DNA from: Sanghuangporus weigelae
Taxonomy: Eukaryota > Basidiomycota > Agaricomycetes > Hymenochaetales > Hymenochaetaceae
Reading direction: 5' to 3'
DNA: 64,000 nucleotides
Assembly: GCA_033182465.1 (NCBI GenBank)
Contig: CP137328.1
Coordinates: 372,001 to 436,000, forward strand
How positions within the stretch are numbered: the first letter of the stretch is position 1; each line of letters begins with the position of its first letter. Below, piece by piece: positions 1 through 64,000 of the stretch. A model generated the notes under the pieces. The model was not told where the DNA came from. It saw only the letters and a program-made list of their open reading frames with translations, and did no database searches. Position numbers and translations under genes: made by a program.

Positions 1-2506
1 AAGAGCAAAGAAGACGCGAGACGAAGGACAGAACGTCCGCAACGTAAATGGAAAAGGGAGAAGAGAACATGACAGAAAAAAAGAAAGGACATCAAAACGT
101 ACAATGGATAGCCTTCCTCCTCTTCCTCTTTCCCTGGCCACATCGTTCCGCGATAGTCACTCGTATCCAATGACTGCATCTGTAATGTCCATTCCATCAG
201 TAAAGAGAATAGTACAGCTCTTGTTAAAGCCATTCTTACCTCTTCCGTCAACGTTCCCATATCACCCGGGGTCGCCATCCCGGTCCTAAACCTCGGTGAT
301 CCAGGCATCGAAAACGGCATCCTCTCGAGCCCACCAGTGTACTCATACTCTTCCTCATCGTCCGTGAACGAGTCAGGATACGCCCTCCTCAACGCCAACT
401 GCCTCGCCTTTGAATACTCGATCCCCAAATTCTTCCAGTCCAACAACGGGCTGAGCCTCTCGACGCGATTGCGCTGGTTAATCCTCTGCCGACGCGTCTT
501 GTTGCAGAACGTCTGCATGCAGTCCGTCAATTGATTCACGGAGTCCTCGATCGATTGCATTCTCCTATCCACAATGTAGATCCCTTCATCCGCGGGCTCC
601 TCTATGAGATCTTGCATGAATGACCCGAACCCGGACAGGTTCGTCGTGATTGATGGTACACCCATCTAATTATGGAAACAAGATCAAAGATCAAAGTTAG
701 CGTTCAGGTCCAAAGGAAGTTCGACGGAAGTAGTAGCGGAACAGGAGTGATAATGACGCAAGCGGAACGGGAAACACGTACCACTGTACATTCCGCCGGC
801 GTATAGCCCCATGGCTCGTAATAACTCGGGAACACACCCAAATGGCAACCTCTCACGAATTCCTCATAGTCCAATCCCAAAATCGGGTTGTTCGCATTCA
901 AGAAGTCTGGATGGAAGATAATCTTCACTCGATCATAACGCGCATTGAACAGCTGGACGCGGCGGATCTGGTTGAGAATCGGATCATGCGCGTCGTCGGC
1001 CATGTTGTGCGTCGTGATTGGTGGAAGAGAGTTACGCTTGAGCGCGAAGATACGCCGTTTTAGGAGGACCTTGTCTTGGTCTGATAGGAGCGTGTCTATT
1101 GATGGGAACTCTGTTCCGGATTCACTAAGGAGAAAGTTGGAGATGGCTCGTGATACGGAATATGAAACGGCTCACCCCGAATAACGGGCTGCGTGCTCGA
1201 ATATGCGTTCGCCTATACGGCTGGTGATATCCGAGACTGTATCCCGAAGCTGTTTGATAACAGCCTGTCCCTTGAGCGCTTCGACAGTGTAGCTTTGTGT
1301 CGCAGCAGGCATGATAATGAATGCAACAACCGTCACTGTCGAGCCAGACTTCTGAAGACGATAGTTCAGTCGCGCCAGTGATTCGATGAACATATCGACG
1401 CCCTTATTGCGATATTCATATCGTCCCGCCGTGAACATGTATAACGTATTGTCGATATCGAAGTCGTAGTGCCCGTAGAAATGGCCTCGGATGAATTCGT
1501 TGATCTTGGCCTTCGCTCGAGCGTGCAAGTTCTGGAACTCATGCATTGCTTGGAACTTGACGACATTAAGACCGTTCGGGACAACACCGTCGGGTTTGCG
1601 CTTGAGAAGATGCTCAGCTTCGTACGCGGTGATGTGAGAAACGGTTGTGAAGACATCCGCACAATGCGCCGCGGACCGCTCAATACAGTACCGATGATAG
1701 ATGCCGCGCTTGCCAGCCTCGTGATCAACGTCGAAGTATTGCAAATTATTATAGAAGTCGACACTTCCCGCGCAGAGGTAACGTCCGAGCAACGTTGCGT
1801 GCGTCGTGAAGACAGTAGTCACGTCGATATGTCTCTTACGACATAAGGGAATTGCCAAGCCGGCTTGCCACTCGTGAAAATGTGCGATAACAGGTTTGTT
1901 CAATTGGTGTGAGACAAACTGCAAGATGGAAAGAAGATTCCTCGTCAGTCTGACACAAAAGGCAACTTCAAGAAAAAAAAAGGAAAAATCGATCTCACCT
2001 CGCCCAAGAACCACGCGACGAGATACCCGAAGACAATGGTCTCGTTCGTCTCATGATCATTTGGTGGAGTTGGAATACCAGCCAAATTCCACAGATCGCC
2101 CTTCCACTCGTCGAGATGATGATATGCACTCCCTGTATCGAATAGTAATACTCGGGGTGCACCCTCGATGAGCCAACGCCCGTATAGGATCTTGATCCCA
2201 CGCGAACGCATCGACTCAATCACCGCCTTCATATGCTCGTCCTCTGGTTCCTGCGCATCGACCTCCATCGGCGCAGTTTTGTAGCTGAGAGGCCCGATTA
2301 GGCAGTATCGGTCTCCATATTCTGAGACTGTTACTGGGACCTTTGTCTTAATGACGGTGTAGATACCGCCCACTGCATTGCAGTTAAAGCATGAATTAGC
2401 TTCAAGATGATGAAAAGAAGAAGCGCCACTGACCTTTGTTTGCAACCTCCCATGCCGCCTCGAAAAGGAGGGGCTGTTTTATGTCTCGTTTTTCTGCGAC
2501 AGACAT
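1..2506 (-). CDS. gsy1: Glycogen synthase, 3' end beyond the window
   Basis: Transfers glucose from UDP-glucose to growing glycogen in the cytosol (GT3 family). Five exons join in one frame: 2506-2434, 2372-1999, 1918-1176, 1124-782 and 665-240, giving 653 codons. The start is chosen because [16 protein letters not shown] runs straight into the family's N-terminal motif [17 protein letters not shown] across intron 1. Other family landmarks are [24 protein letters not shown], the [20 protein letters not shown] block, VPNGLNV and, near the C-terminus, [17 protein letters not shown] followed by [15 protein letters not shown] further exon probably begins near 165-185 (acidic EEEEEGYP stretch) and runs off the left edge, so the C-terminal regulatory tail is not seen. 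An E-box CACGTG lies about 180 bases upstream. The identification is firm; the last exon is uncertain. Confidence 0.93.
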
Positions 2507-3876
2507 CAGCTACACGAACGACTACGAGCTCACTGCAGCACCGAGCACGGCACGGCAGATGAGATGGTGGTAAGAGGAAGAGAAGGACGAGGCTACGCTG
2601 GTGTGTGGCGGAGGCCGAGGCTGGCTCGCGCTGGTTCAGTTCGAATATAAACTTGCTCTCAAGTGACGCAACGGAGTTTACATCACGTGCGCAACGGTGC
2701 TCCGAGCCGGGCATCCCGACCGACGCAAACCGACTGGTTTCCCGTGTTCTTCCCCACTCGAGACGACGACAAATTTATATTTCCCATCCATGCCTCGACC
2801 TGACTTTGCAAACTTGCTGCAATTTCTCGTTTACCTCCTCGATATCGCTCTTGACGAGATATATATTACACATATCAGCCCTGAATTGACTTCATATGAT
2901 TCGGCGAGAAGAGTGGATAAAGAATTGATCACAAGCTCAGCACGCCGGAGATCCAGTCCAATACCAGTAATTTATATTCCAAATTTAGCATATTTCAGTT
3001 CATTCTCTGTTATGTATGACATCATGTTATCCTATTCGACGACAAGGAGAAGTTCGCGATAACGACGTGTTCGATCCTTCATTATCGTAATACATAAGAA
3101 TTCAATATCTTGATTCGACTAGTCGAGAAAATTCCATAGGATTTGATATACCACCCATAAGTCCCGAGTAAAAGCGAGATCAACATGCCTCCTTGCGCAA
3201 TCCACGAAAATTCGAATACTTGCTTCGTCAAGGCCAAATTCACCACTTATGTAACTTACGGTGACCAGATTTCCAATGTGAACGAGTGGAGATCATCCTA
3301 TGGCTCCAACAATGGTAGGAGAAAGGTCAGAGACTCGTCATGTTGGATAGACCTCATTATCCACTCCCGATGGTAGACGTCAAGTACCAAGGTAGCATGT
3401 CAACTACACGCAAGACAACTACACGCGAGATCAATCTTTTATCATTCCTCGGAATCAAAATCGTCGGTCGCGCAAGCCTACGTCACGGTCATTCCGCGAA
3501 ATTGCACATGGATATCATACGCGGTCCCCAATCATCTTGCCCTGGATCCACATCGAGTACGGACTGACATAGGATGCAAGGGGGAAGACAATGACGTTTC
3601 ATTGGTCAAAATCAGCTGTCACCTGCACGCCGGATGGAATAGAGACAAACGCACATACACATAAGAACAGATGTCGGTATCAGCGCAAATAAATAAAGAT
3701 GGAAAGACAAGTGCAGCACAGGACAGGACCAAGAAACGAACACATGATACTCGGGCGTAACGCCTTGACAACCAATAAACAGGCTCCAAGAGCAAAACTC
3801 CGGCAGGCGCCTCAAAGTGCTCTATCGAGGAACCAAGATCATACCTCTTCCGCAGCAGCACCATCATGCGCGCTCG
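2507..3876. other. Intergenic region upstream of glycogen synthase
   Basis: This 1.4-kb stretch contains the promoter side of glycogen synthase. A CACGTG box lies at 2684-2689. The remainder shows only short overlapping open frames with no family resemblance and no repeat I could recognise. Confidence 0.5.
2684..2689. promoter_or_regulatory. CACGTG E-box upstream of glycogen synthase
   Basis: A perfect palindromic CACGTG about 180 bases before the glycogen synthase start codon. This is the core site of bHLH factors such as Cbf1/USF types in fungi. The same hexamer precedes three other conserved genes in the window. Confidence 0.4.
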
Positions 3877-5597
3877 TTACGCATTCACTTCCACACTCCC
3901 TGCATCATAGACAAAATCAGATCTCGCCGACTGTTTAGGAAAGAACGTATATACAAACCTTTGTTGATTACCTGGATCGGCAAAGTCGATCTCACTGACC
4001 GTTCTGGATGAAATATTGTAGCTTGTTCCCTGGTTCTGGCCTCGTTCTCCCGCTTCTTTCAAGTTAAAAAGCATCCGGCTTCTAAGTAACGAGAGCCACG
4101 ACGGGTTTCCAAGCGAAGCTAGAATTACCTCCTGAAAAGAATTCGACATCGGCAGCTTATCATCTATGACGTTGAAAATGGAACACGATATGACGCTATA
4201 TATAGGGCCATAAGTCAGTCGTTCCGCGAGGAGGAGATAACATACAGCATGAAGTACAGGAATTGGTCTTGGATGAGAACCTTGACGAGAGTGAAGCCTT
4301 TGAATCCAGCGGATATCCTCCAATATTCCGCAGCCTTGTATAGAGCAAGGATCATAAGAATGGTTCCATACACCATTGGTATTATCCTGCCTCAGGTTGA
4401 GCAATGTACAATGGCAATGCAGTTCACTCACCAGTCAATCATTACCAATCTCCATGGTGGATCAATGTCCGTACCACAAAACGTCGTATTTTGAGGAAGA
4501 GCCCCAAGCACGACTAGAACAAGTGTGAGTTGTTGGAACATCTATCCTAGAGGAACTTACCACGGTCCAGTTGTACTACATAGATAATCAATCCAAATTT
4601 GATGGCCGCTTCGAGCGCGAGCAATGCTTTCAGGCAAAGTGATAGTGCTGCATCTGCACAATAATGAGCATGGATGCAAACCGAAAGAACTGCATCTGCA
4701 CAATAATGAGCATGGATGCAAACCGAAAGAACTGCATACCTTGAGAGTAAAGAGCAAGGACCCGAATCATGAGGATGTCTTTAATATTAATCAGCTTGAG
4801 CAAAAGAGAAGTATTGACCTGGCACTTGCAGTCCATGAGAATGATAGTGCTCCAATCTAACCAATTACAGTAAGTCGTAGTTTTGGATGACAGACTTCCA
4901 ACACTCACTGATCATATTCTCCGCCCGAAGAGTAACGTAACCTGTAGTTCGTCACCTTTGGTAAAGAATATATTTCAAGCACCTGCCACTTACACCTACC
5001 CGTTTCAATGTTAGCGCCTGTTCAATATCATAACGCTCGGACTCACATTCGCGTACTAATGTCGAATGTGCCTTCTTTATTTCTTGAAATCAGCTTCGCC
5101 GGAAGATACCAGAAGTTAGGTAGCTCACGATAAAGCAGGGATATGGCCCCAAAAATCCCTGCGTATCGATTCTGTTGCACCACCCTTTAGGAATGCACAT
5201 ATCCTAGAAATTTGCCACCCACCACAAAGTAGACGGAGTTGACCATGTTGATTGGGGTTTTCTGTGGTGATTCAGTACTGACATCAGCACATTCGGAAAA
5301 CTAAAAACTTCGTAAACCTACCCAAAAATACCTTGCCTGCAGAATCGAGACAGCCAGTTGAATCGGTGTGCAACTACGTGAAAACAAAATGTAAATATTA
5401 CCTCTTTGTCCAGCATAATGACTATCTTTTGTGTTAATGCTTGACACGAGACAGAAAGTACTACGCTTACGGGCATCGTAAACCAGTATTGTAACGGTTG
5501 CGGTCTGAAGATATTGGATCCGGTACGTCTCGGATAATAGAGGTGCAACTAGGCTGGGATCAACAGGTACAGTGTCAGTCCGAGCAAAAAAGGCCAT
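3877..5597 (-). CDS. DUF6533-like multi-pass membrane protein, paralog 1
   Basis: Belongs to the large, functionally uncharacterised Agaricomycete family of roughly seven-helix membrane proteins with a DUF6533-type N-terminus. The start at 5597 reads MAFFARTDTVPVDPSLVAPL and leads into RIQYLQTATVTILVYDA. After short introns come an IVIMLDKE segment, KTPINMVNSVYFV and NRYAGIFG, which match the charged loop and NRY motif of the family. The last large exon carries LGNPSWLSLLRSRMLFNLKE, the family's C-terminal signature, and ends at 3877. At least seven introns are needed and I could not fix all of them, so whether the gene is intact is open. It lies head-to-tail with paralog 2 at 7263-10026, which suggests local duplication. 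No function is assigned. Confidence 0.7.
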
Positions 5598-7262
5598 AGC
5601 AGCAATAAAGTCAATGAGATTCGACTGTGTGAGAAGAGTAGTTGCTAGTTGGAGAATTTAGCGCTGGTGCTCTTGAATGGACTCGGAATACAATACTGAT
5701 ACTTATATACAGTATCCGCACGAGCCTGGATTCATGCAGGATATACACGGAACAAGCTCATACCACTCAATACAGACGATCAAGTTCTACATGTCTCACC
5801 TCACCTTACTTTCCATCTGACTGTTGCAACTTCACGTACTAGATTTGAACGCCACATGGATGAACAATGATTTGTACTACCTTCCAGAAGATCGAAGAGA
5901 TCGAGTATCCCAGAGCAGTGACTTGTACCAGATGGATCAGATGGTGCAAGTTGTTGAGTGGCTTTGTAAGAGTGACAAGCATGACCTACGACACGAAAGA
6001 GGCTCGAGAATATCCACATGCACTGACAAGGAGCGTCATCACTATAATGTACCATATCAGTCATCTATAAGAATATTGCTTGTACAGCAAGTGTGGACCA
6101 TCTTGAATCAGAACTCCTTCAGTGTCAACAGGAAAACCCTGAGGAGTTCTCATAATTGAACTGTCCCTCAGTGCATGAGGATTAATAGCTATCCACTTGC
6201 CACATCATGATCTCGACCCGTTGTCTGGACTACTGATACCTGAGAAGTGCGGAGAAGATGAAAGTTGCATCCATCTTGATAGATCCGAGCGCGTGCTAGG
6301 ACTATGCTTGTGAGTTCTAGCCACGCCTACTCTCATTCACAATGCCCAGCGTAGATTTATCTATCGCCATGCCAGGAAATACTCTTCCGGTTGATCTGCA
6401 TCTATTGCCGGGGCGGAGGATACCAATAGATAGATCCAATACGTAGTGACTCGAGATCGAGCCTCATTTTACCTCGACTGTCTTGCTGGATCAACATAAG
6501 ACACAATGGGAAGGTCAATAGCGCTTCATTGATCCAAACCAGTTGTCAGTTGCATGCGAGATAGAATGGATGAATGCCGACAGTAAGTTTGCAGCCACAC
6601 AAACGATGCAATCGTCATAATTAAGCCTCATATCTCAGAGGTGTATGACAGCATCCACATAGTGTCGATTTGATTATTTGGGTATCAGGCAATTTCTGGC
6701 TCTGGCTGGAGGTAAGTTTCTTCATCGCTTCATCGATAGAGTCATAGTCCATTTGAAATTTTGATGCTTACAAAATACGGCAAACGAATTTTGGGTTTCG
6801 GCCTTAGCCGTATTTAGCAACTTGAGGGAATTTCGACCGTAGTAAGATATTGTAGGATATCATCAACTGATTTTAGAGTTTTTGTCAACTGATTCAGAGC
6901 AATGTAATATTTGGTAATTATCGAAGATCAGATCTGCCACTACCTATCTTTACTTCAGTCTCGTTTGTTTCATCCTTGCCATATCCGCTGAATCAATGCC
7001 AATTCATACGCATTTCCTGAACTGTCTTTGCGAAGCTCATTGGTCTGAAGCCTCTCACATCAACCTCTTCGCAACAAATTCTCCCATTTAGGAGCAATCT
7101 AAGCTTTGTCAAAGGAGGCAGAATAGCTACTACACACCTATCTCGTGATGAATATTCCCTTCACCCTTTGTACACCAAATCCATAGAACGCCCGGCCAAA
7201 CGTTGATTAAATTGAAACGGAGTGAGAGAGCAAGCCCAATTCCTCCATACCTGAAGTGGTTT
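5598..7262. other. Intergenic stretch between two DUF6533-like genes
   Basis: About 1.7 kb between the start of paralog 1 and the stop of paralog 2. Only short open frames occur, none with recognisable motifs. It must hold the promoter of the gene on its left. I saw no repeats or RNA genes. Confidence 0.4.
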
Positions 7263-10026
7263 CTAGTTTGCCCTACTTACATCAAGTTTAGTTGGAGGTA
7301 ATAACGGGAGGGTGAACCGAAGATACCTTTGGTGAGTTCCTAGATTGACAAAATCTATATCGCTTACCGTCCTCGATGGCATACTATAGCTTGTTCCCTC
7401 ATTCTGACCTCTCCTTCCTACACTCTTCAGGTTGAGAAGCATTCGGCTGCCGAGCAGTGAGAGAAACAAAGGATTCCCAAGAGCACTTAAAACGCCTGCG
7501 AGGAAAGGATTCGAAACCTCCAGTCTGAAATTTATGATGCTGAACACGGAGCAGGAAATTACACTGTAGTGTTGGCTTCCGTCAACAAGGTTATTCTAAG
7601 AATAGAGTATAGCAGCACCTTACAGGATAAAGTAGATAACTTGATCTTGGATAAGGACATTAACAAGAGTGAAGCCCCTGAAACCAGCCGATATCCTCCA
7701 ATATTCCGAAGATTTTCGTAGAGCGAGGATCGTAAGCACAGAACCATATACTAATGGGATTGCCCTGCTTCAAGTTGAGCGATCTATCAACTGACTTTGC
7801 AGGCCACTTACCAGTCGACCATTACCCAATGCCACAATGGGATGACATCGGCACCATAAAGCGTGGTCTCCTTTGTGAGTTCTACAATCACCACTCCGAT
7901 GCAAAGTCAGGCTTGGCAGTATTCAATTGCATCCAACTTACAGTGCTTTAATGAGATAAACCACCAATCCTAATTTGAAGGCCGCCTCCATCGCAAGTAA
8001 CGTCTTGAGCCAAACTGATAGTGAAGCACCTACAGTAGACACTAAGATGGCGTCGAGCTTAATCCAGGTCGAAGTTGCCACTGACTTTGATAATATAGAG
8101 CGAGAACTCGTATCATGAGGATATCTTGATTGATAGTAAGTCAATATATTGATAAATACCGATGCATTCTCACAATCCATAAGAATGACGGCGACCCAAG
8201 CTATGCAACAGTCAGCATCTTCTCGAAGAGCACCAGTTCAAATGCGCTTACTAGAAATATTCAAACCCCATATGGAAAAGGTGCCTGTAATACATCATTC
8301 ACCTGAAATACTGAGCTTGGGAGACCGCAACGTACATCTAATCTTTCTGTAAGATCACTTCTTAAATAGACATAGGTTTACAGGACTCATCCCCGAAGGG
8401 AAAGATTGAAGGTTCCCACTACGTAACAGAAACCTAAGTGCATTGACAATGAGTGAAAAATACGCAGCTTACTATACAATTTGATGATTGTTCCAAAAAT
8501 CCCAAAGCATCGATTCCACAAATGCATCTATCACTGAAAACACATTTTTCTCAAGAGTTTGTTCGCTTACTATAAAATAGACAAAGTCGATCATCTTCCT
8601 AGGGACCTTCTGGAAACATCCAGTGATGAGGATCACATTCGCCAAGGAAGCTACTGGTATCGAACTTACCCAAAAATACATCACCTGCACGCTCAAAACG
8701 GTCGATATCAATATGAAGGGACCAGTAGACCATGTGTAAACGTCACCTCTTTATCCATCGTAATCACTGTCCTGGATGAGAATGTTTGGCCTAACACAAT
8801 AGGTGCTGCACGTACTGGCGTCATATACCAAAACAATGACAGTGGCAAACTGGAAGTACTGAGATAGATATAGCTCTGATGTGATAGCTGCGATCTCATT
8901 GGTGACTGTATTATCAGTCACGGCTCGAGTAACTACAGCTAGTTGCAAAATTGTTGGCAATCACGTGATTTCACCACTTTTCTGACATGAGAACCTCAAA
9001 ACACAGATAAAATCATATCTCACCCAAATCTCAACGGTTTCACATCATCTAAGTTGCTAAATTCATCTTTTCGAAAGGGCTTTCGCTTAGGAAAAACGAT
9101 CGAGAAAATAGAGCAAAAAAGGACCCCAAAATGGCGAAAATCTCGTTTTTTGCCTCTTCCTTGCATGTGCATTTTTTTCTGTGATCCCTGCTGGTCCAGC
9201 ACCTCCCCAAAGCTATCCAGAATGATAATATGATTATAAAATGAATTTACAGACTGAGTTTGAGTTGAATTGTGTACCAGAATGTGCTGCTTTGAGGCAT
9301 GCCTGAATCACTCAAAACTCATCATTTCCCCCTAGCCTCCCAGGCTCCAGGAAAAATTCTTACAGGCCAGATTCATGCATGTAAATTCATTTTAGGTATA
9401 ATAGACTAGGTTTGTGCACTAGCTAGGGCCTCAGCATCCACTGGTGAGCTGGGGAGATGCTGTCTAGAATAGTGCATACAACTAGAAACACTTGTTCAGC
9501 CCAGCTCACCAGTGGATGCTGAGGCCCTAGCTAGTGCACAAACCTAGTCTATTATACCTAAAATGAATTTACATGCATGAATCTGGCCTGTAAGAATTTT
9601 TCCTGGAGCCTGGGAGGCTAGGGGGAAATGATGAGTTTTGAGTGATTCAGGCATGCCTCAAAGCAGCACATTCTGGTACACAATTCAACTCAAACTCAGT
9701 CTGTAAATTCATTTTATAATCATATTATCATTCTGGATAGCTTTGGGGAGGTGCTGGACCAGCAGGGATCACAGAAAAAAATGCACATGCAAGGAAGAGG
9801 CAAAAAACGAGATTTTCGCCATTTTGGGGTCCTTTTTTGCTCTATTTTCTCGATCGTTTTTCCTAAGCGAAAGCCCTTTCGAAAAGATGAATTTAGCAAC
9901 TTAGATGATGTGAAACCGTTGAGATTTGGGTGAGATATGATTTTATCTGTGTTTTGAGGTTCTCATGTCAGAAAAGTGGTGAAATCACGTGATTGCCAAC
10001 AATTTTGCAACTAGCTGTAATAGCAT
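7263..10026 (-). pseudogene. DUF6533-like membrane protein, paralog 2, split by a foldback insertion
   Basis: Same family as the gene at 3877-5597. Visible segments are ELYLSQYFQFATVIVLVYDA, a TVITMDKE segment, YFWV spliced to KVPRKMIDFVYFI, NRCFGIFGTIIKLY, and the C-terminal LGNPLFLSLLGSRMLLNLKS, with the stop at 7263. The likely original start codon is at 10026-10024: its first three codons ATG CTA TTA run up to a TA, then the element at 8936-10017 intervenes, and after the second TA the frame continues GTT ACT CGA GCC. Removing the element and one TA gives an unbroken N-terminus MLLVTRAVTDNTVTNEIAAI. No in-frame ATG replaces the lost one before the second exon, and the element carries an in-frame stop just upstream. 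The gene is therefore probably inactive, unless a downstream Met is used. Confidence 0.68.
8936..10017. mobile_element. Foldback/MITE-type DNA element with perfect 518-bp inverted arms
   Basis: Arms 8936-9453 and 9500-10017 are exact reverse complements by eye with no indels, separated by a 46-bp loop. Outer ends read CAGCTAGTTGCAAAATTG, and the element is flanked by TA on both sides (8934-8935 and 10018-10019), the target duplication of Tc1/mariner/pogo-type elements. A CACGTG palindrome sits about 26 bases inside each end. It encodes no transposase; the identical 60-codon open frames in the two arms are mirror images of the same DNA. Complete arm identity suggests a very recent insertion or ongoing arm homogenisation. 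It interrupts the third codon of the DUF6533-like gene. Confidence 0.9.
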
Positions 10027-11004
10027 CGGGTCGGAATACGTTCCTGTTCGAGTCGATGTATTTGGAGTGGGTAGTTCACTTTGCGTTATAAGGCTTCCGC
10101 TTTATATCAGAATGATAGCTTTATAAATTGGACTGGAAGAAATGCGGTGCAGTACATTCCAACCAATCCATGACTGCGATGCTTCGTAGTTTGGTGAAGG
10201 TCGTTGCGTCGATGAAATCACAGACAGGCATGCAGAAAGGAAGCGAGGATAAGTGTCGGACCCGGACAGTTGTTCTTGTAAATCGGCATGAATTAAGCGG
10301 GAAAAAAGGCTATGTTCATTGGTACGAAACCTACCCCGAGTTATCTCGCAGGAGACGAACGAATGGCTGCGCATATTGCAACACAGCGTTCGTAAAGTGT
10401 CGTCAAGCAGTTCTTTGCGAACTAGCACTGGCACCATGGAAGACGTTCACATGATCGAAGATAATCACAACAACAAATTTCACAAATTTCAGAGAAAGCA
10501 ATGATCGTGATGTCGTGGATAAACACGTTCACTATAATCGAGTTACTGATGATACCGTCTTCAGGGACTGCCTTCGGGAATTGGTAACCTAGCGCCATTT
10601 GCGATCGGAAGTGTGTCCACCGAACCAGCTATAAAGCAGGAATGATCGTGCCATGCCCATTCACAGGAATCATCGAGGTGACGAATTTGTAGATACTACG
10701 ATTATTTTAAGGCGGCAATTTAGTGCCAGGCGAACCGAGCAGTAAACTCGCGTTCGTACGCAGAAATACAAAAGGCACCTCAAGTCCGCTAGCGACTCGC
10801 ATAACTTTGACGACGAGCTGAGATCATAGTCTGACTGGAGAATTTAATTGAACCAGCGAATGGAGTTCAGTTCAATTCAGTCAGACGGACGGACTTTTGG
10901 TCAATCGGCGCGGCGAAATCCGAAATCTTGTGAAGTTCCCATCCATCTCGTTCGATTTGCTCGCAGCATCATTTCTCTGCAGCTCCTCGGTTTACAAACG
11001 TACA
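10027..11004. other. Intergenic region between the split membrane gene and the S9 peptidase
   Basis: Just under 1 kb with divergent promoters expected for both neighbours. Only short open frames are present, and I recognise nothing in them. Confidence 0.4.
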
Positions 11005-13272
11005 ATGGCCCCGAAAGTCGCGCCGTTCGGTACATGGGACTCACCGATCAGTGCAGCGTACGTCGCAAAGGCAGGCATCTCATACGACGACGTGTTGGTC
11101 GACTCAGTTCCTTCTCGTGCACATCCGAATGGAAACGGTATCTATCACATCGAGAAGCGTCCAGCTGAAGCGGGCCGAAACGTTATCGTGGATTCTTCCT
11201 CGAAAAAAGATGTGCTTGGAAAGGGATGGAATGCCCGATCAGCTGTGCAGGAGTACGGTGGTGCGAGCACGATCGCACATGCTGGTATCGTTTATTTTAC
11301 GAACTTTGGAGATTTCAGAGTGTATAAGGTGGATCGTAACGTTGAAGGAGCTGAACCGACGCCTGTGACGCCTGGTGAGTCTCCTTAACGCGGATTCGTT
11401 CAAGAAACTTTTTTTGAAGTACTTCGAAACTACATTTTATTGATTCTTCAATGTTTCTGTTTAATCAGAGACGAATATCTGACCTGAATTCTTGAAACTA
11501 TCTAGATAACAAGAATCACCGTTTTGCCAACTTTGCTGTCCACCCAACAGTCCCACACCTTCTCGTCTCAATTCTTGAGGATCATACAGATCCAGCTCCG
11601 TCAGACGTTGTTACCACGCTAGTCACGATCAACACCCAGACTTCTTCAATCCATCCTTTAATCTCTGGAGCGGATTTTTTCTCCTCGCCGGCATTCAGTC
11701 CGGATGGAACGCGTCTCGCATGGGTTCAGTGGAACCATCCTGATATGCCTTGGGACGGAGCACAAGTCTACGTCGCAGATGTATACATCGTCAAAGACGG
11801 CGATTCAGAGAAGTTAGAGTTGAAAAATGAAAGGAAGATCAAAGGGACCTGGAAGAAGGAGAGTGCCGTTCGACCGCAATGGGTCGATGCGAATACACTC
11901 TTATTCTTCTCCGACGAATCGGGATTCCAAAACCCCTGGATTATCGACCTCTCGAACTCTTCTTCTGAGCCCCGCCCAGTCCTCCCTTCCCCTGTAGAAC
12001 AAGATTTCTCAGATCCAGACTGGATTCTCGGAGGAGCGTCTGCAGCTATTCTAAACAGTTCTTTTGCACTCCTTACGTCGATCCGCGATGGCCGATCTGT
12101 ATTGTACCTCCTCGACTTGAAGACCGGGGCCTTGAAGGGACTTACTTCCCCGTATGTCGTCGTGCAGAACATTCGTCGCTCAGGACCACGCTCTGCTGTC
12201 TTCTTGGGAGTCATGACTGACGAACCACTATCTGTTGTCCATGTCTCCCTAGACGAATCCGAAGAAGCCAAGTTCGCACCTCTCGCAGGAGCCGATGCTA
12301 ATTCCTCCGAAGAAGAAGAGAAAATCGATAAATCATTCTTCTCTTCTCCTGTTCCGCTCAGTCTCAAAACAAGAGACGGGTTCCCTCTGTATGCCATCTT
12401 TCACGAGCCGATGAACCCGAACTTCACCGGACCGGAAGGGGAGAAACCTCCGTGCATTGTAAATGTACACGGTGGGCCGACGGGTATGGCTGATCAAGGG
12501 TTTAAACTCCGTTATCAATACTTCACGAGCCGCGGATTCGCATGGGTGGATGTTAACTATGGTGGTTCTTCTGGGTACGGGCGGAAGTACATGTATGTGT
12601 TCTATCTACCTTTTCTCGGTGGTGCCTCTGATGAAAATCTTTAACAGAGAGCGACTAGACGGAGACTGGGGTATCACAGACGTCTGCGACTGCGCTGATG
12701 CGGTCGAAGCTCTTTCCTCTCCCCCCAACAATTCCATAAATCCCTCACGCGTATTCATCACAGGCGGGTCCGCCGGTGGCTACACCGTCCTCCAATCTCT
12801 CTGCACTGGTCGTTCCTCCGTGTATGCTGCAGGCACCTCCAGCTACGGTGTCTCCAACCTCTTCACCCTTGTCGAAGACACGCATAAATTCGAGTCGAAG
12901 TATATGGATAAGTTATTAGGCGGAACGGCGAAGGATATTTCGTATGTTTACCGGGCGAGGTCGCCCGTGTTCCATGCGGAGCAGATTAAAGTGCCTTTAC
13001 TCGTATGTTTATTTTTTCTTATTCCTGTCTTCTAGTTTCCTGAGACGATCGATCTGACGTGTATACGGGATTAGATATTACAAGGCGCAGACGACAAAGT
13101 CGTTCCGCCATCTCAAGCAGAAGACATGTTGAAAGTCATCCGTGAGCGCGGCGGACAAGTGCAGTATAAGCTCTTCGAGGGAGAGGGACACGGATGGAGG
13201 AGAGCTGAGACAATCATAGCGGCTCTTGAGACAGAACTGGATTTTTATGTGAATGTGATGTATAAGGGATGA
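11005..13272 (+). CDS. S9 prolyl-oligopeptidase-family peptidase (acyl-aminoacyl/dipeptidyl peptidase type)
   Basis: Serine peptidase with an N-terminal propeller-like half and a C-terminal alpha/beta hydrolase. Exons 11005-11374, 11506-12592, 12648-13002 and 13075-13272 join in frame to 669 residues. The start MAPKVAPFGTWDSPISA is the first Met aligned with the conserved GTWDSPI opening. The hydrolase half shows VNVHGGPTG, GYGRKYIERLDGDWG, the nucleophile motif GGSAGGY, the acid in QGADDKVVPPSQAE and the histidine in GEGHGWRR, so the Ser-Asp-His triad looks complete. There is no signal peptide, so it is probably cytosolic. The family removes N-terminal residues or acylated residues from small peptides; the exact substrate cannot be read from sequence. 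Introns are 55-131 bases. Confidence 0.92.
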
Positions 13273-13549
13273 AATCAACGCGAAGAACAATGCCACAGGA
13301 AAGGGCAAATGTACGGAAAAGAATTGAAAGAAGAGACAGTTGTGTATTAGTAGATGATGTACGATAGAGACAATGGAGCTTCTTGAAACCAAGTTTCTTG
13401 GATCTTTGAACGAAGCGCAGTCCTGAGCTGAGAAACAATACTCTCCCGATATGCAGGACTATTAAAAGCAGCCTCAGTACCAATACAGAGCGAAGTCTAT
13501 AATGTCTCCAACAATCTAAGGTCCAAAGCGGTCAGCGAATAAGCATTCG

Positions 13550-14668
13550 TTAAGCAAAATACGCAGTAGCGAGTGCAGTAATAATCGAGGACAGTAGGTT
13601 GACCTGGAATAAACCTTAAGTATACTAATGCAAGCCAGAAGATGAAGACATGAGCTCACCTGGTTGTTCGTAAGCAAGTCGAGCCCACTGACGACTCTAA
13701 TCTCGTTGGGAGAAAACGCAGATATCGGTGTTTCGTCCAACAAAATGCGCTTCGTTTTACTCGAGTACCTCGTCCGCTGAATAGTAGCGCCCATTAACGA
13801 GTCCACCTATGGGAATAATTCCCGATTCAACCTAGCTCGAATCTCCCGATTGTACACACTCCCATCAGAACTCACCATAGACCCAAACAACCCAGCCACT
13901 CCCCCAATGAAAATAAGCTCAGTCAGCATCGGTGTCAATACGGCTCTACACGCAGAGCTCTCAAGAGCAAGTGATATGCCCATAGTCAAAGCCATGATGA
14001 CCCCGCCTGTGACAGAAGCAAAAGTGCCCAGAGCGGATACACCTCCGTTCGTGCCCGGAGGTACACGCCTGAGCGTTGTGATGAGGATGGGAGGTGATTT
14101 GGAGAGAATACCGAGCTCTGACGCAAGTGTATCTCCCAAACAGCAAGCGAAATGACTGATGTGTGCCGTGAGACAGATGAGATTAGAACTCAAGAGTGAA
14201 GATTGGAACTCACCCGAGCGTGATCAATAGGAGGAACCGACTCCATCCATGCCCACGAGATGTTGAGAGAGAACACCAGTCATCAGCAGAATAAGGCTCT
14301 CCTTTCTCTTCTATCCAACTGGGAAGATACTGAGCAAGATACGTCCCAGGAACGAAGAGCGCTGTCCAAAGGACCGTCGCTAGGAAGGCAGAGAACGAAT
14401 TACATAGCACTTGCTGAGCAGTACGATATCCAGCTTCCTGGTGGCCTTCCTCCAAATTAGCCTTAGTGGATTTCCCTGCCTTCGTAGCTCTCGATCCTAC
14501 GAGGTAGAACACGATGAGCGAGACTCCGAAGGCGCGTACTTTGGCAGACAGCATGAGGAACCCGACGATGAACGCAGCGAGTGCGCCAGACGGCGAGAGT
14601 GACTTCTTGCGCAGACCATGGAATGCGAGTACAACGGCAAGGAGGAAGGGGACGATAGGGAAGTCCAT
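13550..14668 (-). CDS. TMEM19/DUF92-family integral membrane protein
   Basis: Exons 14668-14214, 14155-13876, 13806-13660 and 13603-13550 join to 311 residues. The start MDFPIVPFLLAVVLAF opens a hydrophobic helix; an upstream in-frame ATG at 14686 would add six residues. Family hallmarks are SLSPSGALAAFIVGF, HFACCLGDTLASELG across intron 1, RRVPPGTNGGVSALGTFAS, and GLFGSMVDSLMGATIQ across intron 2. The DUF92 family includes plant VTE6, a phytyl-phosphate kinase; the fungal members are uncharacterised, so no substrate is claimed. Several hydrophobic helices imply a membrane location. The gene is divergent from GPN1, with only about 200 bases between start codons and a CACGTG box between them. 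Confidence 0.9.
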
Positions 14669-14794
14669 GATGATGGTCCGCGTCAACTCACCGCATCCAT
14701 CAGTGACAAATTTAAAGTTCGTTCAGTCCGAAAGTGGGGATCCGTGGCGCGACCCACGCGTTTGAGTCACGTTTGCGTTAAGGATTCGGTGAAT

Positions 14795-14800
14795 CACGTG
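14795..14800. promoter_or_regulatory. CACGTG E-box in the TMEM19/GPN1 divergent promoter
   Basis: A perfect CACGTG 73 bases before the GPN1 start and 127 bases from the TMEM19-like start. It sits in the only space available to both promoters and could serve both genes. Confidence 0.4.
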
Positions 14801-14872
14801 TGCTAATGGAAATTCCAAATTTCGGATATTTTCTCGTCTCGCATCTCTTTCAATTCCACCTTCATCGTCAAA

Positions 14873-16273
14873 ATGTCGTCGACAATGGCATCGGCATCGA
14901 CATCGGCCTCAGCAGAGGGCTCAGCAAATAAACCGATAGTAATTATTACCATTGGGATGGCGGGCTCAGGAAAGACGACGTTCGTCCAACGAATGACCTC
15001 TTACCTGAACTCGCTCGATCCACCTCAAGCCCCATACGTCCTCAACTTCGATCCGGCCGTCACAAGCACGCCTTTCGACGCGAATATCGATATTCGTGAC
15101 ACGGTCAACTATAAGGAGGTCATGAAGCAGTATGCAGTCTGTTGTTGCTCTTGCTGTGACGACTGACGTCTGTGTTCATTCTACTTTAAAAACTTCTTGA
15201 AGGTATAACCTTGGACCAAACGGAGGTATCCTAACTGCGTTGAACTTGTTCACTACGAAGTTTGATCAAGTTTTGGGACTGATTGAAAAGAGGGCAGATA
15301 ACCTACGGTGCGTATATTCATCCTTGCAAATGTTGTTCATAAGCTTACAGGCGAACTGCAATCAGTCATGTCATCCTGGACACTCCTGGACAAATTGAGA
15401 TATTCACCTGGTCAGCGTCGGGAGCCATCATCACTGATGCTGTAGCATCTTCCTTCCCAACCGTCGTAGCCTACATCATCGACACGCCTCGAACAACCGC
15501 ACCCGCAACATTCATGTCAAACATGCTCTACGCATGCAGTATCCTCTACAAAACCAAACTTCCATTCATCCTAGTGTTCAACAAGACGGATGTCGAGCGA
15601 CATGATTTTGCTCTGGAATGGATGACAGATTTCGAAGCGTTCCAGGCAGCGCTTGCGAACCACGCGAATTCGAGAGACTCGGAAGGAGAACCGACATACA
15701 TGAATAGTTTGATGAACAGCATGTCGCTTGTTCTTGATGAATTTTACAAGCATCTCAAAGCCGTTGGTGTTTCCTCGTTAACGGGTGATGGGATGAAAAA
15801 ATTCTTTGATGCAGTGGAAGCTTCGCGAGAAGAATACGAAAAGTGCGTAAAGTCATTCTCTCAGACTACTAATACGGCTAACAACTTACACTCAGAGAAT
15901 ACCTTCCAGAGCTCGAACGAATCAAAAAGGAGAAGGCAGATCGCTTGAACGCAGTGAAAGAAGACTCAATGCGACGCATGATGGCTGACCTTGCCATCGA
16001 TCGAAAACGGGACCCAGCGGCATTCAACAACGATCGATGGGAGCGAGAAGATGATGACGAAGATGACGGGGAAGATGCAGACGTAGATGCAGACGATCCT
16101 GACCTCGTTGATCGAAGTAGGTTTGCATTCACTTTCATCTGGTTAATGGGATTGACTTCACTGTTGCAGGTGAGGAACATGGACCGGGAGAAGGTGAGTA
16201 TATTGACCTAACGCAGGTACGGACGAATCGTGATGTAGAAGACCTGAACATCCGATGGAAGCGACCTGGCTAG
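14873..16273 (+). CDS. NPA3: GPN-loop GTPase 1 (XAB1/NPA3)
   Basis: GTPase needed for assembly and nuclear import of RNA polymerase II in yeast and animals. Exons 14873-15129, 15203-15307, 15351-15842, 15896-16116 and 16170-16273 join to 392 residues. The P-loop GMAGSGKTT is at residues 28-36, the family-defining Gly-Pro-Asn loop (LGPNGG) at about 89-94 across intron 1, the G3 motif DTPGQ at 131-135, and the guanine-specificity motif NKTD at 198-201. [19 protein letters not shown] is almost diagnostic for GPN1 rather than GPN2 or GPN3. A long acidic run ([16 protein letters not shown]) and the basic C-terminus LNIRWKRPG also fit GPN1. All introns are 43-74 bases. The gene looks intact. Confidence 0.95.
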
Positions 16274-16917
16274 GGCGAATGCACGAGTGGCTCCGAAGTT
16301 TCTTTATTGATTGTAGACTAAAGCAAAATCAAGTGTATCCCGAATATAGAAATCTCTGCGTCACCAGATTCATTTCTGTACTTGTTGGTCATCAGAGGCA
16401 GGCCATGACATCTACCGGGTAGCGTTGCCATCAGTTTAAAATCTCGCTCGACTTCCCGAAGCTACTTAGCAACAAGATCACATCTGCGCCGGATTCGACG
16501 ACTTTGTCGAATCGACAATGTCTGCGACAGCATTTCAACTGGAAGGCACAGCCTCGGAGTATGGTAAATGCCGCTCATCTATGGCACCAAACGACCTAGA
16601 TGTGATGGAACCCGTCGCATTCGCAACATGCTTCCTGGGCCACTCGTCCATGTCCGTGATATCTTTTACCTCCACATCACTAGATACCTACAACATAGGA
16701 TTGCTGTGTTTGACGCCCGCTCTACCTGCCAAGGTCTTCATTTCCAGGGTAATATCAAAGTCCTTCACATCCTGTTGCTGATGCACGATTTGATATCTCG
16801 TCGTCGGATGTCCCTTATGTCGCCGAATCAGTCCATCAATATTTGTCCATAAGCCCCGATATAAATGCCTTGAGGACTTGCTGGTTTCGCAGTAGGTGCT
16901 CTGGAGGTATCTCCACA
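16274..16917. other. Intergenic region between GPN1 and a DUF6533-like gene
   Basis: About 640 bases holding the GPN1 3' end and the promoter of the next gene. Short open frames only; nothing recognised. Confidence 0.4.
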
Positions 16918-18574
16918 ATGGACAACTCAATGAATCTATCCAATACCCCGCGTCTCGTATTTCATACCCGCTCCGATGATACTGGTATTAATGAGTTGCC
17001 CCTGGTCGAGCAATTCATATTCAACACTATAACTGAACAATACATCAATCTGGCTCTCCTCACCGTCCTAGCATACTATTCCAGTAAGTATATCCCGTTT
17101 GACAAAGTCAGATCCCCATTTAAATTGATTTTATATTGTCTCTGACAGCCATCACTTTTGATCAGGAGGTAGGGAATTAACTAGTCCCTCAAATAACGCT
17201 ACTGATCCAAGAAAAATCAGGTTAAATACTTCTGGGTAATTTCTGCTTAGACTAGCATTATACACAACTTATTGTATTTTAGCCTAACCCACGTAGCTCT
17301 GTCAGCTTGATTTACTTCGCAGTATGTCCCATTCGGAAAGTCTATGAATCCAGGAACAAATTTTGATATCTGATTGACAGAACCGCTACCTGGGACTTCT
17401 AGGAGCCATCTGCAACGTAACGTGTAAGCGCTTATCTTCTTCACCTTTTCATAGAAGCCAATGTAACAAATACAGTGAAAGTCTTCAACGGGAGCTTTGC
17501 AAAGTAAGAGACTTATTGGAACTTAAGCGACCTAGGCTCCATGTCTGACGTGATTTATGCAGCTGTGTGTGTATCGCTCGTCGAAGTGGTGCACGCTACT
17601 GATGATGAATCTGAGAATAGGCGTATTTTCGGCTTGGACAGCCTCCGTATGCAGTGAGTCGTTAAGTTCTATGATCTAGCGGAAGCTACATATATCATCT
17701 TGTAGGCTGCCTTACGATCATTCTAATTGACTGTAAGTCGAGTCCTCTAGCGGTTTAGTTTGTTTAGCGCCACTACGGATTTTCTTCGACCGTAGATATT
17801 CTGCTCACGAGGGTTCTGGCATTCTTCCAAGGAGGTACAACGCACTAAAAAAATCGAGAATTTGAACCGATTTTCTTCTAGGACGGAAAATCGCTTTATG
17901 TCTCAAGATGCTCCTTGCCTTTGAAGGATGTGTTGGAATAACTATTGTGATCTTTGGGAATGCAACTGTCGGTCGTAAGTGTTTCACTGGATAATTCAGC
18001 TCCCAAATGATCTCTTTTGCAAATAAACCAGTCGTCATTGGGGACATCACTGAAAGTATCTCAATTTGTGGTGCCCGAGGGTTACCCAATCCATTCCTTG
18101 TTCCTATATCATGGTAAGCTCGTTTCCAGTCGTTCGATAGCTGTATCTCTGAGCAATATGTGCAGGTCTATTCCTATGATGTACGGACTTGTTTTATTGA
18201 GTTTAGCGCTCTACAAGTCGGCGGAATACTGGAGATCGTCATCCGGATTCAAGGGGATATATCTCGTGAAGGTCTGCATTCGAGACCAATCTCTCTATTA
18301 TGCTATGTGTGTATCTGTTAGGATATAATGCTAAATGTGCGACTGACTGAAATATTACTTCAGTGTGGTTCTGTGCTGCGTCTTCAAGATAATCTCAAGC
18401 CAAACTACAATCAAGTCCGTCTTACTTCGGCAGATATTCGATTGCACTGGGAGTCCGACGCTTCTGTGTGTTCTCGGAAGTCAACTTCTGATCAATTTGA
18501 AAGAAGCGGGCGAGAGGGAAGAGAATGGAGGTACTGTCAAGACGAGGACAGTGAGCGAGATGGAGTTTGCATGA
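16918..18574 (+). CDS. DUF6533-like multi-pass membrane protein, paralog 3
   Basis: A third member of the family seen at 3877-5597 and 7263-10026, here on the plus strand. It begins MDNSMNLSNTPRLVFHTRSD and continues EQYINLALLTVLAYYS, then across short introns ITFDQE, VSLIYFAV and NRYLGLLGAIC. Further exons give hydrophobic helices, including CLTIILID and TRVLAFFQ, then CLKMLLAFEGCVGITIVIFG, MMYGLVLLSLALYKSAEYW and FKGIYLVKV. The last exon ends LLCVLGSQLLINLKEAGER...TVSEMEFA at 18574. About ten introns, most 50-80 bases, all with usable GT and AG ends, so the gene looks intact. Its C-terminal block is much closer to paralogs 1 and 2 than to the gene at 21922-23862. Role unknown. Confidence 0.75.
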
Positions 18575-18756
18575 AGTCATCTTTGCTAGGCATAGTCGGA
18601 ACTTTTTCCCTTGCCTTCTCATGTTTATGCCTCCCCGGTGGAAGTATACGTATTTATTTAGGTGACTTTATCATACAATCACACTCTAGCCAGAAAATCA
18701 CTTTTTCAGTCCACAAGGCCTCATACAACTGGAAATATTTCTTGCCAACAGTCTAT

Positions 18757-19260
18757 TCATCTCCTCCGTATCCCCCATCGCTGCTTTGCGGCATACTCAG
18801 CCCATTTCTGGATATCGCCCCTTTCCAACAACCGCTCAACGGTATTTTTTTCCTTCGCAAGTTCCTCGTTCGAAGCAACAGTATGAACAGTGCTATGACA
18901 AGGTCGACATAACCACGGGACGCTGTTGAGCATCTCGGGTGGGTGTCAGCCGCGCTTCATGACACGCTCGTGGGTTGAACGCGGGATGAGATGGTTATAA
19001 GTCAATAAAACCTCCCAGGAGCAGATCTCGCATTCATTTGTACGTGTACTGGACCATGCAGGGGAAGGTTTGGTCGCGAGGGAAATATATGAGGCGAGAA
19101 CATATCTTAGGAAAGTGTGAGATTCATCCGGATCGCCGGATGATATGAGTCCGTATGTTGCGAGTGTGTCGGTGAATGAAGGGTGGATATCAAGTACTAC
19201 TTCTCCTGCTTCGGGAACTGGGGTTGTAGTGGATGTGAGTTCTCTGATCTTAGACGACAA
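18757..19260 (-). pseudogene. HNH-nuclease-type gene with an internal stop
   Basis: The frame from 19260 reads MSSKIRELT... and reaches an HNH-like zinc-binding region: CEIC, then LTYNHLIPRS and, beyond a stop, WLCRPCHSTVH. A TGA at 18948-18946 falls between KRG and HPPEMLNSV. From memory of related fungal proteins a Trp is expected at that position (TGG to TGA). The same frame then stays open for about 60 codons to a natural stop at 18757, ending KQRWGIRRR. Coding-like sequence also extends upstream of 19260 (ASRVFVLLSVSSPKG) without any in-frame ATG before an earlier stop. The gene is therefore probably a young pseudogene, or the assembly has an error here. It is divergent from ornithine carbamoyltransferase. 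Confidence 0.6.
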
Positions 19261-19427
19261 TGCAAGCCAAGCTTCCTGGGCGAGGTAAAGACTGAATTCA
19301 TCCAGATCTTCCGAGTCTCCTTTCGGGCTTGAAACTGAGAGAAGTACAAAAACTCTGCTAGCTAGACAGTCTTTAAAGCGAGAAAAGTTTGATTCTGCAC
19401 TGTGAGTGTCACAGTGGAGGTACTTGA

Positions 19428-19463
19428 TGACGTCATCAAGTTAATCGACTCACGCTCCACGTG
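19428..19463. promoter_or_regulatory. CRE-like TGACGTCA and CACGTG boxes before ornithine carbamoyltransferase
   Basis: TGACGTCA at 19428-19435 is a perfect palindromic bZIP (ATF/CREB-type) site, and CACGTG at 19458-19463 is an E-box. Both lie within 125 bases of the start codon. Gcn4/Cpc1-type bZIP factors control amino-acid synthesis genes in fungi and can bind TGACGTCA, so cross-pathway control is plausible; this is inference. Confidence 0.45.
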
Positions 19464-19550
19464 ACCGCTCACTAGATTTTTTTTCTCGGTCTCGGACTCG
19501 CTGATTGCATCTCCTCTCTACTCGAAGAGAAAATCGCAATAAATATAAAT

Positions 19551-21394
19551 ATGTCGCTACCGAAGCGGCTCATGACTCTGGCGGACCTCTCGCCGAGTCA
19601 AATCCAACAAATCATCGGAGTCGCTCGACGCCTGAAAACGGCATCCAGGCGCGTCCTTCCACCAACAGGACCGACTCTGCGCGAGGCGGCTTGGAAAGAA
19701 TCCGAAACAAATCCGACAAAGCTAAGTGCCCCTCCCCAGTCGCTTCGTAATACGAGCATCGCGCTGCTATTTTCGAAACGCAGCACGCGAACACGTGTCT
19801 CGGCGGAGACTGCTGCTCAGCTACTCGGTGGGCAAGCGATATTCTTGGGGAAAGATGATATTCAGCTTGGTGTAAACGAGAGTGCGCGGGATACGGCTAG
19901 GATCTTGAGTGGGATGTGCCAGGGTATTTTTGCACGTGTTGGTGATCATAGCGAAATCGAGGTATGCTATCTCAACTGGAGAATGTTTTCTGTCGCTAAA
20001 CATATGAATACATAGGAGCTTGCAAAGTATGCTGAGGTACCGGTAATTAATGCACTATCCTCACTATGGCATCCTACGCAAGTGTTGGCCGATCTCCAGA
20101 CCCTGATGGAAGAAAAGTCACTCCAGAAGGAGGCTGCACCTGCTCCAAATCCACATTCAATCCCTTATTCTTCTGCATCTTCAACTGAAAATGATTCTCA
20201 AACACCTTCTCCCGAGACCTCCGAAGCATCCAACGAGCAGCAGCAAACTGAGGCGGGCGCTTCAGAGAAACCGTCCAACGCAGTTGCTGCTCAACACCGT
20301 GTCGCCCAGGCGCGTCGCAGGCTCCGTCCTCTAACGATCGCCTACGTCGGTGATAGCGCCAATGTTCTGCACGACATGCTTGTCACCTATCCTCGTCTCG
20401 GACACAAACTCCAGGTTGCCTCTCCCCCAGATCCTCGGTACCGTGCGCCAACAGCTGTCTGGGACAAAGTCGTAGAACTCGGGTGCGACAAGGATATTGA
20501 GTGGACTGCGGACCCGCGCGAAGCAGTCAAGGGAGCAGACGTGGTCATTACCGATACGTGGATCAGCATGGGTCAGGAGGCTGAGTACGAACAGCGCGTA
20601 AAGGATTTCCAGGGATATCAGGTCACTGAGGAGTTGTGCGAAGCTGCAAAGGAGAATTGGAAGTTCCTGCACTGTTTGCCGAGGAAAAGCCATGAGGTCA
20701 ACGATGAGGTCTGTCTCTTAATTCATATGGACTTGGTGGAGGAGCTGACGCGTAACTTATTTCGAAGGTATTCTACGGACCACGCTCGCTTGTCTTCCGA
20801 GAGGCAGACAATCGCAAGTGGACGATCATGGCACTCTTCCAGTAAATCTCCATCTATCAATTTACAATATTCTGAACGCTAATTCCCTACTCCAGTTTAA
20901 TATTCGGCGGCGGCTCCTTCAGCGGCCTCCCTCACGGCAAACCTCGGGGCGTCTACCAGCCTTCCTGGCTCCAACAAGACGCAAGACCAGCAGGGAAGAA
21001 CCTCCCACAAAACCTCTCCGTTCCCGTCCTGCGAATCCCCTCGAAACTCGATGCCGAGACGCGCTTCAAACTCGGGCTGAGTGATCAACAAGCGTCGGAC
21101 GTAGCTAGGGCCCTGAACGCCATACGCAAACAGGGAAAGATCACCCTACAAGTCCTTCCGTACAGATCTAAAACTAACGACAAGAAACCTCAGGACGGAG
21201 ATAGCTCAAGTGGAGCTCAGAAGGATGATCAAGGGAATGAATTAACGGGTGAAGAACTCCTTTCTTCTGTTCAGAGGGAGGTCGAAGCCTCTAAGCAACT
21301 CCGGGAGAATATGAATAGCGCGGCGAAAGTACAGAGGGTGCAGTATAAGCCTTCAAGTGAACTCGGGACTTCAGAGGACAAGGAGTCGGCTTGA
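19551..21394 (+). CDS. Ornithine carbamoyltransferase with linker insert and possible C-terminal extension
   Basis: Makes citrulline from ornithine and carbamoyl phosphate in arginine synthesis. Exons 19551-19961, 20016-20708 and 20768 onward. The carbamoyl-phosphate motif is seen as FSKRSTRTR, followed by [53 protein letters not shown], the ornithine-side HCLPR, and [24 protein letters not shown]. Between HPTQ and GDSANV lies an insert of roughly 75 residues rich in Ser, Glu and Ala. The end is ambiguous. Reading on gives MALFQ and a stop at 20845 (393 residues). Splicing 20842-20895 leads into a 499-base open exon ending at 21394 (558 residues). N-terminal mitochondrial targeting is not obvious. 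The enzyme assignment is firm; the end is not. Confidence 0.92.
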
Positions 21395-21921
21395 TCTGAT
21401 CTGATTTCATTTCATTTGGAATTGATGATTTACGGCGTGGATATCAAAACAAATTACTCAATACTTAGACCCAGATAGTAGAATAAAATGACCATATCGA
21501 AACCATAGTTTTGCCTCGTAGGAAGCGTCAATTTAATCGATTATCGAGTTTTAGGATAGGATATGAAGACGTAAAGTCAAATACTGACAAAGCTATCTAA
21601 TAATAACAAACATAAAGAATTCCATAAATTAAATACAAGAAGGGGCTCGGAGAACGAGCGGCTTCATTTTTTCCTGCTTATGTCAGTTTAGGAGGTGTCG
21701 CACAGCTTCGTCAGTTTCATCCCGCCCATAGTGTACAAGTCTAGACCATCCCCATGATCAAAACGCAGTAGGTAAATCTCTGATGATGTTCCCCTGGAAC
21801 ACAGCTCTTTCCCTCTGCCTGTCCCTATCTTTCCCGCGCCACTTCCAACGAGTCCTCCCACTCCCGATGCATCCGAAACAGCGGACACAGTGGGGTACAC
21901 TCATACCCCTGGCTCGAAACC
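21395..21921. other. Convergent intergenic region
   Basis: About 530 bases between the ornithine carbamoyltransferase 3' end and the stop of the DUF6533 gene on the other strand. A minus-strand open frame at 21688-21900 lies just past that stop and could be an alternative last exon; I cannot support it further. Confidence 0.35.
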
Positions 21922-23862
21922 TCATCCTTTGATCACTGGAACTTCATCGCCACAGCAGTCAATGGGATTGATTGGACTCTGCATGTCGACACTCGTCAGC
22001 TCGAAGGTATCTCTGCCTAACCCTCTCCTTCCGATACCGCCGTAGCCATAACCATAACCACTCCCGGTCGAAGAGTCAATAGCCGAAATGGTTTGTCGCC
22101 GGAACGCATAGTGTCCCCCACTTTGAATGTGGTGCTGCGAGTCACCTGTTGTTGTCGATGAGAATGCGGAATTCGTGTATGCCCCTCGGATATGTAATAG
22201 GACACGGGAGCAGAATATGCTGTGCAGGATTCTCTGGGTTCTATTGGGGATGACAACGAATTTAAGATAAAACGATGTCAGTCGAAGCGTCAAATAATGG
22301 AAGAGACGAATAACGCACACAATCAGGAAGTTATGCAGCTCGATCTGTAAAGGCAGAAGTCGGATTGTTTAGCGAAATTGACACCGGCCTCGCAAGTTCA
22401 ATACGTACCGGAGCCGCGATAATCACAATGACGTTCGCGATGGATGTGACTATTTGGGATGTTGTCAGCATGCTTGTACCTACGCTTGCAAAGGGAAAAA
22501 AAAGACGAGCATTGCAACGTCGGAGGGAAGTTGACTCACTCAAGATAAATATGAAATAAATAACTCCATCTTTGAACATCCGCACCATAAGTGTGCTGCG
22601 TGAGTGCTTGACTATTAACAATAGAAGTACGTCAGCAAGAACCCCTAGATGCGAACAGTATGGCCTAACTCACAGTACTCAAGCGCCTTCACAACAAGCA
22701 GTACGAGCATGATTGACTCGATGATCATTACGAGCACAAAGTCGATAAATACAAAGCGATTATCAAAATGTAACAGGCAGCCCTGGAATACAGACTCGAA
22801 AGGCCCCAGCGGAGAGTCTGCGCTCCGTAAATAATCCCAAAGAGAAATTCCAGGTCAGTGGAAAGACAAGGGAAACGTTAATATACCACCTACAGGAGAC
22901 GCCTCCGAGATATCGATGGAGAACGAAAACATCTACACCAAGCGCGCCCTAAAAGATCATCTGGGTACTCAGGTTCGTATGGCAGTGAACGGAAGTAGCG
23001 CACCAGGAGCAAAGTGGCCAGGAGGATAGTCACCCACTTTCTTCGAGCCCAGATTGCCCAAGTTCGCATGGAAAGGATGACTAGAGAAATCTTAGAGAGT
23101 TATTGGAATTGGGGATCAGAAAAAAACTTGCATTGTGCAATCACAAATCCAAATGCCATTGTTCCTAATTTATTCGAAATATCAGTTAGTACAATACAAC
23201 GATCTTCCAATGTCTACTGACCTCCTAGCGTTTGGAATAATGTGACACATAACTGGAAGGCGCACAAGGTGAGAAAGAGTCAAGATCCTCCTAAAGCCGC
23301 ATTGGGGACGGGGCCACGACACTTACCGAAGGATCGGATCCAACCATTTGTACTAAATGCAATGTGATATAAAATGAGTCCTGATTCCAGTACGTCAACA
23401 ACCAGCTTACCGTAAGTAAGAAACGCGAGGTCGATAAGAGGGAAGTAGCGGTTCAGGAAAAAGAGGACTTTTGGCAGGCCGAAACGCGAAGGCCACACGA
23501 GGAAGACTTCTTCGTCTAATGTGAGAAGCCAGTCATATACCTAAGAATTACGATTGAGGCAACTGTCAAAAAACATTGCATTGATCTTGTCAGTGCTGGG
23601 TACATACAAATAACATAAATGTCGCGACTGAAATTGTGCGTTGAATGATGATGAGCTTTGAGCGTGAAACAACCACGAGGCGTACCTAGGGTATACTGCG
23701 GGTTCACGACGCTGTCAGATGACTCCGCAACTTTGAGAGAAGAAAACCCACCTTCGCAATATCGACGTTGCGCAATATACTAATAAATTCCTGAAGAACG
23801 GCCGCATCGTCATTCTCGACTGCAGCAACGATGCGCGTCAAGTCTAAGTCGCCCGTGCTCAT
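21922..23862 (-). CDS. DUF6533 domain multi-pass membrane protein (divergent member)
   Basis: The start at 23862 reads MSTGDLDLTRIVAAVENDDA; after two introns a clear DUF6533 core follows: VYDWLLTLDEEVFLVW, then SRFGLPKVLFFLNRYFPLID. Downstream exons give several hydrophobic helices, and the last carries VPNGRTQ-like PNRTQRILHSIFCSRVLLH, the family C-terminal signature, ending with a Gly/Tyr-rich tail and the stop at 21922. About seven introns are needed, most around 50-70 bases. This copy is nearer the family consensus than the three shorter paralogs in the window and is probably an older, separate lineage. Likely a plasma or internal membrane protein; function unknown. Middle exon limits are approximate. 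Confidence 0.78.
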
Positions 23863-25804
23863 GGCCCGTTCGATGCCCAGTTCCTCTCTTGCTTGAGTTC
23901 ACGCAAATACCAAGTCCTTCCAAACACAGCCCTCGGACTTCTCTCCAACAGCGCTCAGCGCGAGCGCTTGTCCAGACTGATCTAATGGCTATTTACAACG
24001 TTGATCAGTTCGACGGAGGTGATAAGCTCGTCGTGGGGACAATAGACGATGAAAGGAAGAGATGAAGGACGAGAAAACCGGATTCAGACTGCATATGGCA
24101 TGGCACGCTAAAGTAGGAGGACCCGGACAACCATTTGCTCCGCTGGACATAAAGTAGATGTAACCGGTAACCGGCTCTCGGAGATCGACGACGCGGACTC
24201 GTCGATTCGGTCGAAGAGCAAGGGCACCAGTAAAGTACCGCTCACTGCCTCTACAGGCAGGTGTCCATAACTTGATTTTGGATACCATTTACCCGAGACA
24301 TTGTCTCCGTGATCGGCCATTCCACATCTATCCCATACAAAGACCCATAAATTCCATGCCTAGGAAGCTATAAAACTTCTCAACTCAACGAGGGTTAGAA
24401 ACGTTGGATTCCTGTTACAGAAAAACTTTGATACTTATGAGCGAAAAAGTTTTTCATGAGGGAAGGAGAAGGAATAGAGACGAAAGCCGGTGGCCGAAGC
24501 ATGTATACCATACCATTTCGTCTTAGTCATCAATAGACTTCGGTGGATCCCGAAGCGTCCTATGCAACGTAACTTATGTTAGGCAAGGATATACATAAAA
24601 TCTAGGTCAGAATAATACTAGTCGTCTGTCCTTCACTTCAGGAATAGTTGAACATCCCAGGGCCTCATGGTGACTGTAATCCAATGAAAATCCGTAAACC
24701 TCTCATCCCTTTAATTTTGAGACCACAATTTCGTACCTCGCAAATCGAGGTGAGCTTTGGCTCGGCTTTATAGAAGTCCCTGATCTCGGCCAACGTGACG
24801 CATTGTAAAACTCTTTCGTCCTCAGCGTATGGTATGTCTTTCGCCCGGGCTCATGTTTTAAACACATGGATCGTGTATAATCTACGACGGTCGCACATGA
24901 TGACGACTCCAAATAGCAACGAACGTTCGAGCAGTTGGTAACAGGACCTAGCGCTCATCTATCGTTTTGTTTTCCGTCCTCGAGACTCCAAGAGATCCAG
25001 ATACACTTGTGTACGCTTACTTTTTCTTGACCTCCAGAAGTCATGGACGGAAATAGACGGAAATCTCTGCATATCTATGTTATCGATATCTAATGTTATC
25101 TACCCGAGATCGACATGCGCTAGAACAAAGAAGGTCATGGTCCCAACGGTCCGAACTAACTTCTGCGGAGGCTGTACAGACGAGTTTATGTAAATGGAAT
25201 GGCGGCGATGGTTGGTTTACAGATCTCTTATGCAACGTCTGATTCGCTACTTTGTCCTGGAGCAAACAGTGCGAAGCGTAGAAGCAGCGCATGTGAGCTA
25301 TGTACGAGAAGTTGTCAAAATCTATCCAGTCTGAGCATTGAAACTTACCGCTGTCGACTTTGTGCCTGTCTCGTAAATATCCAGCGAACCAATCATAGTC
25401 GACCGAACTATCCCGGCTCAGTGTGGCCTTGATCTCTCTCGTCTCCAGCGTCCGTTATTCTTCATGGCAACCAAAACCATCTAACGAGTCTGGGACACCT
25501 TGGGTAATTCTGCCCTTGCATGGGATTCTAGCGTTCACCTGAAAAAAATAGAGGGCTTCGATATCTATTTTCTATGCCTCCAGTGATTTCGTGATCATTA
25601 TAAAAAAGACAGGACCAAGAGACGTACTCCAATTGCATCTATACATACTGAAGCGGGAAAAAGGTGAGATAGTCCCTCGCCGACATGTAAACCATCTGAC
25701 AGCAGTCTGTATAGCAAGAACGAAACATCTCTACAACCCTCGCATCATGGGAATTACTACCTGCACGATCGTAGCATCATCTCTAGCTGCTGTTCAGAAG
25801 GCAT
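23863..25804. other. Gene-poor region between DUF6533 gene and Zn2Cys6 regulator
   Basis: Nearly 2 kb. Minus-strand open frames at 23989-24320 (up to 99 codons) have no recognisable motif and no convincing splice partners. Nothing else identified. Confidence 0.4.
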
Positions 25805-28800
25805 CTATCCTGCATAAGCACCAGATGCGTCCGCCGTTGAATTAGAGCATCCTAACGTCGCCAGATCAACAAGCTCGGGATTCGAAGCTGTTGCAGTTAC
25901 AGTATTTCCACTTGCCATGGTGCTAGCCAACCCTCGCACATCCTGTTGGACATTAGGAGTATTGCTAGGGCAACTACTGTTGTCTATTGACATAGGCACG
26001 AGTGTCGCAAAGTCCGTTTCCTGCATAGTCGTCGAGAATCCTGGAATGCCGCCCTACATGAGCCTACATGTCCGCCTTCATTTGCATTCTCATTGAAACA
26101 AGTCTCACCAGGGACAACATGCCCAAGACCCATGATATCAGAAAAGGGAAGCGAATAGTTAGCACCGGCGGATAAGAGGTCATCCAGGGACTACAAAACT
26201 CGATTGTCCCACTGAGTATCGATTCCTGCGTATTGTTGCCGAATTCAAATGGGAAGGTGGAGGTTTTGGGACCGATCCTCAGCGAACTATTCTCACGAAG
26301 AAAAGGTTGTCTGGCCGAAATCGTCGCATCGCTTCTAATAACAGGTAAATATGAAACAAAAGATGAAAGGATCGGTCCGTCAGAGAAACCTGAGCCTTGG
26401 TCGCCTGCGATACTTGTCGACGGTAGGCCTGGAACAGAAGCTATTGCGCAATCGCCAGAGCCATTAGATGCAATTCCGGGAGCAGGCACTGAGGAGTAGG
26501 TAAGTACTCTTGGGTTGCAAAAATCTAACTACAATTATTCCACGCACTGTCGAATTCTTCTCGACTGACAGGTTCCTGTTCAATCACACCTTGCATTAAT
26601 AGCAGGGTAACGGACCCCAGTTCCTTCATAAACTTATCCGGATCCTTGCCGACTTCAAGTAATGCAAGACGCGCTCTCTCACGAAGGCGCAACATTCCTG
26701 GTTGTCCGTGTCAAGATTAATCAATAAGAATTCAAAGAAGACACGCCGGCGATTTCGGGAGTTAATTTGTAACTTACTAGAGCAGCTTGTATCAACGGAT
26801 GTGCTCGTGCCCTCATGAAAATGTCTATTGACAGAGCCAGATCGACATAAGCGCGTTGTGCAAGCTCCAAAGTTGGCGCACGGGAGGCTACAGATCCAAG
26901 TAAGACCTTCAATGACAATGATCATTCATTTATAATCAGAGCGACTGAAAATAAGCGATTCCATACCGCGGAGATTAACGAATGTGCCCACGTAGACCAA
27001 TACCGAACCATCACGTGTGAAAGAGCATTAAAGTGCTCGCGCACGACGCGCAGAATAGAAATCGCACTGTTGTAACATGATAAGAACGAAGGAGCAAACG
27101 AACTCTGTATCGGATTCCTCGAATTCTCCAGTAATGCCCGTGCGAAGAAGTTACGGTGCAGGAGTTGAAGAGCTGAAACAAAAGGTTAGCAAAAATACAG
27201 TTCACGTCGCTGAGAACAAGCATACACATGTCCTTCATCACGCTGAGTATATACTTCTGGAAATAGGCACATACGCCATCAATGCCAACATGGGTATCAG
27301 CTCCAATCGCTTTGACAATCTGGTGAGCCATGCTACGTGGACCAAATTCGCGGACTTTCGCATCTAGTTCGAGGGTTTCTGAGTATTTCAATGGTTTTGC
27401 CGAGCTAAGTTTGTGAACGATATCGAGCATTACATCCCGAAGGTACAAGCGTTTCCAGCACCAGACTAGCAGCGGTCAGATCAGCGCCGAAGTATTTCAA
27501 ATGCCTCGTGACTTTCTCCTCACCGCTGGGCACCTCCACACCATTCACGCAGCGTAGAATCCGCGTCGATTGGTAGTTCACAGTCAACGTCATCAGGATG
27601 GACAACCGCAGATCTCCCCGATCCTATACTCTGAGAAATTGTGTTCAAGTTAGCTTGCCTGTCTTGATGCAAGGAGCTACGAAATCCTCAACCTTCCACG
27701 CATCCATCTGCCTTAACTCCCAAAACATCGTTCTTCGGCGTTAAATCATCTTCGACTCAAATTTCCAATGAGTAGGATCCCCATCTTTTCCAGAATAAGC
27801 ATTCCTTGTGGGAATATTTGTATGTTATCCTGACCAACTTGAACTCACGCAATTCAATCTAGGAGCATACTGTAGATCAATATACGTTACGGAAGATATA
27901 AGGTCATAACAACGGACACTGATAGCAAGAGACATCCCAAATGTAACAGTCCGGAATGCTGTATGTAACGTCGATTTCCTCCAAGAAATCAGATCGTACA
28001 TGGCCATGAGACAGACTGCCTGGACGGCAGAAACAGTTGGAGCGTCCAGGACGGGCCTTAATGCCAGAGCCGCGTTGGCAAGGCGGAAGTATAACTCCGC
28101 TTCTTCGCTGCTCGGGCTGAGCGTGAAATCCCCCGCAGTGCCGACGGCGAATACCATCAACAGAGCCGCAAGGTCGTGAGGATCCATCTTCTCGCGGTTC
28201 CGTGCCATTTCTCTCTCGTCTCTTTTCAATGTACGGCCGCGACGCTCCTTGTACGCGCTCGGTAATAGTTCCTCCCAGATCTGGTCACGTTGAATGGGGC
28301 GGACCCATCATGCTGAATAACACTCGCATAATGCCGATGCACGCTCGTATGAAGGGAGTCGCGATTCAACTAACCCCTGCAACTCCTCTTTCGGGAAGCT
28401 TAGTGCGGACAAGGGGGAACTAATCGCGAAATGCTCGAGTTCCGCGGCCTGTGTCTTTTGATATTGTAAGATCAGGAAGGAGGCAAATTCATGCAACACC
28501 TTACCGCGAGGAAGTTCTACACAATCATACGTGAGTGAATGAGCACCACCGTCAGTAGAAACAAAGCATATAAATCTGTCTTTTTAAATCGGTTTGTTCC
28601 AAAGTCAGATCTTCAAACGAGCGCTTCACTCCCTTGTCCAGCTCGTCGGGATTTTCACCCGAAGACTCATCATTCCGCTCTCTCCTAACACAATTCAAAC
28701 TATGCTTTATAGCAAGCAGGTCAGGCTCCAATAAAGGATGAGGATCCCGAGAGACGGTTGCCTGCAAATTCGCCAGAGCGTCTTCAAGTTGTCGGATTCG

Positions 28801-29395
28801 GTTGCTCATCTCTATTATTTTAGTATGCAATTCGTCGGTGTCGGATAGTATGAATCTGATTGGTCTCTTGAGTGCCCCTTCAGAGAATGAGGTGAAACTT
28901 TCGTACCTGGATCCTTGGCCGGAGGGAAGAACACCTTGAGTCCGTCATTGCTTTGTTTCATCGTCACAAATACCTCACGAAGAAACGTACCATTCGGACA
29001 GATGACTCGACATCCACGACGAATGCACGAGCTACACGGATCCTAACAACATCAAATCAATCAATCAACGATCCAGCTGCTTAGGATACGATCGAACTAA
29101 ATCAGCTCGGTCATAACCATGCACCCTACATTCTTGTCGCATCTGAGCTTCAACCTAAAATACACACACAAACGGAAAGAAGAAAAAAAGCTTCATCAAC
29201 ACTCCGCGCTCGGAAGATTTCTCCAACCGCCGGACGAAAAAAACGCACGCACCTTCGGCACTCCGCACATGCGATCTGGCCTTTCGAGCGTTTCACTTCA
29301 ATCATGCTCGCTTTCTCGTCTGTTCTGTTCTTCCTCCTTCTCGATCCGGTGGCCTCAGACACGCTCCATCGTGACAATGAGTGCGGCATGATCAT
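25805..29395 (-). CDS. Zn2Cys6 fungal-specific transcription factor with fungal_trans domain
   Basis: Nuclear DNA-binding regulator. Exons 29395-29253, 29154-29130 and 29042-28907 encode the zinc cluster, with cysteines at residues 43, 46, 53, 59, 62 and 71: CAECRR, LKLRCDKN and PCSSC come from three separate exons. A predicted coiled-coil linker follows (KIIEMSNRIRQLEDALANLQ). The middle homology region is visible as MDPHDLAALLMVFAVGTAGD, EAELYFRLANAAL and APTVSAVQAVCLMAMYDL near 27970-28190. Further C-terminal blocks include LRDVMLDIVHKLSSAKPLKY at about 27370-27450 and RAPTLELAQRAYVDLALSID. Many short introns are needed in the middle and the 3' end near 25805 is a guess. The target genes cannot be told from sequence. 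Confidence 0.8.
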
Positions 29396-30815
29396 GGACG
29401 GCTGCGAAGAGGATGGACATCATATATTTAGCAAACCGTAAGTTCGTCATGAACTACGGACTCGGCCGTTTGGACTGACCGACCGAAAGAACTCTTCCCT
29501 GGCGTGACACATCCACTTGTTACTCTCTATCAGTCACACAGCCTATCATGTCTGCATTTTACGTAATGCAACACAAAACGAACGTTCAAAATATATACCT
29601 TCAAATTTAACTCTTTTCTCAAAATTCCACTCAGAGCTCAGAGTGAGCCATATATCGATCAAACCTGGGACACAAATACAGCAGAGCAAGCACGCTAAGT
29701 AGAAACGAAAACCGATGAGCAGTAAGAAAAAAAAGGAAAGAAAACAGTAAAACAACGGGGATACTCATGGTTGGGACCTTCCCACCAGCTAGCCCGCATC
29801 AAGGTCTACCCTTGAAATACAAACAAGCAAGTGAGGGACACAAAGAACAAAAAAGGTAAGCTAAAACTGAGTGCCCAGTCTGAATATGCGCACGCGATGT
29901 GGGATGGGTCGGGGATGGGGGTTGAGGGGGACATCGCGTGCCGCAGTGTATATAAATGCAGAACACGAATATAAGCGAGGCACTGTAAGTCGTGCAAAGA
30001 GAGCATAAGGAAGAAGAACATAGCATATAAAAGGAAACAGAAAGCAAGCGTAAGCATCGAGGGTGATGCTAGAGGTGCGTGAGTTGGACCGTGAGGCCAA
30101 GCGGTTTCGTTAAAAAGCGTCGCGGTGAAGGGTGTGTGAGTGTGAAGCCATGGCAGGAGGGGTGGGTGGGAATACACGAGCTAAAGCGAAAGACAGAAAG
30201 AACAGCCATCAAACATAAAAACACAAGAAAGGACAAAAAAGAAGGACCAAACTGTTGTACAAGTGGCAACTTCCAGGCGAAAGTGAGGGACGTGAAAAAA
30301 TACAGCAATGCGTGAGTAAAGCGATATGGCGAACGATCATGAAGAAAGCGAAGGATGGCTGATCGTGTGCGCCGGATAAAGAGTGGCCAAGGTGAAATAG
30401 GTTTAACTGACCGAACCCACCCCCTAATCAACAAGAAAACGGATGAGAATTGGTTTATTCAAAGATGTCCCCTTTCCCCGGATAACTGCCGCTTCGCTTT
30501 AAGTGCGGTCATCGGGACCCACGGATCTCAAAAAGGCAGTTGTTGAATGACCACAAAGGAAAGGAAGACAGATCGCGGGAAAATCGAAGCAGGGTAAGAT
30601 GAAAAACAAAGTAAAATGAAACACATAAGGCGTTACGGGCCGAAGCTGCGTAAGCAATGAAACAAATGGAAGGAATGGAGATCAAGAGGAAGGGAGGAAA
30701 AATAGGGCGCTCAAAAAATGGACGGATGGACGATGAGAGTTGACGACAGCGCTTCAGTTGATTGGGGGGGAAGCGAAATCCTGCGGGAACAAAAAGGTGT
30801 GATCAGCGTTTTAAT
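29396..30815. other. Intergenic region between two regulator genes
   Basis: About 1.4 kb holding the promoter of the Zn2Cys6 gene and the 3' region of the WOPR gene. Purine-rich on the plus strand (pyrimidine-rich on the minus), with open frames that look like by-products of that bias. No repeat found. Confidence 0.4.
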
Positions 30816-32460
30816 TCAGTGGTCCTCACCACCGACGGTCTGTGGAGCTTGCGCGCTCGCTCTCATGGAGACGTGCGACTCGTCATCCTCGATCTTCCCG
30901 ACGCCATTTGACGGTACACCGGACAAGCCTTGAGGGGCATAGGGATACGTTGTAGGCCATCCCATGCCACCATATGGCGCATAGTGACTGGACTGCGTGG
31001 GATAGTACGAATAGTTCCCTCCAGCCTGAGCGTTGTCTCCTGTATAGGCTGGGTAAGGCACTTGTGCTTGGCCATGGCCATGGCTTGGCGCAGTAACACC
31101 GCTAGGCGCTTGCGGCGCGGGCGCAGGCGAAGTCGGCGTTACTACAGGGGCGCTGTTGGCACTGTTTGCCGAGTCAGGCGACGTAGGTGATGCTGTGGGA
31201 AGAGCAGGCGGATACACTTGACCCGGCGTCGCATTGTTATACATGTGCCCCGCCGGAGGCATTGGATACATCCCCTGTGAGTAGTAAGACATGCCGTATT
31301 GATGGTACTGTGGGTGTTGAGGGTCGCTGACCGGATAGGTACCCGCAGCACCTGCACCTTGTACGCTCATAGTTGAGGTAGGCGATTGCGATGGATTGCT
31401 CTGCGAATCACCGCCGGACGTCTGTATTGTGGTCTTTTTCCGAGGGCGTTTGGTCCCGCTGCCGTAGGGTTCGTACCGCTTGGCTCGTTTACCAGATAAT
31501 TCATTCTCCGCGTCGACTCGGGAGTCTGCCAAGAGAGGCTGGCCATTTGACACGGCAGCCGTGATTGTTGCTCTCGGGGACGGTTCGGCTTCATCGGCCT
31601 CTCCACGGTACCTCGGGACGCCATCACGGTCAATCTCGACTTTTGGCGGGTTTCTGAAATGCGTTTTGTCTAGATACTCAGGGGATATATCCAGAGACGC
31701 AAGCTCTGGGAGAGATGACGGTGTTCGCAGGCGTCCCTGTTCCACATCTTCAATCTTGTAATACGAAATTAAATGCTGGGAAACCCCGCCGATAGTCAGA
31801 GAAAACGTCTGGGAAATGTGGTCTGTACGATTAGCTACATTCATTTTCCAGAGGAGAAAAGTAGCCAAGCACCTTCTTCATCATTCCGTCTGGCTTGAAC
31901 TTGTAACTATTGGTGAGACTGCCGACCAGAGTCCGCTCACGATGCTTATCAAGACCGAGACCGCTAGACTCGCCTTTGGGTCTGCTAAGACTCTGATGGT
32001 CCTTGCTATCAGAATACTGACCGTGTTCGCTGACGAGGAGTGAACCAGAGCTTCCCTCGTTGGCGTCTCTGTCGGACCGGCCTCTGTGTCCAGCACCGCG
32101 CTTGTCGGTTTCACGGTAGAGCAGGAAGTTGCCCAAAATGCGCGAAGGGCTCCAGAAGAAGCCGTCTGTCCATCGTTTGATGCCACTCTCATCTTCATCA
32201 AACACGAACACGGAGCCGGAGGTGATCATCTTGCGTTCAGCATCGACGAGTCGGCGTGTGACGCGTGGGATCAAGCCGCGTCGGGCGGCCTCGAGGATGA
32301 TGAGGGCATCGCCTGTTGTCTCTATCCAGCCGCACCAAGGCGGTTCTGTCCAGTTGGTGGCTCCGACGGTCGTTGTGGATCCGCCGGAGTTCACAGATGT
32401 GGATGTCGGTGCTGGCTGTGCTTGTGATGGGGAGGTGTTCCCCGCGTGGGAGGACGACAT
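30816..32460 (-). CDS. Gti1/Pac2 (WOPR) family transcription regulator
   Basis: WOPR proteins (Candida Wor1, Fusarium Sge1, fission yeast Gti1/Pac2) control morphological switching, conidiation or gluconate uptake. Exons 32460-31873 and 31808-30816 join to 526 residues. The N-terminal WOPR half is seen as WCGWIETTGDALIILEAARRGLIPRVTRRL then RMITSGSVFVFDEDESGIKRWTDG-type sequence and WSPSRILGNFLLYRE. The second half spans the intron: SYKFKPDGMMKK joins TFSLTIGGVSQHLISYYKIED. After a basic stretch KRPRKKTT the tail is low-complexity and rich in Pro, Tyr, Gln and Ser, as in family activation tails. Both halves of the DNA-binding domain are present and the gene looks intact. Confidence 0.93.
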
Positions 32461-35400
32461 GATGTCGGTGCTAATAAGCGGCGCATGACGAAAATGAGCG
32501 GCGGCGGGGGCGGCGAGGGGCGGGCGATTGGGGGCGGGGAAGAGTAAGCGGGAAAGAAAGAGTTAAGGTAAGAAATCAGGTAAGGTTTTTGCAGACTCAA
32601 CTTACCTTAGATTTGAGGAGCGCGATGGCAGAGGGTGTAACTAACCCACAGCAGCCCGATTCGGTAAGCTCACGCCTTCTTCCCTGTCACGCGTACTCGT
32701 GGGACTCATTCGCCATTTAAACAACACAATCCAGTCCATCTCTCCCGCTTTCTTCCTGACCGACTATTCAAGCGGCTCCATCGACGGACTGGCTCACTCT
32801 TGCAGGGAGTCGTGTTGGTCGGTCGATGGTAAAGGAGGAGAGGAGGAACCGTGACGCTAAGGAAGGTTCACCAGGGCACCCGTATTACTTAATATTCAGT
32901 GGCTGTAATTTTCATCTCCATCGACGACGTGTGTGAGCCTGTTCTGGGTTAAATCTTAAATTTAAATATTTACTCCGACGTCCGAATTCATCTCAAACCG
33001 ATATGTATCAGCAGTATCACCAGGTATCATACACACTCCTTGAACTCTCCTTTCCTTAGTCTCACACTTGCCCTCTTCATGAATTACATTTTCCCCATCT
33101 CGATATTTTCGGAAAGTACGAACCCCGCTCTCTTCTTTAAGCTCCCGGTTGGCCTGGCTTCCAATTTGCATTAGTTTAATTTAGGGCACCGTGGACACAC
33201 ATCTCGTCACGGAAACTTTCTTTTCTTTTCTTAAAAAAACGATTGTGCATACACCCGCGCCGCGCTGCTCGCAAATACTGCTTGCTTTCTTCGCGAGATC
33301 CTCAGTCGGCTGCAAGATCCATAGAATAGACGCGCCGCGCCAAGTCAAGTCAAGTCACCAAGAAAGCCGATTGAGTTTTGACACCGCATCCAACGCTGTG
33401 CAGAATTGCGCCGACCCGGTGATACAATCGCCTCCAATTCGCTTATACTAAGGCACGCCTCCGGCACTGAGCAACGCAATTCCAGTCATCGGCTCTTGCC
33501 AACGGCTGTCCTTCCGGGGACCTTCAATCCACTCCCAAGCGAGTTTCATCACAACTCTTTGAGGAGTAATTAGGTTCCAGGCCAGGATGCGCAAATGGTA
33601 CAACACGAATTAGAGCATGAATAAATTACAGTAGCCCGTCATCAAACCAGGGTGTTCACGAGCTATTCGGGCGCCAGAGCTCGTGCGATCAATCAGACAA
33701 AGTCAGGAAGTATTGCGGGCCTGCACACGTCGCTAACCGCCGTGGGGGAGCCTTCTCTCGGCCCAAGCGTGGTATGATCACATAAAATCCCATGCGTCTT
33801 CCTTCCATATGCAGTCGTTCATCCCAGTAAACCTATTCCTCTTCAAGAACCGATCATATGAGTCGAGTAGAGAACCCATTTCAAAAACGTCTCTGCGTCA
33901 CGCAGGGATTGTATATGTGTGTGTGTATATGTACGTCGAAAATAGTTCGAAAAGCGAGCGGTATCCAGGAAATTGGCCCACCCCGTCGAGTCGCCAGCAA
34001 GAAGAAAACCCAAATCCGCCCCAGACAAGAAAAGAACTCGAAGCCCCGATCGGATTGATGATAGTTTACACGTATCCTCGGCAGAAGATAAAATGCGAAA
34101 GTTGCGAATGTCAATCCAATCCATTTCGTAAAGAATGAAGAGACCGGCTCGCGTGGAGCAGAGAACCTTGTTTTCCTTTTTCTCCGCTGGTCCGGAGTCT
34201 TTGCACAGGAAGACAGTGATGTCGAATACGTTTGGAGAAGTTCCGTCATGATTCTTGACTGACGCAAAGACCACCGAATATGCGCACTAGGCCCAAGCAG
34301 CACCAGGTCGTGACTCGTCCAAAACGGGACTGTGGGCAAATCAAGGGGAAGAACTTTAGACAACCGGAACCACAGAACGATCCAGAAACAAGCCATGCTA
34401 TTCAAGCAGAGTTGGCAATCGCCTGGTACACAGCGAGCGATTGTGCGGCGACAGAAAAGAAAACAAGAAGCGCGCGCCGCCAAACGGTCAGTTTCCGCAG
34501 CACACTGTGAAGTGCATCACGTGACATAAGCAACCTTCTTTTCGCCGCTGATCTCGCCCGATTGAAGATTAGAATCATCGCCATCAACGATCAGCCGTCA
34601 ATTATCCTTCCATTCTCGTCGACGTTGTGTAGACTCTGTTGAGCTTATGGCAACAATAATATGATCTCCGTGCCGGACTCCTATCAACTCTCCTCGATTA
34701 TATATCTGCGATCGCGGAAACCTTCTCTATCCGTGTTCATAGCCGTGGTCGTCGATTCGGGCGCTAAACCAGCTATCGTCGGGAAGGACGGAGTTTTCCT
34801 TCGACTTTTCTCCGCGCGATGAGACAAGCCAAGCCTCAAGGGTGGGATACAAAGTGAAACCGAAAGAACCATAATTTGCCGAAAGAAGAACCTCTATGCG
34901 TACCGGTATAGCGGGTAGCTCTTGCTGTTCCAAAGTCTAAAGTTAACTTCCTTGTTTTCCTGGCGAAGCGAAATTGCCTGCTCCTCTCGCTACGCTGTGT
35001 ATTTCCGAGGAGTTTGCTTTTATTGTTACGTCGACCCACGCAACGTTAATGTGACGACGCATTCTTTCCTGATCCTGATGAGGATGATGTCGTTTCTGGA
35101 ATAAATATGTACATACGCAATCCTAGACCTGGAAGAGAATTCCGTCGCCGCGGCGCAAATACGCTTCCTTGATTACTAGAGTTCGAGAGGTCGCCGCGTC
35201 CATATTTTGCCAATGTGACGATGGCAAACACCGATAGAGTTCTTTCGTATATTGTGGTGTGATTATGATTCAGATCCGCATGCACTGTGCATATGGGTGA
35301 TAGGAAAAAAGAAGAATCCTGGGTCAATGTTATAATTGGATTAAAAATACAATGTCGCTAACTTCCGCTTACATCCCCCTTGATTTCCCTAGATAAATAC

Positions 35401-35874
35401 AGCGCGGGATACAAGTGGTGATGTCTGGTGTGAGCCCTTGTGAGCCCTCTTTTTTCGCAGCCCTCGGTTTACGCTTTCTCTCATTCTTTTGGGTGGCTCG
35501 GCGGATCATGAGTGCTAAGACCCTCATGACTCGCCGATGTAATCTCCGCACCTATAGGTAGATGGTCCGAGGAGCCCGCTATCAGATACAGGTCGGTAGG
35601 ATCTCCCGGAAGGATCAGTATAAATCGATGAAGGAAGCTTATGCGGGCGTCAGATCAAACTTACCTGTGCGGCTGAGCCTCCATCCGTTTAGTATTTGAA
35701 GAACGAATTCTCAGATGCTCTGCTTCCTCCTCCTCGATCAAGTTGGATGATATTACCATGGCTGTCTCCGCTTTGTCTGTATATGCAGACGAGTCCCTTT
35801 TCTTCCTCTCTTCCCTTCTTTTAATTTATGATCAAAGCTCATCAGTATCGATGTGAAAGGAAGAGCGGCCTTTC
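32461..35874. other. Long gene-poor region upstream of the WOPR gene
   Basis: About 3.4 kb. WOPR genes often have long regulatory upstream regions, which may account for part of it. A CACGTG occurs near 34519. Many short open frames exist on both strands around 33800-34500, but none carries a recognisable motif. Confidence 0.4.
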
Positions 35875-36360
35875 ATGGCCGCGAATATTATCCCCGCTCT
35901 TCGTGACAAATTACCTCTAGAGAAGGATGATGACTTCTCGTCTGAGGAAGAGGAGGAGAGAGTTTGCTCGGTGCCGTCTAATAGTGTTCTTGTTAGACAC
36001 AAGGAAGCGGCGTCCCGTTATACTGGAAGCATTTCTTGCGCTCCACGGCGGTGTTATATCAAGATGACTGCGACGAGCGGGACAGTTGACTACTGGTAGG
36101 TCATTTATGCCAGGCCGTCACGAACAATAATAACTGATGTGTATTGGAATTGAACGATATCTAGGTGCCTTGTTTCACTCTTCCATTCGCAGATCGGAAA
36201 TGAGCATAATTGAGCGGAAAAGCAAGTCAAGGACCGCAGCTCAGCTTTCGACAGCGATACAGACCGCGCTGTACACGTTCTTGTCAAGAGAAAGGCCATG
36301 CTAATGAAGATCAAGATGATACAGCTGCAAGGGGGAGACGACACTGAGATGGATCAGGTA
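35875..36360 (+). CDS. Possible small acidic protein, unplaced exons
   Basis: A 74-codon frame at 35875-36099 starts MAANIIPALRDKLPLEKDDD and has an acidic DDFSSEEEEER run. A second open stretch at about 36223-36360 reads DRSSAFDSDTDRAVHVLVKR then KAMLMKIKMIQLQGGDDTEM before a GT. Both have coding-like composition on the plus strand. I could not find a splice pair that joins them in frame without a stop. No homology recognised. It may belong with the degenerate material to its right. Confidence 0.25.
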
Positions 36361-36455
36361 ATATAGCTGAGCGATCTAACGAGAGACGCGATTGCATAAA
36401 GAGAGACTAGCGGAAATTAACATTGGTGAGCGTGAAAGCAGTCCTTCCGTAAATG

Positions 36456-37925
36456 CGTGGTTATCGGAACCCAGAAGCGGTTGTGTCCGGAAAATCTCGC
36501 GTTCCTTCAGCCCAGGAGGCCAGCATGACGAGGGACTTCAGAACGATGTCCGCTCCGGCACGGACTGCCTCGCGTTCCTCGTTGTCAGGAATAAGAGGCA
36601 GGATCCTATTCCCGACGTGGTCCAGTGACCACTTCTGAAGTTCCTCATCTGTCGAAAGTTTGCAGTTTTTGCACGGCTTGTTCCCCGAGCCGAAACAAGC
36701 GTGCAAGGTGAAGATTCAGATATCGTAATAGAAGATATCTTAACGGCAATTTACAATTTTGTTGACGGGCCACGGAACTGTCTGAAAGAACAGTTGCACG
36801 CTCGTTGACGAGTCTTGGAGAACAGTTCACATGTCATCGTAGAGTTCAAATCACTCTCTGGGAAAGTTCTCTTGATACCAGTGCATCATGGAAGACGGGA
36901 CCGTCGTCGTCATTGCTGGGATCGGAAGACTTTCGAGAAAGTGAACGCATTTGCCTCACTCCAGCAGAGTATGGGTGATATCGCATCGCAGAAGACTTGC
37001 CTGAACGCTGTCCCGAAGGAACTTGTAGGATATCTGAGCCACCAAAGTTGAGTGACGTCGGCCAGCTGGTGCTCGTCTTCTCGCTTGAATTGCTCCATTT
37101 TCATGTCGCAGCTGGTCATCATAACAATGCCTGCCAGAGCCCCATTTCGAAGCAATAAAGTGTGCTTCTCTCAATCCCGCATGTCCACCATGGTCCTCAA
37201 TACATGTTAACCACTACAGGATCGTTGGCTGTTAGACTCGGATGTCCACTGCCGCGTGCGCCTCACCATAGCGGCTCTTGAACCACCTTTGTGCTCTTCC
37301 CAGAGCATTTGATTGCGCTAAGATGCGCTCGAGTCCGAGTCTAGCAAGTTCGGCGTCCCCTGCGGGCGAAACCTCGTCTCGTTCCAGTGATGCGGAGCGG
37401 TTGCGGCATGTTCTTCGGATGTGAGTCCGGAGACTTCGCCTGACAGAAGATCATCCATGTCAGTCCCCGACGTTCAGGACTATAAGTTTCCAGCTGTTGT
37501 CCACCACTCTGCGAGCGAACGAGCGAACATCCCAACTTCCTTCGGAACATCGGCTCTGTCCCGCATGTTTTCCGGAGGCGAGACGAAGATCTTGAATGGA
37601 ATAACCTTGCTGAAAAGCCATTTTAAGCCACGAACAAGTACTCAGCGATCCGTGCCCCTCTGACAGCCGTCTGAGCACACTTCTGCTTCGGAGACGAAAC
37701 TGAAAGCTGACGGGAAAGGGACGATCTTGCTCAGCCTTTGCGTTTACTCTTACTTTTGCCTGAGACGCTGCTTCCGGACGACGTGTACTTCGATGACGCG
37801 GAGCCGCTTGCTGAGGTAAAACTACGAGACCTTGAACTCGAGCTGGACGAAGTATCGAAACTGATGTTTGGGTTGTAGGACGGGCCAACCACGCCAGTAT
37901 TCTCGTCAGAAGGAAGAACCGACAT
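36456..37925 (-). pseudogene. Degenerate unidentified gene, minus strand
   Basis: Successive minus-strand stretches read like protein but lie in different frames. They include a Ser-rich start MSVLPSDENTGVVGPSYNPN at 37925, then KIVPFPSAFSFVSEAEVCSD, GLKWLFSKVIPFKIFVSPPE through FARSLAEWWTTAGNL, AELARLGLERILAQSNALGR, LVAQISYKFLRDSVQASLLR, DDDGPVFHDALVSRELSQRV and DEELQKWSLDHVGNRILPLI. Stops or frame changes part most of them without convincing introns. Upstream, a TATA box (38111-38117) next to an inverted CCAAT and a pyrimidine-rich leader suggest a real promoter. I read this as a decayed gene of unknown family. Alternatively only the first 64-codon frame (37925-37731) is a live small Ser-rich protein. 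Confidence 0.4.
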
Positions 37926-38110
37926 AAGTAGTATAAAGGTTGAAGAATTAGTAAGAGATGCTGCGGATTTCGTGTAAGAAGGTTGCAGAGGTGCCGCGAG
38001 TATGCTTCAAGTTGACCAAGAAAGGACTACTCAGAAGGCGAAGATAATACAGGAAGGAGAAGAAGAAAATACGGTACTTTAAAGCGAGCTGACCATGGGG
38101 AGGACCGGCC

Positions 38111-38122
38111 CTTTATACCAAT
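38111..38122 (-). promoter_or_regulatory. TATA box with adjoining CCAAT, minus strand
   Basis: On the minus strand the sequence reads ATTGG directly followed by TATAAAG, about 190 bases before the ATG at 37925. The intervening leader is pyrimidine-rich, as in many highly expressed fungal genes. Confidence 0.4.
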
Positions 38123-38603
38123 GGAGAGAAGTGGCCGCGCTAGTGAGCACAACAAAACAACTATGGTTTGTGCCTTCTTATTCGCGACACCTCGCGTCAG
38201 TCGCATGCTAAAAGCTCAGAGACCATCAATCAAGTTGGACTCCCGAAGGTACAAATAATGTCGGTCAAAGGATGTCATGACATTGCAAACGAGTTTTTCA
38301 AGATTTATGTGGTACCATTGTCTTTGATCATCATCTAAGCTTGCAGCAACAGGATCTTCTCCATGTACACTTCAAAAGCAGGACATTCGCGAATACGTCT
38401 CTCCAAGAAGGCATCTGAATCAAAATAAAGAACAACAAGCGATATGGCGAAAGCTGAGGCGTGGCCTCGTACGTCTGCTATCAGCGGCATTTCGTCTATA
38501 TTATCTTCTTGAAGTGGCATATGAGACGACCATCAGGGAATGCTCAGCGTCCGGCGACGACGTAACCAAGGGAGGGGGTCAGAAGGAGTGGACTAGCTGT
38601 CGA
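38123..38603. other. Intergenic stretch left of the hAT-type MITE
   Basis: Contains a minus-strand 61-codon frame at 38335-38520 (MPLQEDNIDEMPLIADVRGH) with no recognisable family. Nothing else seen. Confidence 0.35.
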
Positions 38604-38611
38604 CGCGCGTC

Positions 38612-39243
38612 TAGGGCTCCGACCGTATCCGTATACGGGTACGGTCGTATAAAAGAAGTTTCATACGGATACGGGCGTATATATACGCCCGTACATATGG
38701 CACACCAGACCGTTATACGGATACGGACAGCTCGTATACGGGGAATACGCCGTATACGGCAGTTACAGAGCAGAAACTGTAGAATAGAAATAAAATGAGT
38801 TGAACATGATCATTTCGAGTTATCTTGACCTTACATAGCGCAAATACCGCACTTCAAGTTGTTCACCCCTGCCAAAAGAAGGGCGCAGCGGACAAATCCA
38901 GTGGACTGCGATAGAAAGGAGATGCGTGGGAACAGTACTGTATTGAAGACGGCAGTCCCTTCCTCATTTTGGTAGCCCGGGAATATACTTTTCAAGTAAG
39001 TGATCTGCCAAATCACCAAAAATGGCATAAAATATACCTAATTCTATGCTACCGGGAGACACGGGACCTTAGCTCCCGTATACGGCGTATAAGCCGTAAA
39101 CGTCAAATTTTCAGACCTTTGAATACGGATACGGCCGCATATATACGGCCCGTATGTTTTGCTCTTATTGTGTCATACGGATACGGCCGTACCCGTATAC
39201 GGACAGCCCGTATACGGGTTATACGCATACGGTCGGAGCCCTA
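38612..39243. mobile_element. hAT-type MITE, 632 bp
   Basis: Terminal inverted repeats begin TAGGGCTCCGACCGTAT on both ends and are flanked by an exact 8-bp duplication CGCGCGTC (38604-38611 and 39244-39251). TAG-initial ends with 8-bp duplications are the mark of hAT elements. Both subterminal regions are packed with CGTATACGG-like units in both directions, which could be transposase-binding repeats. No transposase is encoded, so it is non-autonomous. It lies about 470 bases upstream of the RRP45 start. Confidence 0.9.
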
Positions 39244-39251
39244 CGCGCGTC

Positions 39252-39717
39252 GCGGACTGAAAAGAGTCGAATCGAATCGGAGATCGAAAACTTCCGACGC
39301 GTCTGTGGCGTGGGTTCTTCTTCTATCACCTGAGCCTGAGAATCAAGGACGCTGCGATCCAATTTGGAGACACAAATTTAACCAAGAGACAAAAATCTCT
39401 TCATCGAAAGGAATACTTCTTACAGTTTGATCGTCTAGAGATTAGTTGCGGGTGTGCTCCACTGACGCGAGATCTCTGCCTGGTACACTAATGTAACAAA
39501 ACCTTTCTTTAAACTAGCCTCCATTGCCCGTAAGCTCCCTGCGCTCTGATTTTCGTGTTTAGCAAAGACTTTACCTCTCAGAGAGTATTTTATCGGAGTT
39601 TAGCTTCGATTTATTTGAGTAAAAAAAAAGAAAAAAGGCGGAGGAGGTCACGTGCACAACATTTTCATCCTTCAGGAAACAAGCCTTACGCTGATCTTCC
39701 TGGTCAAACTCATAATT
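39252..39717. other. RRP45 upstream region
   Basis: About 470 bases between the MITE and the RRP45 start. A CACGTG box at 39649-39654 lies 64 bases before the ATG and just after an A-rich run. Confidence 0.45.
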
Positions 39718-40773
39718 ATGCGTCCGCCATCTCCTTCGTTGCCGGAGCGCGAATTCACTCTTGAAGCTCTCAAACAATCTCTACGAGTCGATGGTCGGGG
39801 ACCACTGGACATGCGACCTGTCGAACTCAGCTTCGGACCTGACCTCGGGTGGGTTGAATGCTCACTGGGCAAAACCCGGTACGTTGTTTCGTGAACTCAA
39901 GCGGTGTTCAGCTATATTCAACCTTTGGCAATAGAGTCATTGCACATGTAGACGCAAAGATGGTCAAACCGCCGGAAGAACGGCCTTTGGAGGGCATCAT
40001 CACGATACACTCTGAAATCTCGCCGATGGCATCAAGTGACGTCGAACCAGGCCGGTAGGTCTCTGTCTTGAAGAGTATATCATCTGACGATGACGTAGAG
40101 CGAGTGAAGAGGAAGTTCTTATCACACGGATGCTTGAAAAGGTGCTTAGGAGAAGCGACGCGGTGGACAAGGAGTCTTTATGCGTTCTGGCTGGTCAGCG
40201 GGTTCGTTTATGCTTTTCTTTTACCGTGCACTTTAATCTCATTTGCTCACAGGTATGGTACCTGAGACTGACCATCCATTTCCTCTCCGATGCCGGTAAT
40301 ATGCTAGACTGTGCCTGCTTAGCGGCTATCGTCGCACTTAAGCACTTCAGGAGACCGGAGGTCGAGGTCATCGGAGATGAAGTAACAGTTGTAAGTACAT
40401 TTGAGCAATATTATGATGGAGGTTTGACAACCCTTTTGGTAAACAGCATTCACCGGAAGAACGAGCTCCTGTGCCACTATCACTGCACCATACACCCTTC
40501 TGTGTGACATTTGCCTACTTCGATGAGCCGGGCACGCCACCGATTTTAGATCCTGCACGCCTCGAGCAAACACTCGCGACGGGCACGCTATCTCTGGGAT
40601 TAAACGCACAACGCGAATTATGCGTAGTCCAGAAAGCCGGAGGTGTTCCGCTCGCTCAAGACGAGATTATCCGGCTGATTAACGTAGGGATCGCGAAGGT
40701 GAAGGAGCTGGATGCGTATGTTGAGAGAAGGTTGAAGGAGGATTGGGCAGGACGAGTAGTGGAAGTGAGATAG
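39718..40773 (+). CDS. RRP45: Exosome complex subunit RRP45 (EXOSC9)
   Basis: RNase PH-like ring subunit of the RNA exosome, acting in 3' processing and decay of RNA in nucleus and cytoplasm. Exons 39718-39878, 39935-40054, 40099-40201, 40253-40390 and 40447-40773 join to 282 residues. Landmarks are the N-terminal LKQSLRVDGRGPLDMRPVEL, WVECSLGKTR joined to VIAHVDAKMVKPPEERPLEG, LAGQR joined to VWYLRLTIHFLSDAGNMLDC, and PFCVTFAYFDEP. The RVDGR opening and the GNMLDCA motif are typical of the RRP45 branch. Like its relatives it is expected to be catalytically inactive. The length fits forms lacking the long animal C-terminal tail. Introns are 44-56 bases; the gene looks intact. Confidence 0.94.
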
Positions 40774-41182
40774 TAGTTCTAAAAGTAAGCGCTGCTCTTC
40801 ACCGACATCGATGTTGATTGTATCTCTAACATTGATTTTGACTTCAGTGTATTGCATTGTTCTAGTTCGAAAAATCATCAATCCGTTGTGTCTAGACCCG
40901 AATGCTAAAAATAGCACCGCCTGACTGTGACTGGTTGGGTCCTCAAGGCGGCTTGGGGACAGTACACGGAGAAACAGCAAAGCAAATTACGTGTCTCATC
41001 AACGCTGTTGAGGTCTCCAATCTGGATGATACTTATCCTACCTGAGCCCGAGATGTTCTGAGTTCGAATCGTGATGCGAACAGTGGCGGTTATCGCTTGC
41101 AATCTTGGACGCCGCGTTGTGACCGCACTTTGTTAAAAGCCCCTCCTCCCGTCTGTGGCTGAATTGACCTCTCTCGACCACC
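40774..41182. other. Short intergenic region
   Basis: About 410 bases between RRP45 and the F-box-like gene on the same strand. No feature recognised. Confidence 0.4.
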
Positions 41183-43065
41183 ATGGACGGGACTGCTTTA
41201 TACGCGTATAGATATCAAAGTGAGTTGAGCCGGATGTTTTCTGAGGAGAGCGATGATGACACTTTGTATGAGACACGTATATGATTTATATCGACCATCA
41301 TGATGGCTACCCTAGTGGTCGTGGGACTTCTCTGGTACTGAGTATTCCTACGGAGCCGAACGAGTTTGACAGTATGTGCACGTCTTTGTCTCTCGTAAGC
41401 ACGGTGTACACTACTTACCTGCCCCATCGTTTTCAAGCCTGGCTAGGGGAAGCTCGAGAACTCAATGTACGCATCGTCGAGAAGCTCAAACACACCGATT
41501 CGTCAGACAAACTAGGCTGCTACCGCAGACCATCCAACGAAGCTCCCGTTAACGACGTGAACATACGCTGGGTATACATGATCGACCTCGATAGACTGGT
41601 CTTCTCCGTCGACGGCGCCGCGCACTTTAAGCTCAACAGCATTCCGCGTGGGGAGGATGGGCAAGAATGGATCCAATACCTGGGCCAAGACGGGGTTGGG
41701 TGGCGATGCCTCAAGCCATCGACTCCCGTGTCGCATGTAGCAGACGTGGAACTGTACCCGAACCCTCCGGAGAGGGAGGACATTGATCAATTCCAATATC
41801 ACAGCCTCGGTGCAACGCTCGTCGATCCCGGCGATTTGCTGGAGGATCGCTCTCAGACGGAGATTGCGTCGCAGGCTATTGCTGTTACTTTGATGAAAGC
41901 TGTTGTCGGGCATTTCTATGGAATGCTTTGCGATACCTGTCGGTATGAGCCTTCGGATCGGAGGTTCCAGCGACCTGCAGCGTATCTTCTACGGGCGACG
42001 GCTCCAAACTTCCTGCAACTTCACCTTGCATCTGATCCTGTTATAGAACTCCCGCCTCAGGAGGTCGAAAGCAAAGACAAGGAAGAGGGTCCAGAGAAAG
42101 TGCACAATCGCAAGCCTGGTGTTTTCTACTGGTTTCGAGGATGCCTTATCCTCCTGTCCAATCGATTAGAATTCGAAACTCATCTAAAAGCCAGTATTGC
42201 CCGCGTCGTCGCGCATATCAAAGAAAAGCGTCTCGAATCTTGTGCTGCGCTTATATGGTCTATACGACACGTTGTGGTCGTAAGAGTTATAAATGACCGG
42301 ATCGTACATACACCCGCATTGTCTGTTTTGCCAGTCTTCGGCGCTGACGATAATGCATTCGCTGCAAGCGTTACCTTGATGGCACACTTCTTACGTCCTA
42401 TGTGCGCGGAGAAGTCGCCTGCCAGTGATTTTGTGCATGTCAAAAGTGATTCGTGTCCTACGGGTTCCGGGAAACCAGCTGGTACTACCAGTGTCAGCTC
42501 TAGTGATCGTATCTCATTGCCAACAGACGTTGTCCTCGAAATCATGAAGTTCGCCGACGTACAGACGTATAATACAGCGTTCAGTGGGATAACCTGGGCG
42601 ACTCGGACAGCGTGGATGAACCGGCCTCGTATCGGGCCGTATGCGATCTGCGGAGTCGTATCTTCATCCTCCGACGCTGCGAAAACTACATCCAACACTG
42701 TAACTCCTCGTCCAGTTCCTTCGATCTGCTCTTCAACCTCTTCTACCTCCACCTACATCTCAGACTCACTCAAATCATCGAATCCATATACCACGTCCAG
42801 GGACGCCACTCTCCTCGTGCACACCGAGACCGGGTCTCCCATCCATCTCAGTCTAGTCTACGAGGGCCACCCATACCTAGGGAACTGCGCCCTCAGCTCG
42901 CTTTTTACGTGCCCTTGTATCGCAACGTGGGCTGCCACGCGTGTTGCTCTTAGGTGGCCTCGTTATGTATCGCCAGACTTGAAGGAATGGGAACGAGGTG
43001 AGCATACGGATGGGATGGGGTTTGACGATCTTGAAAGGTGTGGACTTGTCTTGTCGTTCATTTAG
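41183..43065 (+). CDS. F-box-like protein of unknown function
   Basis: A 37-base first exon (41183-41219) joins an exon at 41273-43065 to give 609 residues; this makes MDGTALYAYRYQNTYMIYID followed by HHDGYPSGRG, a Tyr-rich opening seen in many Agaricomycete proteins of unknown role. The middle has hydrophobic and acidic stretches but no domain I can name. Residues near 420-440 read DRISLPTDVVLEIMKFAD, which fits the start of an F-box (LP.ev..eI), so it may bind Skp1 and act in protein turnover. The C-terminal part is Ser/Thr-rich. Fungi of this group carry many such genes, mostly uncharacterised. The start exon is inferred from frame and splice signals. Confidence 0.65.
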
Positions 43066-43933
43066 ATAGATCGGGTCGTAGGAGGCGCTGTCGTCCAAGA
43101 GTATGAACGAGTTTAGGATAGATAGGATAGATCATTGTACCGAATTGTATGTAGGAAAAAAAAATAACGCATAACGGCCGGACTTTTTTCATCTCTTGTT
43201 TCATGTAGCTGTAATCCATAGCACATTTCATGGTCTATTTCATTAGGTTGGAAGTAGTAACGGTGCATGAAAGTCCAAAAAAAGACGCATTAACGTACTG
43301 TATATGCGGACATCAAGATAATTTTGTCTTATTTCTCCGGGAGTGACGCACCGCATGGTTGAATTGATATCATCTCTAGTGTTTGCGGGGCGTAATGCTT
43401 AAAAAATAAAAAATAAAAAAACTCCTACATGCACTTCGGCGCAGTACTCGTCTACCCACTTTACTCCTCCATTGTAAAGTTTTCGTCATCAGATCACTAT
43501 TTTCATCTGTCGTGGACTTCACCGTGTACTTATGCATGCATACATACAGAAAAGTAGTCCATATATCCACAAACAACCAAATCTACATCTGTAATCTAAT
43601 ATACACTTTTCTAATCCCAAATTGCGAGCCCGGCGTACGTACGAACAAATAATCCAAGCGGAGGACTACGTTTATCCCCAGGGTATACATTTTTATATTT
43701 ATTTGTTGTCTAGGCATCGGTAGACATCAACCTCGCACATGCGTGCTCAATACTGTATCACGCTCATGCTAAATCGGTGAACGCCAGTCGGGTATCGGAT
43801 GTCCAGAGACGAAGCGAGAATAAGAGAAGCAACTCCTAACCAAGACGAGACGAGAAGGGAGAGAAAGGGACACAAATCTACCGATCCGAGGGAAAGAACA
43901 GACAAAGGACCCAAGTAAGATAGGAGACGAGAA
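43066..43933. other. Convergent intergenic region
   Basis: About 870 bases between two converging genes, AT-rich with an A-rich run near 43405. It should hold both 3' ends. No further feature recognised. Confidence 0.45.
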
Positions 43934-46900
43934 TCAAGGCGTGCGGGAAGGAGCGACCTCCTCGACGTGAACACGGAGATCCGACGGTCCGTTCTCTTCG
44001 TCATTCTTGTTGATATACTCCTCGTCTTTATATTCCTCCACGCGAACGTCGGGCTCTCTTTCGTCGTCTGGTCGTCTATTTTTATCGTCTGGGTCGCCAT
44101 GGCTCGTAGATTCGCCGTGACCTGGACTTGGACTCGCACATCGGTTCTCTTCGTCACGATTCGCAGGGACATGTGAAGCCGAACCCGAAGCTGAAGGCGA
44201 CGTGAAATCGGGATTGGATGTCGGTTTCGCGGACGCATTCTTGGTATTTCGGTACGAACCCTTCATCCGCTCCCATCGCTCGAATGCCGAGATCGTGCTT
44301 TTGATCTTCTTGTTTTTCTTGCCCTTCTCATTACAGCCATTCTTGTCATCGTTCTGGTAGTCATACGCATTATTGCGTGGCGTAACTTTCGCCTTTCCTT
44401 TCACCTCCTCAGGCGGACCGTACTCTTCGTCAACCACATGTTTACCCTTACTCTTCCCTTCCCTCGTATTTCCTTTCCTTCTCGTGCGATAAATTTTCCG
44501 GACTTCCCAGTAGCGCATGAACCACGTGAAGAGCGCAGTCGTACAGCACGAGATGAGCACCCATGCGATTAGAATACCAGCGTTCTTCCCCAGGTGGGAG
44601 TACGTGTCGAACAGGATCGTGCGCGTTGCTTGTTGGCTGGTGATAGAATGTACAACGTGGAACACGCCATAGGTGATGAGAAAAATGGGATGGGATGAAG
44701 TGAGATGAAGTGAGATGAGGTGAGGTGAGGCAAGAGTAAAAACGAAGGGTGAGATAGACTTACATGTTCCAGAACTGGGATCCAGCGCCGTACGAATAAA
44801 GGGTCGGCTGAAGTTCCGGAGGGAGTACAGCAGTCGAGACGTTCACGATGATCTACATTCAATCCGAAAGCATCGTCAATACAAGGTACGGAAAAAAATC
44901 CATCAAAGTAGACTTTCGTGACGAGAGAAAGACACAGAAAGGGAAGGGGAAAAAAATAAAACAGCGCGGTCTACTCACGAGAAGCACCAGAAAGAACGGC
45001 ACGAACCTCGGGCCGAGGAGGGTGACCATGGCCTCGAGCGCCAAGCCCACAGCGGTCATGCCAAGATACACGAACCCAAAGAACGCCATGAACCCCGCGC
45101 CGTAGCTGAACCTCCCACCATTAAAGGGGAGCTTGAAGGCTACGCTGATCAGGGCGTAGGAGAGGCTTAGAGGGAGGTAGATGAGGAGCGGAGTCACGAT
45201 TCGTAGGATGAGATAGGAGGGAAGTGTGAGGTAGTCCGAGATGAATGAGCGTGCTGTTGAGTGAGCCATTGCCTATGCGAGAGAAAGTTAGGGATCTTTT
45301 GGGTTACGATAGGGACTGAGAGCGTACAATCATGAAGCTACAAGGAAGAATTTCTCAGCTTGGATCAATAGGGGAAAGGTAGGGTTAAACAAGGCTTACG
45401 CAAAAATACAGATATAAATCTGTCCAACAAGCAACGGCGCCTGCGCTTCAGGCGTCGTGTATGGTCTTACATTCCTCACCTCAAACGCGACACCAGGAGT
45501 AATCGTCTGCGGCGCCTGTGCGATGCTATTCAGTGCCGTCACGTTCACCGTGCCATTGTTCGCCACGATAGCTGCGAGGTAGCGCTGCGTGGATCCGGTG
45601 GAATAGTTGGTGGTGAAATTGGTGAGGAATTGCGTTATGATAGGCAGGAGGTATGTGCCTGTTACAACTTCATTTCTGGCCTGAGAAGGGGGAAGGGGGA
45701 AAGGAGAAGAGAAGAGAGACGATCAGCCGGTTTGGGATAGACGGAGAGATTGGAAGCGAAGGTACCTGGGCGTAATAGACTGATATAGCAGATGACGGGT
45801 TGTAGCTCGTATCTCCCGCAAAACGAGCTGCAGTTAGGTTATTCGTCGCATTTGTATTTACTGCGGAAGATTAATAATTAAGAAGAAAAAAAATCCGAGC
45901 TTTTATTGATTGATACACACCTACAACTGCGAGCCAAGCACGTTCGTCTACAATACCTTGAATGACGGACTGCTTGTCGGGAAAATTATCCTCGCTTATA
46001 ACACGCCACCAGAGTGCACCCGGCCCGCTGGACGGAGCAGCAAGGACGGCAGCCTCAAGGGAATCGCCGATCCGTGCGTGATCGCGGTTGATGACCCAGA
46101 CCTCGAGGTTTCCCGTCTTCTCGACCGCTGCCGACATAGAGCCCCAGTATCTGCGCAGTGGGAAGTGTTGCCGTGCCGAGCATCATCAAACACCAAATAT
46201 CACATATCACACATCAAACCGGATCAAATATATGGAAACCTCAGTCAGTATAATTAGACATAAGGAGAATGAGATTGGGACGGACATTGGTAATACGGCC
46301 CATATCAAAAGGAAAATAAGCACCGTCGCGCGGACGACAAGCTTTAAATACGCCGCTCGGCATGTCCCAAGCTCTTCTGAGAAGACTGCACGGCATGAGC
46401 CACGCACCGCGACCCAAGTACCAGGAGCGGCATAGGTGCAGCAATAAGAAGTATAGCGCGAAGTGTAAATGATGGCAGCAGTTCGGCAGAGGCGTTCAAC
46501 ATCAATCATTCGAGCCGTTGGATAGTTCCCGGGGTTCGAGTGACGAATAGGAAAAGATGGATAAATAGATGGAAAGAGGACTATCGTAAGCGTCTCTTCT
46601 GGCCTCGGAACAACAGCAGAAATAAGAACGAGACTTACATGAATGTGCGTGCCGGCGGAGTGGGCCCCCTCTTAAGTCTTTCTGAGACTCAAACTCAGCC
46701 TCAGCCTCCTTCTCTCTCTCCCGCTCCTTGCCAACACCAGATGCCCGACTCGCCGCGCGCGAACGCTCGTTTTTCTCCACTCCTCCCTCATACCCACCCT
46801 CGCTCCGATCCCGAACAGACCTAGAGCGCGTCTGTTCAAACGCTGGTCGCGGATACGAGAGCGGATAATACGGGTACCGACACTGATACTGATAGGGGTA

Positions 46901-47107
46901 CGTCGCTGTGGTCCTCCCGGCACTGGAACCGATCGCAGGAGCACCATTAGACCTCGACCTCATGTACAAAATGCCTCCATCAGCATCATTCCCATCACCG
47001 CCAATGCCATCAACATCATCAAAATCAGACTCAAATGAGGGCTCCGAGCGACTTGGTGTACGACGTCGCTCGTATACGATGTCCGAGTCATCTAACCAGG
47101 CTGACAT
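43934..47107 (-). CDS. SNG1/DUF3533-family membrane protein
   Basis: Related to yeast SNG1, a plasma-membrane protein linked to drug resistance and lipid asymmetry. The start at 47107 gives a long soluble, Ser/Arg-rich N-terminus (MSAWLDDSDIVYERRRTPSR). A first helix follows (YLKLVVRATVLIFLLIWAVL), joined across an intron to PIYWGSMSAAVEKTGNLEVW and VINRD, which is the family's N-terminal signature. The extracytoplasmic part continues with LEAAVLAAPSSGPGALWWRV, DERAWLAVV and VNTNATNNLTAARFAGDTSY. Later exons hold the membrane block: FISDYLTLPSYLILRIVTPL, FMAFFGFVYLGMTAVGLALE and ILIAWVLISCCTTALFTWFM. The C-terminal tail is long, charged and acidic, ending at 43934. At least seven introns; inner exon limits are approximate. 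Confidence 0.85.
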
Positions 47108-47327
47108 TGAGCACTAGTTGGACGAGGTGATGATGGGAGGAGGAGCGGAGGAAGAGCGGGCGGGCCGACGGGAGCGTGTTTTGGTTTGGGGGTGGTACTG
47201 ACTGGTTCGCGCGCTACATGCAAAAAGAGCTATCGTGTGGGCCTCACTTACTCTTCGTGTCCCTTCTGCGACTGGCCAAGATATTCTCATTCCTTTCAAG
47301 TCAAAACGTTGCACAAAGACATATGTA

Positions 47328-47821
47328 CTGTAGAACCTGTGGATAGAATGCTCCTCGGTGGACACGAAAAGCATTCTTATCGCCAGGTTATTCCAAACTG
47401 TGACATTATATAATCGAAAAATATTACATCATAACCAAATCCGGAAATTATCCAGCCCGATTTCTAACCTGACAAGTGAGACAAAGAAGGGAGGATAAGA
47501 AGAGCAACCATTGGAGATCTTGCACTTTAGTTGCTTATGTTGTAAATATTCATTCTTTTGGTTGGACAAGAGTTCGAAATTATCAATTACGTCTAGCGGA
47601 GAAACTACAAGCCTTGCATACGTACCAAATATGGTAAGAATGCATCACCTGATCACCTCTCATTAGGAATTTCCGAAGAAAAAGTGTATTCCATATGCCA
47701 ACTTAGAAAATATTCTTATTGGACCCTGAATTTCCCGCCTACCAACCCCGTAGTCTTAAAAATCCATTCTTAACCTCAGGTTATTCCTATCCACCAGTAT
47801 TCTTATGTACAGATTCTACTG
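47328..47821. mobile_element. Pogo/Fot-like MITE, 494 bp
   Basis: Imperfect terminal inverted repeats: the left end reads CTGTAGAACCTGTGGATAGAAT and the right end, reversed, CAGTAGAATCTGTACATAAGAAT. Both are followed inward by similar GGTTATTCC-type segments. TA flanks both ends (47326-47327 and 47822-47823). CAGTAGA-type ends with TA duplications are typical of Fot/pogo elements. It encodes no protein and the arms have diverged, so it is older than the foldback element at 8936. Confidence 0.72.
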
Positions 47822-49346
47822 TACTGTGTTGAAAAATGAAAACGTAAAATAAACTTCTGTTTTTACAGCCATGAGGAAAAACCTGATGTCCGTAATGCCT
47901 TAGAATGGCCAGAATTTCAGAAATTTGTTTAGAAATTCTATAGAAATTCCGTGAATTCTGAAAGTTCCCAATTCAGTAAATTCCCAGACCCGCATTCCAT
48001 GTTCTGAACCATTCTAATGAAATCTGAAAATTTCTGAACTATTCTTTGGTATTCTTTCAGTCAATTTCTGAACAGCATCCAGGAAAAAACACAAATCAAA
48101 TCAATATATTATTCAAAGTAATAGTATCATTTATATTATATATACATAGATCAAGAAAGTTCCAAATCACATCGAGCAATGTAGATAGTGTATCTAAATT
48201 CATGTCAGCTAAGTTATACAAGATTGTCTCACATCATCCCTTCACGTTCAAGCTGAAGTCTAGGGAGAGTGCAGCCACATGTGCAGTAAACAACAAGATA
48301 CTAGCTAGTAATACACAGACAATCACTATCAAAGGCCTCCATGTACTGTAGACTGTCTGACTCTCCTAGACAATGATAAAGGCAGCAGTGTTCGACCATA
48401 AGGAGATATTGGCAATGTCAAGGTTCAAGGAGATAAAAAGGAAGCAGACCTTGTCTACTGGACCTCACAGGGGTGCCTATGAAGTTGAAAGGATCCGCTC
48501 AAAATCTTGCATCAGGATTGACATGATCAGCAGATCCACACGATCAGCTTTCCAAACGCGACCGGTAACCAAGCCAGCTATCACGGGCCCAAGCGATCGA
48601 GCGGCCTAGGCAACAGTAACCCGTTACCACCCGAGCACTGGAAGCACCGAAGCGGATACGTAATCCCGCTAACAGCTAACACCGCCGACCGCCTATTACC
48701 ACAGACTACCACTCTAACGCCGCCGACCAAGCAACCAGAGCGACCTCGATCAAAAGAAGCGATCAAACTTCTTAAAAGTCCAGAAACACAACTACTAAAG
48801 CCTAAACGCTAAAAGGCTAAAGGCTAATAAGGTTTATGGAGACCTCACTGGCATTTCAGCACTGTCAAGTCTGTGCACAAGTTTACATGGTCCTTTATGA
48901 AGTATACTACATAGTATGCACGGCAACAGTTGGTACACGTGACTGTCACATCGAAACCGAGCGACACCTTCAAGATACAATACATTCCAATCCACCAAAC
49001 CCAGTAGTACCCAAGAAATGAGAGGAACTCACGATCATAACTCGAACCCCTCGAACTACGAACCCGATAACCTGGAGAATGATTGGATGGTATAGACCAG
49101 AGTTGCACACACCATGTCCAGCATCTACAATACAGGCAAACCTTTATTTACCGAGAGATGCGAACCTGGAGACCAAGCAGTTACAACTCCTTATACAACA
49201 AAGGATATGGCATTACATTCGAGACATACAATATGAAAGCAAAGCATAGCTAGTCACCAGAACCCAGCAGAACCCGCCAGCAGAGCTTATGCAGTTCATG
49301 ATATGCCTTGGACCATACTCTACACCAACCCGACACCTTAACACGG
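47822..49346. other. AT-rich repeat-border sequence
   Basis: No gene found. The first 250 bases are AT-rich with scattered AGAATTTC/GAAATTCT words and a weak inverted pairing between about 47895 and 48055, possibly a worn small element. The part at 48590-48830 contains CGCCGACC words like those in the LTR-like element inserted to its right. The rest is unassigned. Confidence 0.4.
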
Positions 49347-51164
49347 TGTAGCGCACTGGCTCCTCCTGTGCCAGTACACTCATACTATGGCTCCCTCTTA
49401 CTGCAGATACCATATCCCAGCACTGCCGACACCTGAGAGTGTGAGGGCACACTCCTATTGCACTCGGGACATCATTTGAGCACGTATCCATTGATTCCAG
49501 CACACGTACTGTACTGCGGCGCCCTCCTATGACCCAAATCGATCCGCCGATGGCTCCCCGACACTCAGACAGGTCCGCCGACAGCTCCTACCCAGCACCA
49601 GGCACTATAGGACACATCCCTCAGTGACTACGTGCCGCCGATCTTATGATTTACCATACGTACAGCCGTGCAGCGACTCTGGATGCCTCCGAGTCGGCCC
49701 CCCTTGGCGCCGATCAATGCGGCGGACACTCAGACATCCTCAGGTACCCTCGCCGACGCCTCCTACAGCTTACCAAGCAGTCCCCCATTGTCTAGGGAGC
49801 TATATATTGTCATATGTGCTTACATGCCTCATTACGATGTATCTGCCACCAGTCCGGCAGTCCCCCACAGCACTGCCGCTCCGGCCACTCATATTAGTCA
49901 CTAGGGATCGCCCACACTCTGTATTGAGTGCCGCCGATGCATCGGACACCTCAGGGACATCGGCTGATGCGCCCTTTGTCTCATATATGCGATATCAGCC
50001 TCCGATCATCGGTTCCGATGTTTCCCGACTTCCCCCCGACGCGGCGGCCCCCATTAGACCATGTATGGAAGGTAGGCATGTGGTACATCGGCGTGCCAAG
50101 CCACCGACTCGCGCCACCAAGCCCAACTCCACCGGCGCCCGTGTTATTGCAGATACTCAATATTTCATGTGATTGGATGCCCCCCTCACGTTGCCGCTCT
50201 CAGATTTCACCTGGGCGCTCCGGCAGCGGCCCTTGGCGACCCAGATGACTCAGGAGATGTTGTCAGACAGTAGGATGTGTCGGCGACAGCAGTAGAGTAT
50301 ATATAGAGCTTATACTAGCTTGTAGACGAAAGGATTCCAAGCCTAGCAAGGATTCCAAGAGCATGTACCAGACCGAGCGCCAGAGTTCGAGATATCCCTC
50401 ACTCTGAGTCTCCCCTCATGTACTGAGCCTCCCCCTTGACTATATACTATCCTTGACATCTCCTCTTGTTTGACTCCACATTCTACTTGCCTTCGCCGCC
50501 TCCGGTACGCCTCTGCCGCTCTGACGTTCAGTGAGTGAGTAGGGCTTGGGATTTAACCCTGAGCCTCCTCCCCACACTTTATACCTGTCCGGTGCCCCTC
50601 TATTTGACATCGGCGACCCTTCGGCGACCCAGGCTTCTTATCAGACTCCCCTTCGGCGTCCTTTCCAGCCTTTCACTCCAGTTTATCCCATCTATTGATC
50701 TTATACGGTCTTTTCCTTTCATCTATCGCATTTACGCTACTTCGGCAGATTTGTGCAGCCTCCCCCTCAATCCGGCACCCCTCTATTCGACGTCGGCGGC
50801 CACCTGGCGACCCAGCCTTCCTATCATACACCCCTGCAGCGCCCTTTCCAGCCTTTCACTCCAGCTTAGTCCATATATTCATCTTATACGGTCCTTTCTC
50901 TCCATCTATTGTGTTTACGCTACGTCGGCAGCCCCCTGTGACCCCCCCTCTCAAGCGGCGGTCCTGTTATCCTATTCCCTTTATCCAGCGGCATCTCTAG
51001 ACCCATCCATTACGTCTCCGACGGTTCCTGGCACCTGCCGGGTAGTAGGTCTTTGAGAGTCTGATAGCGTCGGCATCCCATTTTTGGAGGTCCCTTCATA
51101 CATTCAGCACCCTTAGTAGGACGGACATCTGTAGCACCTTCAGATACGACACCGCCGACCGACA
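49347..51164 (+). mobile_element. LTR-like element family 1, solo copy (plus)
   Basis: A fossil LTR-type sequence of 1818 bp that begins TGTAGCGCAC and ends CCGACA, so it has the TG...CA ends of retroelement LTRs. It is flanked by a 4-bp duplication ACGG (49343-49346 and 51165-51168). No internal coding region or partner LTR in the same orientation lies beside it, so it is best read as a solo LTR. It contains a 182-bp tandem subrepeat at about 50592-50955 and many CGCCGA/TCGGCG words. A second copy in reverse orientation is at 62180-63962; the two are closely similar, so both are fairly young. Superfamily not determined. Confidence 0.75.
50592..50955 (+). repeat. Tandem 182-bp subrepeat inside LTR-like family 1
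   Basis: Two adjacent units, starting near 50592 and 50774, share CCCCTCTATT, TTTCCAGCCTTTCACTCCAG, TCTTATACGGTC and a TACGCTAC-TCGGCAG end. The same pair occurs in the reverse copy at 62180-63962, so the duplication predates both insertions. Confidence 0.7.
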
Positions 51165-52864
51165 ACGGATGTGCGAGTTATGCTTACCCTCGCTGGACCT
51201 CGAGATGAATTCCAAAGAATCACATACCGAGCAGCCTACATCGCTCCAAGAGCAAAGATGCCACTCAATGACGGCAATGACATTGTTATGGAGTACTGAC
51301 AGTGGAGCATTCCACATCGGAACACCACCTCTATTGTCTCAGTCAGCAACTCCACAGAATTCTGTCATAGTGGAGACGACCTTACAGATTGGAGCAAAGG
51401 GGAGCGAAGCGCAGCAGGATGACAAAGGAACAGATGTAATGGTGGAGAAAGGTGGAGAAAAGTGGAGTAAAGTGGAGACAGGATGAGTAAGAAATAGGAC
51501 GGAAAATGGAATATCTGGGAGCATAAATAGTTGTAGGATTAGGCTCTCATTTCCCCATCTTTCGATCCTCTTAACACACTGGTGTAAAGCTTGCCCTACA
51601 GCGAGCTATTACTGTGTGCTTTGTACTATCATGCCTCTTGGAAATCCCAATCTGCTTTACTATCATCTCATATCTGAAAGCATCCATAACTCGGACCGCA
51701 ACTAGGAAGGCTAGTAAGGGACCGCGTGGTACAGCTAGACGTGGGTAGATAAGATCACCTCTGCATAACACACCGCTGCTTAGGCAAAAGGATCGAACTG
51801 GTATAACCCCAGGCCTACTTCCTAACAGAAGTAGGTAAGATAACCCGAAAGTGCCGCTGAGGGAGCAGCGTACTGTAGAGGCTGATGGCATACTCAACTG
51901 TAATGGATCTTGTGGAAAGTGAGGCGAAGGATTAGCAGATATCTATGAGAGCAGCAGAGTTGCTGATTAGTAGAAGAGTGATGGCACTGTTGATAAGTAG
52001 AAGAGTGATAGTGCTGTCGAGAGAGGGCATCGCAAAGAGGAAGTTGGCATGGTCGAGAAGAGGAAGCACGACTTCTCGGTCTAAAAGAGAAAGCATGATG
52101 GCACAGAGAAAGGAGGAAGCATGATGTCACATCTGAGAAGAGGAAGTATGACAGCGTAAAGAAAGGAGGAAATATGACGGCATGGCTGAGAAGAGGAAGC
52201 ATGATGGTGCAGAGCCTAGGCAAGGGGCAGCAGCAGGTGACCATGCAATTCTCAAGTGAGGACAAGGGCGATCTGCCAGGTAACATGTGTGATCAATGTG
52301 TACCTTTGGTGGGTTCTTCTGTGCAGCGGACAATGTACTAAAAAGGGGGAAACACTAGGTAGAGTATGCACTAGGCTCTTATTCCCAAGACTGCTCTGTC
52401 TGTACTCTAGATACATACTATCTATATATACTATGAGGTGCTACTAGTGGGTGTGATAAAGGCAGAGGGCGGCAGCATATGACAGAGGCACTGGAATGGC
52501 AAGGCCCAACATCAGAATACGCCGACAAGCTGCTGAGATACAGGAGCACCCCAATCGGACAAGTGGTGATTGGTACAATGCACTAGAGTGCCAGGTGCAC
52601 TTAGATTGCTAAGGGGGGGCCCCATATGAATCTGAAACATCAAGGGAATGAATAATACTAAAAGGGGAAATATGTGAGCAGGTATCGGGCACAATATCAG
52701 ACCCGAGGTGCATACTAGAGCGATAAGGATATGAAACATAAGAAAAGGAGGACCCCTGAGTTGCTAAATGTCAAATGATAAACTGGCCGATAGGAGAATA
52801 GTTTGGCCGCAGCATAATATACATCCACTGCATCATAATGGGCAATTGTGCAAGATCCCGACAA

Positions 52865-52999
52865 AGGTTCTTAGGAGAGACTGGAGAGGTGGCACTGAGA
52901 CTCAACACTGAGGTGAAGAGGTGCCGCTATATAATGAGTGGTCACCTGAAACCTCAACATAGGTTCTCAGGAGAGACTGGAGAGGTGGCACTAAGACTC
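52865..52999. repeat. Direct repeat, 39 bp at 96-bp spacing
   Basis: Segments 52865-52903 and 52961-52999 match at nearly every base, with the core GGAGAGACTGGAGAGGTGGC. The spacer shows no clear similarity. Confidence 0.7.
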
Positions 53000-53141
53000 G
53001 TCACTGGAAAAGCGAGATGGACATAAGGCAGAACTTATGAAAGTGGTGGATCACAAGGTAAAACTAGAAGGGCATGTCGGAATGGTACTGAAAGGTGGCA
53101 GCAATGTAGCAGATGCCGCATGAAGAGGTATAAGGATATGA

Positions 53142-53209
53142 GGTTATTGCTGGTCTGTACCGGCGGCCTGGTACAGGTTATTGCTGGTCTGTACCGGCGG
53201 CCTGGTACA
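53142..53209. repeat. Perfect tandem pair of a 34-bp unit
   Basis: Two identical adjacent units, 53142-53175 and 53176-53209, containing TGGTCTGTACCGGCGGCCTG. A third partial unit follows. The tract ends about 27 bases before an LTR-like copy begins. Confidence 0.85.
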
Positions 53210-53236
53210 GGTTAGTGCAGTGCACTACACCGGCGC

Positions 53237-54651
53237 TGTAGCGCACACTGCTATTCTGAGCATCGGCGGACAAGTATTGTATATACTCCACCAGTGTCTA
53301 ACACACTGGTGCATCAGCTGCCTGAGCGACTCCAACAGTCGTGAGGAGTATATACGACTCGATTCAATCCTTCCAAGTGCTCCGCCATACCTTAGGACGT
53401 GCCTGACACTTCGTACATATTTTGGTCCATGCCATTTTACCTTCTCTTGCACTTATGTCACCATTCCGAGACCCCAAAGACCCGCTAATACTGCGCCACA
53501 GGCGCCACACCATATTTTATTATCCATACTTTGTCATACTATAACTCGCCAACCACCGTGTCAGTCACCCAAGTGGATATCGGCACTTCGAAGCCTGGAC
53601 CCAGACTCCTGATGGGCCCCTAGATCTTCTCATCAACACTTCACACTGCCAGGGAACACTCTGACTTGTTTTGAGGTACCAAACAGTCACGTACCTTCAC
53701 CCTAGACATTCCATGAGGTGCGCTCCATTGTTTGGACATTGCCGAAGTGGCCTCTAAAGCCTGGACTTCCGATCAGAGTTCGCCGATTGGTACATCTGTT
53801 CAAACACTCTGTCCAGTTTGTTTGCCAACTTGAGTGTACTGTTTGGAGGACCCTTCCTAGACAGTTTTCATATTGTTTTACAGTTCCTTGCAGTCCACCT
53901 GACCCTTATCGCATCAGTTCCACACTCCTTGCTATGATTTCATCCTGTTTCACAGTTTCTTGTAGTCCACTAGACTTCTGTCTCATCGGTTTCACACTCC
54001 TTGTTGTGGTTTTATTGCATTTCACCTCACCTCTTGTCACAATCCTCCCCCAGACCTAGATCACTTGTTTTGTACATGTTTTGGACCTGCATAGTCTATA
54101 AAACCCACCTAGATGTTGTAGTTTTCAGATAGCAAATACTAGAGATCTGTTCAGTGCACGCCTCTTCTGTTCTGAAGTTCCTCAGACCGTCTCGACCGAC
54201 TCTGTCACTCATAGAAGCTTGTAGCACCCCCCCTGGGTGTCTCATCTTCATTGTTTAGACTAGTCCGGATGTCTGAGGTGTGACTTAGACACTCTCAGCT
54301 TGTCTTCTTTTCCCGTCGACTCATCTCCGAGGTGAACAAGTCGCCAAAGTATTCACTCGGCTCACCGCAGCACATCTGGATTGGCCTTCTTGGTTGATCA
54401 TTGAGTATTACATTCTGCCTATATGTATTTGTTCCCCCTTTTCTCTACAGATAGTTTTCCCCTGCTCGGTCACAGAAGCATGGACCTAGATGCTCGTTCC
54501 CATCCTATCCCTCCGACAGTTCACCCTGACAGCTCAGGCTGGACCTGTCCCAATCGACCGCTGTTCCTGCAGAGTAGGCCAGAGTCTCGGTCTACCTCAG
54601 GGGAGTCCTCCGGTGTACAGCCGGGTATCAAAAGTGACCGTCACTGTCACA
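53237..54651 (+). mobile_element. LTR-like element family 2, copy A (plus)
   Basis: A fossil LTR-type sequence of about 1.4 kb with TG...CA ends: it opens TGTAGCGCACACTG and closes GTCACTGTCACA. Its first ten bases equal those of family 1, so the families are related at the 5' end. No matching target duplication is evident. Reverse-oriented relatives occupy 57405-60753 on the other side of the Tc1 transposase. It carries no intact retroelement gene. Superfamily not determined. Confidence 0.6.
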
Positions 54652-54675
54652 CAAAATGTGTGCCGCATTGTGCGT

Positions 54676-56045
54676 CGTTGAAGAGTAAGACTAAAGCTTG
54701 GGAGCGTACGAAGTCGTTACGACCAGTTCCGCGGTGTTCCGACTGGTTTCGCCCGGTTCCGACTGGTTTCGCTGGAGCGAGTGGACTTAGCAAGAACGCC
54801 ATAGTTCAAATGGCACGTGCACCGTTCCATGATCGGCCATCATATCAGACACGATGGAAGAATCACGCGACGATCCTACACACGTCAATCACAAGTCTCC
54901 GGATCCCGGATCCGTACTCCTGACAAAGAGATTTGACCCTGCAGCGTCGTCCACAGTCCCTCTCCCATTCAAAACGTCGCAGATTTGCCCTGTAAGGCTA
55001 GCTGAAGTCTTTCCAAGTCTTTTCCCCTAGTTCCGACTCGTTCCGCTCAAAGACACCCGGTTCCGAAAGCTTTGCTTATGATCTCACTTTCTATATGCGT
55101 CCCTTTTATTTCTTTATGCTCTCGTTCCGACCATGCTTGGTATTGTTTCTTTCTGTTTTATGTGTCCCTTAACCATTCATATGCACCCCATTCCTTTGTA
55201 GATAAGTGATATGCGTTCCCCTTTTTCTTATGACTTATGTTTTCTGACCGATGGGAGGCTCAGTTTGGACGTTTAGTATAAATTTAGCACGACTCTTGTA
55301 GTGGGAGGGACAGCTTAGTGGGAGCTAAGGAGCTCTTTGATCGTCTCAAGTCCCCCAGCCTCGAGTTCTTCTTGTTCGTAGAAAACTCTCTCGTCTCTAA
55401 AGCCTAATATACGATATTTCGTGTTCTGTACAGTCGATCGGTGACATCTCTTCGCAGCAGAGCCGTTCGTACGTTCGTATAGTTCGCCTAGTTCGTATAA
55501 AGGACTCCTCCTGTCTCTGTCACCCGGATCGAAACTTCATTGCGTGTTCCGATTGGTTTCGCTGGTTTCGCTCGTAACCCAGTTACTTAGCGTGCCGCGT
55601 GCTTTCGGTCTCGTAACACCTTCCCCTCTCCACTGTCGTCGGAAAAGGGCACCATATTACCCCTTTCCATCGCCGTAAAGTCCCTCCGTCTCTTGTATCA
55701 CGTTTGGGTCACCCAGTTACCGTCCCCGTCCATCGTACCACGTTTGAATCGTTACGCCGTGTTCCGACACTTTAGACTCCGAGTGAGATCGGCTGCTGTC
55801 GCTTCCCAGTGTGTTAGCACGGTCGATTAGTCACGTTCGAGTTGGTGGTTTGACTAGCGTAGCCTTAGTTAGATTAGTTCTCGTGCCTTGTGTTAGTCGG
55901 CTTTAGTCCAGAGCTCGCAGTTGAGCCGGAGAGTCGATTTAGCCTTTGCACCGCCACCATCAATCTCGGGAGAAGCCCATCCTCGGAATCCTTCCTCGAG
56001 CGCTTCCCACGCGTTCCTCAGCCCTCATACTACCCTTCTCTCGTA
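54676..56045 (+). repeat. Long direct repeat R2, copy 1
   Basis: At least 1.37 kb that recurs at 60858-62179 plus 63963-64000, differing at scattered bases. It starts GTTGAAGAGTAAGAC, contains several TTCCGACTGGTTTCG-type words, a TATAAATT box near 55280 and a pyrimidine-rich 3' half. In this copy the Tc1-type transposase frame begins about 190 bases after the last base I can compare. It is non-coding by inspection and may be the leader or LTR of a larger element. Confidence 0.75.
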
Positions 56046-56234
56046 TATTCCAGTATCCCTTCGTGTCCACTTGCCTTTGGTCTAGGTGTATCTCTCTGCT
56101 GACTATTCAAAGGTGTTCTAGGGCAGCCCCTCGAACTTTATATTCCCTGTCCAGTTTCAGAACGCCCACAGGAGTTTCATCGTCTCACTTTGTCAGTTTC
56201 CACTCACTTCCGTCCTGCCCCCCTCCCTACTTTC

Positions 56235-57290
56235 ATGACCCAAACACACTCCCTAAGGTCTCAGCTCGCCTCCCCGGTGAAAAACCAGATTATTGGGGCC
56301 ATTATTGGCGGCAAAAACAAGTCTCAAGCAGCAAAGGCATTTGGCATACCTCGGATGACCGTAAACGACCTTTTTGCACGCTACAAAAAAACCGGTACAA
56401 CAAAAAACTTGCCCCGAACTTGCTGTCCGAAGAAGATCCGTGATCACGACCATCCCCTGCTCATACAAACTGCAAGAAAAACCCGTTTTGCGCCTCTCAA
56501 AACTCTGGCACAAAGTCTCAATGTCAAAGTGAGCCGTCAGACTATCAGACGTGAGCTAAACGCTGCAGGACTCAAGCAGAGGAAGGCCCGACGTGCTCCA
56601 TACGTCAACAAGGCCCATAGGGTCTTACGGCTAGCACGTGTGAAGGAACTGGTGAAGATTACAAAGAGGCAGTTGAAGTCGGTCATTTTCTCAGACGAGT
56701 GCTATGTTTACCTTGGTTCAAACCCTGGCACCATTTATTGTACACGTCGCTCTGATGAAACCTGGCATGAGGACTGCGTTATACCATCCTTTAAGAAGTC
56801 CTCTGTACGTGTTATGGTCTGGGGTTGCATCATGTATGGTAGGAAGGGTCCGCTTATTGTGCTCGAGTATCCCGGGGGCAAGGGAGGAGGAATGACTGCG
56901 AAAAAATATATTGAGCAGGTATTGGATGGCTGTCTTTTGGATTTTTACAATGAGGTCCGTCAACGCAATCGGTCTGTTACATTTCAACAAGACAATGCAT
57001 GGTGCCATACGGCAAAAACGACGCAACGCTGGTTTGAAGAGCATGGCATTTCACTGTTCCCACACCTACCCACTTCTCCAGACATTAACGCTATTGAACC
57101 TTGCTGGTTGGACCTTAAACGGAACATATAGGCCCGTCGTCATCACCCTACATCAGTTGGAGAGCTCAGAAAGGCTGTTCTCGAGGCCTGGGAGGCAATA
57201 CCAATCAATCATATCAATAACTATATTTTATCAGTGCCTCGCCGTGCACAGACAATTATTAATGCTAAAGGTGGACCAACGAAATACTAA
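56235..57290 (+). mobile_element. Tc1/mariner transposase (DD34E) with one in-frame stop
   Basis: Cut-and-paste DNA transposase. The frame from MTQTHSLRSQLASPVKNQII carries an N-terminal helix-turn-helix region (KNKSQAAKAFGIPRMTVNDL and SLNVKVSRQTIRRELNAAGL). The catalytic domain follows: first Asp in VIFSDECYVYLG, second Asp in FQQDNAWCHTA, and Glu in SPDINAIEPCW, with 34 residues between the last two, so it is the Tc1 DD34E type. A TAG at 57129-57131 falls after LKRNI. The same frame stays open for 52 more codons (ARRHHPTSVGELRKAVLEAW ... GGPTKY) to a natural stop at 57288-57290, so the stop removes only the C-terminus. No terminal inverted repeats with TA flanks were found. It is probably inactive or truncated. 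Confidence 0.88.
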
Positions 57291-57404
57291 TGGTGGAAGG
57301 AATATTATTAGATGCTAATCAATGTATATACATACTTAATTTTGTATAAAATTGTGTTTTACGTGAGTGGTGCAGCATAGAAGTTGCATAAGCACGACGC
57401 GACT
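57291..57404. other. Short tail between transposase and LTR-like copies
   Basis: AT-rich for 70 bases, then GC-richer. It should contain the right end of the Tc1 element but I could not find a matching inverted end on the left side. Confidence 0.35.
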
Positions 57405-59427
57405 TACGGGAAAGCGTGACAGTGATGGTCACTTTTGATACCCAGCTGTATGATTGATAGGGTGGGTGGATGATCGGACTAGGTCTGTAGGTGCGATCCT
57501 AGCAGGCTAGGGTGTTCGATCCTATAGGGAGCGAGCGAGAACAAATTGGGGAAACCAAACAAGGAAGGGTGATCCGGAAGACTCCCCTGAGATGGACCAA
57601 GACTCTGGCCTACTCTGTGGGAACTGTAGTCAGTCGGAATAGCTCCGGCCGGAACAGTTGGGGTGAACTATCAGAGTGGTGGGATGTGAATGAGCATCTA
57701 TGTCTGTACTCTTGTGACCAAGCAACAGGAATCTATCTAAAAAGGGGAGAAGGGAGGAGAAACGGGGGAGTGAATATATGTAGGCAAGATGTGATACTCA
57801 ATGATCGTCTAGGGAGACCAATCCGGACATGCTGCGGTGAACCGAGTGAATACTTCGGTAACTTGATCACCTCAGAGATGAGTCGACAGAGAAAGAAGAC
57901 AAGCTGAGTGTATCCAAGTCACTCCTGGTGTATGATCGATAGGGTGTGTGGACGATCAGACTAGGTCTGTAGGTGCGATCCTAGCAGGCTAGGGTGTTCG
58001 ATCCTATAGGGAGCAAGCGAGAACGAATCGGGGAAACCAAACAAAGAATGGTGATCCAGAAGACTCCCCTGAGATAGACCGAGACTCCGGCCTACTCTGT
58101 GGGAACCGTGGATAATCGGAATGGCTCTGGCCAGAATGGTCAGGGTGAACTATTGGAGGGATAGGATGTAAATGAGCGTCTAGGTCCGTACTCGTGTGAC
58201 CGAGCAACGGCAACCTATCTAAAGAGGGAAGAAAAAGGAGGATCAAATACACGTAGGCAAGATGTGATACTCAATGGTCGTCTAGGGAGACCAAATTGGA
58301 TGTGCTGCGGTGAACTGAGTGAATACTTCGGCGACTTGATCACCTCGGAGATGAGTTGATGAAGAAAGAAGACAAGCTGAGAGTATCCGAGTCACCCTCA
58401 GGATGTCTGGACTAGTCTAGACAAGGAAGGCGAGACACCCAAGGTGGGTACTATGGCTTTTTATGAATGACAGAGTTGGTCAGGACGGTCTGAGAGGCTT
58501 TGGAACAGAAGATGTGTGCACTGAACAGATCTCTGGTATTCGCTATCTGAAAACTACGACATCTGGGTGGGTTTTATAGACTATGGGGGTCCAAAACATG
58601 TACAAAACGACTGATCTGGGACTGGGGGAGGATCGTGACAAGACGTGAGATGAAACGTAATAAAACCACAACAAGGAGCGTAAAACTGACAAGACAAAAG
58701 TCTAGTGGACTACAGGAAACTGTGAAACAGGATGAAATCATAGCAAGGAGTGTGAAACTGATGCGATAAGGGTCAGACAGACTGCAAGGAACTGTGAAAC
58801 AACATGAAAACTGTCCAGGAAGCATCCTCCAAACCGCGCACCCAAGTCAGCGAACAAACTGGACAGAGTGATCAAACGGATGTATCAATCGGCAAACTCC
58901 GATCAGAAGTCCAAACCTCGGAGGCCACTTCGGCAAGGTCCGAACAATGGAGCGCACCTCGTGGAACATCTAGGGTGAAGGTACATGACTGTTGGGTACC
59001 TCAAAACAGGTCAGAATGGTCCCTGGCAGTGTGAAATGCTGATGAAAAGGCCTAGGGTCCCTTCAGGAGTCTGGGCCCAGGCCTTGGAGTGCCGATATCT
59101 ACTCGGATGACTGAAGCAGTGGTCGGCGAGTGGTAGTGTGACAAAGTATAGACAACAAAATATGGCGTGGCACCTATAGCGCAGTGTTAGCGGGTCTTCG
59201 GGGTCTTGGAATGTGACATATGTGCAATGGAAGGTGAAATGGGGTGATGTACAAAGTCTCGGGCGTGTCCTAAGGTATGGCGGAGTGCTCGGAAGGATCA
59301 AATCGAGTTGTATATACCCTTTGTGACTGTTGGAGTCGCTCGGGCAGCTGATACACCAGTGTGTTGGACACTGGTGAAGTATGTACAATACTTGACTGCT
59401 GACGCCCAGAATAGTGGTGTGCGCTAC
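57405..59427 (-). mobile_element. LTR-like element family 2, copies B (partial) and C
   Basis: Fossil LTR-type sequence in reverse orientation to copy A. It opens (on the plus strand) with the reverse of the family's GTCACTGTCAC end and closes at 59427 with the reverse of TGTAGCGCAC. A block of about 480 bases is present twice in tandem (starting near 57449 and 57930), so it is a partial copy joined to a fuller one. No intact gene is present. Confidence 0.55.
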
Positions 59428-59431
59428 AGCG

Positions 59432-60753
59432 GTTAGTCGGAATAGCTCCAGCCGGAACGGTCGGGGTAAACTATCGGAAGGGTGGGATGTAAATGAGCAT
59501 CTAGGTCTGTACTCCTACGACCGAGCAATGGGAATCTATCTAAAAGGGAAGAAGGGGGGAGCAAATACATGTAGGCAAGATGTGATACTCAATGGTTGTC
59601 TAGGGAGACCAATCTGGACATGCTGCGGTGAACCAAGTGAATACTTCGGCGACTTGATCACTTCAGAGATGAGCTGACAGAGGAAGAAGACAAGCTAAGA
59701 GTATCTGAGTCACCCCTGGGACGTCTGGACTAGTCTAGACAAGGAAGACGAGGCACCCAAAGTGGGTACTACGACTTTCTATGAATGACAGAGTTGGTCG
59801 GGATGGTCTGAGAGCCTTCAGAACAGAAGATGTGTGCACTGAATAGATCTCTGGTATTTGCTATCTGAAAACTACGACATCTGGGTGGGTTTTATAGACT
59901 ATGGGGGTCCAAAACATGTACAAAACAAGTGATCTAGGTCTGGGGGAGGATTGTGACAAGACATGAGATGAAACACAATAAAACTACAACAAGGAGTGTG
60001 AAACCGACAAGACATAAGTCTAGTGGACTACAGGAAACTGTGAAACAAGATGAAATCATAACAAGGAGTGTGAAACTGACATGATAAGGGTCAGGTGGAC
60101 TGCAAGGAACTGTGAAACAATATGAAAACTGTCCAGGAAGGGTCCTCTGAACAGTGCACTCAAGTTGGCGAACAAACCGGACGGAGTGATCAAACGGATG
60201 TACCAATCAGCAAACTCTGATCGGAAGTTCAAACCTTGGAGGCCACTTCGGTAATGTCCAAACAACAGAGCACACCTCGTGGAATGTCTAGGGTGAAGGT
60301 ACGCGACCGTTTGGTACCTCAAAACAGGTTGGAACAGTCCCTGGCAGTGTGAAACACTGATGAAAAGGCCTAGGGTCCCTTCAGGAGTCTGGGTCCAGGC
60401 CTCGGAGTGCCGATATCCGCTTGGATGACTAAAGTGGTGGTTGGCGAGTGGTAGTGTGACAAAGTATGGACAACGAAATATGGCATGGCACCTATGGCGC
60501 AGTATTAGCGGGTCTTCGGGGTCTCGGAATGTGACATATGTGCAGAGGAAGGTGAAATGGCGTGAAACGAAATATGTACAAAGTCTCAGGCGCATCCTAA
60601 GGTATGGCGGAGCACTTGGAAGGATTGAATTGAGTCGTATATACTCCTCACGACTGTTGGAGTCACTCAGGCAGCTGATACACCAGTGTGTTGGACACTG
60701 GTGAAGTATGTACAATACTTGTCCGCTGACGCATAAAATAGCAGTGTGCGCTA
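59432..60753 (-). mobile_element. LTR-like element family 2, copy D (partial)
   Basis: A third reverse-oriented fossil copy directly after copy C, ending with the reverse of TGTAGCGCAC at 60753. It begins inside the family sequence rather than at its terminus. It is similar to copies A and C throughout its length. Together B-D look like a head-to-tail array generated by recombination between copies. Confidence 0.55.
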
Positions 60754-60857
60754 CAACAGTACAAGCAATGAAGGCGGACTGATTAAGGAATACATAGTGG
60801 TACACATGATCTTCAGAAAACACAAAGAGGAAATTCGCCTAGCCGTGATGTCGTTAG

Positions 60858-62179
60858 CGTTGAAGAGTAAGACTAAAGCTTGGGAGCGTACGAAGTCGTT
60901 ACGACCAGTTCTGCGGTATTCCGACTGGTTTCGCCCGGTTCCGACTGGTTTCGCTGGAGCGAGGGGACTTAGCAAGAACGCCATAGTCTAAATGGCACGT
61001 GCACCGTTCCGTGATCGGCCATCATATAAGACACGGCGGAAGAATCACGCGACGATCCTACACGCGTCAATCACAAGTCTCCGGATCCCGGATCCGTACT
61101 CCTGACAAAGAGATTTGACCCTGCAGCGTCGTCCACAGTCCCTCTCCCATTCAAAACGTCACAGATTTGCCCTGTAAGGCTAGCCGAGGTCTTTCCAAGT
61201 CTTTTCCCCAAGTTCCGACTCGTTCCGCTCAAAGACACCCGGTTCTGAAGGCTTCGCTTATGATCTCACCTTTCTATATGCGTCCCGTTTATTTCTTTAT
61301 GCTCTCGTTCCGACCATGCTTAGTATTGTTTCTTTCTGTTTTATGTGTCCCTTAACCATTCATATGCGCCCCTCTCCATGGTGGATAAGTGATATGCGTT
61401 CCCCTTTTTCTTATGGCTTATGTTTTCTGACCGATGGGAGGCTCAGTTTGGACGCTTAGTATAAATTTAGCACGACTCTCATAGTGGAGAGGGGAGAGTT
61501 CTCACACCGTCTCTAGTCCCCCAGCTTCGAGTTCTTCTTGTTCGTAGAAAACTCTCTCGTCTCAAAAGCATAATATATGATATTTCGTGTTCTGTACAGT
61601 CGATCGGTGACCTCTCTTCGCAGCAGAGCCGTTCGTACGTTCGTATAGTTCGCCTGGTTCGTATAAAGGACCCATCCTGTCTCTGTCATCCGGATCGAAA
61701 CTTCATTGCGTGTTCCGATTGGTTTCGCTGGTTTCGCTCGTAACCCAGTTACTTAGCGTGCCGCGTGCTTTCGGTCTCGTAACACCTTCCCCTCTCCACT
61801 GTCGTCGGAAAAGGACACCATATTATCCCTTTCCATCACCGTAAAGTCCCTCCGTCTCTTGTATCACGTTAAGGTCGCTCAGTTACCGTCCCCGTCCTTC
61901 ATATCACGTTTCGAATCGTTACGCCGCGTTCCGACACTTTAGACTCCGAGTGAGATCAGCTGCCGTCGCTTCCCAGTGTGTTAGCACGGTCGATTAGTCA
62001 TGTTCGAGTTGGTGGTTCGACTAGCGTAGCCTTAGTTAGATTAATTTTCGTGCCTTGGGTAAGTCGGCTTTAGTCCAGAGCTCGCAGTTGAGCCGGAGAG
62101 TCGATTTAGCCTTTGCACCGCCACCATCAATCTCGGGAGAAGCCCATCCTCGGAATCCTTCCTTGAGCGCTTCCCACGC
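60858..62179 (+). repeat. Long direct repeat R2, copy 2 (left part)
   Basis: Matches 54676-56013 almost throughout. It is interrupted at 62180 by the family 1 LTR-like copy and resumes at 63963, then runs off the right edge; the equivalent site in copy 1 is between 56013 and 56014. Confidence 0.78.
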
Positions 62180-63962
62180 TGTCGGTTGGCGGTGTCGTAT
62201 CTGAAGGTGCTACAGATGTCCGTCCTACTAAGGGTGCTGAATGTATGAAGGAACCTCCAAAAATGGGATGCCGACGCTATCAGACTCTCAAAGACCTACT
62301 ACCCGGCAGGTGCCAGGAACCGTTGGAGACGTAATGGATGGGTCTAAGGATGCCGCTGGATAAAGGGAATAGGATAACAGGGCCGCCGCTCAAAAGGGGG
62401 GATCACAAGAGGCTGCCGACGTGGTATAAACTCGGCCACAGGAAGGTATGAAGCGTATAAGATGAATATAAAGGATAAAATGGAGTGAGTGGCTGGAGAA
62501 GGCGCCGCTGGGTCGTCTGATAGGATGCCTGGGTCGCCGGATGGCCGCCGACGTCGAATAGAGGGGTGCCGGACTGAGGGGGAGGCCGCAGGAATCCGCC
62601 GCAGTAGCGTAAACACGATAGATGAAAGGAAAAGACCGTATAAGATCAATATATAGAATAAACTGGAGTGAAAGGCTGGAAAGGACACAGAAGGGGAGTC
62701 TGATGAGAAGCCTGGGTCGCCGAAGGGTCGCCGACGTTGAATAGAGGGGCGCCGGATCACTGAACGTCAGAGCGGCAGAGGCGTACCGGAGGCGGCGAAG
62801 GCAAGTAGAATGTGGAGTCAAACAAGAGGAGATGTCAAGGATAGTATATAGTCAAGGGGGAGGCTCAGTACATGAGGGGAGACTCAGAGTGAGGGATATC
62901 TCGAACTCTGGCGCTCGGTCTGGTACATGCTCTTGGAATCCTTGCTAGGCTTGGAATCCTTGCTAGGCTTGGAATCCTTTTTTCTACAAGCTAGTATAAG
63001 CTCTATATATACTCTACTGCTGTCGCCAACACATCCTACTGTCTGACAACATCTCCTGAGTCATCTGGGTCGCCAAGGGCCGCTGCCGGAGCGCCCAGGT
63101 GAAATCTGAGAGCGGCAACGTGAGGGGGGCGTCCAATAGCATGGAATATCGAGTATCTGCAATAATACGGGCGCCAGCGGAGTTGGGCTTGGCGGCGCGA
63201 GTCGGTGGCTTGGCACGCCGATGTACCACATGCCTACCTTCCATACATAGTCTAATGGGGGCCGCCGCGTTGGGGGGAAGTCGGGAAACATCGGAACCGA
63301 TGATCGGAGGCTGATATCGCGTATATAAGACAAAGGGTGCATCAGCCGATGTCCCTGAGGTGTCCGATGCATCGGCGGCACTCAATACAGAGTGTGGGCG
63401 ATCCCTAGTGACTAATATGAGTGGCCGGAGCGGCAGTGCTGTGGGGGACTGCCGGACTGGTGGCAGATACATCGTAATGAGGCATGTAAGCACATATGAC
63501 AATATATAGCTCCCTAGACAATGGGGGACTGCTTGGTAAGCTGTAGGAGGCGTCGGCGAGGGTACCTGAGGATGTCTGAGTGTCCGCCGCATTGATCGGC
63601 GCCAAGGGGGGCCAACTCGGAGGCATCCAGAGTCGCTGCACGGCTGTACGTATGGTAAATCATAAGATCGGCGGCACGTAGTCACTGAGGGATGTGTCCT
63701 ATAGTGCCTGGTGCTGGGTAGGAGCTGTCGGCGGACCTGTCTGAGTGTCGGGGAGCCATCGGCGGATCAATTTGGGTCATAGGAGGGCGCCGCAGTACAG
63801 TACGTGTGCTGGAATCAATGGATACGTGCTCAAATGATGTCCCGAGTGCAATAGGAGTGTGCCCTCACACTCTCAGGTGTCGGCAGTGCTGGGATATGGT
63901 ATCTGCAGTAAGAGGGAGCCATAGTATGAGTGTACTGGCACAGGAGGAGCCAGTGCGCTACA
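62180..63962 (-). mobile_element. LTR-like element family 1, solo copy (minus)
   Basis: Fossil LTR-type sequence of 1783 bp, the reverse-oriented partner of 49347-51164, starting on the plus strand TGTCGG and ending GCGCTACA. The 4-bp duplication ACGC flanks it (62176-62179 and 63963-63966). The uninterrupted target is visible at 56010-56013 in the other R2 copy, so the insertion is directly demonstrated. No coding interior, hence read as a solo LTR; close similarity to the other copy suggests youth. Confidence 0.78.
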
Positions 63963-64000
63963 ACGCGTTCCTCAGCCCTCATACAACCCTTCTCTCGTAT
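63963..64000 (+). repeat. Long direct repeat R2, copy 2 (right part, cut by window edge)
   Basis: Continues the match to 56010-56045 after the LTR-like insertion. Whether a second transposase follows lies outside the window. Confidence 0.7.

What the first reader, a model, noticed from the sequence alone, without database searches (positions are those of the whole stretch)
8934..10026. Perfect foldback element inserted in the third codon of a membrane protein gene
The two 518-bp arms are exact reverse complements with no indels, a 46-bp loop and TA at both flanks. Deleting the element and one TA restores ATG CTA TTA GTT ACT CGA in frame with the conserved N-terminus of a DUF6533-like protein. 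So the pre-insertion allele can be read directly, and the insertion must be young. A 1.08-kb near-palindrome could also form hairpin RNA if read from the gene's promoter and feed small-RNA silencing of the element or gene family; that last step is inference.
Basis: partly seen in the sequence, partly recalled or inferred. Interest (0 to 1): 0.78.

Follow-up and report, generated by a model that had tools for sequence, protein, structure and literature searches.

The report
Palindromic transposon inside a fungal gene
A 1.08-kb mobile DNA made almost wholly of two mirror-image halves sits in the start of a fungal membrane-protein gene and separates it from its start codon; it belongs to a family of roughly 140 copies whose two halves appear to be copied onto each other.

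Summary
Window 8936-10017 is a 1,082-bp fold-back (518-bp arms, 100% complementary, 46-bp loop) flanked by a TA duplication. It belongs to a genome-wide family: 139 forward and 144 reverse places of its end, 0 in the reversed-pattern control. Of 47 copies compared, 46 have TA on both sides; 33 of those 46 sit in T-TA-A. The gene claim also holds at sequence level: a tandem paralog has a first exon of the same length, 127 nt, with its Met aligned, and the hand-spliced segment scores over the DUF6533 cut-off. The likely mobiliser is a 12.4-kb Tc1/mariner-type element with the same ends (one mismatch in 28 bp with TA) and a transposase match in each ~2.1-kb inverted repeat; one copy sits inside a fold-back with a TA duplication. 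One inference weakens: arms within a copy share mirrored substitutions beyond chance (22 of 54 doubletons, 0.58 expected). Arm-to-arm copying is therefore frequent though partial, and perfect arms do not prove a young insertion. siRNA silencing is untested; Piwi and RdRP matches exist.

The parts
8934..8935 (.). left TA of the target-site duplication
   Evidence: TA on both sides in 46 of 47 family copies
8936..9453 (+). left arm, 518 bp, begins CAGCTAGTTGCAAAATTG
9454..9499 (+). 46-bp asymmetric loop; 41 bp of it recurs at 43 places with up to 3 mismatches
9500..10017 (-). right arm, exact reverse complement of the left arm
10018..10019 (.). right TA of the target-site duplication; also bases 2-3 of codon 3 (TTA) of the host gene on the minus strand
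10018..10026 (-). start codon and codons 2-3 of the DUF6533-family gene, now separated from the rest; the present frame ends after 13 residues inside the element
8816..8933 (-). rest of exon 1 (codon 4 onward), 118 nt; with the 9 bases beyond the element the exon is 127 nt, as is exon 1 of the paralog at 5597-5471; both followed by GT donors
   Evidence: hand model, boundaries checked; Met alignment; no transcript evidence
8747..8790 (-). exon 2 (44 nt), hand model
   Evidence: no transcript evidence
7266..7595 (-). 3' region of the gene; 88 aa of its open frame are 57% identical to the paralog
3930..5597 (-). tandem paralog with an uninterrupted first exon, used as the comparison (3' limit approximate)

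Best explanation
The feature is a non-autonomous fold-back (MITE-like) DNA transposon. It was moved by a Tc1/mariner-type transposase that recognises the shared ~28-bp ends, and it inserted at a TA (T-TA-A preferred), here in codon 3 of a DUF6533-family membrane-protein gene. Shown: family, ends, TA duplication, target preference, interruption of the gene at the sequence level, and a larger transposase-bearing element with the same ends that itself inserted as a 12.4-kb unit with a TA duplication. Inferred: that this transposase moves the fold-backs in trans, and that the gene is null. The arms are kept alike, in part, by arm-to-arm gene conversion (statistical evidence). The route is inferred: cruciform or hairpin repair, or template switching during gap repair after excision.
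For: Copies and ends. TA and TTAA: 46 of 47 copies with TA on both sides, 33 of 46 TTAA. Gene: 127-nt exon 1 and aligned Met in the tandem paralog; PF20151 over cut-off; dN 0.29 against dS 1.95 (NG86) over 204 codons of chosen blocks. Mobiliser: DDE_3 at 38.4 bits, over cut-off, and HTH_SB (E 6e-6, under its curated cut-off) in L101; ends TACAGCTAATTGCAAAATTGTTGGCAAT against TACAGCTAGTTGCAAAATTGTTGGCAAT; joined flanks of the 12,416-bp element align to the window fold-back over its positions 1-1086 at 92.6%, TA on both sides. Homogenisation: mean within-copy arm divergence 3.67% against 5.59% in random pairing, lowest of 5,000 permutations 4.91%; mirrored transversions 91 observed against 29.5 expected; 22 of 54 doubletons in both arms of one copy against 0.58 expected; 11 of 45 copies with long identical tracts at p<0.01 under a site-rate-weighted null.
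Against: No transposition was observed; trans-mobilisation rests on shared ends and TA use. Beyond ~28 bp the fold-back and the 12.4-kb element differ, so derivation by internal deletion is not shown. Two of the 47 compared copies (both in L099) share their left flank and have identical left arms, so they are a local duplication and not independent insertions. Ten of the 22 private mirrored sites lie in one divergent copy, L081. The partner is the nearest arm for 30 of 94 arms, and between nearest neighbours one-sided differences (1,098) far outnumber mirrored ones (206), so homogenisation is partial. Polishing of the assembly could copy arms onto each other and cannot be excluded here. The exon model has no transcript support, and at the exon-5 acceptor the paralog's CAG reads TGG in this gene, so I used an upstream AG; the gene may have been imperfect already. 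Unspliced frames missed Pfam.
Confidence: 0.82

Rival explanations
1. The insertion is simply very recent: it derives from a perfectly palindromic source copy and has had no time to diverge; no special conversion is needed for this copy.
For: It is the only one of 47 copies with zero arm differences. The nearest copy, L003, has three one-arm substitutions and a 10-bp one-arm deletion while the window copy has none.
Against: The window arm differs from the L003 right arm at three sites (50, 207, 463), and all three are the same in both arms of each copy, so one of the two lineages was homogenised, or exchanged sequence with other copies, since they separated. The family shows partial conversion tracts. 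Recent insertion and conversion are compatible, so this rival may be true in part. That no stop occurs in the 204 compared codons does not count for youth, because those blocks were picked from open frames.
Confidence: 0.47
2. The element lies in the 5' untranslated region or upstream of a gene whose true start lies downstream, so the gene is not broken.
For: No transcript was available and the 5' end rests on one paralog.
Against: The open frame after the insertion holds no Met in the listed frame 8751-8960. The restored Met aligns with the paralog's Met with 20 residues between Met and SE.Y in both, and exon 1 is 127 nt in both.
Confidence: 0.1
3. The palindrome is an assembly artefact, such as a missed-adapter long read.
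For: Perfect inverted repeats are a known long-read artefact (recalled, no call).
Against: The extracted entries have different sequence on their two sides, 48 distinct left and 48 distinct right flanks among 49, TA duplications, and an asymmetric loop that recurs elsewhere.
Confidence: 0.02

Closest known systems
Tc1/mariner superfamily and its MITEs
   Same: TA duplication; DDE_3 transposase match with a weak Sleeping-Beauty-type HTH match in the larger relative; short shared ends in a non-coding high-copy derivative
   Different: The derivative is 1.08 kb and 96% arm; the larger relative has ~2.1-kb inverted repeats, each with a transposase match, around a long internal region. Typical members have one transposase and short repeats (recalled).
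Galileo, Foldback-like element of Drosophila (PMC3573991, passages read; PMC4168063, passages)
   Same: Long inverted repeats; the two repeats of one copy 98-100% alike; exchange by repair proposed there
   Different: Galileo is classed as a P-superfamily element; here the duplication is TA and the relative is Tc1/mariner-type.
Tetris of Drosophila virilis (PMC4079207, passages read)
   Same: Fold-back element; the internal repeats of two of three complete copies group together, and the authors name homogenisation as possible
   Different: Carries internal 220-bp tandem repeats; different host.
Mammalian sex-chromosome palindromes with arm-to-arm gene conversion (PMC8981503, start of abstract in the listing)
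   Same: Arms kept alike by conversion
   Different: Large chromosomal palindromes, against a dispersed mobile family with arms of about half a kilobase.

Membership tests
Tc1/mariner-type non-autonomous element | TA target-site duplication | tested here: met
   46 of 47 copies TA on both sides; in the other, L004, the right end is changed and the boundary call is shifted
Tc1/mariner-type non-autonomous element | terminal inverted repeats shared with a transposase-bearing element in the same genome | tested here: met
   28 bp including TA with one mismatch shared with the 12.4-kb element
Tc1/mariner-type non-autonomous element | relative encodes a DDE transposase of this superfamily | tested here: met
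   DDE_3 38.4 bits, over its cut-off of 28.6; HTH_SB 26.4 bits, under its cut-off of 43
Tc1/mariner-type non-autonomous element | mobilised by that transposase | not testable with these tools
   needs an excision assay
MITE / fold-back element | no coding capacity, many copies of near-identical length | tested here: met
   no stop-to-stop frame over 95 aa within the element; 47 of 49 entries 1,072-1,089 bp
MITE / fold-back element | short length (usually under ~800 bp for MITEs, recalled) | tested here: not met
   1,082 bp; hence 'fold-back, MITE-like' and not a textbook MITE
DUF6533 (PF20151) host gene | profile score over curated cut-off | tested here: met
   29.9 bits against 24.1 for the hand-spliced segment after the insertion; unspliced frames gave 0 families and the unspliced genome scan did not list the site among its 70 matches

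The most novel reading that the evidence does not exclude
A Tc1/mariner lineage in a fungus in which arm-to-arm conversion shapes both its small and its large members: the small ones stay near-perfect palindromes with mirrored private mutations, and the large ones carry a transposase gene in each ~2.1-kb inverted repeat around a variable interior. Both would be self-repairing mobile elements.
Probability: 0.35. Interest if true: 0.62.

Novelty: new member of a known kind. Interest (0 to 1): 0.42.

Why it matters
The insertion gives a directly readable before-and-after state of a gene. A genome with roughly 140 copies and a transposase-bearing relative makes arm conversion measurable copy by copy.

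Tried and rejected
Pfam on the unspliced frames gave nothing, and the PF20151 genome scan did not list this site. I put both misses down to short exons, since the hand-spliced segment scores over cut-off. That is a partial check, because one search lists only its first 100 places. DDE_3 was followed instead. A piggyBac reading (TTAA sites) was rejected because TA, not TTAA, is duplicated. Age from arm identity alone was rejected. The uniform null for tracts (gaps counted) was replaced by a site-rate-weighted null (gaps not counted): 18 of 47 then 18 of 45 copies below 0.05, 9 then 11 below 0.01. Two of 49 extracted entries were dropped before the arm counts (one nested duplicate, one of 1,237 bp). 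Literature: ten searches (one search was on DUF6533 and transposon insertion, with only 3 of 8,902 listed and no use). No title or start of abstract among the rows listed showed a Tc1/mariner element with a transposase in each long inverted repeat, or this fungal family. Several listings were capped, three papers were read in passages only, and subscription journals are mostly not held.

Full report
What is there. Window 8936-10017 is a 1,082-bp fold-back: two 518-bp arms that are exact reverse complements around a 46-bp loop, with TA on both sides. The window is C11:372001-436000 of a 33.87-Mb genome in 13 contigs. The 70 DUF6533 matches at E up to 0.1 suggest a basidiomycete; that link is recalled, and the species was not determined.

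Family. The 518-bp arm matches 85 places, with only 40 of 222 first-look candidates scored. The 20-nt end including TA is found 139 times forward and 144 times reverse with up to 3 mismatches, against 0 and 0 for the reversed control, which points to about 140 copies. A 41-nt piece of the loop is found at 43 places with up to 3 mismatches, so many copies have a diverged or missing loop. From the loci that could be fetched, 49 two-ended entries were extracted, 47 of them 1,072-1,089 bp long. Two were dropped (one nested duplicate, one of 1,237 bp), leaving 47, of which two (both in L099) share a left flank and are a local duplication. Of the 47, 46 have TA on both sides; in the exception, L004, the right end is changed and the boundary call shifted. 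Of the 46, 33 lie in T-TA-A, 5 in TTAG (the window site among them), 3 in CTAA, 3 in ATAA and 2 in TTAT.

Host gene. On the minus strand the pre-insertion sequence reads ATG CTA TTA GTT ACT CGA. The start codon is at 10026-10024 and the TA duplication falls in codon 3. The present allele reads 13 residues from that ATG and stops inside the element. A tandem paralog runs from 5597 to about 3930 on the same strand. The open frame after the insertion is 49% identical to it over 47 aa (part of that stretch is intron in the hand model), there are 20 residues between Met and SE.Y in both, and exon 1 is 127 nt in both, each followed by a GT donor. Unspliced frames miss Pfam. The hand-spliced 90-aa segment after the insertion scores 29.9 bits for PF20151 (cut-off 24.1) and the paralog segment 46.4. 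Over 204 codons in five ungapped blocks dN is 0.29 and dS 1.95 by NG86 (0.31 and 1.50 by YN00), with 62, 42 and 109 differences at codon positions 1, 2 and 3. The blocks were chosen from open frames and from tblastn matches, so they favour conserved, stop-free stretches; they point to past constraint but say nothing about how long ago the gene broke. Against an otherwise intact gene: at the exon-5 acceptor the paralog's CAG reads TGG here, and my model uses an AG further upstream. No transcript data were available.

Mobiliser. Unpaired copies of the end led to another element sharing 28 bp including TA with one mismatch. On C1 it spans 3791091-3803506, 12,416 bp, with TA on both sides. Its flanks, joined in a script, align to the window fold-back over positions 1-1086 at 92.6% identity with 7 gaps, so it inserted as one unit into a fold-back at a TA. 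Its left part encodes a DDE_3 domain (38.4 bits, over cut-off) and a Sleeping-Beauty-type HTH (26.4 bits, under its cut-off of 43). The two ends are 98.4% identical over the 1,107 bp compared. Twelve pairs of inverted outer matches were listed by eye, with spans of 7 to 31 kb between outer matches; in three of them the left match does not start at the edge of the query, and the two longest may hold nested insertions or be mispaired. That this transposase moves the fold-backs is inferred from shared ends and TA use.

Arm homogenisation. In 47 copies the two arms differ by 3.67% on average, against 5.59% between arms of different copies; 5,000 random pairings never fell below 4.91%. Derived states present in both arms of a copy exceed independence in all three classes: transversions 91 against 29.5, non-CpG transitions 225 against 80.9, CpG transitions 39 against 21.1. 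Subfamily history could inflate those counts, so the cleaner figure is private changes. Of 54 derived states seen in exactly two arms, 22 lie in the two arms of one copy, 0.58 expected; 10 of the 22 are in the divergent copy L081 and 12 in ten other copies. Identical tracts longer than a site-rate-weighted null allows occur in 11 of 45 tested copies at p<0.01 and 18 of 45 at p<0.05, without correction for 45 tests. Results on the other side: the partner is the nearest arm, ties included, for 30 of 94 arms, with a median rank of 7 where about 46 is expected, and between nearest neighbours one-sided differences (1,098) outnumber mirrored ones (206), with 174 others. Conversion is therefore common but partial. 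Substitutions are biased to C>T and G>A, 926 of 1,622 (summed). I cannot exclude that assembly polishing made some arms alike.

What this means for age. The window copy alone of 47 has no arm difference; the 95% upper bound on divergence is 0.58%. Yet it differs from the right arm of its nearest relative L003 at three sites, each identical in both arms of both copies. One of the two lineages was homogenised, or exchanged sequence with other copies, after they separated. A young insertion remains a simple reading, but the arms date only the later of insertion and last conversion.

Silencing. Transcription from the gene's promoter would cross the palindrome (inference). The genome holds 34 Piwi-profile and 19 RdRP-profile matches, which are exon fragments and not gene counts. 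Nothing here tests small RNAs.

Comparison. In passages read, Galileo's two repeats within a copy are 98-100% alike and repair exchange is proposed (PMC3573991), and Tetris repeats group within two of three complete copies (PMC4079207). Within-copy homogenisation of fold-back repeats is thus already suggested in print for Drosophila; here it is tested site by site in a Tc1/mariner-type family. Ten literature searches listed no fungal case of this kind by title or start of abstract, in a library that lacks most subscription journals.

Noticed in passing
L101 and L067/L068 (C1:3791091-3803506), with further inverted pairs listed: Tc1/mariner-type elements (ten of the twelve listed pairs span roughly 7-17 kb) with ~2.1-kb inverted repeats that each carry a transposase match, around an interior with 278- and 321-aa open frames without Pfam matches over cut-off (the C1 copy only).
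   Followed up: partly
window 56931-57149 (+): A separate Tc1-like transposase frame with a DDE_3 match and one TAG in frame; its relation to the fold-back family was not tested.
   Followed up: no
C1:3724000-3846000 (L062-L070): Dense cluster of fold-back copies and Tc1-type elements, some nested in one another; could be centromeric or another repeat-rich region.
   Followed up: no
L021 at 736(-) and L023 at 861(-): Further sequences starting CAGCTAATTGCAAAATTCTTGGGAATTTGG, apparently another element family with similar ends.
   Followed up: no
L058 at 1503: A copy of the end that matches the arm for 41 bp and then runs into unlike sequence, apparently a truncated copy or another element.
   Followed up: no
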